A stretch of 64,000 nucleotides of DNA from Sphingorhabdus sp. SMR4y. Its GTDB lineage: Bacteria > Pseudomonadota > Alphaproteobacteria > Sphingomonadales > Sphingomonadaceae. The notes under the pieces were generated by a model, which saw only the letters and a program-made list of their open reading frames with translations, was not told the origin of the DNA and searched no databases. Below are positions 1 to 64,000 of this stretch, piece by piece. The number at the start of each line of letters is the position of its first letter. The first letter of the stretch is position 1. The DNA is taken from the NCBI RefSeq assembly GCF_002218195.1, contig NZ_CP022336.1, positions 992,001 to 1,056,000 on the forward strand, read 5' to 3'. The position numbers were made by a program, and so were the translations under genes.

Positions 1-144
1 ATCAAGACTTTTCAGCCGCCAGTCCAGAAAGGCATGATGCGCCTTCTCGACCACTGCCAGGGCCTCTTCATCGGTCATGATCGGATAGGTTTCGAGCCGG
101 TCTTCGGTGAGCGGATTTACGGTTTCAATGCTTTTGTCGGTCAT
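1..144 (-). CDS. NAD(P)-dependent aldehyde dehydrogenase (succinate-semialdehyde dehydrogenase-like), N-terminal fragment
   Basis: Only the first 48 codons lie in the window; the gene runs off the left edge. The readable N-terminus starts MTDKSIETVNPLTEDRLETY and continues with a helix ending in AFLDWR, which is the usual opening of the aldehyde dehydrogenase superfamily (a short beta hairpin with the NP.T motif, then the helix before the cofactor domain) and is closest in style to succinate-semialdehyde dehydrogenases. The start ATG at 144 has an AAGGA ribosome site six bases upstream. No catalytic residue is visible, so substrate is a guess from the N-terminus alone. Confidence 0.6.
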   Translation of the reverse strand, partial: MTDKSIETVNPLTEDRLETYPIMTDEEALAVVEKAHHAFLDWRLKSLD

Positions 145-200
145 GGGAAATCCTTGATTATTTTTATTTTGTTGATGGCTTCGGAAGCTTTGGAGAACAG

Positions 201-968
201 TCAGCCGCAGGATTTGCGATGATCGTCCAGCGTACAGGAGGCCTGCTTCAGCGCTTTGCTGATCGCTTCAGGAAAGTCTTGATCGTCGAGGTGCAGCAGG
301 CCGCTGTGCGCCGCGCAGACGATGCTGCTGTCGGCCCAGTCGCGGGCCAGCTCCTTGGCCCAGCGAATATAGTCATCCGCAGCGCCGGGCCGCTTTTCAA
401 GACCGTCAGCCAGCTTGGGGTGGAATCGCAACTTTGGCCCCGGAACCATCTTCTGGACCAGCGCCGGCAGATCGATGACCATCAACGTATCATCGACATG
501 AATAATGCCGCTTTCGCGATGCCGCACGATCACCGATCCGACATGCACGCTGTCGTCATCGGAAATGAAATCGACGCCCGAAGGGATTGAAAAATCGAGT
601 ATATCGGAAAATTGCTTTTGCGTGGCCTCGTCCTCGATGCGATCCGCATCCCAGTCCAGATTCGGTGCCTGCTCATGGTGACGGCGCGTGCCGATCAACC
701 GGGCGTGGGGCAGCATCTTCTGGATATATTGGCAATGGATAGTGTGAAACGGGTGCACGTTCAGAACTGCTTCGATCAGCGCACCACCATCGGTCAGTGC
801 CAGTAGCTCCTCCCGATCCGGCCGGTCCAGCTCGTAGGAATCGAGCAGGATAAAGGTCCCGCCCGGCTTGCGTATCAGCGACATATGCGTGCCGATATTG
901 ATGACATGGGCGATTTTGAAATCACCGCGGATATTCCAGAAATTGTCTGCCAGATGTTCGATCGCCAT
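201..968 (-). CDS. MBL-fold-like (metallo-beta-lactamase superfamily-like) protein of unknown substrate
   Basis: 255 aa. The open frame extends further upstream, but the ATG at 968 has an excellent TAGGAG ribosome site five bases before it and begins the conserved-looking sequence MAIEHLADNFWNIRGDF, so I chose it. The layout (strands around residues 10-45 ending in GGTFILLDSYEL, then a loop with HPFHTIHCQYI near residue 70, a later VIVRHRESGIIHVDDT strand pair and a late AAHSG) resembles diverged MBL-fold hydrolases, in which His and Asp residues sit at strand ends. The classical HxHxDH motif is replaced by HPFHTIHC, so metal binding and activity are uncertain. It stands alone between an aldehyde dehydrogenase and a small zinc-finger gene. 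Confidence 0.5.
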   Translation of the reverse strand: MAIEHLADNFWNIRGDFKIAHVINIGTHMSLIRKPGGTFILLDSYELDRPDREELLALTDGGALIEAVLNVHPFHTIHCQYIQKMLPHARLIGTRRHHEQAPNLDWDADRIEDEATQKQFSDILDFSIPSGVDFISDDDSVHVGSVIVRHRESGIIHVDDTLMVIDLPALVQKMVPGPKLRFHPKLADGLEKRPGAADDYIRWAKELARDWADSSIVCAAHSGLLHLDDQDFPEAISKALKQASCTLDDHRKSCG

Positions 969-1177
969 GCTCCTAGAGAATTCTGTTGGGGTTGTCCGAA
1001 CAACACCCGGGAGCGGGTTCGGTTCCGCTTGCGACGCGATTGACGTGGATCTGTCGCCAGCCAGCCGGTGCGGTCTTGACGTCAGCACAGGACATTGAAA
1101 TCAAAGGTTCTGGGCCCTCTGGGGACAGGCGTTTCGTCGAGCAGGAAAGTACCGATGAGGCCGGAATTCAGCCCCTG

Positions 1178-1441
1178 CTAGCGCAGTTGACTGTCCTTGC
1201 TGCCACGCCGGTTTATGCCGGCATTGCGCCGGCCGGCATCACGGGCCGACTGGCAGACCACACAAGTCCGCGTCCCGGGCAAGGCCCGCCGTCGGGCTTC
1301 CGGAATCTCATCGCCACATTCTGCGCAATATCGGGCGGCTTCGCCGGTTGGCATGTCCGCCCGCGCGCGTTTCACTGCGTCCGTGATCGTGTCGTCAATC
1401 TGATCCTGAACGGCGCCGTCGCGCGCCCATCCGCCTGCCAT
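1178..1441 (-). CDS. DksA/TraR-family C4-type zinc finger protein (YbiI-like)
   Basis: 87 aa, the normal length of the short YbiI-type members of the DksA/TraR family. Two CxxC pairs, CAEC near residue 39 and CVVC near residue 60, form the C4 zinc finger; the C-terminus NRRGSKDSQLR is nearly identical to that of E. coli YbiI. The long coiled coil of true DksA is missing, so a direct DksA role at the RNA polymerase secondary channel is not assured; it may be a small transcription modulator. ATG at 1441 has GGAG eight bases upstream. A hairpin terminator separates it from the HU gene, so it probably has its own promoter in 1442-1620. Confidence 0.85.
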   Translation of the reverse strand: MAGGWARDGAVQDQIDDTITDAVKRARADMPTGEAARYCAECGDEIPEARRRALPGTRTCVVCQSARDAGRRNAGINRRGSKDSQLR

Positions 1442-1620
1442 TACAATCTCCAGAAATATCGCTTGGTCAAAAGAGCAACGGCTATGCGGGGAAAAGGTTG
1501 CCTGCCTGGCGTCCCCACCTCAACTATCCAGGAAGGGACCGATCATGCCGCTTCGGCAGGAACGGCACACCTCTGATGGCTCCGGCCCTCAGGCCCGGAG
1601 AATGGTGCCCGTCCTGAATA

Positions 1621-1653
1621 GAAAAAGGCGGGCCTCTCTTCGAGGTCCCGCCT
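1621..1653 (-). terminator. Rho-independent terminator downstream of the HU gene
   Basis: Arms 1626-1636 and 1642-1653 form a GC-rich hairpin (AGGCGGGCCTC with GAGGTCCCGCCT, one bulge) with a five-base loop, followed on the minus strand by a T run (the AAAAA at 1622-1626 on the plus strand). It lies 62 bases past the HU stop. The plus-strand reading also ends in TTTTT, so it could act in both directions. Confidence 0.75.
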
Positions 1654-1714
1654 GATTTTTCCAGAACAAAGCGCGAAAAAAAATCGGGGAGCGATACTCT
1701 GCCCCCCGGATCGA

Positions 1715-1990
1715 TTATTTGTTGACGGCGTCTTTCAAGCCCTTGCCGGCTTTGAATTTGGCTTGTGTCGATGCTGGAATCTGCATTGGCTCGCCGGTGC
1801 GCGGATTGCGGCCGGTGGAAGCTTTGCGCTTTGAGGTTGAGAATGTGCCGAAGCCAACGAGACGAACTTCGCCACCGCCGGACAATGCACTGCTGATGGA
1901 ATCAAATACAGCGTCTACCGCTTTGCCGGCATCGCTTTTGCTGAGGCCGCTCTGATCGGCGACGTTACTGATAAGGTCCTGTTTATTCAT
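1715..1990 (-). CDS. hup: HU-family DNA-binding protein
   Basis: 91 aa, full length for a bacterial HU subunit. It begins MNKQDLISNVADQSGLSKSD, has the helical dimer body, and carries the hallmark beta-arm signature GRNPRTGEPMQIPA (about residues 60-73) ending in the FKAGKGLKDAV helix. HU dimers bend and wrap DNA non-specifically and help organise the nucleoid, replication and repair. It follows lon on the same strand, an arrangement seen in many proteobacteria (lon-hup); the 240-base gap between them suggests that HU also has its own promoter. A strong hairpin terminator lies downstream at 1621-1653. Confidence 0.97.
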   Translation of the reverse strand: MNKQDLISNVADQSGLSKSDAGKAVDAVFDSISSALSGGGEVRLVGFGTFSTSKRKASTGRNPRTGEPMQIPASTQAKFKAGKGLKDAVNK

Positions 1991-2153
1991 TATGGGAATC
2001 CCCCCTTCTCTAATGGCAATTCATTTTGAATCGCGCCCTTGTCTGGCTGCAGTAATGCGAAATTATCCGGACGTGTCAAAGAAAAACCGCTGTTTTCTGC
2101 GCCAAAGGGCAATTTTTTACGCCAAATGACGCGAAATGAGACGAACGGTTGAG

Positions 2154-2188
2154 ATGCGGTAGCTGTTTCCAATATTTTACTACCGCAT
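2154..2188. repeat. Perfect 9-bp inverted repeat between lon and hup
   Basis: ATGCGGTAG at 2154-2162 is repeated as its reverse complement CTACCGCAT at 2180-2188, with a 17-base spacer. It sits 43 bases beyond the lon stop and about 165 bases upstream of the HU start. No T run follows, so it is not a classical terminator; it could be an operator, an mRNA stem or a processed terminator of lon. Confidence 0.4.
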
Positions 2189-2230
2189 TTCACCTTTGTT
2201 TCGAAAGCGCGACTCGCTGATGAAAAATTA

Positions 2231-4660
<2,430 letters not shown>

Positions 4661-4757
4661 TTTACTCCAACATTGTGCGCTGCAACAGCGCTTATGAACA
4701 CTATATGGTGCCTGTTGGAGACACTTCAAGCGCAATGGGCCCGATCGGAAGGGCTGC

Positions 4758-5093
4758 CTAAAAAGGGAGTTTGAAACCCGGCGGCAGCTGCATGCCGCTG
4801 GTCATCTTGCCCATTTCCTCGCTGCTAACAGCATCGGCGCGATTGCGGGCGTCATTGAAGGCAGCGGCAACAAGATCTTCAACCATCTGCTTTTCTTCGG
4901 CCTTCATCAGGCTTTCGTCGATTGTTACCGCGAGAACGCGGCCTTTGGCGGTCGCCTTGACCTTGACCAGTCCACCACCGGCCTGCCCTTCCACTTCCAG
5001 ACTGTCGAGCTTCTTCTGCGCGTCCTCCATCTGGGTTTGAACCTGCTGCGCGGCTTCCTGCGCGGCTTTCATCATTTCTTCCATCGACTTCAT
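4758..5093 (-). CDS. YbaB/EbfC-family nucleoid-associated protein
   Basis: 111 aa, the family's usual size. It begins with a Met/Gln-rich helix (MKSMEEMMKAAQEAAQQVQT), has the beta segment GGGLVKVKATAKGRVLAVTI, and ends MQLPPGFKLPF, the conserved C-terminal tail of alphaproteobacterial YbaB. The dimer binds DNA and affects nucleoid organisation and expression. It starts two bases after the dnaX stop and is surely cotranscribed with dnaX. In many bacteria recR follows directly; here recR lies 19 kb away. Start chosen at 5093 (AGGAG nine bases upstream); the Met at codon 4 is possible. Confidence 0.95.
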   Translation of the reverse strand: MKSMEEMMKAAQEAAQQVQTQMEDAQKKLDSLEVEGQAGGGLVKVKATAKGRVLAVTIDESLMKAEEKQMVEDLVAAAFNDARNRADAVSSEEMGKMTSGMQLPPGFKLPF

Positions 5094-5095
5094 AG

Positions 5096-6814
5096 CTATG
5101 CGCTCCTTGATTCTTGTGGGCGAGGATCTTCGTCCTCCAGCAATATAGCATCGGGAAAGGCTTCAAAAGCGGCTTTCACCAACGGTGCGTCCAGTATCGC
5201 CTGACGTTCGGCATCCCTGATCTGCTGTTCCTGTTCGACCAGACTGGGCTGCGCCTCGCCCGGCCCTTCGACGATGGTCCACTCCCGCCCGGTCTGCTGT
5301 TTCAGCGCATCGGCTATTTTCCGGATATCGGCGTCGGCTATCGGACGTGCGGGTTGATAAACAATATTGGGCGGATCGAGCGAGACCAGCCGCATGTCGG
5401 CAATCAATATGCTTTCGAGCACGGCAGAGACCCGACCGACAGCGGTGATGACATCGGCAAATTCGGTGGGCAAGACGGTGGCTGCGGACTCTCGCGCCAT
5501 GGCCGGCGCAGCGGTGGCCTGTGCAACCGGTTCGGCTGCGGGCGGCGGTGCGGACATTTGTGCGGGTGCTGCAGCGGCTGCCGTGGAAACGCCCTGCTCC
5601 AGCATCTTCGCAAGCTTTCCGGGATCGGGCATCTCGGCGGCACACAGCACGCGAAGCAATGCCATCTCGCAGGCTTCGCGCGGCAAATGCGCCTGCTGGA
5701 CTTCCTGATAGCCCTTTAGCAGCAACTGCCAGAGCCGGTGTAGTACCGGGTAGGAAAGCTGTTCCGACCAGTCGGAGAATTGCTGTCTGGCTTCTTCGGA
5801 CAATGTCGGATCGCTGGCGCGGCCTACCTTGAACAGGGTCACCTGATGCGACAGCGACAATAATCCGTTCATCAGCGACAGCGGCTCGACGCCGATTTTA
5901 TACTGTTCGGCAATGGCATCGAGCAGCGCTGCAGAATCGCCCTCGAGCAATCTGGCAAAAAGCCGCCGCACCGCGCCGCGATCGGAAAGCCCGAGCATGT
6001 CCCGGATCTGGGCAGCCTTGACCTCGCCATCGCCATCCATATCGGCATGGGCGATCGCCTGGTCGAGAATCGAAAGACCGTCGCGCACGGACCCTTCGGC
6101 CGCCTGTGCGATCAGATCGAGTGCTTCCTGCTGGGCACTCACGCCTTCTTTTTCGATGATCATGCCGAAATGCTGCGACAGCTGATCAGGACTGATCCGT
6201 TTCAGGTCAAACCGCTGACAACGGGAAAGAACCGTGATCGGGACCTTGTTGACCTCGGTCGTCGCGAAGATGAACTTCACATGCGCTGGCGGTTCCTCTA
6301 GCGTCTTCAACAAGGCATTGAAGGCGTTTTTCGACAGCATGTGGACTTCGTCGATGATGTAGATTTTATAGCGGGCCGACACCGACGAATAGCGCACCGC
6401 CTCGATAATCTCGCGAACATCGTCGACGCCGGTATGACTGGCGGCATCCATCTCGATCACGTCGATAAAGCTGCCTTCGGAAATGCTGCGGCACGGTTCA
6501 CATTGACCGCAAGGGTCTATCGTCGGACCGCCCTGCCCGTCCGGCCCGATGCAGTTCAGTGCCTTGGCAATCAGGCGCGCGGTCGATGTCTTGCCGACTC
6601 CGCGCACCCCGGTCATCAGGAAAGCATGGGCGAGCCGGTCACGCTTGATCGCGTTGCCCAAGGTCTGCACCATCGCATCCTGGCCGATCAGCTCGGAAAA
6701 TCTGGAAGGCCGATATTTACGTGCCAGCACCCGATAGGGCTGCGCCGCGCCGGGGGCCGGCTGCTCCGGCGCGTCGACACCGCCAGCCGCGAATATATCT
6801 TGTGAATCGGACAT
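5096..6814 (-). CDS. dnaX: DNA polymerase III subunits gamma/tau
   Basis: 572 aa. Clamp-loader ATPase: RarA/RuvB-like AAA+ domain with Walker A TGVRGVGKTSTARLIAK (near residue 70), a four-cysteine zinc module (NCIGPDG... CGQCEPC, about residues 88-110), DEVHMLS and the SRC sensor motif (TVLSRCQRFD), then the collar domain III and a Pro/Ala-rich linker (about 410-450), followed by the tau C-terminal domain. It loads the sliding clamp and bridges polymerase cores. No good ribosome site precedes ATG 6814. The SRP RNA gene lies just upstream on the same strand. I did not find a convincing slippery sequence for making a separate gamma subunit. Confidence 0.97.
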   Translation of the reverse strand: MSDSQDIFAAGGVDAPEQPAPGAAQPYRVLARKYRPSRFSELIGQDAMVQTLGNAIKRDRLAHAFLMTGVRGVGKTSTARLIAKALNCIGPDGQGGPTIDPCGQCEPCRSISEGSFIDVIEMDAASHTGVDDVREIIEAVRYSSVSARYKIYIIDEVHMLSKNAFNALLKTLEEPPAHVKFIFATTEVNKVPITVLSRCQRFDLKRISPDQLSQHFGMIIEKEGVSAQQEALDLIAQAAEGSVRDGLSILDQAIAHADMDGDGEVKAAQIRDMLGLSDRGAVRRLFARLLEGDSAALLDAIAEQYKIGVEPLSLMNGLLSLSHQVTLFKVGRASDPTLSEEARQQFSDWSEQLSYPVLHRLWQLLLKGYQEVQQAHLPREACEMALLRVLCAAEMPDPGKLAKMLEQGVSTAAAAAPAQMSAPPPAAEPVAQATAAPAMARESAATVLPTEFADVITAVGRVSAVLESILIADMRLVSLDPPNIVYQPARPIADADIRKIADALKQQTGREWTIVEGPGEAQPSLVEQEQQIRDAERQAILDAPLVKAAFEAFPDAILLEDEDPRPQESRSA

Positions 6815-6975
6815 GAAGGAGCAGTTTAGGCGAGAGGCTTCAGCTTGTCGAAGGCTATTCGCGGTGATTTTCGGATCTGTCCGAAAACAGCCGGAGAATC
6901 TTCCGGACCGGAGATTTCAGGACAGTGCCATTCCTTGTCACCACAGCCTGCGCGCGCGTCTGAATTGTTGTAAAG

Positions 6976-7066
6976 TAGGAGCCGGGCGACCCGCAGAAAA
7001 ATCGTTGCGGCTGCTTCCTTCCGGACCTGACCGGGTTGGCGACGACTGCGTCCACCCGACTCCCGC
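6976..7066 (-). ncRNA. ffs: Signal recognition particle RNA, small bacterial (4.5S) type
   Basis: On the minus strand the universally conserved SRP domain IV core GGTCAGGTCCGGAAGGAAGC is present (plus-strand 7014-7033 as its reverse complement). The flanking arms pair well: GGAGTCGGGTGG near 7052-7063 with the 3' arm ending GGGTCGCCCGGCTCC near 6978-6992, closing a single long hairpin of about 90 nt. With Ffh this RNA targets membrane proteins co-translationally to FtsY. Position directly upstream of dnaX is common. Exact ends are estimated from the helix, plus or minus a few bases. Confidence 0.93.
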
Positions 7067-7103
7067 TGCGCATATGGTGGGACTCGGGCAAAAATGCAAG
7101 CCG

Positions 7104-7445
7104 TTAGATGATCTGCATATTATGGCTTTCGCCGGGCATCTGGACGGTCAAGCCATCGAGGTCGGGTGTCAGGGTGATCTGGCAGGCCAGACGGCTGGTC
7201 CGGCGCGCACCGGCGGCCAGATCGAGCATGTCCTCTTCCATCTCGGTCGCCGGAGGAAGCCGGTCAAAATCGGCGGCCCGGACGATCACATGGCAGGTCG
7301 AGCAAGCCATTTGGCCTTCGCAGGTTCCCTCGAGCGGCTGGTCATGTATTTGCGCGATGGTGAGCAGATTGTCGCCATCCGAGGCTTCTACCGACAGCGT
7401 TGATTCTTCGTCCGCGCTGACGAAATGGACCGTGACCTTGCTCAT
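7104..7445 (-). CDS. 2Fe-2S ferredoxin, adrenodoxin/ISC type
   Basis: 113 aa. The cluster ligands are Cys42, Cys48, Cys51 (CEGQMACSTC) and Cys88 (RLACQIT), in the spacing of vertebrate-type/ISC ferredoxins rather than plant-type ones. The beta-grasp opening KVTVHFVSADEE and the acidic EMEEDMLDLA helix, which contacts redox partners in this family, are both present. It overlaps the upstream cysteine desulfurase by four bases (ATGA), so the two are translationally coupled and it probably donates electrons for Fe-S cluster assembly; it could also serve P450-type oxygenases with the ferredoxin reductase at 45.9 kb. Confidence 0.93.
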   Translation of the reverse strand: MSKVTVHFVSADEESTLSVEASDGDNLLTIAQIHDQPLEGTCEGQMACSTCHVIVRAADFDRLPPATEMEEDMLDLAAGARRTSRLACQITLTPDLDGLTVQMPGESHNMQII

Positions 7446-8545
7446 GATAGCTGTTTCTCCGCTGCTTGATTGATCAGACCGGCTGCCCGTTCGACGTCTT
7501 CGACATTGTTATAGCGTCCAAAGCCCAGACGAATCGATGATTTAATTGCTGCCGGCTCCAGTCCGAGCGCTGCCAGCACATGGCTGGGCCGCCCGGAACC
7601 GCTGGCGCAAGCCGAACCGGCGGAAAAGGCCACAGCGCGCACGTCGGACATCAGACGGGCGACATCGAGTCCCTCGCGGCGGATATTGAGATTGCCGGCA
7701 TAGCGCTGGTCTAGCGATCCGTTCACCGTCCAGTCGGCAAACAGGCTGCGTGCTTTGTCGGCAAGGCTGGTGATATGGGCCAGGTCCGCATCCTGACGCT
7801 CGGCACATAATTGCGCGGCTGCGCCCAGCCCCGCGCAGAGAGCGGGAGACAACGTACCGGACCGGATGCCCTGCTCCTGCCCGCCGCCATGGATCAACGG
7901 AGGTATATCGATACCATCCCGCACCCAGAGCGCGCCGATCCCCTTGGGTCCATATATCTTGTGTCCCGACAATGCGATCAGATCGGCCTGCTGCGGCAAC
8001 GCGATACGGCCAAAGCCCTGGACAGCGTCGCAGAGCACCAGGGCACCGACCCGGTGTGCCATTGCTGCGATCCGCTCTATCGGCTGAATAACGCCAATTT
8101 CGTTATTGACCAGCATCGCGCCAACCAGAGCGCTTTGCGGCCCCAAAGATGCTTCCAATTCTTCCAGCAGGAGCAGCCCCTGCGGGTCAACCGGAAGCAG
8201 GCGGGTTTCAAATCCCTGCGTGCCATACCAGAGCGCGGTATCGCGCACGGCGGCATGTTCGGTATCAATCACGGCGATGCCGTTGCGTCCCGGCTGCGTC
8301 CGCGCCGCTCCCATTGCCAGATTGATCGCCTCGGTCGCGCTGCCAGTGAATATCACCCGCCCGCCCCGCGGGAGCAATCCGGCAATCTGCTCGCGGGCGA
8401 CCTCGACCGCTGCTGCCGCCTTCCGTCCCATCATATGGGGGCTGTGCGGATTGCCGAAACTGTCTTTCAGCCAGGGCAACATCGCATCGAAGACTTCCGG
8501 TGCCAGCGGCGTGGTCGCCTGATTGTCAAGATAAACGGGATTCAT
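7442..8545 (-). CDS. Cysteine desulfurase (NifS/IscS family)
   Basis: 367 aa PLP enzyme, class V aminotransferase fold. Landmarks: YLDNQATTPL at the N-terminus, TSGATE-like TGSATEAIN (about 68-76), PLP Lys196 in SGHKIYGPKG, and the active-site Cys313 in the loop SAGSACASGSG that carries the persulfide. It takes sulfur from L-cysteine for Fe-S clusters and thiolated tRNA. It lies between another cysteine desulfurase (nine-base gap) and a 2Fe-2S ferredoxin (four-base overlap), an evident Fe-S assembly operon. The loop form (ACASG with short insertion) suggests group I (IscS/NifS-like). No scaffold protein gene lies in the window. Confidence 0.94.
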   Translation of the reverse strand: MNPVYLDNQATTPLAPEVFDAMLPWLKDSFGNPHSPHMMGRKAAAAVEVAREQIAGLLPRGGRVIFTGSATEAINLAMGAARTQPGRNGIAVIDTEHAAVRDTALWYGTQGFETRLLPVDPQGLLLLEELEASLGPQSALVGAMLVNNEIGVIQPIERIAAMAHRVGALVLCDAVQGFGRIALPQQADLIALSGHKIYGPKGIGALWVRDGIDIPPLIHGGGQEQGIRSGTLSPALCAGLGAAAQLCAERQDADLAHITSLADKARSLFADWTVNGSLDQRYAGNLNIRREGLDVARLMSDVRAVAFSAGSACASGSGRPSHVLAALGLEPAAIKSSIRLGFGRYNNVEDVERAAGLINQAAEKQLS

Positions 8546-8554
8546 CGGCCCAGC

Positions 8555-9628
8555 TCAGCTTCGCCGCGATTCCGCATGGATCGCCTTCCATTTGTCGATG
8601 AAGGCGTAAATATCCGCCCGGCTGGTGTCCCGCCCGATACTGACCCGGATCACTTCGCGTGCCGTCTGGGGATCGATGCCCATGGCTTCGAGAACATGGC
8701 TCGATTTCAGCGTGCCGGAAGAACAGGCACTGCCGGCGGAGACTGAGAAACCCGCCATATCGAATTTGATCAGCTGCGTATTGGCAGCCACGCCGGGCAT
8801 ATGATAGCTGGCAATCGTCGCAATACGCGGCGCCTTGTCCGCAATGACCGCACCGCCTTGCTTGCGGATCGCATCGTCCAGATGCTGGCGCAATTCCGCC
8901 GCGCGCCCGGCCCAGTTGGCCGGTGTTTCCAACGCCGCGGTCATACCCATGATATAGGGCAGATTCTGCGTACCGGACCGATAGCCCTGCTCCTGTCCGC
9001 CGTCGGCCTCCAGCAAACGCAAATCCCGCACCAGCAACGCTCCCACACCCGGCGGCCCACCGAATTTATGCCCGGCGACGACGATCATATCCGCATCCGG
9101 CAACGGCATTTTGCCGATCGATTGCGAGCAATCGGCAAGGAGACAGCAGCCCCGGCCGCGCACCACCTTTGCCAGTGCGTCCAGATCCTGGATAACGCCG
9201 GTTTCATTGTTAACCGACTGGATCGCCACCAGCGCCGGTTCATCGGCACTCTTTAACAGATGATTGAGCTTCGCCGGCTCGACCAGACCATGGCTATCGA
9301 CCGGGATCGTCTCCGCATTCTGTGCGAATCGCAGCACCACGTCATGCTCGACAGGAGAGACATATTGAGCAGCCGGCTTCGATCTGGTCAGCGCAATGCG
9401 GATGGCTTCGCTGGCCCCGCTGGTAAAGATGACATCGCCATCCCAGGCCAAAGCAGCCTTCAAACGCCGCCGGGCAGTTTCCAGCATGGCCTGAGCCGCA
9501 CGTCCGTCGGCATGGGGCGAGGACGGATTGGCCCAATGCTCAAAACCCTCGGCACAGGCCTTTCTGGCCGCATCGAGCATCGGCGCGGTTGCGGCATAGT
9601 CGAGATATATGCGTTTGGTCTCGGTCAC
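8555..9628 (-). CDS. Second cysteine desulfurase-family aminotransferase
   Basis: 357 aa, a diverged paralogue of the next gene. It keeps YLDYAATAPM, the substrate loop SPVEHDVV (His near 95), PLP Lys188 in VAGHKFGGPPG, and Cys302 in SVSAGSACSSGTLKSSHVL, so catalysis is plausible. It opens the desulfurase-desulfurase-ferredoxin operon. Start is GTG at 9628 with no clear ribosome site; the N-terminus aligns with family members so no shorter start is preferred. In sphingomonads such tandem pairs are common, but the division of labour between the two copies is not evident from sequence. Confidence 0.92.
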   Translation of the reverse strand: MTETKRIYLDYAATAPMLDAARKACAEGFEHWANPSSPHADGRAAQAMLETARRRLKAALAWDGDVIFTSGASEAIRIALTRSKPAAQYVSPVEHDVVLRFAQNAETIPVDSHGLVEPAKLNHLLKSADEPALVAIQSVNNETGVIQDLDALAKVVRGRGCCLLADCSQSIGKMPLPDADMIVVAGHKFGGPPGVGALLVRDLRLLEADGGQEQGYRSGTQNLPYIMGMTAALETPANWAGRAAELRQHLDDAIRKQGGAVIADKAPRIATIASYHMPGVAANTQLIKFDMAGFSVSAGSACSSGTLKSSHVLEAMGIDPQTAREVIRVSIGRDTSRADIYAFIDKWKAIHAESRRS

Positions 9629-9771
9629 GATATTGGCAAAAACTCTCTGGCTTGCGGGATTGAGTTGCGGATTTGTTCACTCTCCCTATATAGACGCTGC
9701 ATCCAGCGCAAAAGCTATTCTGACTTGTCGCGCTCTGGAAACGACAATCTAGACCGAAGAATTGAAAATCC

Positions 9772-10428
9772 ATGCCTGACGTAATTTTTACCGGACCCGA
9801 AGGCCGCCTCGAAGGCCGCTTCAGCCCAGGACCCCGCGACCGCGCACCGGTTGCGATGATATTGCATCCCCATCCGCAAGCGGGCGGGACGATGAACGAC
9901 CGGATCACACAGGCGATGTACAAGACATTCGTCAAGCGCGGCTTTGCCACCCTGCGGTTCAATTTCCGCGGCGTCGGTCGCTCCCAGGGTACGTTCGACA
10001 ACGGCATTGGGGAACTGTCCGATGCGGCAGCAGCGCTGGACTGGGTCCAGAGCTTCCATCCCGAAGCGCAAACCACCTGGATCGCCGGCTATAGTTTCGG
10101 CGCGTGGATCGGCATGCAGTTGCTGATGCGCCGTCCGGAAATCCGCGGCTTTATCTCCGTGTCTCCGCCAGCCAACATGTATGACTTCAACTTTCTTGCT
10201 CCCTGCCCCTCGTCGGGTATCATCATTCAGGGCGTGAACGACGAGGTCGTGACACCAAGCGCGGTGCAGAAGCTGGTCGACAAGCTGAGGACGCAAAAAC
10301 ATATCACGATCCATCATGACGAGATTCCGCGGGCCAACCATTTCTATGAAAACGAGATGGATTTGCTGATGGGCTCGGTCGACAATTATCTCGACATGCG
10401 GCTCGCCCCGGATTCGCCCATCAAGTAG
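9772..10428 (+). CDS. Alpha/beta hydrolase, serine-type (CC3321-like small hydrolase)
   Basis: 218 aa, a minimal alpha/beta hydrolase without a lid. It shows LHPHPQAGGTMND (about 32-43), NFRGVGRSQG, the nucleophile elbow AGYSFGAWIG with Ser108, an Asp in GVNDEVV and the catalytic His in RANHFYE, so the triad looks complete. This conserved alphaproteobacterial group is widely annotated as alpha/beta hydrolase with unknown substrate. It is transcribed away from the cysteine desulfurase operon, with a 143-base divergent intergenic region. The ATG at 9772 begins the conserved MPDVIFTGPEG. Confidence 0.88.
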   Translation: MPDVIFTGPEGRLEGRFSPGPRDRAPVAMILHPHPQAGGTMNDRITQAMYKTFVKRGFATLRFNFRGVGRSQGTFDNGIGELSDAAAALDWVQSFHPEAQTTWIAGYSFGAWIGMQLLMRRPEIRGFISVSPPANMYDFNFLAPCPSSGIIIQGVNDEVVTPSAVQKLVDKLRTQKHITIHHDEIPRANHFYENEMDLLMGSVDNYLDMRLAPDSPIK

Positions 10429-10436
10429 AACGTCGG

Positions 10437-10640
10437 CTAGTCGCCGCTTTCCGATGATACAGGCTGATGGCTTTCCGGTGTTGGTATCGTCCAGATGCCG
10501 ACATTGGCGAACATGACGGCGGCCGCCACAAGCATCAGCAGGCCCTGCTTTTTATTGGTGCCCTTGTATAGAATATAGATTCCGCCGGCCAGCAGGGCAG
10601 CACCTGCCAGCATGAGTATCGATAAGATCAGGTTGGACAT
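10437..10640 (-). CDS. Small two-helix membrane protein, unknown
   Basis: 67 aa. Two hydrophobic segments, about residues 4-24 (LILSILMLAGAALLAGGIYIL) and 33-52, flank the basic loop KGTNKKQG, so it should sit in the inner membrane as a hairpin. The C-terminal tail is polar. ATG 10640 has AGGG six bases upstream. It faces the hydrolase gene convergently with an eight-base gap. I recognise no family. Confidence 0.6.
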   Translation of the reverse strand: MSNLILSILMLAGAALLAGGIYILYKGTNKKQGLLMLVAAAVMFANVGIWTIPTPESHQPVSSESGD

Positions 10641-10830
10641 GCCCTAGCGATTACCGTTGCTGCAGAGGGCTGACAATCGATTCTTTCAATGAATTCACAA
10701 GGTCGCTGCACCTCTCCGGCCCTCGCACATGTCATTTCCGGCCGGAAATCCGGATTTGCTTTGTCGGTTGCGTGCGGCTTGGTTAATCCACAAAATACAA
10801 AAGGCTTGATGAACGGGAAGCGGAATATCC

Positions 10831-11676
10831 TTGATCAATTCTGAACCTCCACTCTGGATCATCGCTCCCTTGCCGGAGGATTTGGTCCTGTGGCAATTGC
10901 CGTGGTGCGAAGCGGCAGAGGGAAAGATATCGGTCAATCGCAGCAAGTTCACCAATCTGGAGATGGCCGAGGTCATTGTCGACGCCATGCCCTTATGCCT
11001 CTCTCGCCTGACAGCGACAGAGGTCGGCCGGAAACTGACGGCCGGGAAAATTGAAACATTTCTCTGTGACCTGCCGTCTTCCTCTGAAGAGGCTATCGGC
11101 ATTACGCCGGGAGACAATCTGGCCAGCGCCAGACATATTCACGAGATCAATCGCCGATTGCTCCTGCTTGGCCAGTTGGTCGGGGAAAGCCTGAGCGCGA
11201 CAAGGACAGTGTGGCTACCATCCGGAAAGCTGGTCGATTTTCCATGGTTCCGTCAGGCAGCCGGGCAATATATCGGCGGCGGAGCCTTTCCGGCTCTGCT
11301 GCGGACCACAGTAACCGAAGTGCGCACCGGACATTTTGTTACCAGGGGTCTGGATTATTTCGCGGGTCAGGAAATTCGCCTGACCACATCCCAAGACTGT
11401 GATCTGGCTGCAGCGAGCCGGCATCTGGTGCGGATCATCGAGGATATCACCACGAACGGAAAGATCGTCACGCCGGGCTTGTCCGAAGGCTGCACTCAGG
11501 GAGAAACCCTGATCTATACACCCAGCGACGATCTGGCCCATGTCGACGTCAGCATCGCAATCGATGCCGTCAACGCCGAATGGGCCAGTTTGCAGCCGCA
11601 GACTAAGCCGCGGTGGGCGCCGCTTCGCGGACGTTCTGATCGACGTGCTCGGCAAATTGCTCGAAATTGTCGATGA
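10831..11676 (+). CDS. Uncharacterised protein (possibly DUF4261-like) overlapping the 3' end of pckA
   Basis: 281 aa, starting at TTG 10831 with GGAAGCGGAA upstream. No signal peptide or membrane helix. The middle has [17 protein letters not shown] and the C-terminal half has [21 protein letters not shown], which recalls the GL.xF.xxEI pattern of DUF4261 proteins; this is a weak resemblance. The last 25 codons are Arg-rich (about residue 257 on) and lie antisense over the end of pckA: the two reading frames overlap by 74 bases tail to tail. That tail looks like antisense sequence rather than evolved protein, so the ancestral stop may have been lost. Confidence 0.6.
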
Positions 11677-13198
11677 ACAGTTTGACCAGCTTCTGCGCGG
11701 TTTCGTCATAGGCATTCGGGTCGGACCAGGTCGAGCGTGGATCCAGAATCGTATCGTCGACTCCGGCAACCGATACCGGAACCTCAAAACCAAAATTCTC
11801 GTCGATCCGGAATTCACCTTCGTTCAGGCTGCCGTCCAGCGCCGCGTTCAGCAACGCGCGGGTCGCCTTGATCGGCATGCGATTGCCTTCGCCATATTTG
11901 CCGCCGGTCCAGCCGGTATTCACCAGCCAGCAACGAACGCCCCCTTTGGCGATCCGCTCTTTCAGCAAATTGCCATAGACCGAGGGATGCCGCGGCATGA
12001 ACGGTGCACCGAAACAGGTTGAGAAAGTCGCCTCAGGCTCGGTTACCCCGATTTCGGTGCCCGCAACCTTGGCGGTGTAACCGGACAGGAAGTGATACAT
12101 TGCCTGCTCCGGAGTCAGTCGGGAGATCGGAGGCAGAACACCGAACGCGTCGGCGGTCAGCATGATCAGATTCTTCGGCACCGGTCCCATATTTTCTTTC
12201 GAAACATTGGGAATGAAGTCAATCGGATAGGCGGCACGGGTATTTTCCGCCTTGCTGCTGTCATCCAGATCAAGCTCGCGGGTTTCCGGATCCATGACGA
12301 CATTTTCCAGCACGGTTCCGAACCGGCGAGTGGTAGCGTAAATTTCCGGTTCTGCTTCTTCGGAAAGGCGGATCATCTTGGCGTAGCAGCCGCCTTCGAA
12401 ATTGAAGACCGCCGTATCGGACCAGCCATGTTCATCATCGCCGATCAGCACGCGGCTGGCATCAGCCGACAGCGTGGTCTTGCCGGTTCCCGACAGACCG
12501 AAGAAGATCGCCGTATCCCCTTCCGGACCGATATTGGCCGAGCAGTGCATTGGCATGACCGAATCCAGCGGTAGCAGATAATTGAGCAGGCCGAACACCG
12601 ACTTCTTCATTTCGCCGGCATAAGCGGTACCGCCGATCAGGATCAGCTTCTCGGTCAGATTGACCGCGATGACCGTCTCGCTACGCGTGCCGTGGCGGGC
12701 CGGATCAGCCTTGAAGCTTGGCAGATCGATGATTGTATATTCCGGATCGAAAGCCGCCAGTTCATCGGCTGTCGGCCGAACCAGCATGGTGCGAATGAAA
12801 AGGTTATGCCAGGCCAGCTCGTTGATGATGCGGACGTTGACCCGGTGCTCCGGCTGCGAACCGCCGAACAGATCCTGTACGAACAGCGTGTCTTTTTCTG
12901 ACAGAGCAGCGAGAAAATCTTCCTTCAACGCGGCGAAATGCTCCGGCGTCATACCGACATTGGTCTTGCCCCACCAGACGCTGTCCTCGGTTTCGCCATC
13001 GCGGACGATGAACTTGTCATTGGCCGAGCGTCCGGTGTGCTTGCCGGTTTCGACAACCAGTGGTCCGTCCTTGGCCAAATGCCCTTCCCCCCGGGAAACG
13101 GCGGCTTCAACCAGAGCGGAAGCTCCGAGATTCCAGTGCTGTTCGCCTGAATGGGTGAAACCTTGATCATTTAACGTTACAGACGAAACTTTTGGCAC
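11603..13198 (-). CDS. pckA: Phosphoenolpyruvate carboxykinase (ATP)
   Basis: 531 aa, normal for the ATP-dependent enzyme. It converts oxaloacetate plus ATP to PEP, CO2 and ADP, the entry step of gluconeogenesis. Visible motifs: TGRSANDKF (substrate loop, about 54-63), [12 protein letters not shown] (190-200), the kinase-1a P-loop [14 protein letters not shown] (233-246) and the metal-binding LIGDDEHGW just after. Start is GTG 13198 with GGGGA upstream. It lies back to back with chvI, which is the conserved alphaproteobacterial order; control by ChvI or PTS signals is plausible but not shown by a recognised site. Confidence 0.98.
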
Positions 13199-13432
13199 AG
13201 ATAATCCCCTATGGCTGGAAACAGGTTGAGGTTACGCCGACCCGGCGAAATTGAAAAGCCGCTTACTCAACACAGTCGAGTCGGTCAAATTTCTTCCCGC
13301 GACCTGACAAAAATAAGTCAATGGGCCTGTTTGCGACTCCCGCCTGAGTGCCGCTGCCGACAAGCCATCTTGTAACATAGTATCCCATCCACTAGGTCAC
13401 ATCCAGCACAAGTGGCGAAGGAGCGCGAAACA

Positions 13433-14137
13433 ATGGCAGCCAATATTGCTCTTGTCGACGACGACCGCAATATATTGACGTCCGTATCGATCGCCTTGCA
13501 GGCAGAGGGCTTTATCACCCGTGTATATTCGGACAGCGAGGCAGCCCTTCATGCGATATTGGAGAATCCGCCGGATCTCGCGGTGTTCGATATAAAAATG
13601 CCGAAAATGGACGGCCTGGAACTGCTCAGGCGGGTCCGCGAAAAATCGAATGTTCCGGTCATATTCCTGACCTCAAAGGACGAAGAGCTGGATGAAGCGC
13701 TTGGCCTTGCGATGGGAGCCGATGATTATATCAAGAAGCCATTTTCCCAGCGGCTGCTGATCGCTCGTGTCCGGTCTATATTGCGGCGGTCCGATTTCCT
13801 GAAATCGGTCGACGAAGGCCAAGATGACGAAGCCGCCGAACCGCTGGTGCGCGGAAAGCTGGAAATGGACCCGGCACGTCATCTGGTCCGCTGGAAAGAC
13901 GAGAATGTCACACTGACGGTAACGGAATTCATGATCCTGGAAACGCTGGCGCACCGGCCGGGTGTGGTAAAAAGCCGCAACCAGTTGATGGACGCCGCCT
14001 ATCAGGATGACGTCTATGTCGATGACCGGACAATCGACAGCCATATCAAGAGACTGCGACGAAAATTCCGCGAAGTAGACCCCGAATTTGATGCAATAGA
14101 TACATTATATGGAGCCGGTTATCGCTACACCGAATAA
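13433..14137 (+). CDS. chvI: OmpR-family response regulator ChvI
   Basis: 234 aa. Receiver domain with acidic pocket LVDDDRN (9-11), phosphoacceptor Asp53 in [12 protein letters not shown], Thr/Ser in FLTSKDEE and Lys in DDYIKKPFS; winged-helix output domain with [16 protein letters not shown] and the recognition segment [17 protein letters not shown]. The frame opens at GTG 13412, but ATG 13433 has GGAG nine bases upstream and starts directly on the receiver. ChvI with ChvG controls envelope stress, acid response and exopolysaccharide genes in alphaproteobacteria, so the XrtA locus 13 kb away is a candidate target. The 234-base region shared with pckA should hold both promoters. Confidence 0.95.
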
Positions 14138-15695
14138 AGACGGGCAAGCGAATGACCGCGGACTGTCGCTCCGCTGGTCGGCCAGGCTCTCGCTGACGAC
14201 CCGTATTCTGGTGGTCAATGTTCTGGCGATCGCATTGCTGGCCGGCGGTCTGTTCTATCTCAACAATTATCGCGACCGGCTGACCGAAGAGCGTCTGGTC
14301 CAGGCCAGAATGCAGCTGACGATCGTCGCCGATGCCTTGTCGGCGGTCGAGCCCGAGTATAAAAATATGCTCATCCGGCAGTTTTCCAGCCATCTCCGCG
14401 CCCGGTTGCGGCTCTATGCCCCGGATGGCACGAAAATCGTCGACAGCTTCGCGCTGGCAGAGCCTAGTTATAAATTTGTCGACCCTGAGGCAGAACCCCT
14501 CCGCAAGGACCTGGCCCGCCTGCTCGACCGCACCATAGAAAGTCTGGTGTTCAGCGCACCGATCCCGAAATACAGCGAACCCGACATTGATATTGCCGGT
14601 GCGTGGCCCGAGCTCGTCGCGGCCAGGGGCGAGACAGAAGCGGTCAGTTCGGTCCGCCTGGCCCCCGACCGGACGCCGGTTATCGCGGCAGGAAAATCAC
14701 TGCCCGACGAAGCCGGCACGATCTTGCTGACGGCCAATGCACGCGACATCACCCGCATTGTCAGGGCCGAACGGTCGAGCGTGCTGCTGGTAATTCTGGT
14801 AGCCGCCACGGTATCGATATTGCTTTCGCTTTTTCTCGCCCGGACCATCGTGCAACCGATCAGAAAACTGGCCCACGCCGCCTTGCGGGTCAGAATGGGA
14901 CGATCCGACGAAATTGCCATTCCGCGCATGCCGGACCGGCGCGATGAAATCGGCCAGCTGAGCCGCGCGCTGTCCGATATGAGCAGCGCCTTGCGCTATC
15001 GCATCAATGCGACCGAAGCCTTCGCTGCCGATGTCAGCCACGAAATCAAAAACCCCCTCGCCTCGCTGCGCTCTGCTCTGGAAGGGCTGGAACGGGTCGA
15101 TGATCCGGATCTGCAAAAGCAATTGCTCGACGTCGCCAATGACGACGTTCAACGGATCGACCGGCTGATCAACGATATTTCCGACGCATCCAGGGTTGAT
15201 GCCGAACTGGCGCGGGCCAAGTTCGAGCCGATTGATATCGGCAAAATGCTCGAACAGCTGCTCGCCGCGCGCGAACAGCGAGCTTCCAACCTCGGCGTGC
15301 ATATTGCTTTTGCCCGCCCCGCCAAGGATGTAGCGCGGGTGATGGGCGACGGGGGCCGCCTTGAGCGCGTGTTCAGCAATCTTCTGGACAATGCGGTCTC
15401 TTTTTCACCGGATGGCGGCCTTGTGGAAATATTGGCGACACCGGATGGTGACGAGATTGTCATCCATGTCGCCGATCAGGGGCCGGGCGTCGATCCGGAC
15501 CAGCGCGAACAGGTGTTCCAGCGCTTCCATTCCGACCGGCCCGATGGCGAGGCCTTTGGCAAGCATAGCGGACTCGGACTGGCGATCGCCAAGACGATCG
15601 TCGAGGGACATCAGGGGAAGATCTGGATCATGGACCGGCCCGGGGGCCAATCGGGCGCCTGTTTTGAAGTGCGGCTGCCCAAGGCCATGGGATGA
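14109..15695 (+). CDS. chvG: Sensor histidine kinase ChvG
   Basis: 528 aa. TM1 about residues 31-50, a periplasmic sensor domain of about 170 residues, TM2 about 223-245, HAMP ([17 protein letters not shown]), HisKA with His311 in [14 protein letters not shown], and HATPase_c with N-box [16 protein letters not shown] and GLGLAIAK. Architecture and synteny are those of ChvG/ExoS, whose periplasmic domain is inhibited by ExoR in rhizobia; no exoR is in this window. The ATG at 14109 lies inside the end of chvI (29-base overlap), so the two are coupled. hprK follows with an ATGA overlap. Confidence 0.95.
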
Positions 15696-16147
15696 CGGAC
15701 GGTCATGATAAAAAGGACCGAGTGACGTTGCACGCCACTGCCGTGGCGATTGCCGGTGCCGGTCTGTTGATCAGGGGGAAATCCGGTTCCGGCAAGTCCG
15801 ATCTCGCCCTGCGCCTGATCGACCGGGGGGCCGACTTGATCAGCGATGATCAGGTCGTCGTCAGCCGTCAGGGCCCCGAATTGTCGCTCAGTCCGCCTCC
15901 CCGGCTCGCCGGAAAACTGGAGGTGCGCTCGCTCGGAATATGGGAGCGTGAACATGTTTCGGGAATCGCATTGAACCTGATCATCGACCTGAAAGACCAG
16001 GTGGAGCGCTTTCCGATGGACCGGCAGGTCACGATTTTACTAGGCTTGGAATTTCCATCCTGTACATTGAATGCTATGGAGCCAAGTGCAGCGATAAAGG
16101 CCGAACTGGCCATGCAACGCACAATGCAGGGCGCGAAGGAATCATGA
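15692..16147 (+). CDS. hprK: HPr kinase/phosphorylase, short alphaproteobacterial form
   Basis: 151 aa. It retains only the C-terminal catalytic half of Firmicute HprK, as usual in alphaproteobacteria. P-loop GKSGSGKSDLAL at 29-40, then ADLISDDQVV with the catalytic Asp pair and GIWEREHVSGIALNLI in the position of the HprK signature. It phosphorylates HPr on a serine in response to metabolites. It overlaps chvG (ATGA) and rapZ (ATGA), which ties PTS control to the envelope two-component system at the translation level. Confidence 0.93.
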   Translation: MTDGHDKKDRVTLHATAVAIAGAGLLIRGKSGSGKSDLALRLIDRGADLISDDQVVVSRQGPELSLSPPPRLAGKLEVRSLGIWEREHVSGIALNLIIDLKDQVERFPMDRQVTILLGLEFPSCTLNAMEPSAAIKAELAMQRTMQGAKES

Positions 16148-17079
16148 GCGACAAACTTGCCAAACCGGTTCTGCTGGTCACCGGCCTGTCCGGCGCGGGC
16201 AAATCCACTGCCTTGAATACGCTGGAGGATATCGGCTGGGAAACGATCGACAATTTCCCGTTTCGGCTGGTCGAACGCTTGCTCAAAACGCCACCTTCCA
16301 GCTCCCGGGGGGACAGCGATCCGCCGCTGGCGATCGGTTTCGACAGCCGGACCCGGGGTTTTGAACCGGACAAGCTGGTCGAAAGCGTAAAACGTCTGCA
16401 ATCCAAACAGGATTATCAGATCAGTACGCTCTATCTGGATTGTGCCGGTGGTGAATTGGAACGGCGTTACAGCGAAACCAGACGGCGGCATCCGCTGGCG
16501 CTCGACCGCCCCGCAAAACAGGGCATAGCGCTGGAACGGACCATGTTTGCCCCGTTCCGCAGCTGGGCCGACCATGTGATAGATACCACCGACCTGACCG
16601 CCAATGACCTGCAACGCGAAATCCGCCAGCAGTTCACCCTCGACAAGGATGCGGTCACCACGATCACCTTCACCAGCTTTGGATTTTCCCGCGGCATCCC
16701 CAACAATATCGATCTTCTGTTCGATGTCCGCTTTCTGGCCAATCCGTTCTGGGACCCGGAACTGAAACTGAAAACCGGACTGGATGAAGATGTTGCCGCA
16801 TATATCGGCAAGGACCCGGCCTACCACGAGGCGATCGAGAAGATATTAGACCTGCTCAAGTTCCTGCTTCCGCGCTATCAGGAGGCGGGAAAGGCCTATG
16901 TCAATATCGGGATCGGCTGCACCGGCGGCCGCCACAGATCGGTACATGTTGCCGAGCGTCTGAGCAAAGACTTGCGTGCCAGCGGCTTTTCGCCCAATGT
17001 CTTCCATCGCAATTTGGCGTCAAGGCCGATAGAAGCGCTCGAATCAATGCAGAAATCAAACGGAAACAGGGGAATTTAA
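16144..17079 (+). CDS. rapZ: RNase adapter protein RapZ (YvcJ family)
   Basis: 311 aa. P-loop VTGLSGAGKSTALNTLED (12-29), a Walker B-like FGFSRGIPNNIDLLFDVRFL, FWDPEL, and the C-terminal domain with the near-invariant IGIGCTGGRHRSVHVAERL. In enterobacteria RapZ binds GlmZ/GlmY RNAs and guides RNase E on glmS mRNA; in alphaproteobacteria this function is unproven but the family is usually encoded with PTS components, as here between hprK and EIIA. ATGA overlap with hprK. Confidence 0.95.
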   Translation: MSDKLAKPVLLVTGLSGAGKSTALNTLEDIGWETIDNFPFRLVERLLKTPPSSSRGDSDPPLAIGFDSRTRGFEPDKLVESVKRLQSKQDYQISTLYLDCAGGELERRYSETRRRHPLALDRPAKQGIALERTMFAPFRSWADHVIDTTDLTANDLQREIRQQFTLDKDAVTTITFTSFGFSRGIPNNIDLLFDVRFLANPFWDPELKLKTGLDEDVAAYIGKDPAYHEAIEKILDLLKFLLPRYQEAGKAYVNIGIGCTGGRHRSVHVAERLSKDLRASGFSPNVFHRNLASRPIEALESMQKSNGNRGI

Positions 17080-17083
17080 TCAG

Positions 17084-17488
17084 GTGATTGGATTGGTCCT
17101 CGTCACACACGGGCATCTCGCAACCGAGTTTGTCATTGCCATGGAACATGTGGTCGGCGCGCAAAAGGCGATCGCCGCCATCGGTATCGGTGCGCGCGAC
17201 GATATGGAAGAACGCCGCAAGGAGATTGCTGATAGCATTGCAAGAGTGGATTCCGGCGACGGAGTCATCATTCTGACCGACCTGTTCGGCGGAACGCCTT
17301 CCAATCTCGCTATTTCTTTGATGGAAAAAGGCAAGGTCGAAGTTATCGCCGGAGTCAATTTGCCGATGCTCATCCGCCTCGACGGGGCGCGCAAGTGCAT
17401 GGACATCGGATCCGCCATCGCCGCAGCAAAGGAAGCAGGCCGTAAATATATCAGCGTCGCTTCGGAAATTCTGGGAAGCGATGCGTGA
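17084..17488 (+). CDS. PTS EIIA component, mannose family (regulatory, EIIA-Man/PtsM-like)
   Basis: 134 aa, starting at GTG 17084, four bases after rapZ. The N-terminus IGLVLVTHGHLATEFV places the phosphorylated His at residue 9, matching His10 of E. coli EIIA-Man; DLFGGTPSNLA (about 66-76) is the second family signature. No EIIB, EIIC or EIID follows, so it is a signalling EIIA that receives phosphate from HPr rather than part of a sugar transporter. It overlaps the HPr gene (GTGA). Confidence 0.94.
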   Translation: MIGLVLVTHGHLATEFVIAMEHVVGAQKAIAAIGIGARDDMEERRKEIADSIARVDSGDGVIILTDLFGGTPSNLAISLMEKGKVEVIAGVNLPMLIRLDGARKCMDIGSAIAAAKEAGRKYISVASEILGSDA

Positions 17489-17763
17489 GCGAAGTTCGTA
17501 AAACCGTAGAAATCACAAACAACCGTGGCCTTCATGCGAGAGCCAGCGCCAAGTTTGTCACCTATGTCAGCAAACTGCCAGAGGGTCTGGATGTCCGTGT
17601 CGCCAAGGATGGCACCGAGGTCACAGGCACGTCGATCATGGGCCTGATGATGCTCGGCGCTGCCAAGGGCGACAGCGTCGAAATCATCGTATCCGGTGAC
17701 CAGGCAGAGAGCGCGCTGGAAAAACTGGCTGGTCTGATATTCGACGGTTTCGGCGAAGACTGA
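17485..17763 (+). CDS. ptsH: Phosphocarrier protein HPr (regulatory)
   Basis: 92 aa, starting at GTG 17485 overlapping the EIIA stop. His17 in NNRGLHARASAKF is the site phosphorylated by enzyme I; Ser50 in VTGTSIMGLMML corresponds to the regulatory Ser46 site used by HPr kinase, which is encoded 1.4 kb upstream. Enzyme I is not in the window. The gene closes the chvI-chvG-hprK-rapZ-EIIA-HPr cluster. Confidence 0.95.
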   Translation: MSEVRKTVEITNNRGLHARASAKFVTYVSKLPEGLDVRVAKDGTEVTGTSIMGLMMLGAAKGDSVEIIVSGDQAESALEKLAGLIFDGFGED

Positions 17764-17767
17764 GCCG

Positions 17768-18571
17768 ATGCGCCACCAGATTACCGGCTTTTCCAATCCG
17801 ACGATAAAGCGGCTGCGCAGCCTGCGCGAAAAGAAGCATCGCAAGCGGGAGGGATTGTTCCTCGCCGAAGGCCTCCGGATACTCACCGAAGCGCTGGAAA
17901 GTGGCAGGACACCGAAAATATTGGTCGTGGTCGAGGACGTGGAACTGCATCCGCTGGCACAGGAAATCGAAGCAGCGACGGCGGCCGCCGGGGGCGATGT
18001 TATCGAAACCAGCGAGGCGATCATCGCCAAGCTGTCCGGCAAATCCAACCCACAATCTATCATCGGCATCTATCCGGACCATCCGGTTCCGCTGGCGGAG
18101 CTGGATCGATCGGATTCAAATATCTGGCTGGTCGCCCAGGCGCTGCGCGATCCGGGCAATCTCGGGACGATATTGCGGACCGGAGACGCGGTTGGCGCAG
18201 GCGGGCTGATCCTGATCGATGATTGTGTCGATCCCTTTTCCGTTGAAGCGGTGCGCGCAAGCATGGGCGCCGTTTTTACACAGCAGATCGTTCAGGCCCG
18301 CTGGCCGGATTTTCTGGACTGGCTGCGCAACGGCCCCGGCGAACTGGTCGGTACCAGCCTCAACACCGACAAGGATTATCAGTCGGTACAATATCGCTCT
18401 CCCACCTTCTTGCTGATCGGTAACGAAGCGCAAGGATTGCCCGAGGATTATGAAGCCGCCTGCGATATTTTGGTCAAGATGCCGATGATGGGCAAAGCCG
18501 ACAGTCTCAACGCTGCCGTCGCCGCTTCCGTCATGGTCTATGAGGTGCTGAACCAGAGCCGCAACAGATAA
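17768..18571 (+). CDS. RNA 2'-O-methyltransferase, TrmH/SpoU family
   Basis: 267 aa. N-terminal substrate-binding domain (IKRLRSLREKKHRKREGLFLAEG, which resembles RlmB/TrmH N-domains) and a C-terminal SPOUT knot with the three SpoU motifs: LRDPGNLGTILRTGDAVGA (motif 1), FLLIGNEAQGL (motif 2) and LNAAVAASVMVYE (motif 3). It uses SAM to methylate a ribose in rRNA or tRNA; which nucleotide cannot be told. It begins four bases after the HPr stop and may be read through from that operon. Confidence 0.92.
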   Translation: MRHQITGFSNPTIKRLRSLREKKHRKREGLFLAEGLRILTEALESGRTPKILVVVEDVELHPLAQEIEAATAAAGGDVIETSEAIIAKLSGKSNPQSIIGIYPDHPVPLAELDRSDSNIWLVAQALRDPGNLGTILRTGDAVGAGGLILIDDCVDPFSVEAVRASMGAVFTQQIVQARWPDFLDWLRNGPGELVGTSLNTDKDYQSVQYRSPTFLLIGNEAQGLPEDYEAACDILVKMPMMGKADSLNAAVAASVMVYEVLNQSRNR

Positions 18572-18620
18572 TTTGGCGTCTGGCCCTCTCTATGTTAGCC
18601 TGCCGGCGGAGGGGAAAAAT

Positions 18621-19034
18621 ATGAAAACTATAGCAATATTCTCATCGCTGGCAGCGCTCGCGCTTACGGCCTGCGATACGCCTGCAGAAGAGCCGCCGGT
18701 CGTCGAGGAAAAACTGGGCGATTATAGTGCCGTCGGTACAGAGCCGGGCTGGGCCGTCGACATCAAGGGGGAAGAGATCGCTTTCACTTCCCAGAGCGGG
18801 AATGATTTCACGCTTGCGGTCCAACGGATGAAGAAAACCGATGACGGCTGGGAGGTCAAAGGCTTTTCCGACCGGCATAATATCAACATCTACATCACCA
18901 CCGGCGTTGAATGTAACGACGGCATGAGCGACCGTGTCTATGCCGACACGGTCAAGATCGAAGCCAGCGAAAACGGCACGCTGAACGGATGCGGCGGTGC
19001 CTTTACCGAGAGCGACGCCGGCCCTTCGGCCTAG
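18621..19034 (+). CDS. COG3650-type lipoprotein, unknown function
   Basis: 137 aa. A signal peptide ends in the lipobox ALTAC with Cys18, so the mature protein should be membrane-anchored in the periplasm. The body holds GTEPGWAVDIKGEEIAF, the signature of the COG3650 family (often labelled uncharacterised membrane or META-like protein), and a conserved Cys pair (VECNDG and NGCGG). ATG 18621 was chosen over an upstream frame extension because GGAGGGG lies seven bases before it and it starts the signal peptide. Confidence 0.85.
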   Translation: MKTIAIFSSLAALALTACDTPAEEPPVVEEKLGDYSAVGTEPGWAVDIKGEEIAFTSQSGNDFTLAVQRMKKTDDGWEVKGFSDRHNINIYITTGVECNDGMSDRVYADTVKIEASENGTLNGCGGAFTESDAGPSA

Positions 19035-19037
19035 AAC

Positions 19038-20417
19038 CTATTCCGCGGCTTTCTGGCCGGGCTCCCGATCGTCCTCGATCAGTTGCTCGGCCACCGCTTC
19101 GCTATAGCGCGGCAGCGCCTCGATCTCGGGTACGGGATCCAGTTCCTTCTTGCCGGTTTCAATCTGCAATTCGGCAAACTTGCGGCCGGTGGCCATGACA
19201 TTGCGCTCGAAGCTGCCGACGAACTTGTTGTAGTTGCCGACGGCCGACCCGAGCCCCGAACCCATGCGTTTCAGATGCTCGCCGGCGGTTGCCAGACGGT
19301 CATACATTTCCTTGCCCAACTGCCCGATCTGCTTGGCTTCGGCGGCCATTTTCTCCTGTCGCCAGACACCGGCAACCGTGCGCGCAATCGCCACCAGATT
19401 GGTCGGCGTCGCCAGCAGCACTTTCTTTTCAAAGGCATGGTCCCACAAGGTCGGTTCATGCTCTAGCGCGGCGGCGAGAAAATGCTCGCCGGGCACGAAC
19501 ATGATCACATAGTCGGGCGCTTCCTCAAACTGGTCCCAATAGGCCTTTTTCGACAGGCCATCGATATGCGCTTTCATGCTGTTGCAGTGACGCGCCATCG
19601 CGAAGCTGCGGCTGTCGTCATCATCGGCCTCGAACGCATCCTGATAATCATTGAGCGACACCTTGGCATCAATGACCAGCTTGCGCCCGCCGGGCACATT
19701 GATCACCGCGTCGGGACGCAGACGGCCTTCATCGGTGTCGATGCTCTGTTCGGTGACAAAATCGGTATGTTCGGACAGGCCGCAGGTCTCGAGCACATTC
19801 TTGAGCTGCTGCTCGCCCCAGCGGCCGCGCGATTTCGGTGCGTTGCGCAAGCTGTTGACCAGCCGGGCGGCTTCCTGCTGCACCCTGTCCTGCCCCTGCC
19901 GCACCTGTTCGATGGTGGCGGTAATCCCTGCATAGGATTCGGTCCGCTCTTTCTCGATCTTGGTGATCGAGGCCTCGTAGGTTGCCAGACGCTCGTGCAC
20001 CGGCTGCAACAATTTGGCGATCTTCTCGCCGCCCTTTTCATTGGCCTGGTCGAAGCGCTGGTCGGCCCGTTCGAGAAACTGTCGCTGCGCGGTCTCCAGC
20101 ATTTTCGAACCAATCTCGGAAAATTGCGCCGACAGGGCCTCTTTCGCCTCGATCAGCTGCTGCATCTGCTTTTCATGATTGCGGGCATCGGCCTGCAGCG
20201 CCGCCAGTTCGGTTCTCGCCGCATCGCGCTCGTCGCGGACGCCGTCGAGCGTGATCCGCAGGGCATCGGTGGCCTGGGCCGCCTCCTTGGCCGACTGGAT
20301 CGCCTCCCTAGTTGCCTGCGCCGCATCCTTGGCGGGCTTGCCGCCGATAAACCAGCCGAGCGCCAGACCGCCCAGAAGAGCGAAGACGATTGCGGAAATG
20401 GTAAAAATGGGGTCCAA
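19038..20417 (-). CDS. rmuC: DNA recombination protein RmuC
   Basis: 459 aa. An N-terminal membrane helix (about 5-24, ending WFIGGKP), a long coiled coil (about 30-160, Ala/Gln/Glu-rich) and the RmuC nuclease-like domain with SRGRWGEQQLKNVLE, LVIDAKVSLNDY and FVPGEHFLAAAL. RmuC limits recombination at inverted repeats in E. coli; its biochemical action is not settled. Start is TTG 20417. The gene meets the lipoprotein gene convergently with a three-base gap. Confidence 0.93.
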   Translation of the reverse strand: MDPIFTISAIVFALLGGLALGWFIGGKPAKDAAQATREAIQSAKEAAQATDALRITLDGVRDERDAARTELAALQADARNHEKQMQQLIEAKEALSAQFSEIGSKMLETAQRQFLERADQRFDQANEKGGEKIAKLLQPVHERLATYEASITKIEKERTESYAGITATIEQVRQGQDRVQQEAARLVNSLRNAPKSRGRWGEQQLKNVLETCGLSEHTDFVTEQSIDTDEGRLRPDAVINVPGGRKLVIDAKVSLNDYQDAFEADDDDSRSFAMARHCNSMKAHIDGLSKKAYWDQFEEAPDYVIMFVPGEHFLAAALEHEPTLWDHAFEKKVLLATPTNLVAIARTVAGVWRQEKMAAEAKQIGQLGKEMYDRLATAGEHLKRMGSGLGSAVGNYNKFVGSFERNVMATGRKFAELQIETGKKELDPVPEIEALPRYSEAVAEQLIEDDREPGQKAAE

Positions 20418-20530
20418 AACAGTTCACTTTCCGACAAGAACGAAAAGGGAACTTAGGAGCGTTTTGGAGAATAGGCAATACTCGTCAATCCGAGAGTGCC
20501 GATTCAGCGCGGTGCATGAGCGAACTGCCG

Positions 20531-20598
20531 TCCATCCTGAACCTGTCGAAGGACAGTTCACGCCGCCAGCTGCACTTCGACAAGCGCAGTACGAACGG
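20531..20598. repeat. REP-like imperfect inverted repeat
   Basis: TCCATCCTGAACCTGTCGAAGG at 20531-20552 is matched in inverse orientation by CACTTCGACAAGCGCAGTAC at 20573-20592 and the following GAACGG. The core CTTGTCGAAG with its flanks is the type of sequence that recurs as extragenic palindromes in many GC-rich proteobacterial genomes. It sits in the gap between rmuC and def. Only one copy is obvious in the window. Confidence 0.6.
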
Positions 20599-20621
20599 AA
20601 CCAAGCGCAAAATCAATCGGC

Positions 20622-21188
20622 CTAGGCCGCGATGCCGTGCTCCTTGCGCAGCTTGGCAAGCTTCTTCAGCACCATTTGCCGTTTCAGCCGGGAGAGATGG
20701 TCGATAAACAAAATGCCCTCGAGATGGTCCATCTCGTGCTGCAGACAGGTCGCGAGCATGCCGTCGATCTGTTCTTCATATTGCTTGCCCTCGACATCCT
20801 GCCAGCGGGCGGTGATCGTCGCCGGCCGTTCGACATCGGCATATTGGTCGGGTACCGAAAGGCAGCCTTCCTGATAGACGTTCAGGTCTTCGGACGGATC
20901 GAGAATTTCCGGATTGATAAAGACGCGCGGATCGTTGATCACGCCATGATCATGGTCGCAATGCTCGCCATGGTCATGATCGTGCGGCGCCGGTTCCTGC
21001 AGATCAATCACCAGCACCCGCTTGGGTACACCGACCTGTATGGCGGCCAGACCGATGCCGGGCGCGTCATACATGGTGTCGAACATGTCCTGAACCAGCG
21101 TTTTCAGTTCGTCGTCAAACACGGTCACGGGTTCGGACACAGTTTTCAGGCGCGGATCAGGCACCTCTAGGATCGGTAATATAGCCAT
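20622..21188 (-). CDS. def: Peptide deformylase with a His-rich insertion
   Basis: 188 aa. All three active-site motifs are present: GIGLAAIQVG (44-53), EGCLSVP with metal ligand Cys109, and HEMDH with His151, His155 and Glu152. It removes the formyl group from nascent protein N-termini. Between the second and third strands (about 66-82) there is an inserted loop APHDHDHGEHCDHDHG with seven His, which is not part of the catalytic site and could bind metal. It is not beside fmt, which lies 4 kb away on the other strand. Confidence 0.96.
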   Translation of the reverse strand: MAILPILEVPDPRLKTVSEPVTVFDDELKTLVQDMFDTMYDAPGIGLAAIQVGVPKRVLVIDLQEPAPHDHDHGEHCDHDHGVINDPRVFINPEILDPSEDLNVYQEGCLSVPDQYADVERPATITARWQDVEGKQYEEQIDGMLATCLQHEMDHLEGILFIDHLSRLKRQMVLKKLAKLRKEHGIAA

Positions 21189-21333
21189 GGCCTAAATTTA
21201 GGGATTCTGCCGGGATTCGTCAAGCGGCGCGGACCAGGGCGTCCACTACGGCTCCTATATTCCGGCCCTGGTCAAACAGACCGGACGGGCAGATACGCCC
21301 GCGATGTGCCACCGAATGGTCGGCGGCCCAGCA

Positions 21334-21373
21334 ACAAAAAAGGCGTGTGGTTCATCGGTCGAACCACACGCCT
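21334..21373 (-). terminator. Rho-independent terminator of the TonB-dependent receptor gene
   Basis: A perfect 13-bp stem (AGGCGTGTGGTTC at 21341-21353 with GAACCACACGCCT at 21361-21373), seven-base loop, then a run of T on the minus strand (AAAAAA at 21335-21340 on the plus strand). It begins 28 bases past the receptor stop codon. Confidence 0.92.
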
Positions 21374-21400
21374 TGCAGTAATCAACGTCCGGCTATTGGC

Positions 21401-24130
21401 TCAGAACTGCCCACGCACGGTGATGCCATATGTTCTCGGCTCTGCGAGAAAAGCCGAATAGGTCTGCTGCGAAGCAACAAAGGGCGTGTTAAACGCGACC
21501 TGTGAATAGTTCACATTGAACAGATTCTGCGCCCAGCCTTCGATTGACCATCTATTGTCGGGACCGCGGACACCGATACGCGCATTGACCAGTGTGAAGC
21601 CATCCTGCTCCTTACCGTAGAGCAAGTCCGAACCGGTGTTATAGTCGCTGGTTGTCCGGGCGTTGACATAGAATAATCCGGTCAGGCCGCTATTCCCGAG
21701 GGGCGGAGTATAAGACAGCGAAGCGGTCGCTGTGATTTCCGGAGCGTTCGACAGATTGTCGCCTGGCAGCAACCGCAATGCGGGATCCAGCGCCGTACCA
21801 TCGTCACGGCCAACCAGATCATTTTCATAGCTGGTATCGGTGTAGGTCAGGCCCATGGTCACATTCACATGGCGGACCGGATCGATCGACGCTTCCAGTT
21901 CAACGCCCTGGGCAACGACACCATATTTGACATCATCGGCATTGCAATTGCCCGTGCTGCCGTCAGTATCTCTGTCTGCACCGTTCAGATCTGCGCTGCA
22001 GGCATTGATATTCTGTACCAGGAAGACCGAACCGTTGAACGTGTTGAGCTGAAAATTGTCAAACTGCTGACGGAAAGCGGCAACACTCAGCGAAAATTCC
22101 CGGCTCGAATATTTCGCGCCGATTTCAAATGCGTCCACCGTCTCCTGGTCAAATTGCAGATTGGCGGTATCACCGGTCAATGCCGGATTGGCCAGCGTCG
22201 AACTGGTCAAAGCGGACCGGTCAAGGTTGAAACCGCCGGCCTTGTAGCCGCGCGAGTAGCTGCCATAAATCAGCAGGTCGTCGGTCGGCTTGTAGGACAG
22301 GATCGCGGTGCCGGTAAACTCGCTCTCGCTCCGGCTGTCGCTCAGCGTGACCCCGTCCAGTTCTGCCGTGGAATTCCCCTGGCAGGACAGACCGATCAGA
22401 CCGCCGGCCAATCCGGCCAATGGTCCGGTAAGCAATGGCGTGAACAACGCCCGCTGGACCGGACACATGGTGTTGTCATTGGAGAAGGCCGCATCGAAAT
22501 CCTTGGTCTCGTTCGTGTAGCGCAGTCCCAGCGTCAGATCGAGCTTGTCGGTGACATGGAAGATATTATGCGTGAAAAAGGCGAAATTCTCGCTTTTCTG
22601 ATTATAGACATCGAGCACCGTTCCCCGGTCGTTGATCTGCGCCAGATTATCCAGTCCGGCAAAAATCAGCGGTGTGGCAGCACCAAATGCGCCAGCGCCG
22701 CCATTGGCGGCCTGCAATACAGCCCTGCCCCCGGCGCTCAGACAGCCGGTGCTGGTCGGCGAAGCAAGAGCAGGATTGACCGCATTGACGATCCGGCAGG
22801 GGGCGAACGCGCCATATTGCGAGCCAAAGCGCAGATTGTCCCGCGTTTCGAGCTTTTCATTCGCGTAGAAGCCGCCGATCAACCAGTCGAGCTTGTCGTC
22901 GAAGGCAGACCCTTGCAGGCGCAGTTCCTGGGTGAAGGTCTTGAATTCCCGGGCACCGGCATTTTCATTCGGCTCGCGATAGAGGATATCGATCTGCGTA
23001 TAATCCGTATCAGATGCCTGAAAGTTGGAATATTCCCGATATCCGGTGATCGACGTCAGGTTCATGTTGCCCAGTTCGGCATTGACCTCGATCGAAGCAC
23101 CGAAATCCTCCGTTTCCCCGGCATAGGAACGACCAGGGGTAACGTAAATATCCCGGTTGAACGTGCTCTGGTTGAGGGCGTTGCTGTTCTGCCCCAACCC
23201 CAGCAGCACCGGAATGATTGGATTGGCCGGGTCGGTAAGAGCCGGTGACCCCGGTTGTGGCAGAGTGAAGGGATCCAGTCCCGGGCTGACCCGTGCCTGC
23301 TGGGCAAATTCGGGCTGGACAAAGGTCGCGGCGCAGCAGGATTCGTCTTTCTTCGAATAGTCGCCGACCACGCGGACGCTCAGAGTGTCGCTTGGCTCAA
23401 ACAGAAGCTGCCCGCGCACCAGATAGCGGTCCTTGTTATTGACATCGGTCCCATTGACGACGTCGGTGTAGAAACCGTCCCGTTTCAGATAGACCCCGTC
23501 GATCCGCGCAGCGATAGTATCGCTCAGCGGACCATTGATGCCCCCTTCCAGGCGCAACTGATCATAATTACCGTACGTCGCAGCGGCATATCCGGAAAAA
23601 TTGAACTCCGGAGCGGCGGTGGTAATGCTGATCATCCCGGCAGAAGAATTGCGTCCACCCAGTGTGCCTTGCGGTCCGCGCAGCACCTCGATCCGGTCAA
23701 TCGGGCCGAGCTCGCTTAGCGCGTTACCACTACGCGAACGGTATACGCCATCGATGAACACAGCCACGGAACTTTCCAGTCCGGGATTGTCGCCCACGGT
23801 CCCGATACCACGAATTCGGGCGGAGCCATTGGCTTCGTTGCCGGTCGATGACACCAGCAGCGAAGGCGCAAGCTGATTGAGTTCACGAATATCGCTGGTA
23901 CCGCTCTGCTGCAATTGTTCTGCGCCAATAGCGGAAACCGCAATAGGCACATCGGACAACACCTGGGCCCGGCCCTGTGCGGTCACCACAATCACATTGT
24001 CGTCAAAATTGCCCTGATCACTTCCGCTGGCCTGGTCGGCCGAGTCGGATTGCGTCTGGGCGTAAGCGGGGGCGGTTGCGATGGCGGCCATTGCGAACGC
24101 GCAGGCAGACAGATTCAAGGCTAATTTCAT
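21401..24130 (-). CDS. TonB-dependent outer-membrane receptor
   Basis: 909 aa. Signal peptide (MKLALNLSACAFAMAAIATA, cleavage after AYAQ), then a plug domain with DDNVIVVTAQGRAQVLSDVP (TonB-box-like VIVVTA) and VEVLRGPQGTL-like RIEVLRGPQGTLGG, and a 22-strand-type barrel ending in aromatic ...ITVRGQF. Large extracellular loops and the absence of a linked siderophore gene leave the substrate open; the long loops and NxxS/T-poor barrel are typical of the many sphingomonad receptors for organic nutrients. The frame opens at 24193 but ATG 24130 has AGGAG eight bases upstream and starts the signal peptide. It is a single-gene transcript with its own terminator. Confidence 0.95.
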   Translation of the reverse strand: MKLALNLSACAFAMAAIATAPAYAQTQSDSADQASGSDQGNFDDNVIVVTAQGRAQVLSDVPIAVSAIGAEQLQQSGTSDIRELNQLAPSLLVSSTGNEANGSARIRGIGTVGDNPGLESSVAVFIDGVYRSRSGNALSELGPIDRIEVLRGPQGTLGGRNSSAGMISITTAAPEFNFSGYAAATYGNYDQLRLEGGINGPLSDTIAARIDGVYLKRDGFYTDVVNGTDVNNKDRYLVRGQLLFEPSDTLSVRVVGDYSKKDESCCAATFVQPEFAQQARVSPGLDPFTLPQPGSPALTDPANPIIPVLLGLGQNSNALNQSTFNRDIYVTPGRSYAGETEDFGASIEVNAELGNMNLTSITGYREYSNFQASDTDYTQIDILYREPNENAGAREFKTFTQELRLQGSAFDDKLDWLIGGFYANEKLETRDNLRFGSQYGAFAPCRIVNAVNPALASPTSTGCLSAGGRAVLQAANGGAGAFGAATPLIFAGLDNLAQINDRGTVLDVYNQKSENFAFFTHNIFHVTDKLDLTLGLRYTNETKDFDAAFSNDNTMCPVQRALFTPLLTGPLAGLAGGLIGLSCQGNSTAELDGVTLSDSRSESEFTGTAILSYKPTDDLLIYGSYSRGYKAGGFNLDRSALTSSTLANPALTGDTANLQFDQETVDAFEIGAKYSSREFSLSVAAFRQQFDNFQLNTFNGSVFLVQNINACSADLNGADRDTDGSTGNCNADDVKYGVVAQGVELEASIDPVRHVNVTMGLTYTDTSYENDLVGRDDGTALDPALRLLPGDNLSNAPEITATASLSYTPPLGNSGLTGLFYVNARTTSDYNTGSDLLYGKEQDGFTLVNARIGVRGPDNRWSIEGWAQNLFNVNYSQVAFNTPFVASQQTYSAFLAEPRTYGITVRGQF

Positions 24131-24161
24131 GACATGCTCTCCTGAAAACTTCTTTTTTTTT

Positions 24162-24203
24162 ACTATCGCTAATGATAGCCAGACCGCCCGCATTTGATAG
24201 CCA
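24162..24203. promoter_or_regulatory. Candidate operator upstream of the TonB-dependent receptor
   Basis: In the 317-base gap 24131-24447, TGATAGCCA occurs at 24173-24181 and again at 24195-24203, exactly 22 bases apart (two helical turns); the first copy is also one arm of the dyad ACTATCG-CTAA-TGATAGC (24162-24179). The block lies 32-73 bases upstream of the receptor start, next to a nine-base T run (24153-24161), where a promoter would be expected. The rest of the gap, to the recR stop at 24448, shows no convincing gene. Confidence 0.4.
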
Positions 24204-24447
24204 AATCTGAGAGCATTGCGTCAATTTTCCACCAGGTGTTGCTTTATTGTCGATTTTACTTCCAGCGCGATAGAATGAACCAGAAGACGATTGCCTCCCG
24301 GGATCGATCCGCCAGCCTATTCTTGGCGATGAAAAATCGGCGAAGGCATCGGGAAACGCCGGCCCAAAGCTGGTCGGAAACTTGGGAGACAGCGGTCGCG
24401 GCAGGCGGGCATTCGTAACCCGCAGCATCGCGCGACAACGGATAAAA

Positions 24448-25050
24448 CTAGTCGCTGTGAATCGGCCTTCGGGACCGAAGAGCCTGCGCCAACGTGCCCT
24501 CGTCGAGATAATCCAGTTCACCACCCACGGGTATGCCGTGTGACAACTGGCTCAACCGGATCGGATAGTTTTCCAGCCGCTCGGCGATATAATGGGCGGT
24601 GGTCTGCCCCTCGAGCGTGGCATTCATCGCCAGAACCACTTCGTCTATGCCACCCCCCTCGACCCGCCGGATCAGCGTGTCGATCCCGATATCTTCCGGT
24701 CGTACGCCGTCAAGGGCTGACAATTTTCCACCGAGCACATGAAATTTTCCGGGAAACAGGCGCGACTTGTCGAGCGCCCAGAGATCGGAAACTTCCTCGA
24801 CCACACAGATCGATTTCTCGTCGCGCCGCGGGTCGCTGCATATCTGACAGGGATTCTGCGTATCGACATTGCCGCAGATTGCGCAGGTGACGAGCTGCTG
24901 ATCGACCCGTTCCATCGCTGCCAGAATCGGTTTCATCGCGGTGTCCGGTCGTTTCAGCAGATAGAGCACTGCCCGCCTGGCCGAGCGCGGTCCCAGACCG
25001 GGAAGCTTGGCGAGGGCCTGAACCAGATTTTCGATCTCTTGCGATGCCAT
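24448..25050 (-). CDS. recR: Recombination mediator protein RecR
   Basis: 200 aa, full length. N-terminal helix-hairpin-helix [20 protein letters not shown], a C4 zinc finger CAICGN...CQICSD (about 57-72), and a Toprim domain with [13 protein letters not shown] and the C-terminal [21 protein letters not shown]. It acts with RecO (and RecF) to load RecA on SSB-coated gaps. It is separated from dnaX-ybaB, its frequent operon partners. Transcribed divergently from fmt with a 121-base gap. Confidence 0.97.
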
Positions 25051-25171
25051 GGCTTAGTCATTAGGAGCAGCCGCACAAGACTGCCAAGCAGAAAATGCCT
25101 GTCCTGCAACACCGTGGAACGATCTTGTCGCGGTCAAGCCGGTGACGGATCACATATTTGAAAGATAGTTT

Positions 25172-26098
25172 ATGACGTCCGGCAACACATCCCTGCGCAT
25201 CGCCTTCATGGGGACTCCAGATTTTGCAGTGCCGGCGTTGCAGGCACTGCACGAAGCGGGGCACGAGATTGCCGCCGTCTATTCGCAGCCGCCACGCCGC
25301 GCCGGACGCGGCAAGAAACTCTCCCCCTCGCCTGTACAACGGGTTGCAGAGGCGCTCGGGATCGAAACCCGCACGCCGGTGTCGCTGAAGGGAGAAGCTG
25401 AGCAGACGGCCTTTGCGGCGCTCGATCTGGATGTCGCGATCGTCGCTGCCTATGGTCTGATCCTGCCGCAGGCGATCCTGGACGCACCGAAAATGGGTTG
25501 CCTGAATATCCACGGATCGCTGCTCCCCCGCTGGCGCGGTGCCGCGCCGGTACAGCGGGCCATTCTCGCGGCCGATGAAGAAACCGGAATTACCATCATG
25601 CAGATGGAAGCCGGACTGGACACCGGACCGATGCTGCTGAAATCGACAATCCCGGTCAACGGCAAGACCGCGGGCCAGCTGACCGAGGAACTGGCGACAA
25701 CGGGCGCAGAATTGATGGTGCAATATCTGGCGTCACCGGGCGATTATCCCGCCGATGCCCAGAATGATGATCTCGCGACCTATGCGAGAAAGATAGAGAA
25801 ACAGGAGGCGCGTCTGGATTTGAACCAGACCGCCGAACAGGTCGAGCGCCAGATCAGGGCCTTCACGCCTGTCCCCGGCGCCTTTTTCGAATTCGAAGGC
25901 AATCGCTACAAGATCCTGCAAGCCGATGTCTGCGAGGCCGCAGGCGCGCCGGGTGAAATTCTGGACGAAGGATTGCTCATCGGCTGCGCCGCCGGGTCGA
26001 TCCAGCCCCAGATCATCCAGAAAGCGGGCAAACCCGCCATGGACCGCAAAGCCTTTCTCAACGGTATGAAAATCCCGAAGGGGACGAAATTGCAATGA
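25172..26098 (+). CDS. fmt: Methionyl-tRNA formyltransferase
   Basis: 308 aa. Formyltransferase domain with [15 protein letters not shown] at the N-terminus, the folate-site triad in [21 protein letters not shown] (Asn, His) and the following Asp in [11 protein letters not shown]; the C-terminal OB-like domain ends [11 protein letters not shown]. It formylates initiator Met-tRNA with 10-formyl-THF. ATGA overlap with truA shows coupling. The usual def-fmt pairing is broken here. Confidence 0.97.
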
Positions 26099-26853
26099 CC
26101 CGTTTTGCGATCACTCTGGAATATGATGGCCGTCCGTTCATGGGCTGGCAGCATCAGGATCACGGCCCGAGCGTCCAGCAGGCCGTCGAGCAGGCGATCC
26201 ACAAGATCACCGGACAGGACGTGCGTGTTTTTGCCGCCGGCAGAACCGACGCCGGTGTCCACGCGCTGGCGATGCGCGCCCATTTTGATCTGGACACGAA
26301 GCTGACCCCGTTCCGCCTGAGCGAAGGCATCAATGCCGGGTTGCGCCCGCACCCTGTGGCGGTGCTTGCCTGCGACATCGTTGACGAGCAATGGCATGCC
26401 CGCTTCGCCTGTGAGGGTCGGCGCTATCTCTACAAGATTACCAATCGCCGGGCGCCGCTGACCTTTGACCGCGGCCTGAGCTGGCAGGTTGCGCCGGCAC
26501 TCGACAGCGATGCCATGCACAATGCCGCGCAAGTGCTGACCGGGCAGCATGATTTCACCACTTTCCGTTCGACTCATTGCCAGGCGCAAAGCCCGGTCAA
26601 GACGCTCGACAGCATATCTGTCAGCCGCTTCGGCGAAGAGATAGAGGTGGAGGTAGCCGCCCGCTCGTTCCTGCACCATCAGGTGCGCTCGATCGTCGGT
26701 TGTCTGAAGCTGGTCGGCACCGGCAAATGGTCGAAAGGGGATCTGAAAAACGCGCTGGCAGCGCGAGATCGCAACGCGCTCGGTTTCAACGCGCCGCCCG
26801 ATGGCCTTTATTTCGTCGAGGCGATCTATCCGACTGATTTAGAGCCCGAATAA
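26095..26853 (+). CDS. truA: tRNA pseudouridine(38-40) synthase TruA
   Basis: 252 aa. Opening [16 protein letters not shown], catalytic Asp52 in [14 protein letters not shown], and the conserved [17 protein letters not shown] near residue 200. It makes pseudouridine at positions 38-40 of tRNA anticodon arms. Coupled to fmt. Its last 15 bases overlap the end of the amidotransferase gene on the opposite strand, marking the border of the exosortase locus. Confidence 0.97.
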
Positions 26854-28734
26854 ACGCGACAGCGACTTGTCGAGCATCAGCAACTGCCACAGCAAGCGAC
26901 TGTTGTCGGAGCGCCCGGCAATATGGTCGTCGGCAATACTGCCCATCGCCTTGCTATCGAACCAGCCGGTCCGCGCCAGATTGCTCCCGCGGGCAATATC
27001 GCGGGCGGTCTCGGCAAGCGGGCCGCGGAACCATTGCGCGATCGGAGTCACGAAACCCATTTTCGGTCGATAGAGAATGTCGTTCGGAAGATAATCTTCC
27101 ATCGATTTTTTCAGCAGATATTTGCCCTGCCCCTTGCGCACCCGCAAATTGGTCGGCAATCGCGCTGCAAATTCCATCAGCCGGTAATCGAGCAGCGGTT
27201 CGCGTGCTTCCAGCCCGACCGCCATGCTGGTGCGGTCGACCTTGGTCAGTATATCGCCCGGCAGCCACATCTTCATATCGGCATATTGCGCCTGGTCCAG
27301 ACCGTTTCGGGCTGGCGCATTATTCATCAGGTCGATCATCCACTGCTCCGCCTGATAGTCGCCCAGATCGCTGCGCATGCGGTCCGAATAGATTTGCTGG
27401 CGTCCCGATGGCGCCGTCACTCCGACCGCCTCGGCGTAGCCTTCCGGCCCGGTCCGGGCCAGCGAGAGCAAAGTCGACTTTGCGCGAAACGGACGCGGTG
27501 CCCAGTCGGCCTTGGGATAGACCGATCCCAGCCACCCGAATGCAGGCCCGCGAAAGGATTGCGGCAACAGGCCCCTCACCCGCTCTTCGGCGTGATGAAA
27601 GACATGCCGCCGATAGCCCGCCATGGCCTCGTCAGCTCCATCACCGGACAGCGCCACGGTCACCGTCTCGCGCGCCAGTTCACAAACCCGGTAGGTCGGC
27701 AAAGCGGATGCATCCGCAAAGGGTTCGTCAAAATGATCAGCAAGCGTATCAATCAGGCCGAAATCATCCGCAGCCACAATGCGTTTGCGATGATCGGTCC
27801 GAAACCGTTCCGCGACCTGCCGCGCATAGCCGGTCTCGTCCAGCGACTGCTGATCAAAACCGATCGAGCAGGTCTCGACAGGCCGCTGGCTTTGCTCAGC
27901 CATCAGAGCGACCACGGCGCTGCTGTCGACACCACCGGACAAAAAGGCGCCGAGCGGGACATCGGCAACCATCCGCGAACCGACCGACTGCTTCAGGAGA
28001 GCAACAAGTTCCTCTTCCAGCGCGCCCGCGGACGCCCTGTGCCGCTGGCTGAAATCCATATCCCAATATTGCACCGGTGCCGGCTCCGGCCTGCCCTGTT
28101 CGAGCAGCAGATAATGTCCCGCGGGCAGCTTCTTGACACCTTTCAGCAGCGAGGTCTGGTCCGGCACATAGCCAAAGGCGAGATAATCATCGACTGCCCG
28201 CAGATTGGGCTCGCGGCGCAACAAGGGGTTGGCGAGCAGCGCTTTCAGTTCCGAACCGAACAACAGGCTACCATCAGAAACGCGAGCATAGAAAAGGGGC
28301 TTCACCCCCAACCGGTCGCGAGCCAGAAACAGCCGGCGAGTCCGCTGATCGTAGAGGGCAAAGGCGAACATGCCGTTGAGTCGCTTGAGACAATCGACAC
28401 CCCATTGCCGCCAGGCAAAAAGAATGACCTCGCTATCACTGTTGGTCTGGAACTGGTGCCCAAGACCTTCCAGTTCGGCTCGCACCTCGAGAAAATTGTA
28501 AATCTCGCCATTGAAGCTGAGCACCTGCGCTTCGTCCGCGGTCAGCATCGGCTGCGCGCCGCCTTCCAGATCGATGATCGACAGCCTGCGATGGCCAAGC
28601 CCGACCCCCGGGGCGGTCCAGATTCCCGAGCCGTCCGGGCCTCGATGCGTGAGACTGTCGGTCATCTTGCGCAGACGATCGGGATCGACCGGCTTGGCCG
28701 TCTCCAAATGAAATATACCTGCTATGCCGCACAT
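26839..28734 (-). CDS. XrtA/PEP-CTERM-associated amidotransferase (asparagine synthase-like)
   Basis: 631 aa. The N-terminal class II glutaminase starts MCGIAGIFH with nucleophile Cys2 after Met removal, followed by HRGPDGSG and NGEIYN; the C-terminal asparagine-synthase domain has the ATP-binding [12 protein letters not shown] (about 266-277) and [13 protein letters not shown]. Members fixed in exosortase A loci (TIGR03108 type) are thought to amidate a glycan or its precursor rather than make free Asn; this is inference from context. It is the last gene of the minus-strand arm, nine bases after xrtA. Confidence 0.93.
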
Positions 28735-28743
28735 AGGCGCGCC

Positions 28744-30297
28744 CTAGCGCAGCCCCGCCATCGCGTCAGCCAATTTATCGACCGGACCCAAATCGGCAAG
28801 AAATGCGTTGATCGCAGCCTGGGCGGATTGTTCGCGCTTCGTTTCGGAAGAAATCAGGACTGCCACGGCCTGCTGAGGGCCGCCGAACAGCCTGCCCTTC
28901 AATGTCTCGAGTTTCACTGCCGAGCCACTGCCGGTAAGTTTCCCGCCGATACGGTAAAAGCTGACGACATCGCGGACCACCGGCCCGGGTGCGATCAGTT
29001 CAACCGCGGAGGCCCCCGCCGGTGCTTCGAGAGCCCGATTGCGAGACCACTCGGTCTCGGGAACAAGCGCCCCCTGTCCATAGCCGACAAGCTCCCGGCC
29101 CTCTTCCTGACGGTCATAAACCGCGACAGACAGATCGACCTCCATGCCGGTCATGCTATTTCGGTAGCGCCCGAGCAACTGATGGCTGGCACCGTCAAAA
29201 CGCGGCTTCCAGGGATACAGCGGTTGATAATCGACTTTCTCCCAGCCGGCGACGTCCGGCAGCGCAATCCGGTCTGGCACAACCGATTCCTGAGCCGCCA
29301 CGATTGATATCCAGAGTAGCGGCGTCAGGATGATTGCCGCCATCGCCGCCATCACTTTCGTCGGCTTTTGCGCGCCGGCTGGTACAGGCTGATTGCGGGC
29401 CAGAGCATCGCCATCAATCATCGGGTCGTCGATCTTCCGATCGAAAAAGGGCCAGCCAATCGCCATCAACAAAATCAGGACGAAGGCAAAAAAGAACCAG
29501 CCGTAGAAAATATGGTCAAAACCAATGGCAAAATCGAGCGACGTATGATGCGCAATATAAATGGTCCCGAATGCGCGGATACCATTGGCAATTATGGGCA
29601 GCAGCACGGCGACGATCATGAACAGGATCCGGCGGTTCCAGCTCTGGAAACACACATTGCTGACCAGCGCACCATAAGCGAACATGGCGATCAGGAACTT
29701 GATGCCCGAGCAGGCCTCTGCGACCTCGAAATAGCCGGTCGGCGTGGAAATGAATATCCCGTCGATAAAGGCCGGAATATCCGCCCAGCCGAGAAATATC
29801 ATCGACAGTCTTGCGGTGACCATCTGCAAGAACGGCACGAACTCCTCGCCGAAAGGAACGAGGAAAAAGCTGAAGGCGATCGGAAATACGAGTCCGCGCG
29901 TAACAGTCGGACCGAGCATTGTGACCACAGCCCCCTGCAGCATCATCAACAGTCCGAGGTGCCGCGCGAAGGAAACGCCCGCGGCCTCTCCCATCAACCA
30001 TCCGGCAGCAGCGACGCCGCTCAGCAAAAGACCGGGCCACCAGATTTGCGGAGCAAGTTTGGCCAGTTCTTCCCGCCGCTGCTGCACCAGCCAAAACAGG
30101 ATCGGCACAATCAGCAGACAGTGATTATAGGTGGAAACAGACCACCATGTCCGGACCATGTCGGCGGCGTCACGCCAGAAAACAGCCAATATGGCCAGCA
30201 TGGCGAATGCCAGCAACTGCAGATGCGTGGTCCAAAGCGAGGCAGGCACGGCGGGAAGCTGTCTGCTGTCCAAGCGATTGGCGGTCGCACTCGTCAT
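28744..30297 (-). CDS. xrtA: Exosortase A fused to an EpsI domain
   Basis: 517 aa from ATG 30297, which overlaps the upstream stop (ATGA). About eight membrane helices span residues 25-285. The transpeptidase-like triad is intact: Cys196 in AEACSGIKFL, Arg241 in NGIRAFGT and His262 in GFDHIFYGW. The C-terminal part (about 320-517) is the EpsI-type soluble domain, a fusion typical of XrtA. It is inferred to process PEP-CTERM proteins and attach them to exopolysaccharide or envelope. No PEP-CTERM substrate gene was seen in this window. Confidence 0.95.
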   Translation of the reverse strand: MTSATANRLDSRQLPAVPASLWTTHLQLLAFAMLAILAVFWRDAADMVRTWWSVSTYNHCLLIVPILFWLVQQRREELAKLAPQIWWPGLLLSGVAAAGWLMGEAAGVSFARHLGLLMMLQGAVVTMLGPTVTRGLVFPIAFSFFLVPFGEEFVPFLQMVTARLSMIFLGWADIPAFIDGIFISTPTGYFEVAEACSGIKFLIAMFAYGALVSNVCFQSWNRRILFMIVAVLLPIIANGIRAFGTIYIAHHTSLDFAIGFDHIFYGWFFFAFVLILLMAIGWPFFDRKIDDPMIDGDALARNQPVPAGAQKPTKVMAAMAAIILTPLLWISIVAAQESVVPDRIALPDVAGWEKVDYQPLYPWKPRFDGASHQLLGRYRNSMTGMEVDLSVAVYDRQEEGRELVGYGQGALVPETEWSRNRALEAPAGASAVELIAPGPVVRDVVSFYRIGGKLTGSGSAVKLETLKGRLFGGPQQAVAVLISSETKREQSAQAAINAFLADLGPVDKLADAMAGLR

Positions 30298-31517
30298 GCC
30301 GCCACCCCGGCCGCCGCGATGTTGGGCAGACCGCACAGTGCCGGCAGACCGGCAAGCTGCGTCTGCCAGGAATATCGCGCATGAATGAGCTGTTCCGCCC
30401 GCTCTCCCAGGCGCCTGGCCTCATCGGGATTCTGCAGCAACCCACATAGCAGTTGCGCTTCTTCGTTCACGGAATCGGCGACGAGGAAATGCTCGCCATT
30501 GACCGCGTCAATGCCTTCCGCTGCACAGCCGGATGCCACCACCGGTCTGGCCATCGCCATCGCCTCGAGAACCTTGTTCTGGATACCCCGGGCGATCCGC
30601 AGCGGTGCTACCACCACATCGGCAGCGACAATCCAGCTGCGAATATCGTCGACCGCACCAATTACAATGGTGCCGTTGGTCCCGTCAAGCTGTCTGACCT
30701 TGTCGGTCGGCGCGCGTCCCGCAATGGCAAAGCGCGCATCCGGAAAACGTGCGAGAATGGCCGGCATGACCTGTGTGCTGAAACTCTGCACCGCCTGCAC
30801 ATTCGGCTGATAGTCCATCTGGCCGGTGAAAAGGATCATCGGTCCGCCATGGCCGAGGCTTTCCGGATGCACGTCCGGAGCGCCATAAAATTCCAGATCA
30901 ATGCCGTTGCCAACCGCTTCCACGCGGTCGCCGGTCAGACCGGAACGCTGTCGGAACAGGGCCGCCTCCGCTTCACTGACAAACAGGGCATGATCGGCCC
31001 GCTCGGCAATCGCCTTCTCGAAATCCCTCAGCATCCGCCCTTCCCGACGGTTGATCCAGGCCATCGGCCCCGAACCCTCCGCGGCGTAGCTTTCGAATTT
31101 CGCACTATCGACATCACCGAAGTCCATTACGACGCGACCGCCGAAGTCGGCTGGAATATATTGTGCCATCTGGCCTGAAAACACGAAGATACAATCAATC
31201 GGGCGGGTGGCGATCACCTGTGCGACATAGGCACGGATGTCGGCGCTGTCGAAACAGGTTAGCGACACCGGTTTGCCGGTCAGGATGGCTTCCACTCCAC
31301 CGGCCCATTGCGACTTGGTCCGCAGCACCACTTCGCAGGAGGCCAGTTCCTCTTTGCGCTCCCAGCCGGCCTGTCTTTCGGCTTCATCCTCGGCAAAACA
31401 GGCGACATGTACTGCCGCGCAATCCATAAGCTTTTGCAGGAAATGGTGCGAGCGGATCTTGTCGCCCCGGTTGGGCGGCCACGGCACGCGATGCGCCAGA
31501 AACAATATTTCAGCCAT
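30294..31517 (-). CDS. XrtA-associated sugar transferase (GT4-like, TIGR03087 type)
   Basis: 407 aa. It begins AEILFLAHRVPWPPNRGDKIRS, the distinctive N-terminus of the PEP-CTERM/EpsH1-associated glycosyltransferase, and has the GT-B donor-site segments MILFTGQMDYQPNVQAV, FAIAGRAPTDKV and VVVAPLRIARGIQNKVLEAMA. It likely adds a sugar to the lipid-linked repeat of the exopolysaccharide. ATG 31517 overlaps the upstream TGA by one base; the longer open frame upstream has no support. Confidence 0.93.
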   Translation of the reverse strand: MAEILFLAHRVPWPPNRGDKIRSHHFLQKLMDCAAVHVACFAEDEAERQAGWERKEELASCEVVLRTKSQWAGGVEAILTGKPVSLTCFDSADIRAYVAQVIATRPIDCIFVFSGQMAQYIPADFGGRVVMDFGDVDSAKFESYAAEGSGPMAWINRREGRMLRDFEKAIAERADHALFVSEAEAALFRQRSGLTGDRVEAVGNGIDLEFYGAPDVHPESLGHGGPMILFTGQMDYQPNVQAVQSFSTQVMPAILARFPDARFAIAGRAPTDKVRQLDGTNGTIVIGAVDDIRSWIVAADVVVAPLRIARGIQNKVLEAMAMARPVVASGCAAEGIDAVNGEHFLVADSVNEEAQLLCGLLQNPDEARRLGERAEQLIHARYSWQTQLAGLPALCGLPNIAAAGVAA

Positions 31518-32593
31518 CAGCCCAGGCCTTTGGCGATGACCGGTCCGACCCGATTGGCAACCCACAGGGGCAACCGCTGCCAAAGCGCGACCTGCAACCG
31601 GTATTTGGGGCTCATCGGATTGACATCGCGAGCCTCTTCGCCATCGGCCGTACGCGTCGCGTAAGAGAGCGGCTGCGGTTCAAAGCCCCAGTTCTTTTTG
31701 AAGGCGAAAGCCCCTGTGCCATATTTGGAGCGACCGAAATCAAAGAAATTACAGCCCCGTTCACGCGCATGGTTCATCAGCTCATAATACATGATCTCAT
31801 TGGCCCGGACACGCCGCGCATCCCATGTTCCGCCACCCCAATAGGGCATCACCGTGCCGTGGTGGTAAAGGCTGAGAACACTGGCCACTGGCACATTGTC
31901 GCTGATCACGGTCAGGATATCAGCGTCCTTGCCAAACGCATCGAGCACGGCGTCGAACAACGCCTGCGGGAAAACGGGGGTTCCCAGATTGCGAACGCTT
32001 TCCGCATAGACGGCATAATGGTCGTCCCGGTCCTGACGCGTCGTGCCGATGCGCACGGTCAGACCATTTTTCAGGCCCTTGCGGACCTCAGCACGCTGTT
32101 TGCGCGGAATGGCCAGCAACTGGCTTTCCGCGTCGGCTGCCAGTTCCGTGACAAATCCGGCATAGACATCCTGCTTGCGTTGCCAGGGTCCGTCTGGGAC
32201 AGGCCCGCCGCGCAATTCCACTGAAGGAAAGCTGGCGCGCTCGGCAAACTGCCACGCGGCATCGGCAAGCAACTGGACGGCCTGATCATTGTCCGAGAGA
32301 ATACCTCCACCCACCGCAAATCCTGAGGAGGTCAGCGCGCGGCCGAACAGGGCGGAGTGGATCAGGGTCAGCGGGAGAATCCCCTGCAGCATCCCTTCTC
32401 CATCTTCGGCGAGAATATATCGCCAGTCATGTCCACAGGCCTTGCTGACCGCCAATAGCCAGGCCGGTCGGTGAAACGGCGTGCCGTCCGGAGCAGCATC
32501 GACAAAGGCGTCGATCCGCGCCAGTTCATTGGCATCTGCCTGTTCCAGCACGCGAACCGACAAGGACGTTGGCTTGAAGGCCATATTCATCAC
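31517..32593 (-). CDS. FemAB-family XrtA-associated protein
   Basis: 358 aa, a double GNAT fold of the FemAB/lipid II aminoacyltransferase type. Landmarks are FHRPAWLLAVSKACGHDW near residue 40, ELRGGPVPDGPW, and the C-terminal YYELMNHARERGCNFFDFGRSK, characteristic of the TIGR03019 group. It might add an amino acid to a glycan or precursor; substrate unknown. Overlaps the deacetylase stop by four bases (ATGA). Confidence 0.92.
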   Translation of the reverse strand: MMNMAFKPTSLSVRVLEQADANELARIDAFVDAAPDGTPFHRPAWLLAVSKACGHDWRYILAEDGEGMLQGILPLTLIHSALFGRALTSSGFAVGGGILSDNDQAVQLLADAAWQFAERASFPSVELRGGPVPDGPWQRKQDVYAGFVTELAADAESQLLAIPRKQRAEVRKGLKNGLTVRIGTTRQDRDDHYAVYAESVRNLGTPVFPQALFDAVLDAFGKDADILTVISDNVPVASVLSLYHHGTVMPYWGGGTWDARRVRANEIMYYELMNHARERGCNFFDFGRSKYGTGAFAFKKNWGFEPQPLSYATRTADGEEARDVNPMSPKYRLQVALWQRLPLWVANRVGPVIAKGLG

Positions 32594-33312
32594 ATCAGCC
32601 CCGCTTCCAGTGCTGCCAGTTCATCGACCCTGCCCCAGGGAAAATCCCGTCCGGCCCGCAGCAGCTTGCCACGCATCGCCCTCAAGTTGGTATAATGGCG
32701 CAGCTTGGATCGAAGCGGGGCATTGGCAACGCGCGGCTGATCGGGGTCAATCTCCCATGGATGGAAGTAAAAAATCGCCCCATGGCCGTCATCGCGCTGC
32801 ATTTTCCTGATCGATCGTTCATATAATGCATAAGGCAGAAGCCGGAAAAACCCGCCACCGCCAGCTGCAAAGCGACGGTTGCCAAGCTGAACCGTGGTCA
32901 CCGGCAATTCAATGAGATCGGACTGATCGACCGGCTTCCAGGCAAAGCGGGGCGATTCCGTCCAGCCATAATGGTCATGGGAAATCGGCGCGACGCTGGA
33001 GGAATAGATATAGCCCTCTTCCGCCAGTATCTCGTGCGCCCAGGGGGTCCGCTGGTCGATCGAGAAGCTGGGAGCGCGATAGCCGATGACCTGCTGCCCC
33101 GAATGGTCCTCGAGAAGTTTGCGACTGCGGTCCAGATCGGCCCGAAATTGCGCGGGAGTAAGGGTGAATACACGAGCATGATCATAGCCGTGACTGGCAA
33201 TTTCGTGCCCGGCATCGGCGATCTCCTGCATCAACGCGGGATAGCGTTCGGCAACCCAGCCGAGAATGAAGAATGTCGCCTTGATGCCCGCTTCGTCGAA
33301 CAGCGCCAGCAC
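32590..33312 (-). CDS. XrtA-associated polysaccharide deacetylase, 5'-truncated remnant
   Basis: 240 aa from GTG 33312, shorter than the roughly 280 aa family norm. NodB-domain parts present: FFILGWVAERYP, the metal His pair in GHEIASHGYDH, GYRAPSFSI and IFYFHPWEID. Codons upstream in the same frame still read FETVIDRADWDQLEHRVERN, which is native family sequence, until a TGA at 33385-33387 formed at a join with foreign sequence. The lost piece holds the N-terminal motif that supplies the catalytic Asp (VDVED type in this family). No ribosome site precedes the GTG, so expression is doubtful and activity is probably gone. Confidence 0.85.
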   Translation of the reverse strand: MLALFDEAGIKATFFILGWVAERYPALMQEIADAGHEIASHGYDHARVFTLTPAQFRADLDRSRKLLEDHSGQQVIGYRAPSFSIDQRTPWAHEILAEEGYIYSSSVAPISHDHYGWTESPRFAWKPVDQSDLIELPVTTVQLGNRRFAAGGGGFFRLLPYALYERSIRKMQRDDGHGAIFYFHPWEIDPDQPRVANAPLRSKLRHYTNLRAMRGKLLRAGRDFPWGRVDELAALEAGLM

Positions 33313-33817
33313 CTCGTGGCTGTTGCGCTCTACCCGATGCTCGAGCTGATCCCAGTCGGCGCGATCGATGACTGTCTCGAAGGGTCACATTGTCGATATT
33401 GCCCACGGTGTTGCTAGGCGCTTCACCGCGCAGATCGATCCGGCTTCGGGTCGCAATCCCGCCGGCTTCCAATGCCAGCAGATTGGGAACAACCTGTACA
33501 CTGCCGCGGGCCAGGCCGGTGATGATATCGTCGTCTCCCAGATTGTCTTCATAATAGAACCTGCGCTCATAACGGACGTTCAACTGGGCTTCTGCACCGC
33601 GCGTCTGCAGCGACGTATCGACACCCGCAGCGACCGACGTATAGGTCAACACATCGCTGCCATCTTTCAGATCGGCGACCAATATCTGCTGGATTTCAAG
33701 ATAAGGAGCCACATCGGCTTGTCGTTCGCGCGCTTCTACGGCGGGCGCAGCCAGTCCCAGAAGCGGGAGGATAGCGGCTCCATATTTCAGGAAATTTCCG
33801 TTTTTAAGCGCGGTCAT
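33182..33817 (-). pseudogene. XrtA-associated outer-membrane protein (TIGR03016 type), truncated by deletion
   Basis: The frame starts at ATG 33817 (GGAGAG six bases upstream, three bases after the kinase stop) with a signal peptide ending AVEARE and continues for about 144 codons of barrel-like sequence (YERRFYYEDN, SVQVVPNLLALEAGG, EAPSNTVGNIDNVT). That matches the start of the outer-membrane protein normally encoded here, which is around 500 aa. From about 33383 on, the frame reads out-of-frame deacetylase DNA and yields an Arg-rich tail of about 66 residues to a stop at 33182. The product cannot form the full barrel. Confidence 0.85.
33376..33390 (-). other. Deletion junction in the exosortase locus
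   Basis: Within these bases the minus strand changes from outer-membrane-protein coding (codons for DNV-T, 33383-33391) to deacetylase coding in another frame (codons for FET-V, from 33381 down). No inverted repeat, direct repeat or mobile-element end is visible at the join. Confidence 0.8.
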
Positions 33818-33820
33818 GGC

Positions 33821-34738
33821 TTACTCTCCATATCCATAATAGGATCCGAACCGCCGCCCGGTGGGCGAGAATTTCGTGCCGTTCAGCAGGAGCTGGATAT
33901 GATCACAGCCACCCAGTAAACTCAGCGCGTCGCGCAGGGCGGTTTCGGTTGTTTCATCGGCTTTGACCACCATCAGCACCTGGCCGACATGCATGGCCAG
34001 AACGGAGGCCGGCGAAGCGGACAAGGCCGGCGGTGAATCAAATATCACGATGCGGTTGGGGTTGTTCTGGGTCAGGCGATTGAGCACCTGCTCGGTCCGC
34101 GACGAGGCCAGATATTCGGTGTCGGCGTTGGTCTGATCGCCGGCCGGCAAGATCGCCAGTCCGGGAATATCGGTATGAATGATACAATTTTCTACCGGCA
34201 ATTGCGGATCGGCAAGCGCGTCCATCAGGCCCTTGCTGCCTTCCAGTCCGAGACTGGACAAGATGCTCGGCTTGGCAAAATCGGCATCGACCAGAAGCAC
34301 CTCATTGTCCTTTTCCGCCGCTATCGAGAGCGCAAGATTCAAGGCGCAGAATGTCTTGCCTTCGTCCGGATGCGCCGAGCAGATCAATATCCGCTCGCCC
34401 CGGGGTAGCGGCGCCATTTTCTGGCTGCCTTTCGCAGCAAGCAGCAATTGGCGTTTTATGATCCGGAACTCTTCCGAGATGCCCGTCACCGGGCCGTCGG
34501 GAACGATGAAACCTGCATCCCGCAACTTGTCCCGATCGACAATCACGGTCGGGCCGTCATAGGCCTCAACCGGCCGTTGCCTGACCGGAATCACCTGCCG
34601 TGCTGGCGTCTCGGGTGGCGCAGACTTCGGCGCATTGTCCCGTTGCTCTTCGGTCCGGACCGCGGGGATATAGTCATAGATCTCCCCTGCCCTTTCGAGC
34701 AAGGAACCGGTCTTTTTGGGAGGATTATACTGGTTCAT
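33821..34738 (-). CDS. XrtA-associated tyrosine autokinase (CpsD/CapB-like BY-kinase)
   Basis: 305 aa. Walker A CSAHPDEGKTFCALNLALS (about 120-138), Walker A' VLLVDADF (148-155) and Walker B RIVIFDSPPALS define the bacterial tyrosine kinase fold. The C-terminus has only a short Tyr cluster, GSYYGYGE (Tyr 300, 301 and 303). It should act with the chain-length protein encoded just upstream, which supplies the membrane activator, to control polymer length and export. ATG 34738 has GGGAG five bases upstream. Confidence 0.92.
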   Translation of the reverse strand: MNQYNPPKKTGSLLERAGEIYDYIPAVRTEEQRDNAPKSAPPETPARQVIPVRQRPVEAYDGPTVIVDRDKLRDAGFIVPDGPVTGISEEFRIIKRQLLLAAKGSQKMAPLPRGERILICSAHPDEGKTFCALNLALSIAAEKDNEVLLVDADFAKPSILSSLGLEGSKGLMDALADPQLPVENCIIHTDIPGLAILPAGDQTNADTEYLASSRTEQVLNRLTQNNPNRIVIFDSPPALSASPASVLAMHVGQVLMVVKADETTETALRDALSLLGGCDHIQLLLNGTKFSPTGRRFGSYYGYGE

Positions 34739-34748
34739 TTCTACTCCC

Positions 34749-36281
34749 TCAGGCCACCATGCCGCGCTGGATAAATTCAACGATCATCAACATTCCGAAC
34801 ACGCCAAAGAGCGCGCCGCTTGTGCCGAAAAAGAGGCGCAGCTTTTTCTTCTGAATTTCCCGCTGCGCGCCGGTTACGATCTGCGAAACAGAACCGATGA
34901 CCGGCAGGCCGCTGGCCTTTTCGAGCCGCGCTGCTGTCGGATAGCTGGTCTGCACATGCCCCATCGCGAAAGCCGTGCCGACCCCCCCTCCGATCCCCGC
35001 GATCAGCACCATCGCCAGCAACAATGGCCGGTTTGGAGCCGCAGGCGAGCGCGGACTGGACGGCGGATCAATGACCCGGAATTTCAGCGAATCGGTTTCG
35101 GATTCAACCTGACCGCGCAATTTGATTTGTTCCCGGTCAGCGAGCAGCTTGTCATACTGGTCTTTCAAAACCTCGTGATCCCGATTGATCCGCGACATTT
35201 CTGCAGCAACGCCAGGCTCCAGGCTCTGCTTCGATGCCAGTTGCGCCATGTCCGCCTGCAACGCATTTTTCCGGGCCTGCAGGGCCGCCAGACTTGCCTG
35301 CCGTTCCGCGCGCATGCTTTGCAGCGAGCTATAGGCCGGATTGGGTGTACGGTAGCCAGCACTGCCAGCTGGGTCCTTGCGAACCTGCGCCCGCAGCGCT
35401 GCGATTTCGTTTTTCATGGAGATGACATCGGGATGGCTGTCGGTCCATCCTCGCGCACGGGCACCGGCAAGATTGGATTCCAACTGGGCAAGCTGGCCGC
35501 GGGCACCGCCGCTGCCGACGCCTGGCGTGGCAATCGATGGAGGCGTGCCGGCAAGCTGACCATTCAGCGCAGCCAGCGAACCGGAGGCCTGGCTGATCTG
35601 TGAATCGATTTGCGCCAGTTCGGCCCGCGCGGCTTCCATTCGCTGACTAATCGAACCCACGCCCGGCAGCAGACCGAGATTTTCTGTCTCGAACTGGACA
35701 CGCTTCTGCTCGACTTCCTGCAGCTCTTTCTCTCTCTCCGCGAGTTGCGCGTCGAGGAATTTGATTGTTTCGCTGGTCTCTCCACGATCGCCCGACAGAT
35801 TTTCTTCGACAAAAATGTCAATCATCTTTTGGACAATATCACGCGCCAGAACGGCATTTTCGGCATCCGAAAAATTGCTGGCGGAAGATTTTGCGGAAAT
35901 CTCGAACAGATTGTCCTTTTCCGACTTGATCTCGATATTCTTGCGCAGCATCTCGACCTTGTTGGCCAGTTCACGATCCGTCGCCACCGACTGGTTCAGT
36001 GCGGTCCCGCGCACGACCTTTTCAAGATTGATAGTAGAGGCCAGCGTTTCCTGGACCCGCTCCATATTCTTCTTGCGCTCACGCGCGTCCACACCAACCT
36101 TGTCAGACAGGATCGACTGCATTTCCACGGAAATGCGCGCGTGCGATTCATAGCTGTTCGGGATCAACGCGACGACAAGCCAACCCAGCAGGCAAAGCCC
36201 CCAGGCAACAGCCAGTGCAAGCCAGCGTCTGTTCCAGACGCTGTGCACCGCTATTTTAAATTCATCATAAAGACCGTTCAT
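34749..36281 (-). CDS. XrtA-associated chain-length determinant (Wzz/GumC-like)
   Basis: 510 aa. TM1 about residues 20-40 (LALAVAWGLCLLGWLVVALI), a periplasmic region with long coiled coils (about 90-400, including QLAEREKELQEVEQKR and ARAELAQIDSQISQA), and two C-terminal hydrophobic segments (RPLLLAMVLIAGIGGG, and FFGTSGALFGVFGMLMIVEF). This is the polysaccharide co-polymerase. A TTG at 36293 is possible, but ATG 36281 has AGGAA twelve bases upstream at a workable spacing. It is 10 bases ahead of the kinase gene. Confidence 0.93.
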   Translation of the reverse strand: MNGLYDEFKIAVHSVWNRRWLALAVAWGLCLLGWLVVALIPNSYESHARISVEMQSILSDKVGVDARERKKNMERVQETLASTINLEKVVRGTALNQSVATDRELANKVEMLRKNIEIKSEKDNLFEISAKSSASNFSDAENAVLARDIVQKMIDIFVEENLSGDRGETSETIKFLDAQLAEREKELQEVEQKRVQFETENLGLLPGVGSISQRMEAARAELAQIDSQISQASGSLAALNGQLAGTPPSIATPGVGSGGARGQLAQLESNLAGARARGWTDSHPDVISMKNEIAALRAQVRKDPAGSAGYRTPNPAYSSLQSMRAERQASLAALQARKNALQADMAQLASKQSLEPGVAAEMSRINRDHEVLKDQYDKLLADREQIKLRGQVESETDSLKFRVIDPPSSPRSPAAPNRPLLLAMVLIAGIGGGVGTAFAMGHVQTSYPTAARLEKASGLPVIGSVSQIVTGAQREIQKKKLRLFFGTSGALFGVFGMLMIVEFIQRGMVA

Positions 36282-36320
36282 ATGTCTGCTCAATTCCTGT
36301 GATAAAGAGCCAAAAGCCTA

Positions 36321-36977
36321 TCAAAACATGCTTTCCGGTATGATGATCACGTCGCCGGGACGCAGCATGACATTGGCGCGAGTCTCGCCTTTCTTCATGA
36401 GATCATCGATGCGCAGGGCAAATTCCTGCTGCTTGCCTGTGCCCCGATCAAAGCGGATCAGCCGGGCCCGGTTGCCAGAAGCAAATTCCGACATGCCGCC
36501 CACCGCGATCATCGCATCGAGCAGAGTCATATTGGCACGATAGGGAATCGATGCCGGTTTTTCCGTGGCACCCACGACGCGGATCTGTTGGGAAAATGTC
36601 CCGGAAAAATTATTGACGATGACCGAAACCAGCGGTTCGTTGATATATTGCGACAGCTGCAACGTCAGGTCCTGCGCCAGCATCGCCGGCGTCTTGCCTA
36701 CGGCCGGCATGTCGGTGATCAGCGGCGTGGTAATCCGGCCATCGGGGCGAACCTGCACCTTGGCGCCCAGCTCGGGATTGCGCCAGACGAAGATCGTCAG
36801 CTCGTCGAGCGGACCGATGACATATTCTTCACCGGGCCCTTCCTGCATCGAAACGAAAGACGCCGGCGGCAGTTGCGGTCCGCTGGAATTGCCGGAACAA
36901 CCGGCAACGGCTAGTGATGCCATGCCGGCACCGACCATTAACCTTGCCAAATGATTGTTTTTAATCGCAGAACGCAT
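36321..36977 (-). CDS. Polysaccharide export lipoprotein (Wza/GumB-like, XrtA-associated)
   Basis: 218 aa. Lipoprotein signal with lipobox AVAGC, then the Poly_export domain with EYVIGPLDELTIFVWRNPEL and VRPDGRITTPLI, and a SLBB-like segment (VVGATEKPASIPYRANMTLLDAM), ending LRPGDVIIIPESMF. It should form the outer-membrane/periplasmic export channel. ATG 36977 has AGG eight bases upstream. It is the first gene of the arm that runs to the amidotransferase at 26.8 kb. Confidence 0.94.
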   Translation of the reverse strand: MRSAIKNNHLARLMVGAGMASLAVAGCSGNSSGPQLPPASFVSMQEGPGEEYVIGPLDELTIFVWRNPELGAKVQVRPDGRITTPLITDMPAVGKTPAMLAQDLTLQLSQYINEPLVSVIVNNFSGTFSQQIRVVGATEKPASIPYRANMTLLDAMIAVGGMSEFASGNRARLIRFDRGTGKQQEFALRIDDLMKKGETRANVMLRPGDVIIIPESMF

Positions 36978-37011
36978 TTTTTCCACCTCGTATAATCCAA
37001 CCTGTGAATGA

Positions 37012-37033
37012 CCAGTTTTCCGCAGAAAACAGG
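37012..37033. promoter_or_regulatory. Candidate operator dyad upstream of the exopolysaccharide operon
   Basis: CCAGTTTTC (37012-37020), spacer CGCA, GAAAACAGG (37025-37033): a 22-bp near-perfect palindrome with one mismatch, 35 bases upstream of the export lipoprotein start. The position, in the 173-base gap that must hold the promoter of the minus-strand operon, fits a regulator site. Confidence 0.45.
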
Positions 37034-37150
37034 CAAATCACGCACAGTCACGAGATGGCTATGCCGTAAAATAGTGAATATAGCGTTAGGATTAGCTGAA
37101 TTTCCGATTAACAAAGGCCGCATTCCGGCGGCTGTCCGAACGGTCGGAAT

Positions 37151-38386
37151 CTAGTCGACCAACAGTTCCCGGGCCGGCCCCTGCCCCAAGAAATTGGCCG
37201 GGCTTGCCGAAGCGCCGTAAGCGCCTGCGCAGAATATTGCGACGATGTCACCGACGCTCGCCCTGGGCATGGCGGCGTTGTCGCTCAAACGATCTAGCGG
37301 CGTGCAGAGGCAGCCGACTATCGAAACCGTTTCAGCCGGCTCTTCTTCGAACCGGTTGGCGATCGCAGCCGGATAGTTGCGGCGCACGACCGTCCCGAAA
37401 TTGCCGCTGGCCGCAAGCTGATGATGCAAACCGCCATCGGTCACCAGAAAGGTCTGGCCCTGGCTTTGCTTGCGGTCGACGATCCGGGTCAGATACACGC
37501 CCGCTTCGCCCACCAGATAGCGGCCCAGTTCAATCGCGAATTGCGTCGATGTCAAAATATCCGGTAGTTGTGCGAACTGGTCCGACAGGGCTCTGCCGAC
37601 CCTGATGATATCCAACTGTTCGTCACCCGGAAAATAGGGGATTCCGAAACCACCGCCGAGATTGACATGGGCCGGAGACGCGCCGATTTCAGTTGCCAGA
37701 CGAGCCGCCAGTTCCAGTGTCTGCGCCTGTGTCTCGATTATGGCATCCGCGCTCAATGCCTGCGATCCGGCAAAAATATGGAAACCGCGCCAGTCGGCTC
37801 CGGCGTCCAGAATTGTCTGCACGGTAGGCGCCACCAGTTCGATATCCATCCCGAACGGCTTCGCACCACCGCCCATCTTCATGCCCGACCCCTTGAGGTC
37901 GAAATCCGGATTGACCCGGATCGCCAGCCGCGGCTGCCTGCCGAGCGCGCCTCCGGTTTTCAGCGCCCGATCGCATTCCCCGGGCGATTCGATGTTAATT
38001 GTGACACCGGCCCGGATCGCCTGCTCGATTTCCTCGTCCCGCTTGCCGGGTCCGGCAAAACTGATGTGGTCCGGAGCCGCTCCGGCTTCCAGCGCCATGT
38101 GCAATTCGCCACCCGACGCTATGTCGATACCATCGGCCAGACCAACCATGTGGCGGAGCAGCGGCGGGAAGGGATTGGCCTTCATTGCATAATGCAGATC
38201 AAGACCATCCGGCATCGCAGCCCGCAGTTGCGCCATGCGATCGTCGAGCCTGTTTTTCGCATAGACAAACAGGGGCGAACCATTTTCCGCGACCAGCGCG
38301 CTGGCTGTCTGTCCGCCAAGGGCCAGTTCGCCATCAATGGCATGAAACCCGGTCGGGATCGGTCCGGTAGCTTTCGTCTTGATCAT
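37151..38386 (-). CDS. PLP-dependent decarboxylase, exosortase A-associated
   Basis: 411 aa, fold type III (alanine racemase/LysA-like). PLP Lys in LHYAMKANPFPPLLRHM (about residue 69), ASGGEL, HIFAGSQ, NLGGGFGIPYF (PLP phosphate site) and the C-terminal dimer motif VGCLCTPLD with the catalytic Cys. It resembles ornithine/diaminopimelate decarboxylases, but the TIGR03099 group occurs in exosortase A loci with the neighbouring acyl-CoA ligase; substrate unknown. ATGA overlap with the ligase. Confidence 0.92.
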   Translation of the reverse strand: MIKTKATGPIPTGFHAIDGELALGGQTASALVAENGSPLFVYAKNRLDDRMAQLRAAMPDGLDLHYAMKANPFPPLLRHMVGLADGIDIASGGELHMALEAGAAPDHISFAGPGKRDEEIEQAIRAGVTINIESPGECDRALKTGGALGRQPRLAIRVNPDFDLKGSGMKMGGGAKPFGMDIELVAPTVQTILDAGADWRGFHIFAGSQALSADAIIETQAQTLELAARLATEIGASPAHVNLGGGFGIPYFPGDEQLDIIRVGRALSDQFAQLPDILTSTQFAIELGRYLVGEAGVYLTRIVDRKQSQGQTFLVTDGGLHHQLAASGNFGTVVRRNYPAAIANRFEEEPAETVSIVGCLCTPLDRLSDNAAMPRASVGDIVAIFCAGAYGASASPANFLGQGPARELLVD

Positions 38387-39924
38387 TCGATATCCATGCT
38401 GGCCAATGCGTTGCGGTCGAGCTTTCCATTGGGGTTCTTGGGAAATTCGGAAAGCAGGATGATATCCCGGGGGTGCATAAAATTCGGTAAATTCTGTTTC
38501 AGATATTTTGCCAGCTGCTCTGCGACCTCCGGATTGCCCTCGCCAGCTTCAACCGACCGGACGAACAAACGGATAGCATGGCCCAGTCGCTCGTCCGGGA
38601 TGCCCAGAGCGACGGCTTCCGCCACGATACCCGATTCGACCGCTATTTCTTCAATCTCTGTCGGACTGATCCGGTTGCCGGAGCTTTTGATCATCGCGTC
38701 ATCCCGACCGACAAAATACAGCAGACCATCACCGCCGCGCTTCACCGTATCACCCGAGAATACCGCTGTTCCGCCATATCGTGATGCTGCGGGAGCGGCC
38801 TTGAACCGCTGCGCGGTCCGTTCAGGATCATTCCAGTAGCCCTGTGCCACCAGTGGTCCGCAATGGACCAGTTCACCCGCCTGGTCCGGGCCGGCAACGT
38901 CACCTGCCGCGTCGACCACCAGGATCTCGGCAAAGGGAATCGCGGTGCCCATACTGGTCGGATTGCCATCGATCAGAGCAGGATCAAGATAGGTCGACCG
39001 GAAAGCCTCGGTCAGACCGTACATCGCATAAATATCGGTCGCGGAACCGAATATTTCCCGCAACTGCTTGACCAGCGTCGGAGTCAGCGCGCCACCGCTA
39101 TTGGTCAGGCGCCGCATCGAGGCTACCGCGTCTTCCGGCCATTCCTGCTCTACCAGTTGCACCCATAGCGGAGGCACTGCGGCCAGAGTGGTGATCCGTT
39201 CGCGGGCACATGCCTTCATGACGTCACGCGGTGTCAGATAATCCAGCGGCACGGCACAGCCCCCAGCCGACCAGGTCGACAGCAGCTGATTCTGGCCATA
39301 ATCGAAACTGAGCGGCAAAACGCATATCGTGCGATCATCGGCCGACAATTTCAGATATTCGGCGACACTGAGCGCCCCCAGCGTCAGATTGGCGTGGCTG
39401 AGCATCACCCCTTTCGGACGCCCCGTCGAGCCGCTGGTATACAGAATCGCAGCCAGATCATTTGTATCGGTTGAATTCGCGCTGGGCTCCATCGGCACGG
39501 CTATCGACTCCAGCGCGCGCTCCACGGCCTTGTCCTCGAACAGACGACAATGGCTCGCGTCATGCCCCTCCAGCGTCTTCAGGCGTCCTGCGTTGCTGAT
39601 CAGCATCTTGGTCCCGCTATCTGCGGCTATGTGCAAAACCTGCGCCTGTTTGAGCAAGGGATTGACCGGCACATGGACAAGCCCGGCGCGGGCCGCTGCC
39701 AACGGCATGAGGCACGCCAGTTCGGTCTTGGACAGCCATGTTGCAACCCTGTCACCTTTGGTTAGCCCCTGCCCCTGCAGCCATGCCGCCAGCAAGCCGA
39801 TACGATGATTTAACATCTTGTAGCTAAGAGACCCTGAACGCGTCACGAGCGCGCAGGCATCCGGATCCTTGCCTATCGCCAGATGGTCAAGCGGGAAAGC
39901 GGCGATTTCGGGTGTGATGTTCAA
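38383..39924 (-). CDS. Acyl-CoA ligase (AMP-forming), exosortase A-associated
   Basis: 513 aa of the ANL superfamily. The P-loop LYTSGSTGRPKGVM (about 168-181), motif YGLTEAFRST, and the C-terminal hinge with FVGRDDAMIKSSGNRISPTE and catalytic Lys in NPNGKLDRNAL are present. It probably activates an acyl or amino acid group for the acyl carrier protein encoded at 41.0 kb. Group TIGR03098. Only 30 bases separate its start from that of the divergent GNAT gene. Confidence 0.93.
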   Translation of the reverse strand: MNITPEIAAFPLDHLAIGKDPDACALVTRSGSLSYKMLNHRIGLLAAWLQGQGLTKGDRVATWLSKTELACLMPLAAARAGLVHVPVNPLLKQAQVLHIAADSGTKMLISNAGRLKTLEGHDASHCRLFEDKAVERALESIAVPMEPSANSTDTNDLAAILYTSGSTGRPKGVMLSHANLTLGALSVAEYLKLSADDRTICVLPLSFDYGQNQLLSTWSAGGCAVPLDYLTPRDVMKACARERITTLAAVPPLWVQLVEQEWPEDAVASMRRLTNSGGALTPTLVKQLREIFGSATDIYAMYGLTEAFRSTYLDPALIDGNPTSMGTAIPFAEILVVDAAGDVAGPDQAGELVHCGPLVAQGYWNDPERTAQRFKAAPAASRYGGTAVFSGDTVKRGGDGLLYFVGRDDAMIKSSGNRISPTEIEEIAVESGIVAEAVALGIPDERLGHAIRLFVRSVEAGEGNPEVAEQLAKYLKQNLPNFMHPRDIILLSEFPKNPNGKLDRNALASMDIE

Positions 39925-39954
39925 TTTTTGACCTATGGGAAAAAGAGCAGATTT

Positions 39955-40995
39955 GTGACAGATACGACCTTAGCCATGACCAGTGAATATCATAGCAATT
40001 TTCAATCCGTGCAAGCCATTGCCGGAGAAAAACTCGGCCGAACGGTCCAGAAGTCCCTGTTCGACCGGATCGAATGGCTGAAACCATTGCACGAGCTGTG
40101 CCTCCCGGACAAATCGCCATTAATCGTCCACGCTACCGAAGGTGAAGCGGAAGCGTGGATGTTCCTGATGAAAACCGGTCTTGGCCGCCATGCCGCCCTG
40201 GCCAACTGGTACAATTTCACCTTTCGCCCGATATTTCTCGGCGATTATGATGAAGTGACCAAATTGGCACTGCTCGCAAAATTGGCAAAGCAGCTGAAAT
40301 CCTGTTCCCATCATATTGAAATCACACCCGTTCCCGACGAGGACTCGGCTGCCAGCCTGACCGAACGCGCGTTCGAGCAAGCCGGCTGGGTCGTGTTCCG
40401 CTCGAAGGCGGATGACAATCATATATTGAACGTCAAGGGACGCACCTTCGATCAATATTGGGCCGGTCGGCCGGGGCAATTGCGCAACACGGTGCGGCGA
40501 AAGGCGAAGAAAAACCTGGTGTCGGTCCGCATTGAAACGCAATATTCCGACGAGGATTGGGACGACTATGTCTCGGTTTACGAGCGCAGCTGGAAACCCG
40601 AGGAAGGCAATCCTGATTTTCTGAGAAATCTGGCCCGGCACGAAGCGGCGGCCGGCTGCATGCGCCTTGGCCTCGCCTATATCGACGGAGAACCGGTCGC
40701 GGCCCAGTTCTGGACCGTGGAAAATGGCGAAGCGTTGATCCACAAGCTGGCCCATGTCGAAGACGCGACAAAAACTTCGCCCGGAACCTTGCTGTCTGTA
40801 GCCATGTTCCAGCATGCCATCGATGTCGACCATGTCGATCTGATCGACTTTGGCACCGGCAACGACGGCTACAAGCGGGAGTGGATGGAAGATGTCCGGG
40901 ATCGCTATCGGCTGGAATTCTACTGGCCCAATAACCCCATGTCCTGGCTACCAATTTTGCGGCACTATGCGTCGGGCCTTGCCGGAAAGCGCTGA
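39955..40995 (+). CDS. GNAT/FemAB-like acyltransferase (BioF2-type domain)
   Basis: 346 aa from GTG 39955; ATG 39976 is an alternative, and the open frame runs back into the divergent ligase gene. The C-terminal half is a GNAT fold: LRNTVRRKAKKNLVSVRI, YERSWKPEEGNPDF, GEPVAAQFW and LIDFGTGNDGYKREWM. It likely transfers an amino acid or acetyl group to a glycan or lipid in the exosortase pathway. It heads the plus-strand arm with an ACP and two hydrolases. Because only 30 bases lie between the divergent starts, its promoter probably lies inside the ligase coding region. Confidence 0.8.
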   Translation: MTDTTLAMTSEYHSNFQSVQAIAGEKLGRTVQKSLFDRIEWLKPLHELCLPDKSPLIVHATEGEAEAWMFLMKTGLGRHAALANWYNFTFRPIFLGDYDEVTKLALLAKLAKQLKSCSHHIEITPVPDEDSAASLTERAFEQAGWVVFRSKADDNHILNVKGRTFDQYWAGRPGQLRNTVRRKAKKNLVSVRIETQYSDEDWDDYVSVYERSWKPEEGNPDFLRNLARHEAAAGCMRLGLAYIDGEPVAAQFWTVENGEALIHKLAHVEDATKTSPGTLLSVAMFQHAIDVDHVDLIDFGTGNDGYKREWMEDVRDRYRLEFYWPNNPMSWLPILRHYASGLAGKR

Positions 40996-41037
40996 CCGCT
41001 TTAGGGAAGCGCCGTTATCCGAGATTCGGGGGTATTG

Positions 41038-41310
41038 ATGCAAGATAAGGTCGAGTTGACACCGGAAGCTGCCGTGCGTGCAGTGATGCGGGATATTTTG
41101 GGACTGAGCGAGGAGCAAGTCGCTGAATTTACCGCGGAAACGGAGCTTTTTGGCGCTCTTCCCGAACTCGACAGCATGGCCGTTGCGGGCTTGCTGACCG
41201 AACTGGAGGACCGGCTGGACATCATGATCGACGATGATGAAGTCGACGGTGAACTGTTCGAGACTTTCGGCAATCTGGTCGCCTTCGCCGAGATGAAAGT
41301 TACCGAGTGA
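41038..41310 (+). CDS. Acyl carrier protein, exosortase A-associated
   Basis: 90 aa. The phosphopantetheine attachment site is Ser46 in LPELDSMAVAGLL (DSM instead of the usual DSL of fatty-acid ACP). It is acidic (IMIDDDEVDGELF). With the AMP ligase and decarboxylase across the divergent border it probably forms a dedicated acyl-loading unit. ATG 41038 has CGGGGG upstream; a TTG three bases earlier is possible. GTGA overlap with the next gene. Confidence 0.9.
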   Translation: MQDKVELTPEAAVRAVMRDILGLSEEQVAEFTAETELFGALPELDSMAVAGLLTELEDRLDIMIDDDEVDGELFETFGNLVAFAEMKVTE

Positions 41311-42014
41311 AGCCTCTCCCCGCATTCGCCTCCTACGAATTTGCGGATCGCAAAGAATTATGTTTGTCTCTGGCATCGCCGTCGGGCCGAAACGTCATGC
41401 TGGTCCCGCCCCTTTTCGACGAAATGAACCGGATGCGAAAGATGCTGGTGGATGTCATGCAGGCGCTGCATGCCCTTGATATCAGCAGCTTTTTACCCGA
41501 CCTGCCGGGTACCAATGAAAGCCTGCTTCCGCTGGAACAAGCAACGCTGGCCGGCTGGCAACAAGCCGTCGAGGCCTGCGCGCAACAGCACCAGATAACG
41601 CATATTGCCTCGTTCCGGGCTGGCGTCTTGACGGTCGCGGAAATGCCGGCCGCCAGCCACTGGATGCTGAGCCCGGTCAAAGGCGCAGCGATATTGCGGA
41701 CCATGATGCGCACCAGAGTGGCCGCCGACCGGGAAGCCGGCCTGACCACCAGCCTTTCCGGACTGACTGAACAGGCCGGTGCGGGACCGATCGAACTTGC
41801 TGGTAATATCATCGGCTCCGACCTGTTCTCGCAGTTGAACGCCGCCGGAATACCGGCACTGCAAAACCAGCGGATCGTCCGCCTCGCTTCGGATAACAAA
41901 CCGGGCGACGTCCAGATCGATGGTTCGGCTTTATGGCTCCGCGCCGAACCCGACGATGACCCGGCGATGTCATCTGCGATCGCGCAGGATATCGCTGCGT
42001 GGATGGATAAATGA
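41307..42014 (+). CDS. Exosortase A-associated hydrolase 2-like protein, lacking a serine elbow
   Basis: 235 aa, GTG start overlapping the ACP stop. Alpha/beta hydrolase-like strands are seen (MLVPPLFDEMNRMRKML, LDISSFLPDLPGTNES), matching TIGR03101-type proteins. Where GxSxG is expected the sequence is HIASFRAGVLTV, so no canonical nucleophile sits at the elbow. It may be non-catalytic or thioesterase-like. ATGA overlap with the next gene. Confidence 0.8.
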   Translation: MKPLPAFASYEFADRKELCLSLASPSGRNVMLVPPLFDEMNRMRKMLVDVMQALHALDISSFLPDLPGTNESLLPLEQATLAGWQQAVEACAQQHQITHIASFRAGVLTVAEMPAASHWMLSPVKGAAILRTMMRTRVAADREAGLTTSLSGLTEQAGAGPIELAGNIIGSDLFSQLNAAGIPALQNQRIVRLASDNKPGDVQIDGSALWLRAEPDDDPAMSSAIAQDIAAWMDK

Positions 42015-42832
42015 CGCGGAATTTCCACCGCATAGGCTGTGAAAGCGACATGCTCGCAGCGACTTTGGACGCCGGGTCCGGTCCAACCGCCCTGCTCATT
42101 GTCAGCGGCGGAAACGAAATCCGCTCGGGTGCCCATCGCGGCATGGCCCGATTGGCGCAGCATATAGCGCAGCAGGGATTTCCCGTGTTGCGTTACGACC
42201 GGCGCGGCATCGGCGACAGCACCGGCGATAACAAAGGCTTTCTGGAAAGCGGCGCAGACATCAAGGCTGCTGTCGCATTTCTGCGTCAGGAGTATCCCCG
42301 GCTGCAGTCGGTCATTGCCTTCGGCAATTGCGATGCCGCTACCGCGCTGGCCCTGTTTGGCCCCGACGCCGGCATCGACGGCTATATGCTGGCCAATCCC
42401 TGGGTGATTGAAACGAGCGAGGAGCCGGCCGGCGATGAACCGACCATGTCGGCAGCGGCCATCCGGTCCCGCTACTGGGACCGAATCAGGAATCCCCGCA
42501 CGTTGCTCGACCTGCTTTCGGGAAAGATCGATTTCGCGAAATTGCTGAAAGGGATCAAACGGGCGTCCCGGACCGAAGAAACCGGCGGGCTGGCGTTGCG
42601 GCTGAGCGATGCTCTTGCTGGCACCGACAAGGATGTCCGTATCCTGCTGGCAAAGCGCGATACTACGGCCCGTGCGTTTCTCGCCGCCTGGAACAGCACG
42701 GATTTTGCGCAAGCGCGGGGGAATTCCGCGATCAGCCTCCAGACCCTCGACAGCGCGTCGCACAGTTTCGCAGATGAAGCGGCCAAAACCTGGCTCACCG
42801 AAAATTTGCTGGATGCGTTGCGCGCCGCCTGA
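42011..42832 (+). CDS. Exosortase A-associated hydrolase 1 (Cys-elbow alpha/beta hydrolase)
   Basis: 273 aa. Opening FHRIGCESDMLAA, then IVSGGNEIRSGAHRGMARLA and YDRRGIGDSTGDN. The nucleophile elbow reads AFGNCDAATAL, Cys in place of Ser, as expected for TIGR03100 proteins. DSASHSF near the end supplies the His. It could hydrolyse a thioester from the ACP. It ends the plus-strand arm, abutting trxB without a gap. Confidence 0.85.
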   Translation: MTRNFHRIGCESDMLAATLDAGSGPTALLIVSGGNEIRSGAHRGMARLAQHIAQQGFPVLRYDRRGIGDSTGDNKGFLESGADIKAAVAFLRQEYPRLQSVIAFGNCDAATALALFGPDAGIDGYMLANPWVIETSEEPAGDEPTMSAAAIRSRYWDRIRNPRTLLDLLSGKIDFAKLLKGIKRASRTEETGGLALRLSDALAGTDKDVRILLAKRDTTARAFLAAWNSTDFAQARGNSAISLQTLDSASHSFADEAAKTWLTENLLDALRAA

Positions 42833-43798
42833 TTATTCTGCGGCGACCAGTTCGAATTCCTGTTCCGCCAGAAAACGTTCGGCATCCAGCGCTGCCATGC
42901 AGCCGGTGCCAGCTGCGGTCACCGCCTGGCGATAGACGTGATCCATGACGTCGCCACAGGCGAACAGACCCGGGATCCGGGTCTTCGGCGTGCCGGGCTC
43001 GACCTGGATATAACCGCCGTCGATCAGATCGAGATGGCCCTTGAATATTTCTGTCGCCGGCGCGTGGCCGATGGCGACGAACGCACCATCCAGAGCCAGA
43101 TGGCTCTTTTCACCGTTTTGCGTATCGACCAGGTCCAGCCCGACCAGCCCGACCGGTTCGCCACCGCCTACAAAACGTTCGACATTGGTGTTCCACAGCA
43201 CAGAAATCTTCGGATTGGCGAACAGCCGCTCCTGCAGGATCTTTTCCGCCCGCAGACTGTCACGGCGATGGATCAGCGTCACATCATCGCTGTGATTGGT
43301 CATGTAGAGCGCTTCTTCGACCGCGGTATTTCCGCCGCCGATTACCGCGACTTTCTTCCCGCGATAAAAGAATCCGTCGCAGGTCGCACAGGCAGAAACA
43401 CCCTTGCCAGACAATTCCTCTTCACCCGGAAGCCCCAGCCACTTGGCTTGTGCGCCGGTCGCGATCACCAGTGTGTCCCCTTCGTAAACATCCCCGCCAT
43501 CACCGGTCATCCGGAAGGGTCGCTGGGAAAAATCGACATCAACGATCGTGTCAAATATGAACCGGGTCCCGACCTTTTCTGCCTGTGCCTGCATCTCTTC
43601 CATCAGCCAGGGGCCCTGGATCACGTCGCGAAAGCCCGGATAGTTTTCCACATCGGTCGTAATCGTCAACTGGCCGCCCGGCTGCAGCCCCTGAACCACG
43701 ATGGGCTCCAGTCCGGCGCGGGCGCCATAAATGGCTGCCGACAGACCAGCGGGACCCGAACCCAGAATAAGCATTTTCGTGCGATGCGTTTCGGCCAT
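42833..43798 (-). CDS. trxB: Thioredoxin-disulfide reductase
   Basis: 321 aa, a standard low-molecular-weight TrxR. FAD site ILGSGPAGLSAAIYGARAG (11-29), redox CATC at Cys137 and Cys140 (SACATCDGFF), NADPH site VIGGGNTAVEEALYM, and C-terminal GLFACGDVMDHVYRQA. It reduces thioredoxin with NADPH. The frame runs 165 bases further upstream, but ATG 43798 has AGGAA six bases upstream and starts on the FAD domain. Confidence 0.97.
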   Translation of the reverse strand: MAETHRTKMLILGSGPAGLSAAIYGARAGLEPIVVQGLQPGGQLTITTDVENYPGFRDVIQGPWLMEEMQAQAEKVGTRFIFDTIVDVDFSQRPFRMTGDGGDVYEGDTLVIATGAQAKWLGLPGEEELSGKGVSACATCDGFFYRGKKVAVIGGGNTAVEEALYMTNHSDDVTLIHRRDSLRAEKILQERLFANPKISVLWNTNVERFVGGGEPVGLVGLDLVDTQNGEKSHLALDGAFVAIGHAPATEIFKGHLDLIDGGYIQVEPGTPKTRIPGLFACGDVMDHVYRQAVTAAGTGCMAALDAERFLAEQEFELVAAE

Positions 43799-44018
43799 TT
43801 TACGTTCCTGACGATGATGATTCTGTTTCCTGCAAATAGGGATGCCCGATACTGCAAGGCAAGACCTATCGCCCACAAAACGAGCGAAGAATAAATTTGG
43901 CCGGTGATAGCGACATTTGGCGGCGCGGCTGCAGACACGATATCGCGCCAATCCTGCTGACATGCCAAATTCCGCGCGCTGGTCGTCGGAATGCCGCCCC
44001 TGTCAATTCAGGCCATGA

Positions 44019-45287
44019 TCAAGCCATGATCGCATATTTGGATTGCCCGGCGCCGCGGCACATCTGCTTGGATATGCGTGTTTCCTCGCCATCGATGATC
44101 GCAACATCGGTTATCGTCAGGCACTTGCGGCCATTGGGCTCGGTATTGAGGGCCGTTACGGTGGACGATCCGGATACCCCGCCCCGGGTCGGGCTTTCCC
44201 ACTTCGCTACCGCTCCCACTTCCTCCTGTTCGACAACGGCCAAAGTGGCTTCTGCCGCCTTTTCCTGTTCATCCTGACTCAATTTGCAGGCAATCTCGCC
44301 GACAAGCACCGCGCCCACCGCGCCGGCGATAAGCGTTCCGACATCGTCAAGCCCGGCCACGGAGCCGACCACACTGCCAAAAATCCCGCCCAGAAGACCG
44401 CCGCGTCCCCTTGATTTCTTGCAGCTCTTGTCATCCGCCGCCTTCGCCTTGCTCTTCTTTTTCGGCTTTTCCATTTCGGCAAGGCTCTCTGCCACATAGG
44501 TATAGCCATAATTTTCCGGCACCGGATAACCGCCACAGCCGGTATTATAACAATAGCGGTCGCTCAGATAATTGCGGTCCGCCTGATAAAGCTGCTCGGC
44601 CGCCCGGTAGACCGCCATATTGGCACCATCCGGATCCGAATTTGCATGCTCCTGCATCATTTCCTTGTAGAACCGATCCCGGCTGGCGGCCGAATATTCC
44701 ATCCGCCCCGCCACTTTCTCGTTATAGATACGGGACAGCTCGTCCTGATACCGGTTCATCCGCTCGCGATATTCGGTCAGCACACTGCTATAATAATTGT
44801 CCAAAGCCGTCGTGCACGCATTGATGTTTTTCGCCTTGTCGTGGGGATCGGGCAAATGCAGATGATCTTCCCGGCAGTCCGGATAATCCTGCTGTAGCAA
44901 TTGCGGCAGTTCCGGCAGTTCCGGCAATGGCGGCTCTACCTGCACGGGCGGCACATAGGCCTTGTCCTCAGGCGCTTGCTCCGGCGAATCCGTCTTCCCG
45001 GGCGCTCCCCCCTCTTCCTGCTGCGACTGTGATTCCGGAGAATCAGCCGCCTGCTGCAGGCTTCCATAGATTGCGGCGGACAGCGGAGCCGGTTGCGGCA
45101 ATGACAAAAGATTCTGGCGCGGCCCTGTCCGCTCCTGAACATCGCAGTCTGGACATGCTGCCGATATATCCGGCTGGATAGCGACCCTGGCTTCGACCGG
45201 TTTCGGGAACAGGCCCGATATTCCATAGGCCAAGACCCCCATGGATCCGGCGGCCATGACGGAAAGCGCTGCTTGAACCTTGCCCAA
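44019..45287 (-). CDS. Glycine-zipper envelope protein with a surface-antigen-like C-terminus
   Basis: 422 aa from TTG 45287, chosen because a full AGGAGG ribosome site lies five bases upstream. An N-terminal hydrophobic segment (about 6-27) is followed by a Pro/Gln/Glu-rich stretch (about 55-130), a helical region with Tyr/Arg-rich repeats, a Lys patch (KPKKKSKAK), then a glycine zipper (GLLGGIFGSVVGSVAG, LIAGAVGAVLVGEIA) and a C-terminal CLTITDVAIIDGEETR...MCRG with two Cys, as in 17-kDa surface-antigen proteins. It should be in the cell envelope. Function unknown; appears lineage-specific. Confidence 0.7.
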   Translation of the reverse strand: MGKVQAALSVMAAGSMGVLAYGISGLFPKPVEARVAIQPDISAACPDCDVQERTGPRQNLLSLPQPAPLSAAIYGSLQQAADSPESQSQQEEGGAPGKTDSPEQAPEDKAYVPPVQVEPPLPELPELPQLLQQDYPDCREDHLHLPDPHDKAKNINACTTALDNYYSSVLTEYRERMNRYQDELSRIYNEKVAGRMEYSAASRDRFYKEMMQEHANSDPDGANMAVYRAAEQLYQADRNYLSDRYCYNTGCGGYPVPENYGYTYVAESLAEMEKPKKKSKAKAADDKSCKKSRGRGGLLGGIFGSVVGSVAGLDDVGTLIAGAVGAVLVGEIACKLSQDEQEKAAEATLAVVEQEEVGAVAKWESPTRGGVSGSSTVTALNTEPNGRKCLTITDVAIIDGEETRISKQMCRGAGQSKYAIMA

Positions 45288-45642
45288 ATATTCCTCCTGT
45301 TTGATGCCCCGAAACAAACCGGCAAGCCCCGCCCTAGCCTAAAAATCCGCCCAAATCCAATGGCGTTAAATTTTCCGCAACCACGGCAGACATTCGGCTC
45401 CATCCGCCACGATCATGAAAATGCCGCGCAAGAAAATGCCCCCTCGCCAACAGCGGACCAGCAGGACCCGCCGGCCGCGATCCAAGACCGACGGTCTGGC
45501 GGATAGCGGGCGATGGAAATGCTATAATATAGCGCCGGGCAAAAACCTGTGATCCATGCCACTCGCGCGCAAGGCCCAATGGGCACGGCGGGCACAAAAT
45601 CGGGATATATCAGACGAGCTGAAAATTTTTGCGGGAAAATGT
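45288..45642. other. Gap between glycine-zipper gene and tRNA-Met, no convincing gene
   Basis: 355 bases. The first part holds the AGGAGG of the minus-strand gene and presumably its promoter. A 45-codon plus frame (45415-45552) is Arg/Pro-rich with no ribosome site. TATAAT occurs at 45523-45528 without a matching -35. I see no RNA structure I can name. Confidence 0.5.
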
Positions 45643-45719
45643 TGGTAGCGGAGGAGGGACTCGAACCCCCGACACATGGATTATGATTCCACTGCTCTAA
45701 CCACCTGAGCTACTCCGCC
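45643..45719 (-). tRNA. tRNA-Met (CAT anticodon), elongator type
   Basis: 77 nt with encoded CCA. Acceptor GGCGGAG with CTCCGCT (G1-U72), D arm AGCTCAGGTGGTTAGAGC, anticodon loop ATCATAA with CAT, T arm GTCGGGGGTTCGAGTCCCTC. Initiator features (C1-A72 mismatch, three GC pairs at the anticodon stem) are absent. It resembles alphaproteobacterial elongator Met rather than Ile2, but this cannot be proven by eye. Confidence 0.93.
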
Positions 45720-45897
45720 AACCGGTCCTGTCGATCATCATTCTGACGACAAAACTCTCTCTGGACGGCGGCGCTATAGTCATAGCCTTCGGTCTGGTCA
45801 ACAAGCTGAAGAGAGAAATACGCTAAAACTTGCACGGCCAATGCGATCCGCGCTAACAGCGCTTTTCCAAGCCGATATGTGGCACCAAGGGGCAGAT

Positions 45898-47133
45898 ATG
45901 AACGCATTTTATGACATTTTGATTGTTGGCGCCGGCCATGCGGGTGCGCAAGCGGCCGTGGCATTACGCCAGAAGAAATTTGAAGGCTCGATTGGCCTGG
46001 TCGGAAATGAGAAATACCCACCTTATGAACGGCCGCCGCTGTCCAAGGAATATCTCGCGGGAGAAAAGCCGTTTGAGCGAATCCTGCTGCGTCCAGAGAG
46101 TTTTTGGGCCGAACGCGATATCGACTTGCTGACCGGCCGGCGGGTGTCAAAGCTCGACCCGATAGCCAAAACGGTGACCTTGGCCTCCGACGATGAAATT
46201 GGTTATGGCAAGCTGATCTGGGCGACCGGCGGTTCTCCGCGGATGCTCGACTGCCCGGGCAGCCAGGCACGGAATATTCACGCCGTGCGCTCGCGCGCTG
46301 ATGTCGACAAGATGATGGCCGCCCTGCCGACCGTCGAGAAAGTCGTGGTCATCGGTGGCGGCTATATCGGTCTCGAAGCTGCTGCCGTGCTGACCAAATT
46401 GGGAAAGCAGATCACCGTTGTCGAATCGCTCGACCGGGTCCTCTCGCGGGTGGCCGGTGAAACGCTGTCCCGCTTCTTCGAAGCCGAGCATCGCAGACAG
46501 GGTGTGACGATAGAGCTGGAAGCCACGGTCGCCGGTTTTGAAACCGGTGATGATGGCATCGCGACCGCCGTGACGCTTGCCGACGGGCGCAAGCTGGAAG
46601 CCGACATGTTTGTCGTTGGCATCGGTATCATCCCTGAAACCGGACCGCTTGTGGCCGCCGGCGCCGCGACCGGCAATGGCGTCGATGTTGACCAGCATTG
46701 CCGCACCAGTCTGGAAGATGTCTACGCGATCGGTGACTGTGCGGCGCACAGCAATGCCTATGCCGACGGCGCAATGATCCGGCTCGAGTCGGTCCAGAAT
46801 GCCAATGACCAGGCGAAAGTCGCCGCCCTCGACATTCTCGGCGAAGAAACCGAATATGACGCCGTGCCGTGGTTCTGGTCGAACCAGTTTGACCTGAAAT
46901 TGCAGACCGTCGGCCTTTCCACCGGCCATGACAGCTATGTCGTCCGCGGCGATCCCGATTCGCGCAGCTTTTCGGTGATCTATTATCGCGACGGCAAGGT
47001 CGTCGCGCTGGATTGCGTCAACGCCACCAAGGATTATGTGCAGGGCCGCAAGGCGGTCGTCGAAGGGCTGAATCTCGACAAGAACGAACTGGCCAATACG
47101 GAGATTCCGCTCAAGGAAGTCGGCGTCTACTAG
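45898..47133 (+). CDS. FAD-dependent ferredoxin/rubredoxin-type reductase
   Basis: 411 aa. FAD site DILIVGAGHAGAQAA, PPYERPPLSKEYLAGEKP (FAD-phosphate loop of putidaredoxin/rhodocoxin reductases), NAD site VVIGGGYIGLEAAAVL (about 150-165) and GDCAAHSNAYA. It transfers electrons from NAD(P)H to a 2Fe-2S ferredoxin; the adrenodoxin-type ferredoxin at 7.1 kb is a possible partner. Start chosen at ATG 45898 with AAGGGG upstream. Confidence 0.92.
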   Translation: MNAFYDILIVGAGHAGAQAAVALRQKKFEGSIGLVGNEKYPPYERPPLSKEYLAGEKPFERILLRPESFWAERDIDLLTGRRVSKLDPIAKTVTLASDDEIGYGKLIWATGGSPRMLDCPGSQARNIHAVRSRADVDKMMAALPTVEKVVVIGGGYIGLEAAAVLTKLGKQITVVESLDRVLSRVAGETLSRFFEAEHRRQGVTIELEATVAGFETGDDGIATAVTLADGRKLEADMFVVGIGIIPETGPLVAAGAATGNGVDVDQHCRTSLEDVYAIGDCAAHSNAYADGAMIRLESVQNANDQAKVAALDILGEETEYDAVPWFWSNQFDLKLQTVGLSTGHDSYVVRGDPDSRSFSVIYYRDGKVVALDCVNATKDYVQGRKAVVEGLNLDKNELANTEIPLKEVGVY

Positions 47134-47645
47134 CCTCTGAACGGCCATGTCCGGATGGTCTGCCACGGACCATCCAGATAATAATGCAGCCCGATGCCGT
47201 GAATTTCAAAGGGCCGCGGCTCGAATTCTGCGGACAGCTCGTCGAACAGACGCTGGGCCTCCCGCGCGCTGACCTTGTTCTGGACGGTGATATGCAACCG
47301 GGGTGTCTGCTGGTCCTGCGCGATCAGCAGGCCGGCAAAGCGGTCCGCCAGTTCCATCCGCAGGGCGAGCAGTTCCGGCGCATGCAAGCGATAAGCCACG
47401 CCATGTCCAAGATGGATCAGGCCGGACAAATGCGCTTCCGGCTTGGCCAGGCGGCCCGTCAGCCCGGCAATGGCTGCCTTTATTTCATCAAGCGCCTGTG
47501 GCGGCAGATGGTGGAACAGGGTGATATGGGCGTCGATCACATTGCGTTCGGGCGGGAAATGGCGCTTGCGCAGCCCGTTGGCCCAGGCGAAGTCTGCCCT
47601 GCCCATTTGCGCCGTCATGATGATGGGTTTGTTGAGGCGCTCCAT
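47130..47645 (-). CDS. 2H phosphoesterase family protein (2'-5' RNA ligase-like)
   Basis: 171 aa. The two HxT motifs are DAHITLF (about 42-48) and LHITVQNK (about 126-133), defining a LigT/ThpR-type 2H phosphodiesterase that acts on 2',3'-cyclic phosphates or 2'-5' RNA linkages. The open frame starts 68 codons earlier, overlapping the peroxiredoxin end; ATG 47645 was chosen as the domain start. It overlaps the reductase stop by four bases tail to tail. Confidence 0.8.
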   Translation of the reverse strand: MERLNKPIIMTAQMGRADFAWANGLRKRHFPPERNVIDAHITLFHHLPPQALDEIKAAIAGLTGRLAKPEAHLSGLIHLGHGVAYRLHAPELLALRMELADRFAGLLIAQDQQTPRLHITVQNKVSAREAQRLFDELSAEFEPRPFEIHGIGLHYYLDGPWQTIRTWPFRG

Positions 47646-47663
47646 ATTCCCCCTATCGCACAA

Positions 47664-47696
47664 TAGAAAACCGCGAGCAATTTCTTGCTCGCGGTT
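47664..47696 (-). terminator. Rho-independent terminator of the peroxiredoxin gene
   Basis: A perfect 12-bp stem AACCGCGAGCAA (47669-47680) with TTGCTCGCGGTT (47685-47696), four-base loop, followed on the minus strand by TTTTCT. It lies 23 bases after the peroxiredoxin stop and just before the 2H gene start. Confidence 0.88.
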
Positions 47697-47718
47697 CCAT
47701 TCCATCAGGCGAAAAAGC

Positions 47719-48255
47719 TCAGGCCTTGTTATTGTCCAGCCATGCGAGCAGCTTTTCAGGGGTCGATTCGACATAGGGGTCATTGTCGACGCCATCATCA
47801 TTGATACCCGGCTCTTCGAACCAGGCGCTGACCACGCCGTCATCGGCAATCATCGAATAGCGCCAGCTGCGGTCACCGAAACCAAGATGGTTTTTCTTGA
47901 TCAGCATGCCCATGCGGCGGGTAAAGTCACCCGATCCATCCGGCAGCAACTTGATCTTTTTCAGCCCGAGAGACTTGCCCCACTGGAACATCACGAAGGC
48001 ATCGTTCACGGAGATGCAATAGACTTCGTCAACGCCGCGTGCCTTGAATTCCTCATAGAGGCGCTCATAGGCCGGGCACTGCTCGTTCGAACAGGTCGGG
48101 GTAAATGCGCCCGGCAAGGAAAAAACGGCAATGCGCTTGCCGGCGAACAGATCCCTGGTGTTCACATCCTGCCAGCGAAAGGGATTCTCACCACCGAGCG
48201 ATTCGTCACGGACGCGGGTTTTCAGGGTTACCTGGGGAATATTTCTACCGATCAT
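47719..48255 (-). CDS. Peroxiredoxin, Prx5-like (redoxin family)
   Basis: 178 aa. Peroxidatic Cys55 in FSLPGAFTPTCSNEQCPAY with a second Cys60, and EVYCISVNDAFVMFQWG, KIKLLPDGSGDFTRRMGML of Prx5/AhpE-like enzymes. It reduces H2O2 or alkyl peroxides using thiol reductant (glutathione/thioredoxin). AAGGAG five bases before ATG 48255. Transcribed alone, with a terminator at 47664. Confidence 0.93.
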   Translation of the reverse strand: MIGRNIPQVTLKTRVRDESLGGENPFRWQDVNTRDLFAGKRIAVFSLPGAFTPTCSNEQCPAYERLYEEFKARGVDEVYCISVNDAFVMFQWGKSLGLKKIKLLPDGSGDFTRRMGMLIKKNHLGFGDRSWRYSMIADDGVVSAWFEEPGINDDGVDNDPYVESTPEKLLAWLDNNKA

Positions 48256-48428
48256 TACTGTCTCCTTTGGGTTGATGCCCGGCTGCCTAGCATCGCGATT
48301 TTGATAGGTTAAATAGATTAAAGTGGCTTAAGTTATTGGCCCAATCACTTATTAAAAGACTCTGCTTGAAAGCATGAGGCTTCCCGCACAAAATCGTCCG
48401 GCCAATTGGAGAGGGATGGAGACATATT

Positions 48429-48860
48429 ATGCAAGATTTTCAGAAAGCGCCGCTATGGTTTTGGGCTGTCGCGGTCTTGGCCGTGCTGTGGAATGCAATC
48501 GGCCTGCTGGCCTATTTTCAACAGATGATGATGGGCGCCGAACAGTTCGCCGCCTTGCCGCAGGTGGAGCAGGACCTTTTGTCAGCGCAGCCGCTCTGGG
48601 TATCTGCCGCCTTCGCGATTGCCGTATTTGCCGGTTTCGTCGCGGCCCTCGCCCTGCTGCTGCGGAAACGGATCGCGGTACGGCTGTTTCTGCTCTCCCT
48701 GCTCGCCGTCATCGTGCAGTTCAGCAGCTATTTCATCCTCGATGGCTATAGCGAATATGTCTCCGGTCAGGGGTGGACCATGCCGGTGCTGATCCTTGCT
48801 TTTTCCGCCGGCTTTCTAATCTTCGCGTATCGCGCGGAAAAAAGCGGCCTGCTGCGCTAG
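48429..48860 (+). CDS. Four-helix membrane protein, uncharacterised
   Basis: 143 aa with four predicted membrane helices at about residues 8-30, 55-77, 84-103 and 113-135. The WFWAVAVLAVLWNAIGLLAYF opening, with a Met-rich loop (QQMMMG) after it, is seen in alphaproteobacterial proteins often labelled 'sugar transporter' without evidence. ATG 48429 lies after GAGGGATGGAG. It converges with the next gene by a two-base gap. Confidence 0.75.
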   Translation: MQDFQKAPLWFWAVAVLAVLWNAIGLLAYFQQMMMGAEQFAALPQVEQDLLSAQPLWVSAAFAIAVFAGFVAALALLLRKRIAVRLFLLSLLAVIVQFSSYFILDGYSEYVSGQGWTMPVLILAFSAGFLIFAYRAEKSGLLR

Positions 48861-48862
48861 AG

Positions 48863-49594
48863 TCAGGCCGAGGTACTGAACGGGGTGAAGTCGGTGTCTT
48901 CGTCGTAGATATCGACCCCCTCGCGCCGCTTGAGCCAGCCGACCACCAGATAGGTTACCGGCGTCAGCACCGCTTCCCACAACACCTTCAGCAGCCAGTT
49001 GGTGACCATGACAGTGATCACCGCCGAGGTTTCCCAAACGCCGAGAAACGCCAGCGGGTAGAAGATCAGGCTGTCCACTCCCTGCCCCACCACCGTTGAA
49101 CCGATGGTCCGGCTCCACAAGGCCTTGCCCTGCGTCCAGACCTTCATCCGGGCCATCACATAGCTGTTCACAAATTCCCCGGCCCAGAAGGCCACGATCG
49201 ATGCCGCAACGATGCGGGGCACCTGGCCGAACACGCTTTCATAGGCCTCTTGCCCGTCCCAGCCGTCCGCCGGCGGCAGCGACACCACCACCCAGCTCAT
49301 GAAGGCCATGAACAGCAGCGCGGCAAAACCGGCCCAGATCACCCGCCGCGCCCGCGCATAGCCATAGACCTCGGTGAGCACGTCGCCGATCACATAACCA
49401 AGCGGAAAGAACAGGATCCCCGCCCCGTAAATCCACTGTTCGCCGCTGATCATGATGAAGGTCGGCTTGGCCGCGCCGATGACATTGGAGAGCAGCAACA
49501 CCGTCACAAAAGCCGCCATCACGAAATCATAATAGCGGAACCGGTGGCCGGTCTGGCTGGAAGCGGATGTGCGGACTATGGAATTATCGGTCAT
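48863..49594 (-). CDS. Queuosine precursor transporter (YhhQ/VUT family)
   Basis: 243 aa with about six membrane helices. Signature VIGDVLTEVYGYARARRVIW (about 71-90), FVNSYVMARMKV and TIGSTVVGQGVDSLIFYPLAF are those of YhhQ (QPTR family), which imports preQ0/preQ1 for tRNA queuosine. No preQ1 riboswitch was found upstream. Acidic C-terminal tail. Confidence in the substrate is from family knowledge. Confidence 0.88.
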   Translation of the reverse strand: MTDNSIVRTSASSQTGHRFRYYDFVMAAFVTVLLLSNVIGAAKPTFIMISGEQWIYGAGILFFPLGYVIGDVLTEVYGYARARRVIWAGFAALLFMAFMSWVVVSLPPADGWDGQEAYESVFGQVPRIVAASIVAFWAGEFVNSYVMARMKVWTQGKALWSRTIGSTVVGQGVDSLIFYPLAFLGVWETSAVITVMVTNWLLKVLWEAVLTPVTYLVVGWLKRREGVDIYDEDTDFTPFSTSA

Positions 49595-49697
49595 CGGCGG
49601 ACCTTAGCCCGCGCTTGCGACAATTCAACAATTATGGCGGTCGATGCACATCACGGTTTGCAGCCGGTCAAAACATGGCTAAAGCCCATGCCATGGC

Positions 49698-49774
49698 GCG
49701 CCCGTAGCTCATCTGGATAGAGCGCGAGACTTCTAATCTTGAGGCAGCAGGTTCGAGTCCTGCCGGGCGCACCA
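49698..49774 (+). tRNA. tRNA-Arg (TCT)
   Basis: 77 nt with encoded CCA. Acceptor GCGCCCG with CGGGCGC, D arm AGCTCATCTGGATAGAGC, anticodon stem-loop CGAGA-CTTCTAA-TCTTG with anticodon TCT, T arm GCAGGTTCGAGTCCTGC. A TTTTTC run follows directly. Confidence 0.96.
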
Positions 49775-49780
49775 TTTTTC

Positions 49781-50605
49781 CTATTTCTTGAAACCGCGCT
49801 GCACCGCCTGCATCGGCTCCGAAGTGATCGGGTAGCCAATGCCTTCCGGAATGCACAAATGGACTTCATCGCCCCGCTTCTCGATATTGGGCGAGACCAT
49901 CACGGCGGGGTGGTCCTTCACATGAGCGACCGCCTCGTCAAACGACCCGAACTGCGCCAGCCGTTCCAGATTGCGCTTGGTCGGGAAGATGATCTTCACC
50001 TCGCCGGCTTCGGCGCGATCGAGTACCGATTGCGCATTGCCCCAGAAGAGATTGTAATTTTCCGTCTCGTCGACTGTCGCCAATGCCTGGTGATCATCGT
50101 GCGATATCATGTAGAAACGGGTGTCGAACACCCGCTTTTCCGCAAAGGGCGGACACCAGCGCGAAAAGGGTATCAGTTTTTCCAGCTCCAGTTGCCAGTC
50201 GAACTGGTTGCAAATATCGGCCAGGACGGTGCCTTCGTGCAACGCGGCGCGGGCTTCCAGGACACGCTTGGCATCCAGATCGCCCTCCACCGCGACCGCA
50301 ATACCCGTTTCCTCGATCGATTCCCGGATCGCGGCGATGCGCGCGCCATATTCGTCGACATCGTCATGACCCAGATTTTGCGCGAAATTGAAATCCGCGT
50401 CATCGATCCGGCCACCCGGAAACACTGCAGCACCTGCGGCAAACACCATCTTCGCCGACCGCTCGACCATCAGCAGGTCGGGAGCCTTCTGGCCCGGCTG
50501 ATCACGGAATATTATCAGCGTCGAAGCAGGAATCGGCTTGGGCATGGGCTCGCCGGTAATGGCGTCGATTTCAGGTGCATCGTTGCGGGTCACTGGATCA
50601 TTCAT
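49781..50605 (-). CDS. NUDIX hydrolase (NUDT19-like)
   Basis: 274 aa. The Nudix box is split by a long insert: FPGGRIDD then, about 25 residues on, ARIAAIRESIEETGI, an arrangement found in NUDT19/NUDT7-type CoA and related hydrolases. Substrate undetermined. Pro-rich, charged N-terminus. Its start lies 106 bases from that of the DUF4126 gene on the other strand. Confidence 0.85.
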   Translation of the reverse strand: MNDPVTRNDAPEIDAITGEPMPKPIPASTLIIFRDQPGQKAPDLLMVERSAKMVFAAGAAVFPGGRIDDADFNFAQNLGHDDVDEYGARIAAIRESIEETGIAVAVEGDLDAKRVLEARAALHEGTVLADICNQFDWQLELEKLIPFSRWCPPFAEKRVFDTRFYMISHDDHQALATVDETENYNLFWGNAQSVLDRAEAGEVKIIFPTKRNLERLAQFGSFDEAVAHVKDHPAVMVSPNIEKRGDEVHLCIPEGIGYPITSEPMQAVQRGFKK

Positions 50606-50711
50606 GGCCGCATATGAACAGCAAGCAACTGCTTTGCCAAGTCTTTTGATTTTTCGTCAGGCCGCCACGAACAGATTTGCCAAAGTCCGGCCGGCGTGGC
50701 AGAATCGGCAA

Positions 50712-51299
50712 ATGGGAATAGTCGAGCTATTGGGATTGGCCGGTAGCGTCAGCCTGCTGTCGGGCTGGCGGCTTTATCTGACTGTCTTTGTCACCGGCCT
50801 TGCCATGCGCCTGCAATGGATCAGCCTGCCGGAAAATCTGCAGATGCTCGATGCGCTGGCCAACCCCTGGGTTCTGGCGATCAGCGCGCTCGGTGCGGTG
50901 GCGGAATTTTTTGCCGACAAGATTCTCTGGCTCGATTCGATCTGGGATACGATCCACAGCGCGATCCGGCCGCTCGGCGGCGCGCTGCTGGCTCTGGCGG
51001 TGGTCGATGCCGGCGATCCGGTCTGGCAGGTTGCGGTGTTTCTGCTGGGCGGCGGCGCTGCTCTGGTGAGCCATGGCGCAAAATCCGGCGCCCGCGCCCT
51101 CGTCAACACCAGTCCGGAACCGGTCAGCAATGCGGTGATTTCCACCGGCGAGGACATCGCAACCGGCGGCCTGCTGTTCCTCGCCTTCGCCAATCCGGTC
51201 GCGGCGCTGGTCATCGCCGCAGTGATGCTGATCCTGTGTCTGTTTCTGGTCTACAAGGGTTTCCGGCTCTGGCGCAAAATGGTGTCAAACGGCAGCTAG
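50712..51299 (+). CDS. DUF4126-family membrane protein
   Basis: 195 aa. Starts MGIVELLGLAGSVSLLSGWRLYLT; membrane helices about 5-33, 60-80, 88-110, 118-135 and 165-187. GWRLYLTVFVTGLAMRL, WVLAISALGAVAEFFADKI and GAKSGARALVNTSPEPVSN are typical of DUF4126, function unknown. The frame extends upstream into the divergent NUDIX gene without support; ATG 50712 begins the domain. Confidence 0.85.
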   Translation: MGIVELLGLAGSVSLLSGWRLYLTVFVTGLAMRLQWISLPENLQMLDALANPWVLAISALGAVAEFFADKILWLDSIWDTIHSAIRPLGGALLALAVVDAGDPVWQVAVFLLGGGAALVSHGAKSGARALVNTSPEPVSNAVISTGEDIATGGLLFLAFANPVAALVIAAVMLILCLFLVYKGFRLWRKMVSNGS

Positions 51300-51355
51300 C
51301 CCGCGGCATGGCCGCGGCAGAGCCGGACAGGTAGCGCAAGATACAGAGGAAAAAA

Positions 51356-51432
51356 TGGTCGGGGAGACAGGATTTGAACCTGCGACCCCCTGTACCCAAA
51401 ACAGGTGCGCTACCAGGCTGCGCCACTCCCCG
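51356..51432 (-). tRNA. tRNA-Pro (TGG)
   Basis: 77 nt with encoded CCA. Acceptor CGGGGAG with CTCCCCG, D arm with GCAGCCTGGTAGCGC, anticodon stem CCTGT/ACAGG around loop TTTGGGT, anticodon TGG, T arm CAGGTTCAAATCCTG. Confidence 0.95.
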
Positions 51433-51537
51433 ACGCGCGCTTCCCCTAGGCGGTGCTTTTATGAAAAGCAAAGGGTTTTTACGCTTCTTTTTGCCGCCGC
51501 TCAAAAGCTGAGCATTTTACAGCTGTCGAAAAAAATA

Positions 51538-51614
51538 TGGTGGGCCCGGAGGGACTCGAACCCCCGACCTAGCCGTTATGAGCGGCCAGCTCTAACCAAC
51601 TGAGCTACAGGCCC
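51538..51614 (-). tRNA. tRNA with CAT anticodon (Ile2 or Met)
   Basis: 77 nt with encoded CCA. Acceptor GGGCCTG with CGGGCCC (one G-T and one T-G wobble pair), D arm AGCTCAGTTGGTTAGAGC, anticodon stem-loop GGCCG-CTCATAA-CGGCT, T arm GTCGGGGGTTCGAGTCCCTC. The G1-C72 acceptor and GGC-type anticodon stem fit tRNA-Ile2, whose C34 is converted to lysidine by TilS; an elongator Met cannot be excluded. Confidence 0.9.
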
Positions 51615-51724
51615 GTATGAGCAGCTTTTTCAGGCAAATCTCAATGGGATGGTGCGATAGCGGAAGCCGTGATGATTTGGCAAGACCGATCATCGCAATT
51701 CGTGCGATTGGCGGCCACGGGCAA

Positions 51725-52711
51725 TCAGGCGCGGGATGCCGCCTTCACCAACTCGTCAATATCGACGGGTTTCACGTTACGCGCCTCAAGATGCGCGATG
51801 ACCTCCCGCCACCAGTCATAAAAGCCGTCCAGCTCCGCCTGTGTCCGCACATAGGGCGTATGACCGGGCGCAAGCGATGGAGAATGAAAGGAAAATACCA
51901 GCAAGCGCAGATCATCGTCCAGCGCGACGTCGATGGCTTCCTTGGTCTCGCGCGCGGAAATACCTTCGGGAGTCAGAGGAATGCGTTCCAGCATCTTGCT
52001 CCGGGAGCCGACGGCATTGACCAGCGGATATTTTTCCATGATCCCGGCCAGCAGGCCCGCCTGCTTGCGCAAGAGGCCTGAATAGACCGTAGTCAGCGGC
52101 ACTTCGAGCAGCCGGTCCTTGCCGGGCCACCAGAACGGCTCCGAGCCCACTGCCATGAAGTCCGGGCCACCCTGCCCGCTATAGTCGAAACGCGGCCTTA
52201 TGCTGCTGTCCACAACAAAGCCGTGCTTGATCAAGAGCGCGGTTGTGTGCGGCCCGATACCATATCGTCCGGCGCGATAAATCGTCGGTGTGACACCGAC
52301 CCTGTCGCGAATGGCGTCACGCAGGGTGACAAGCTTCTCTTCTTCCAGCTCCACTGGCAGGTTTCCGGCAAAACTGTTGTGGACATTCACCTTTTCCTGA
52401 AAGGGCGGATTGATCCAGGGGTGCAGATGGACTCCGACAGTGGCGGTTTTCGCTTCCGCCACCGCTTTCAGAAATGCCGCCGCGTCATCGTCCTGGACGA
52501 TCGCATAATCGATGAAATAGACCGGCTTGAACCCGAGAGACTGGGCAAATTGCTGGAATGTTCTCAATTCGGGAACCGACAGGGTCGTATGCCCTGCGCT
52601 CTGGAACGGCGCGTCCCAGTCAAATTCCTCTTCCGTATCCACGGAGACCAGAAAACGCCTGCCAAAATCATCCGGCCAGACAATAGGACGATCGGGCTGC
52701 TCGATTTTCAT
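51725..52711 (-). CDS. Polysaccharide deacetylase-like protein
   Basis: 328 aa. NodB-fold signs: FLVSVDTEEEFDWDAPF with the catalytic Asp-type DTEEEFDW (about 20-27), TVGVHLHPWINPP (metal His), YRAGRYGIGP, and LLVFSFHSPSLAPG. It thus keeps the N-terminal acidic motif that the truncated XrtA deacetylase has lost. The frame extends to GTG 52783, nine bases after the kinase stop; neither start has a clear ribosome site, so ATG 52711 is a domain-based choice. Substrate unknown. Confidence 0.8.
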   Translation of the reverse strand: MKIEQPDRPIVWPDDFGRRFLVSVDTEEEFDWDAPFQSAGHTTLSVPELRTFQQFAQSLGFKPVYFIDYAIVQDDDAAAFLKAVAEAKTATVGVHLHPWINPPFQEKVNVHNSFAGNLPVELEEEKLVTLRDAIRDRVGVTPTIYRAGRYGIGPHTTALLIKHGFVVDSSIRPRFDYSGQGGPDFMAVGSEPFWWPGKDRLLEVPLTTVYSGLLRKQAGLLAGIMEKYPLVNAVGSRSKMLERIPLTPEGISARETKEAIDVALDDDLRLLVFSFHSPSLAPGHTPYVRTQAELDGFYDWWREVIAHLEARNVKPVDIDELVKAASRA

Positions 52712-52792
52712 CGGATGATGATTTTGTTCCGAAATGTCTGCCGCCTCGCTATTGCCCGCGTTCTCGCGGAAACACAGCCACAAACAGTCAGA

Positions 52793-54466
52793 TCATTCTG
52801 ACTCTGTTTCCCGGATTTTGATTTTGCTAGTCGCCGCTGCCGGCAGGGTCAAGGCAATGTTATCGGCGTTTATGGTCAGCGACCCGCCGGCCGACTGCGC
52901 GAGATTCCGTACCAGGCGCAGCGAGAAACCGAGGCCGAGCAACGAGGATTCCCCGACATCGCCATCGATGCCCTGCGACGGATCCAGCAATTTCTCCTCG
53001 GCAACCCCCTTGATCCGCGACGGCCGCGACAGCATGAACTGGTTGGTCGGCTGCACACCGATCCGCGTCCGCAATTCGCCTTTCAATGTTTCACCGTTCT
53101 CGCAGGAGATGATCGCGGCTGACAGCAAGCGGGCAAATATCCGTTCCACCGATTCGCCGTCGAGTGCGAACGGACGAACCGGCTCCGCCTTGCTGATGTT
53201 GAGCTCTACCACCTTGCTCTGGGTCAGACCCTGCAACCGTTGCGTCATCCGCTCGAACAGCCAGTCGGCCTTGGTCGTGCCACTGGATTCGGGCAGCTGG
53301 CCGGAATCGACCTTCACGGCAATATCCAGATCTTCAAATCCGGCCAGCAGTCGCCGCGCTTCATCCATGATATTGCGGGCCAGGGAACGATATTCATAGG
53401 AAGCCGGACCGAACAGCTGTTGTTCGATAATTTCGCTGAACCCGATCACCGCATTAAGGGGTGTCCGCAGTTCGTGAATAAGCTGCTGCAATTGCTCGCG
53501 CCGTTCCACGTTGATGCCGCCCTGTCCCGCATCCTCCGCCATATTGGGTCGCCGCATGACGCCGCGATATCCTTCAAACCGGCCGGTTTCCTCGCTGAAA
53601 CAGGGAATGGCGCTCATCCGCCAGTCACCGGTTACAATATCCGCGCCGCAAAGCCGCATCCGGGCATTTTCCATCGGCATGCGCTGGCGAAAGGCCGCTG
53701 CACCATAAGCATCCGGGCCCGGGCCTTCATCAAATGCGGGCTGGGCGATGGTGACACCGACGATGGCCCCTTTCGGCGGGCCTTCGGTCCAGTTGATCGT
53801 ACCCGATTCGTCAGTCTCGAACCGGATGGTCTCGAGCGATTCACCAAAAAAACTGTCGTCGCTGCTGTCGTCAACCGGCAGGCGTGGCGGCTCGGCCGGG
53901 CGTTTCTTCTGATAGTCGGCGATCTTCTCGACCAGCGCGCTGATTTGCGATTCCGCCAGTTGCCCGGCGGGATCTTCCGACGGATTTGCTGGCAATTCCA
54001 TCGCAATATTTTCATCCGAATCGCTATCGGATGGCGGCACTTCCGGTTCGGCTGGCGGGACGGCTGATTCCTGCTGGGTCCCCGGAAATTCATAACCTTG
54101 GGCCTGCAGCCGTTGCTGGGCGCGCGGGGAAAGCCGGGGAAAAGCGTCGGCGATAATATCCGGGGTAAGGTCCGCCGCAGCCATGGCCGCGTCGCAGACG
54201 GCATCTGTATCGGCTGTCAGATAGACCAGCAGAGGAGCCGAACGCAAACGGCCGTTCAGAGACTGGACAGCGATCAGGCGGTCCTGTTCGGACACCCGTT
54301 CGTGCAGGTCCCGGAGACGGGTCAGCCCCGCCTGAACATCCTGATTCGCCAGTCCGCCCGGTTTTTGTGCCAGAAGATCGATCACTTGCCGCCATTGCGT
54401 AGCGGCGCCAGAGCCTTCCGGCAGGCTCCCCTTGAGCACGGTGGTCAGGCGGTCATCGAAGCGCAA
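52793..54466 (-). CDS. PAS-type sensor histidine kinase with an atypical ATP-binding site
   Basis: 557 aa, soluble (no membrane helix). Acidic linker about 130-180, PAS-like region about 210-305, HisKA with His331 in QQLIHELRTPLNAVIGF, and a weak HATPase domain: the N-box position reads IFARLLSAAIISCENG without the canonical Asn, while a GLGFSLRLV G2 box remains. Start TTG 54466. Loss of the N-box Asn suggests a kinase-poor or phosphatase/pseudokinase role. Lies next to the deacetylase-like gene on the same strand. Confidence 0.85.
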   Translation of the reverse strand: MRFDDRLTTVLKGSLPEGSGAATQWRQVIDLLAQKPGGLANQDVQAGLTRLRDLHERVSEQDRLIAVQSLNGRLRSAPLLVYLTADTDAVCDAAMAAADLTPDIIADAFPRLSPRAQQRLQAQGYEFPGTQQESAVPPAEPEVPPSDSDSDENIAMELPANPSEDPAGQLAESQISALVEKIADYQKKRPAEPPRLPVDDSSDDSFFGESLETIRFETDESGTINWTEGPPKGAIVGVTIAQPAFDEGPGPDAYGAAAFRQRMPMENARMRLCGADIVTGDWRMSAIPCFSEETGRFEGYRGVMRRPNMAEDAGQGGINVERREQLQQLIHELRTPLNAVIGFSEIIEQQLFGPASYEYRSLARNIMDEARRLLAGFEDLDIAVKVDSGQLPESSGTTKADWLFERMTQRLQGLTQSKVVELNISKAEPVRPFALDGESVERIFARLLSAAIISCENGETLKGELRTRIGVQPTNQFMLSRPSRIKGVAEEKLLDPSQGIDGDVGESSLLGLGFSLRLVRNLAQSAGGSLTINADNIALTLPAAATSKIKIRETESE

Positions 54467-54644
54467 TGTCTAATCCAGAAAATATGTGGTGTACCCAATT
54501 GTTAACCGGGTGATAACCCTTACCGGCGGCAACGGGAAGCAATGAAATTTTCGCGTCACAATGTGGGACATGGGAGAAAGCATTGCTTGGCCTGCTTATT
54601 ATATTATAACGATCAAATGATTCGCGAACGGATATTACATCTCT

Positions 54645-55118
54645 ATGGCTGATACGAACCTGGACGAAATTGATCTCAAAATCCTGCAGCGGCTGCAGGA
54701 TGATGGCCGGATTACCAATGTCGAACTTGCAAATAGCGTTGGCCTGACGGCACCGCCCTGCCTCCGTCGCATGCGCGCCCTCGAGGATGAAGGGGTGATC
54801 AATTCCTATCATGCCGCGATTGATCCTGCCAAAATGGGCTATACGATCACCGTGTTCGCGATGGTCAGTCTGAAAAGCCAGGCCGAAGCCGATTTGCAGG
54901 CATTTGAAGAGCATGTGCAGCAGCTCCCGGAAGTCCGCGAATGCTATATGCTCAATGGCGAAATCGATTTCATACTGAAGGTGGTCGCCAAGGATCTTCA
55001 GCAGTTCCAGAGTTTTCTGACCAGCCAGCTGACCTCCGCAGCCAATGTCGCCAGCGTGAAGACCTCGCTGACGATCCGGTCGGCCAAACATTTGCCCGGG
55101 GTTCCGATCCAGGAATAA
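54645..55118 (+). CDS. Lrp/AsnC-family transcriptional regulator
   Basis: 157 aa. N-terminal helix-turn-helix DLKILQRLQDDGRITNVELANSVGLTAPPCLRRMRAL and C-terminal RAM ligand domain (AMVSLKSQAEADLQAFEEHV, CYMLNGEIDFILKVVAKDLQ). Likely amino-acid responsive; targets unknown. A strong terminator follows the stop directly. Confidence 0.95.
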   Translation: MADTNLDEIDLKILQRLQDDGRITNVELANSVGLTAPPCLRRMRALEDEGVINSYHAAIDPAKMGYTITVFAMVSLKSQAEADLQAFEEHVQQLPEVRECYMLNGEIDFILKVVAKDLQQFQSFLTSQLTSAANVASVKTSLTIRSAKHLPGVPIQE

Positions 55119-55145
55119 AAAAGGGCGCCATGAGCGCCCTTTTTC
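55117..55145. terminator. Bidirectional hairpin terminator (Lrp gene / repeat-protein gene)
   Basis: AAAAAGGGCGC (55118-55128), loop CATGA, GCGCCCTTTTT (55134-55144). T runs on both strands; it ends the lrp gene and the convergent gene whose stop is 22 bases away. Confidence 0.93.
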
Positions 55146-55166
55146 ACATATTCGTTAGCAGTGTGA

Positions 55167-56462
55167 CTAGCTTGCTGGCTCTGCCGCTGGCGCTGCGGCG
55201 GGAGCCGCTTCCGGCGCTGCAGGCGCGGTCTGCTGATCAATCCAGGTCTGCCACATTCCGGCGAGCGGTGCACGGGTTCCCGACACCTTGCCGAAGGCCT
55301 GTTTGGCTGCGGCATATTCGCCGGCATAGGCCCGGGCCGTACCGATACCCATATAGCCACGATTCAGGTCGGCATTGGGTTTCGCCAGTCCCGCCTCATA
55401 AAACGCAACGGCCTTGTCGAAATCCTTGTAGCCCAGCCATACGTCGGCAAAATTCATCATTACCGAGCTGCTGCCCGATCCCCGCACGCCAGAAGGCTGC
55501 GCCGGAAGCGATGCCTTGTCGCCGGATACTTCGCGCCGCGCCGGAACCAGCAATTCGGCAATCAGCGGATGCGAAGCGCCGACAGTACCATTTTGCTGAC
55601 CTTCTTCCAGTACGGCGACCACTTCACCGAACAGATTCTTGCGCTGCGCTTCCTCGGCATATTCCTTGTAGTCATTCGAAGATTTGAGCGCGCCCGCAGC
55701 TTTCATGAAGCGCAGCAGTTCGAGATTCTGCGTGCTGTCGGCCTTGGAGGTGCGGCGGGTCGCCGCTACAGCATCACCCCAGGAATCCCCGGAAGGATAA
55801 GCTCCGGCCCATTTTGCCGCCCACTTGGCATATAAACCCATATCACCGGTTGCCAGCGCGCGGTCACGAGCCAGCCGATACCATGTTTCGGGTGCCTTGG
55901 TCTGGGATGCATTCGCATCGCTGATGATCTGCTCCCACTTGGCGAGACCTTCGGCAGGCATATTCTGCTTGAAATATGTCTCGGCCAACAGCGGTTCAAA
56001 ATTATTGCCGCGATAGCCAAGATCATAGGCTGCCTGGAAATAATGCTGGGCTTCGCTCCAGCGCTCGCCGCCAAAGGCAAAATTGCCGAGATAGAAGTTG
56101 AACGCGGGCAGTTGCTCGGCTGGCGCCAAACCGCTGGCGACCATTGCCGTCAATCCCTTTTCCTGCAGCCCCTGGTCTTTCAGTTTCACACCAAGATTGA
56201 CCGCAAACTGGCCAGCTACAAACTGGTCAATCCCGGTCCACGACTGGGCCAGAACATTGTCCATGAGCGGCTTGGCGGAGGCGGGATCCTCGCCTTCCAT
56301 CGCTTTCTGCACGGGAAGGATCACGGCTGTGAATTCCTTGCTGTTCTTGGGCGCCTTCGCCTTCTTCTTTGCGGCTTCAGCCTGCTGCGGCACAGCGGTC
56401 AGGGCCACGGCGCCAACCGTTGCCAATGCGACAGCCATGGAAAAATGAGATATAAAACGCAT
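55167..56462 (-). CDS. Secreted tetratricopeptide-like repeat protein
   Basis: 431 aa. Signal peptide MRFISHFSMAVALATVGAVA (cleavage near AEAAKKK), then a helical repeat body with TPR-like helices (for example FYLGNFAFGGERWSEAQHYF, YKDFDKAVAFYEAGL), and an Ala/Pro-rich C-terminus. Probably periplasmic; role unknown. ATG 56462 has GGAGG six bases upstream; the longer frame is unsupported. Confidence 0.8.
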   Translation of the reverse strand: MRFISHFSMAVALATVGAVALTAVPQQAEAAKKKAKAPKNSKEFTAVILPVQKAMEGEDPASAKPLMDNVLAQSWTGIDQFVAGQFAVNLGVKLKDQGLQEKGLTAMVASGLAPAEQLPAFNFYLGNFAFGGERWSEAQHYFQAAYDLGYRGNNFEPLLAETYFKQNMPAEGLAKWEQIISDANASQTKAPETWYRLARDRALATGDMGLYAKWAAKWAGAYPSGDSWGDAVAATRRTSKADSTQNLELLRFMKAAGALKSSNDYKEYAEEAQRKNLFGEVVAVLEEGQQNGTVGASHPLIAELLVPARREVSGDKASLPAQPSGVRGSGSSSVMMNFADVWLGYKDFDKAVAFYEAGLAKPNADLNRGYMGIGTARAYAGEYAAAKQAFGKVSGTRAPLAGMWQTWIDQQTAPAAPEAAPAAAPAAEPAS

Positions 56463-56649
56463 GAAAATCCTCCGGATAGTAATTATTTGGGAGAAACGGG
56501 TTCTCCGGAATATGGTTGCACCATACACTCTTGGCCCTATTACCAAGCTTTCTCGTCTTTTCTAGCGTTATTCCGCTGAATAGAGGTTGAACAGTCGGGG
56601 CTCGCTACCGCCGGCAGACAGCCATGAATATATAATGAGGTAAAATCGC

Positions 56650-57408
56650 GTGCTTGCAATCATATCCCCCGCCAAATCGCTGGATTTCGAATCCGCTATT
56701 CCGGCAATGTCGCCCTCCGAGAACCGCTTTCCCGAGGAAACGGAAAGGCTGGCCAACGCGATCGGCAATCTGACGGTCAAGAAACTGAAAGCCATCATGC
56801 CGGTCTCCGACAATCTGATCGCGCTCAACCGGGAGCGCTACAGCGCATTTTTCGAGCAGCCGGAAAGACCGGCAATTTACGCCTATAATGGTGATGTCTA
56901 CACCGGGTTCGAGGTCAGCAGCCTTGAAGAGGACACGATAAATTTTGCCCAGGATCACCTGCGCATTCTTTCCGGTCTTTACGGATTGTTGCGGCCACTT
57001 GACCCCATTCGCCCCCACCGGCTGGAAATGGGCACAAAATGGGCACCGCGCTACAGCAAGCTGACCGACTTCTGGAAGGACAAGATCGCCACCGCACTGG
57101 CCGCCGATATGGAACAGACCGGCAGCGACACGATCGTCAACCTCGCGAGCAACGAATATTGGGCATCGGTCAAACCGCATGTTGCGAAACTGCCCGGCCG
57201 GGTCATCGAAGTGGATTTCCGCAAGGACAGCCCCGACGGCCCCAAATTCATAAGCTTCGAGGCCAAGCGCGCCCGCGGAATGATGGCCCGCTATATCTGC
57301 GAGAATCATCTGACCGATCCGGAAGCGCTCAAGGGCTTCGACTATGACGGCTACCGCTATGATGCGGAAAGCAGCACCGAAAGCAGCCTGCGCTTCCTGC
57401 GGACATGA
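56650..57408 (+). CDS. yaaA: Peroxide stress protein YaaA (DUF328)
   Basis: 252 aa, GTG start at 56650. MLAIISPAKSLDFES at the N-terminus, LYGLLRPLDPIRPHRLEMGT (about 111-130), VNLASNEYWASV and the C-terminal FEAKRARGMMARYI are the hallmarks of YaaA, which limits intracellular iron and DNA damage in peroxide stress in E. coli. Overlaps the SDR gene by four bases (ATGA). Confidence 0.95.
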   Translation: MLAIISPAKSLDFESAIPAMSPSENRFPEETERLANAIGNLTVKKLKAIMPVSDNLIALNRERYSAFFEQPERPAIYAYNGDVYTGFEVSSLEEDTINFAQDHLRILSGLYGLLRPLDPIRPHRLEMGTKWAPRYSKLTDFWKDKIATALAADMEQTGSDTIVNLASNEYWASVKPHVAKLPGRVIEVDFRKDSPDGPKFISFEAKRARGMMARYICENHLTDPEALKGFDYDGYRYDAESSTESSLRFLRT

Positions 57409-58109
57409 CCGGACCGGCTGCCGTCGTAGTCGGCGCGTCGGGCGGCATTGGCCGCGCGGTCGCCGACGCATTGGAAGCCGGTAGCCGATATGACAGCGTC
57501 ATCCGGCTCTCCCGATCCGGCGACAGCCCTGTCCCGATCGACGTAACCTGCGAAGACAGCATAAGCCATGCGGCGAAATGGCTTGCGGACAGCCAGATCA
57601 CGCCCTCGCTCCTGTTTGTCGCGACCGGGCTGCTCCACCAGGCCGACCGGGGACCGGAAAAAAGCCTGCGCCAGCTCGATGCCGACTGGCTGATCGAAAA
57701 CTATCGGGTCAACGCGATCGGCCCGGCGCTGGTCGCCAAATATTTTCTGCCACTGATGGCGCGAAAAGAGACGATCCGGTTCGCGGCGCTCTCCGCCCGG
57801 GTGGGCAGCATTTCCGACAATCGTCTCGGCGGCTGGCATGGGTATCGCGCCTCCAAGGCGGCCCTCAACATGATGATCCGCAATCTCTCGATCGAATGGT
57901 CGCGCAAGAATGAAAAGTCGATAATCGTCGCCCTGCATCCCGGCACCGTCGACACGGCGTTGAGCGTCCCGTTTCAGGGCAATGTTCCACCCGGAAAATT
58001 GTTGGATTCCGGTCGTGCCGCCGGTCAACTTCTGACCGTGTTGGATGCGCTGGAACCGGCCGACAGCGGCAAGATTTTTGCGTGGGACGGCAGGGAAATC
58101 GAGCCCTGA
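57405..58109 (+). CDS. Short-chain dehydrogenase/reductase family protein
   Basis: 234 aa. NAD(P)-binding VVGASGGIGRAVADAL (8-23), a catalytic Ser in SARVGSISDN and YRASK (Tyr and Lys). Close to the C-factor/CsgA-like small SDRs. Cotranscribed with yaaA. Confidence 0.88.
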   Translation: MTGPAAVVVGASGGIGRAVADALEAGSRYDSVIRLSRSGDSPVPIDVTCEDSISHAAKWLADSQITPSLLFVATGLLHQADRGPEKSLRQLDADWLIENYRVNAIGPALVAKYFLPLMARKETIRFAALSARVGSISDNRLGGWHGYRASKAALNMMIRNLSIEWSRKNEKSIIVALHPGTVDTALSVPFQGNVPPGKLLDSGRAAGQLLTVLDALEPADSGKIFAWDGREIEP

Positions 58110-58215
58110 TTCCGGCTGCGTAATATTATTGTAAAACTGGCCCGAAAGGCTGGCTTTTGCCCGCCCGTTCGCCTAGAAGAACCGACAAGAAAAAACATAT
58201 AAAAAAGGTCCGTTT

Positions 58216-60981
58216 GTGAACGAACAAACCACTCCGCCCTCGCCGTCCAATATCGAACCGATAGACATCGTCGACGAGATGAAAACCAGCTACATGGATT
58301 ATGCCATGTCGGTCATCGTCAGCCGTGCGCTGCCTGATGTCCGTGACGGCCTGAAGCCGGTTCATCGCCGCATATTATTTGCCGCCCAGGAAGGCGGTAT
58401 GGTTGCCGGACGGCCCTATCGCAAATGCGCAAAGATCGTCGGCGACGTGATGGGCAACTATCACCCGCATGGCGACAGCGCGATTTATATGGCTCTCGCC
58501 CGGATGACCCAGGACTGGTCGATGCGGGTCCCGCTGGTCGACGGTCAGGGCAATTTCGGCTCGATGGACCCCGACATGCCCGCTTCGATGCGTTATACCG
58601 AGGCACGGCTGAACAAGGTCTCCAATTTCCTGCTCAACGATCTCGACAAGGATACGGTCGACTTCATCCCCAATTATGACGGCAGCCTGCAGGAACCGTC
58701 CGTGCTCCCTGCCCGCTTCCCCAACCTGCTGGTCAACGGCGCTGGCGGTATCGCGGTCGGCATGGCCACCAACATTCCGCCGCACAATCTCGGTGAAGTG
58801 GTCAACGCCAGCCTCGCCTATATCGACAATCCCGCTATCACGATCGATGAACTGATCGAGATCGTTCCCGGCCCCGACTTTCCGACCGCGCCGCTGATCC
58901 TGGGCCAGTCGGGCGCCCGCGCCGCCTACAAGGATGGCCGCGGATCGATCATGATGCGCGCCCGTCACGAGATCGAGGAAGGACGGGGCGACAAACGTTC
59001 GATCGTTCTGACCTCCATCCCTTTCCAGATCGGCAAGTCGGCTCTGGTCGAAAAAATCGCCGAAGCCGCCAAGGACAAGCGGATCGAGGGCGTATCCGAT
59101 ATCCGCGACGAATCCAGCCGCGCCGGGGTGCGGGTGGTGATCGAGCTGAAACGCGACGCAACCCCCGATGTAGTGCTCAACCAGATCTGGCGCTTCACCC
59201 CTGCCCAGTCGAGCTTCCCGGCCAATATGCTCGCGATTCGCGGCGGCCGGCCCGAAGTGCTGACTTTGCGCGACATCATCGAATCCTTCGTCAAATTCCG
59301 CGAGGAAGTCATCACCCGCCGCACCAAGTTCGAGCTGAACAAGGCGCGTGAACGGGCACATATCTTGCTCGGCCTGGTGGTTGCAGTCACCAATATGGAC
59401 GAGGTCGTCCGGATCATCCGCGGTTCCTCCACGCCTGCGGAAGCCCGCGAATCGCTGCTCCGCCGCGAATGGCCGATTGCCGAAATCGCGCCCTATATCC
59501 GGCTGGTCGAAGCAACCGAAACCGATGTCGAGGGCGACAGCTACAAGCTTTCCCCGGTTCAGGTAAAAGCGATACTGGATCTGCGTCTGCAGAAGCTGAC
59601 GGCGCTCGGCCGCGAGGAAATCGGCGACGAGCTGAAGGAGCTTGCTGCCGCGATCGAGGAATATCTCGCGATACTGGCCGACCGCGCGAAACTCTATGCG
59701 GTGATGCGCGAAGAGCTGGAAGAAGTGCGCGACCAATTCGCAACGCCGCGCCTGTCGGAAATCACCGCCGCCTGGGATGGTCTGGAAGACGAGGATTTGA
59801 TGGAACGGTCCGAGATGGTCGTGACCGTCACCCATGGCGGCTATATCAAGCGGACCCCGCTCGACACGTTCCGTGCCCAGCGCCGCGGCGGCAAGGGCCG
59901 CGCCGGCATGGCGACCAAGGAAGAGGATGCAGTCACCGAATTGTTCGTGACCTCCACCCATACGCCGGTCCTGTTCTTTTCGACCCATGGCAAGGTCTAT
60001 CGCCTGAAGGTCTGGAAACTGCCGGAAGGCGGCCCGCAAACCAAGGGGCGGCCGATGATCAACCTGCTGCCGCTGGCAGACGGAGAAACCATTTCCACCG
60101 TTCTGCCGTTGCCGGAAGACGAAGCGGAATGGGCGGATTTGCACGTCATGTTCGCAACCGCCAAGGGCAGCGTCCGGCGCAACAGCATGGACAGCTTCAC
60201 CAACGTGCCGTCCAATGGCAAGTTCGCAATGAAATTCGACGAGGACAGCGATGACCGCCTGATCGGTGTGAAGCTGCTGACCGACGGTGACGATGTGCTG
60301 CTCGCCACCAGGAACGGCAAGGCGATTCGTTTTGCCGGAAACGCTGTCCGCTCGTTCCAGAGCCGGACCTCTACCGGTGTCCGCGGCATCGCGCTGAAGG
60401 GCGATGACGAGGTTATCTCGCTGTCCGTCCTGCGCGGTTTCGAAGCCTCGACCGAAGAACGCGACCAGTATCTCAAGGCCGCGCCCTGGAAGGATAACGA
60501 GAACGCTCCCGAATTGTCCGCCGAACGCATGGCCGAATTCAGCGCAACCGAGGACTTCATCCTCACCGTTTGCGCCAACGGCTATGGCAAGCGCTCGAGC
60601 GCTTATGAATACCGCCAGTCGGGCCGCGGTGGCCAGGGCATTCTCAATATCGACAATATCAAGCGCAACGGCACGGTCGTCGCCAGCTTCCGCGCGTCGG
60701 ACGACGAGCAGGTCATGCTGGTCACCGACCAGGCCAAGCTGATCCGCATGAAAGTTGCAGATATGCGCGTGATCGGCCGGAACAGCTCGGGCGTCAAACT
60801 GTTCAACGTCGCGCAGGGCGAACATGTCGTCGGCGCAGCCAAGATTGACGAGGAAGAGGAACCAGAAAATGATGCGGAAGACGCGGTGGTCGAGGAAATG
60901 GTCGATCAGGGCGTTTCCGATGGTGATGTCGCGGTAACGGACGATACCGGAGATGAAACACCGGAAGACAGTTCTGAATGA
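58216..60981 (+). CDS. gyrA: DNA gyrase subunit A
   Basis: 921 aa, GTG start with AAGG upstream. Breakage-reunion domain with catalytic Tyr127 in [11 protein letters not shown], helix-turn-helix of the quinolone region [15 protein letters not shown] (84-98), coiled coil, and C-terminal beta-pinwheel with GyrA box QRRGGKG. The C-terminus is a long acidic tail ([16 protein letters not shown] on). Ser88 matches E. coli Ser83, but the residue at E. coli Asp87 is Met92, which is unusual. Confidence 0.98.
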
Positions 60982-61097
60982 TCCGGTGCCATTCGTCCTG
61001 CGCCCGTCGCGAGGAAGTCTAGCGAAAGATAGCTCCGGCAAGAAAGAGATGCGGCAAGAGATTCTGTACGAACGATAATAGGTCGAAGGGAGAGCTG

Positions 61098-61934
61098 ATG
61101 AAAGTCACACCATCCGGACAAGCCTGCGGAGCCGAAGTGACGGGCATTGACCTGACCCAGCCGCTTTCGGCTGAAGATATCGACAGCTTGCGAATCGCCT
61201 GGCTCAAACATCATGTCCTCTCCTTCCCGGGTCAGGCCATGAATGATGACGATCTGGAGCGGTTCACGCGCTGTTTCGGCGACTTTGGCCACGACCCGTT
61301 TTTTGCCCCGATCGAAGGCCGGCAGCATATCGCCGCGATCCAGCGCGAAGCCGACGAAAAATCGCCTCTATTTGCAGAAAGCTGGCATAGTGACTGGAGC
61401 TTTCAGGCGCTACCGCCGGCGGGCACCTGCCTGCTTGGCCTCACCATTCCCCCGGTTGGTGGTGATACATTATTCGCCAACCAGCATGCGGCACTTGATG
61501 CGATGCCGCCCGAGATGCTCGCGCAATATGAAGACCTGATCGCGATCCACAGCGCGCAAATGGCTTACGCGCCGGATGGCGCTTATGGCGACAAGGACGA
61601 AGGCCGCAGCATGGCGATCCGCCCCGACGAATCGGCCCGCGAGACGCAGACCCATCCGCTGGTCCGCGATCATCCGGAAACCGGTCGGCCCGGGCTGTTC
61701 AGCTGTCTGGGCTATATTATCGGTTTTGAAGGCATGGCGCAGGAACAGGCGCTGCCGCTTCTCCAGAAACTATACGCATGGCAGAGCCGCGAAGAATTTA
61801 TCTATCGCCACAAGTGGCAGCCGGGGATGCTGGTCATGTGGGACAATCGTTCGGTGCTGCACTGCGCGACCGGCGGTTATGACGGGCACGACCGCCTGCT
61901 CCACCGCACCACGATCGCTGCCTATCAGGGCTGA
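61098..61934 (+). CDS. TauD/TfdA-family 2-oxoglutarate dioxygenase
   Basis: 278 aa. Iron ligands His97 and Asp99 in ESWHSDWSFQ and the distal His near 255 (NRSVLHCATGGYDG); Arg for 2-oxoglutarate in LLHRTTIAAYQ. Substrate could be taurine, alkylsulfonate or related compounds; none is evident. Overlaps the lysoplasmalogenase end by ten bases. Confidence 0.9.
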   Translation: MKVTPSGQACGAEVTGIDLTQPLSAEDIDSLRIAWLKHHVLSFPGQAMNDDDLERFTRCFGDFGHDPFFAPIEGRQHIAAIQREADEKSPLFAESWHSDWSFQALPPAGTCLLGLTIPPVGGDTLFANQHAALDAMPPEMLAQYEDLIAIHSAQMAYAPDGAYGDKDEGRSMAIRPDESARETQTHPLVRDHPETGRPGLFSCLGYIIGFEGMAQEQALPLLQKLYAWQSREEFIYRHKWQPGMLVMWDNRSVLHCATGGYDGHDRLLHRTTIAAYQG

Positions 61935-62614
61935 ACCGGGTCGGCACTGTCGGCCGCCATTTCATGCCGCAGGGTTCTGACGATCCCCGTGGCAATCATG
62001 AACTGGCCGAAATAATAGAGCGGCCAGACCAGCAGGGTCGGGATGAAGCTGTTTTCCAGCGCTCCCATACGCGCAAAAATCAGCAGGTCCGACACCAGAA
62101 ACATGATTGCCCCGGCCCCCACCTGATACCGAGTGAAGCGGCTCGTCCAGGCCATGGACGCCATCACCGCGACCGACAGGCAATAGATGGCGATGAGCAA
62201 TGCTTCACTCCTGTCGGATGGCAGCGCCCAAGCGATGAACACCGAGAATGGCACCAGCAGAATCGCAAAGCCTTTCTGGCTCAGGCTGAGCTTGTGTCGC
62301 CGGTAGCGCGAATAGAAAGCAATGGCGATCAGATGCCCGATCAGGAATGCGCCCGCGCCGATCCGCATGTCATATTCCAGCGCCATGTCGCCGATCGCGC
62401 CAAACGCCATGATCGCCCCGACGATCTTGCCATCGAACCGGTGCAGACGGATCAGCGCGTAGATCGCCAGAAAGCTGACGCCAGCGCCCTTCCAGGCGAC
62501 GATCAATGGTTCGGGCAGTTCCGGACTGTCCAAGACACAGGCGAAATAATAGCTGATGCCGAACAGCAGGCTGAGCAGCAGAAACGGCCGGTTCTCGGCA
62601 AAGGCACTTTTCAT
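61925..62614 (-). CDS. Lysoplasmalogenase (YhhN family)
   Basis: 229 aa with about eight membrane helices. YALIRLHRFDGKIVGAIMAFGAIGDMALE (the Asp-Met motif) and FLVSDLLIFARM are conserved YhhN/TMEM86 features. It hydrolyses vinyl-ether lysophospholipids in eukaryotes; the bacterial substrate is uncertain. Divergent from trmFO. Confidence 0.85.
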   Translation of the reverse strand: MKSAFAENRPFLLLSLLFGISYYFACVLDSPELPEPLIVAWKGAGVSFLAIYALIRLHRFDGKIVGAIMAFGAIGDMALEYDMRIGAGAFLIGHLIAIAFYSRYRRHKLSLSQKGFAILLVPFSVFIAWALPSDRSEALLIAIYCLSVAVMASMAWTSRFTRYQVGAGAIMFLVSDLLIFARMGALENSFIPTLLVWPLYYFGQFMIATGIVRTLRHEMAADSADPVQP

Positions 62615-62711
62615 CGGAATATCATCTCCCCCTCGTCGCGACGGTCCTTAACATGCAAGCCGGACGACTGCCAGATTGACATTGCGACCTTGGGGCAACA
62701 CTAAGGCGCGC

Positions 62712-64000
62712 ATGACACAAGTACATATCATTGGCGGCGGACTCGCCGGCTCCGAAGCAGCATGGCAACTCGCGGAACAAGGCATAAAAGTGCGTCTTTC
62801 CGAAATGCGGGGGAGCGGCGAGATGACGCCTGCCCACCAGACAGACGGTCTGGCCGAACTGGTCTGTTCGAACAGCTTCCGCTCCGATGATGCGGAGAAA
62901 AATGCCGTTGGCCTGCTGCATCAGGAAATGCGCGATCTCAATTCGATCATCATTGGCGAAGGCGACAAGCACCGCCTGCCCGCCGGATCGGCGCTCGCCG
63001 TCGACCGGGATCATTTTTCAGAAGCCGTAACCAAACGACTCAGCGAACATCCCAATATCGAGATCATGCGCGAGCGTATCGACCAGTTGCCCGAAAGCGG
63101 CCTGACGATTGTCGCCACGGGCCCGCTCACCGCCATGACCCTCGCAGAGAGCATCGGCGCGGCGACCGGCGAGGACTCGCTCGCCTTTTTCGACGCGATT
63201 GCCCCGATCGTCTATAAAGACAGCATCAACATGGACATCGCCTGGATGCAGTCGCGCTGGGACAAGGTCGGACCGGAAGGCGACGGCAAGGACTATATCA
63301 ACTGCCCGATGGACGAAGAGCAATATAAGGCCTTCATCCAGGGTCTGCTCGACGGTGAAAAAACCGACTTCAAGGAATGGGAGAAAAATACACCCTATTT
63401 CGAAGGCTGCATGCCGATTGAAGTGATGGCCTCCCGCGGCCCCGAAACGCTGCGCTATGGTCCGATGAAGCCGGTCGGTCTGACCAACAGCCATACCGGT
63501 GGCAAGGCCTATGCCGTGGTCCAGCTGCGCCAGGACAATGCGCTTGGCACATTGTGGAACATGGTCGGATTCCAGACCAAGCTCAAATATGGCGCGCAGG
63601 CTGAACTGCTCCGCACGATACCCGGCCTGGAGAATGCCGAATTCGCACGGATGGGAGGACTGCATCGCAATACGTTCATCAACGCACCCAAGCTGCTTGA
63701 CCAGCAATTGCGCCTGAAAAAAGCGCCGCATATCCGCTTTGCCGGACAGATTACCGGCTGCGAGGGCTATGTCGAAAGCGCGGCGGTGGGTCTGATGGTT
63801 GGCCGCATGGTCGCGGCGGAGGTCCGCGGCGAGCCTTTCACCCTGCCCCCGCAGACCACCGCTTTCGGCGCACTGCTCTCGCATATTACCGGCGGAGCCG
63901 ATGCCCGCGATTATCAACCGATGAATGTCAATTTCGGCCTGTTCCCGCCCTTCGAGCAGAGGGTCAAGAAGAAGGAACGCAAGGAAGCCTATACGGCAAG
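62712..64000 (+). CDS. trmFO: Methylenetetrahydrofolate-tRNA-(uracil-5-)-methyltransferase TrmFO, 3' end cut by the window
   Basis: Starts ATG 62712, reads 429 codons and runs off the right edge. FAD site [53 protein letters not shown] and [17 protein letters not shown] are signature motifs. It methylates U54 of tRNA with methylene-THF and FADH2. About 20-30 residues remain outside the window, judging by the family length. Confidence 0.97.

Follow-up and report, generated by a model that had tools for sequence, protein, structure and literature searches.

Introduction

In the vicenistatin pathway, the adenylating enzyme VinN (structures 3wv4/3wv5 and 3wvn) binds 3-methylaspartate, with D230 holding the amino group and K330 and R331 in a shortened loop, according to the accessible text of PMC11253843. 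Loading comes first and decarboxylation after, the substrate of the decarboxylase VinO being 3-methylaspartyl-VinL, as described in the available part of PMC11284099. The decarboxylase BtrK acts on a carrier-bound substrate, BtrI-S-glutamate (PMC7857480, as excerpted).

In a different context, the T9SS, proteins are amide-bonded to an amino-acid-modified sugar, for which VimA sets the amino acid and WbpS makes a uronamide (PMC7468200, accessible part). The partner to which exosortases join proteins is given in the available text of two papers as an "unidentified compound" (PMC7468200) and as an unknown periplasmic nucleophile (PMC1569441), and the authors of the former speculate, in the same accessible part, that the compound is an amino-acid-modified sugar. 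The families TIGR03100 and TIGR03101 ("hydrolase 1/2, exosortase A system-associated") are hypothetical equivalogs in NCBIfam, with no reaction given, and no function for them was found in the exosortase literature, which we covered mostly outside subscription papers and in part as excerpts.

Here we analyzed a stretch of 64,000 nucleotides (G000:C1:992001-1056000, hereafter the window) from the 3.48 Mb genome of Sphingorhabdus sp. SMR4y, in which the exosortase A (XrtA) locus occupies 26.8-42.8 kb. The protein families were named earlier; the function proposed for them here is new. We hypothesized that the ligase, ACP and decarboxylase of this locus build an aminoacyl-ACP, and that hydrolase 1, aided by hydrolase 2, passes the acyl group on, a reading to which we give about an even chance.

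Results

Gene content of the locus

The locus belongs to the XrtA system by virtue of an exosortase A gene scoring above the TIGR03109 cut-off (Table 1). Other XrtA-system genes encode a glycosyltransferase (TIGR03087), a deacetylase (TIGR03006), chain-length and export proteins, and a tyrosine kinase slightly below its cut-off. In the opposite direction to the ligase, four genes form an apparent operon, in the order FemAB/GNAT-like gene, ACP, hydrolase 2-like gene and hydrolase 1, the last three ORFs overlapping by 4 bases at each junction. A thioredoxin reductase gene follows hydrolase 1 on the opposite strand.

Table 1. Features of the XrtA locus, in window coordinates, with the supporting matches.
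Feature	Position	Strand	Evidence
XrtA amidotransferase TIGR03108	26839..28734	-	961.8 bits
Exosortase A (XrtA), EpsI-type domain at C-terminus	28744..30336	-	TIGR03109 338.5 bits (cut-off 208), TIGR02914 100.8 bits
FemAB family XrtA-associated protein TIGR03019	31517..32593	-	379 bits
PLP decarboxylase TIGR03099, BtrK-like	37151..38386	-	572.3 bits, cut-off 478.45
AMP-forming ligase TIGR03098	38383..39924	-	626 bits, cut-off 592.35
FemAB/GNAT-like N-acyltransferase, candidate final transferase	39883..40995	+	PF13480 83 bits
Stand-alone ACP, attachment motif DSM	41035..41310	+	PF00550 26.5 bits
Hydrolase 2-like, Arg104 at nucleophile elbow	41307..42014	+	conservation, predicted fold, profile-profile alignment
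Hydrolase 1 TIGR03100, Cys107-Asp217-His251	42011..42832	+	213.3 bits, cut-off 168.45

The locus holds two FemAB-like N-acyltransferases, of which only the first (31517-32593) matches TIGR03019; the second (39883-40995) had no NCBIfam match and no PDB match. The PEP-CTERM profile TIGR02595 gave three matches over its cut-off genome-wide, few possible sorting targets for a locus of this size, and it also exceeded its cut-off in 2 of 14 control genomes. On the minus strand at 32590-33817, the XrtA deacetylase ORF corresponds to TIGR03006 only from position 39 onward, and an overlapping ORF upstream of it has no family match. The deacetylase frame meets a stop ahead of what appears to be further deacetylase sequence. 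This region may have arisen by a deletion between two adjacent genes in this genome.

Pairing of the two hydrolases

To describe the pairing, 71 loci with both hydrolases were compared, counted apart from the window and a natural fusion. The two genes lay on the same strand in all 71 and were direct neighbors in 69, the exceptions being L117, with a 163-base gap, and L081, with about 6.4 kb from stop to stop. The ACP had been described as dedicated to the pair, and this held: it was found in 68 of these loci, just upstream in 66, and a pattern scan recovered the DSM motif in 67 of 72 relatives.

At E up to 1e-20, 14 of 398 Pseudomonadota genomes had a TIGR03101 match and 31 a TIGR03100 match, and every genome with the former also carried the latter. 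The 17 genomes with TIGR03100 only comprise 16 from the window's own family and G174; in those 16, hydrolase 2 is apparently too divergent for the profile, as it is in the window. In a first pass, a nearby hydrolase 2 went undetected at 10 of 71 hydrolase 1 loci. At least two of these were misses, as a whole-genome search found a neighboring TIGR03101 in G130 and G113. That search covered 13 genomes with hydrolase 1 (10 without a detected partner nearby, one with its partner 6.4 kb away and two with an adjacent partner), and found TIGR03101 in 10; the three without a match have assemblies that are 83-95% complete.

In L116:7878-9719, hydrolase 2 and hydrolase 1 are fused into a single protein of 613 residues, although a sequencing frameshift may instead account for it. 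No second fusion was found in 118 genomes searched, 10 of which had a match. The fusion gene adjoins a FemAB-like gene.

More distant Arg/Cys pairs occur at L117:6584-8435, beside NRPS genes (elbows GMRLG and GLCSG), and at L118:7046-8723, beside NRPS-PKS genes (GARLG and GICSG). The corresponding genomes, G474 and G389, had no XrtA match at E 1e-40. A third distant pair, L119:7962-9600, has genes similar to those for the XrtA export and chain-length proteins about 2 kb away.

Co-occurrence with XrtA

XrtA exceeded its cut-off in 35 of the 398 genomes. Hydrolase 1 and the decarboxylase occurred together in 27 of these, and neither occurred in the other 8 (G410, G479, G161, G506, G513, G153, G091 and G514). 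This co-occurrence without exception agrees with the original prediction that the hydrolases share a pathway with the ligase and decarboxylase. All 26 genomes with an over-cut-off TIGR03100 fall inside the 35, and the decarboxylase was found in those 26 and in one more, G271, which carries the fusion and in which the hydrolase 1 part scored 166 against the cut-off of 168.45. Weak TIGR03100 matches without an XrtA match were seen in four genomes (G174, G474, G389 and G357). The ligase was undetected at E 1e-90 in 7 of the 8 genomes lacking the other two enzymes, and G506 gave a sub-cut-off ligase match of 420.8 bits.

By a simple estimate that ignores the kinship of the genomes, the 27/8 split has odds of 4e-8 and the nesting within XrtA odds of 2e-33. 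Linkage alone does not explain the co-occurrence, since in G458 and G247 some of the module genes are widely separated in the genome. The ligase and decarboxylase search covered the 35 over-cut-off genomes among 62 with an XrtA match, the remaining 27 matches falling below the cut-off, and the hydrolase 2 check covered 17 of the 27 module-bearing genomes. The module is not a general rule of XrtA systems, since it is missing in 8 of 35.

Hydrolase 1 is a probable Cys-type enzyme

Hydrolase 1 passed the curated TIGR03100 cut-off, as did proteins from 87 of 147 related genomes, the window's own included, in a profile search. Conservation was assessed in 83 hydrolase 1 sequences (the window, 70 loci of related genomes and 12 more distant loci) and 73 hydrolase 2 sequences (the window, 60 loci of related genomes and the same number, 12, of more distant loci). 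These alignments set aside 20 short loci repeating longer ones and three own-genome loci, and 16 lower-scoring genomes over the TIGR03100 cut-off fall outside both.

The original prediction described two ORFs whose elbows lack the standard Ser nucleophile, HIASFRAGV and GNCDA, and both were found as claimed, with Arg104 and Cys107, respectively. The family alignments extend this to Arg in 73 of 73 hydrolase 2 and Cys in 83 of 83 hydrolase 1. In place of the GxSxG Ser, hydrolase 1 thus carries Cys107, accompanied by His251 (83/83) and Asp217 (80/83); the latter position was without alignment in L117-L119, the three most distant loci. Judged from its sequence, hydrolase 1 is a Cys-Asp-His triad enzyme, the triad being placed from secondary structure, not coordinates.

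The structure model of hydrolase 1 had a pLDDT of 88.1 and was weak at residues 39-41 and 138-144. The best 50 fold matches spanned Z 23.7 to 19.4; closest were lipases, feruloyl esterases and thioesterases, DcsB and curacin TE being among the thioesterases listed. DcsB and another of the fold matches, GrgF, are Cys-type. SyrC, CmaE and CysB were absent from the best 50 matches listed in each structure search, which says nothing against a relationship. With lipases, esterases and thioesterases as the nearest folds, hydrolysis by hydrolase 1 is as plausible as transfer. Nor does Cys107 prove transfer, since the Ser-type thioesterase LgnA both hydrolyses and transfers (PMC8748450, accessible part).

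The fold matches, the catalytic triad and the position of the FemAB-like gene directly upstream of the ACP would also suit an editing thioesterase, in which hydrolase 1 clears wrong or stalled acyl groups from the ACP, hydrolase 2 is regulatory, and the FemAB-like protein alone performs the transfer. We consider this unlikely, while granting it an appreciable share of the probability: the nucleophile is Cys, not Ser, throughout the hydrolase 1 family, and hydrolase 1 is tied to the decarboxylase as closely as a core enzyme would be. To our knowledge, a constant dead twin would also be unusual for an editing thioesterase.

Hydrolase 2 is probably a pseudohydrolase

The hydrolase 2-like protein scored 38.2 bits on TIGR03101, far below the cut-off of 202.75, and in the whole-genome search another hydrolase (L001, 43.5 bits) outscored it (37 bits), so it was alignment and gene order, and not the score, that decided its assignment. 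It shares conserved residues and gene order with above-cut-off TIGR03101 members, and the 73 sequences with Arg104 include seven above-cut-off TIGR03101 genomes. From the motif, rather than by alignment, the Arg elbow was also identified in six further TIGR03101 loci (from 11, of which three repeat counted loci and two are fragments from one genome without a readable elbow). The seven new genomes from the fusion search had, by motif, Arg in hydrolase 2 and Cys in hydrolase 1 in every case. Constancy throughout both alignments (Arg in all 73 hydrolase 2 and Cys in all 83 hydrolase 1 sequences) shows that the elbows are not a matter of chance.

Comparison of structure models and alignments, the check proposed together with the original prediction, bore out the position of the Arg. 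The AlphaFold2 model of hydrolase 2 (pLDDT 96.0) has an alpha/beta-hydrolase fold, best matched by 7wwh (Z 19.3, rmsd 2.9, 207 residues aligned), and Arg104 directly follows strand 99-103. A profile-profile alignment shows the two families to be related (hhalign probability 96.2, E 2.4e-9) and places Arg104 against Cys107.

Hydrolase 2 has five residues conserved in 73 of 73 sequences (Arg104, Asp65, Gly68, Gly166 and Trp210), followed by Glu39 (72/73) and by Asn41, Arg44 and Arg135 (70/73 each). It has no conserved His, the best column holding 28 His of 73. A conserved Ser nucleophile elsewhere in the protein, the finding named as refuting the original prediction, did not emerge for hydrolase 2. 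Only two columns had Ser, Cys or Thr in more than 60 of 73 sequences: position 69, with Thr in 45 and Cys in 16, and position 72, with Ser in 71. Thr69 and Ser72 lie in the D65-S72 segment past an earlier strand, and the hydrolase 1 residue opposite Ser72 is Ser70, not one of the elbow. Lacking both an elbow nucleophile and a His, hydrolase 2 is most likely non-catalytic, and probably a pseudohydrolase partner of hydrolase 1. Both proteins are atypical, as had been proposed, but they are not a pair of like hydrolases: one has a Cys-Asp-His triad and the other neither nucleophile nor His.

The invariant Arg104, Asp65 and Trp210 and the nearly invariant Glu39 speak for charged residues being retained and against decay, as would be expected if both proteins were enzymes and hydrolase 2 acted by unusual chemistry with Arg104 and Glu39. 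We regard this as improbable, given the lack of a conserved His and of Ser, Cys or Asp at the elbow, and given that TIGR03101 never occurred without TIGR03100 in the 14 of 398 genomes that have it.

Ligase and decarboxylase

On TIGR01733, a model of amino acid adenylation, the ligase scored 254.3 bits, and on a long-chain fatty acid ligase model 276.9 bits. Over its whole length, its best PDB matches were the gramicidin synthase LgrA (278 bits across two A domains, 145.6 for the best domain), another NRPS chain (207.3 bits) and VinN (175.8 bits). With the pocket region alone, VinN was the top PDB match (35.1 bits), followed by a fatty acid CoA ligase (30.5 bits), which has an Asp aligned with Asp208 and no Arg at 309.

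VinN D230, F231, S299, K330 and R331 (chain number minus 16) align with Asp208, Tyr209, Ser276, Phe308 and Arg309 of the ligase. D230, S299 and R331 are thus matched, and the K330-R331 loop aligns without a gap; F231 and K330 are replaced by Tyr209 and Phe308. Among 62 ligases, Arg309 and Phe308 were each conserved in 62, and Asp208 in all 61 with a letter at that position. Ser276 was more variable (47 Ser, 14 Thr, 1 Leu), as was Tyr209 (49 Tyr, 12 Ala). As Phe308 takes the place of VinN Lys330 and 12 of the 62 ligases have Ala instead of Tyr209, the pocket points only loosely to the substrate.

The decarboxylase was nearer to BtrK (232.7 bits) than to the best diaminopimelate decarboxylase in the PDB (160 bits), and the genome's own LysA, used as a control, gave the reverse (120.1 against 416 bits). 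A Cys-Thr-Pro motif common to BtrK and the decarboxylase was present in 63 of 63 decarboxylases. A role as the lysine enzyme was rejected, since a second gene in the genome encodes LysA (436.9 bits).

Exosortase-linked N-acyl amino acid synthases were reportedly described by Craig et al. in 2011. A fatty acid role, with the ligase attaching a long-chain acid to the ACP on the way to N-acyl amino acids, would be in keeping with the exosortase link cited in the accessible part of PMC4897644 and with the second-ranking fatty acid CoA ligase and its Asp at 208. It is nevertheless very unlikely, because Arg309 (VinN R331) is universal among the ligases and missing from that enzyme, the ligase also scores on TIGR01733, albeit higher on the fatty acid model, and no role would be left for a BtrK-like PLP decarboxylase.

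Discussion

In the preferred reading, the ligase would activate Glu or an Asp-like acidic amino acid and load it by its side-chain carboxyl onto the stand-alone ACP. The BtrK-like decarboxylase would then remove the alpha-carboxyl from the ACP-bound residue to give a short beta- or omega-aminoacyl-ACP, that is, beta-alanyl-ACP from Asp or 4-aminobutyryl-ACP from Glu. The homology steps behind this part are fairly firm. The original prediction had left the product unknown, and the VinN-like pocket and BtrK-like decarboxylase narrow it to such a putative short aminoacyl-ACP.

For the later steps, we infer that hydrolase 1 transfers rather than hydrolyses, taking the aminoacyl group on Cys107 as an acyl-enzyme and passing it to an acceptor or a second carrier. 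Hydrolase 2 would be its bound, non-catalytic twin, whose near-invariant charged residues Glu39, Arg44, Arg104 and Arg135 may bind either the carrier arm or the acceptor. For the acceptor, an XrtA glycan sugar is probable, and the FemAB-like protein encoded at 39883-40995 may act as a further transferase.

A bolder and improbable extension is that the module makes the amine to which XrtA joins proteins, in the form of an aminoacyl group on the linking sugar, and that the Arg/Cys pair is a general acyltransferase that also works with NRPSs. If so, the free primary amine of the sugar would be the nucleophile for PEP-CTERM proteins, only in module-bearing XrtA systems, and the Arg-elbow and Cys-elbow proteins would be the two subunits of that acyltransferase, acting on carrier proteins.

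The combination of a Cys enzyme with a family-wide Arg-elbow pseudoenzyme is an unusual pairing. The ligase and decarboxylase reading makes the neighborhood a testable pathway and offers a clue to the product of the sorting system. Should that product be attached to the XrtA glycan, it would be relevant to the question of what the exosortase joins proteins to.

Comparison with known systems

By score, hydrolase 1 is a member of TIGR03100. The window hydrolase 2 resembles TIGR03101 proteins in gene position, fold and conserved residues, but falls far under the family cut-off, and an Arg elbow is ill-suited to the name "hydrolase".

The VinN-VinL-VinO system has, in the available parts of its descriptions, the same arrangement of an adenylating enzyme with an Asp/Ser/Arg pocket, a stand-alone ACP and a PLP decarboxylase acting after loading. 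It differs in being a polyketide starter pathway, in having Lys330 where the window ligase has Phe, and in that these parts mention no Cys-hydrolase/pseudohydrolase pair; VinO is likened by description, not by sequence.

In the butirosin system, BtrK is the nearest solved structure to the decarboxylase, and its substrate is carrier-bound in the excerpted account. The loading enzyme there, BtrJ, is of another class, whereas that of the window is an AMP ligase.

The aminoacyltransferases SyrC, CmaE and CysB use a Cys nucleophile, and we know of no pseudohydrolase partner for them. They are likened here by description, as they shuttle aminoacyl groups between carrier proteins in NRPS pathways (PMC7966384, accessible part).

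The linking-sugar pathway of the T9SS shares two components with the locus, since VimA matches TIGR03019 and WbpS relates to TIGR03108 (PMC7468200, as far as accessible). In that same part, the pathway (VimA, VimE and WbpS) appears without a module of ligase, ACP, decarboxylase and hydrolases. What the module would add to this analogy is a possible source of the amino group in the XrtA system.
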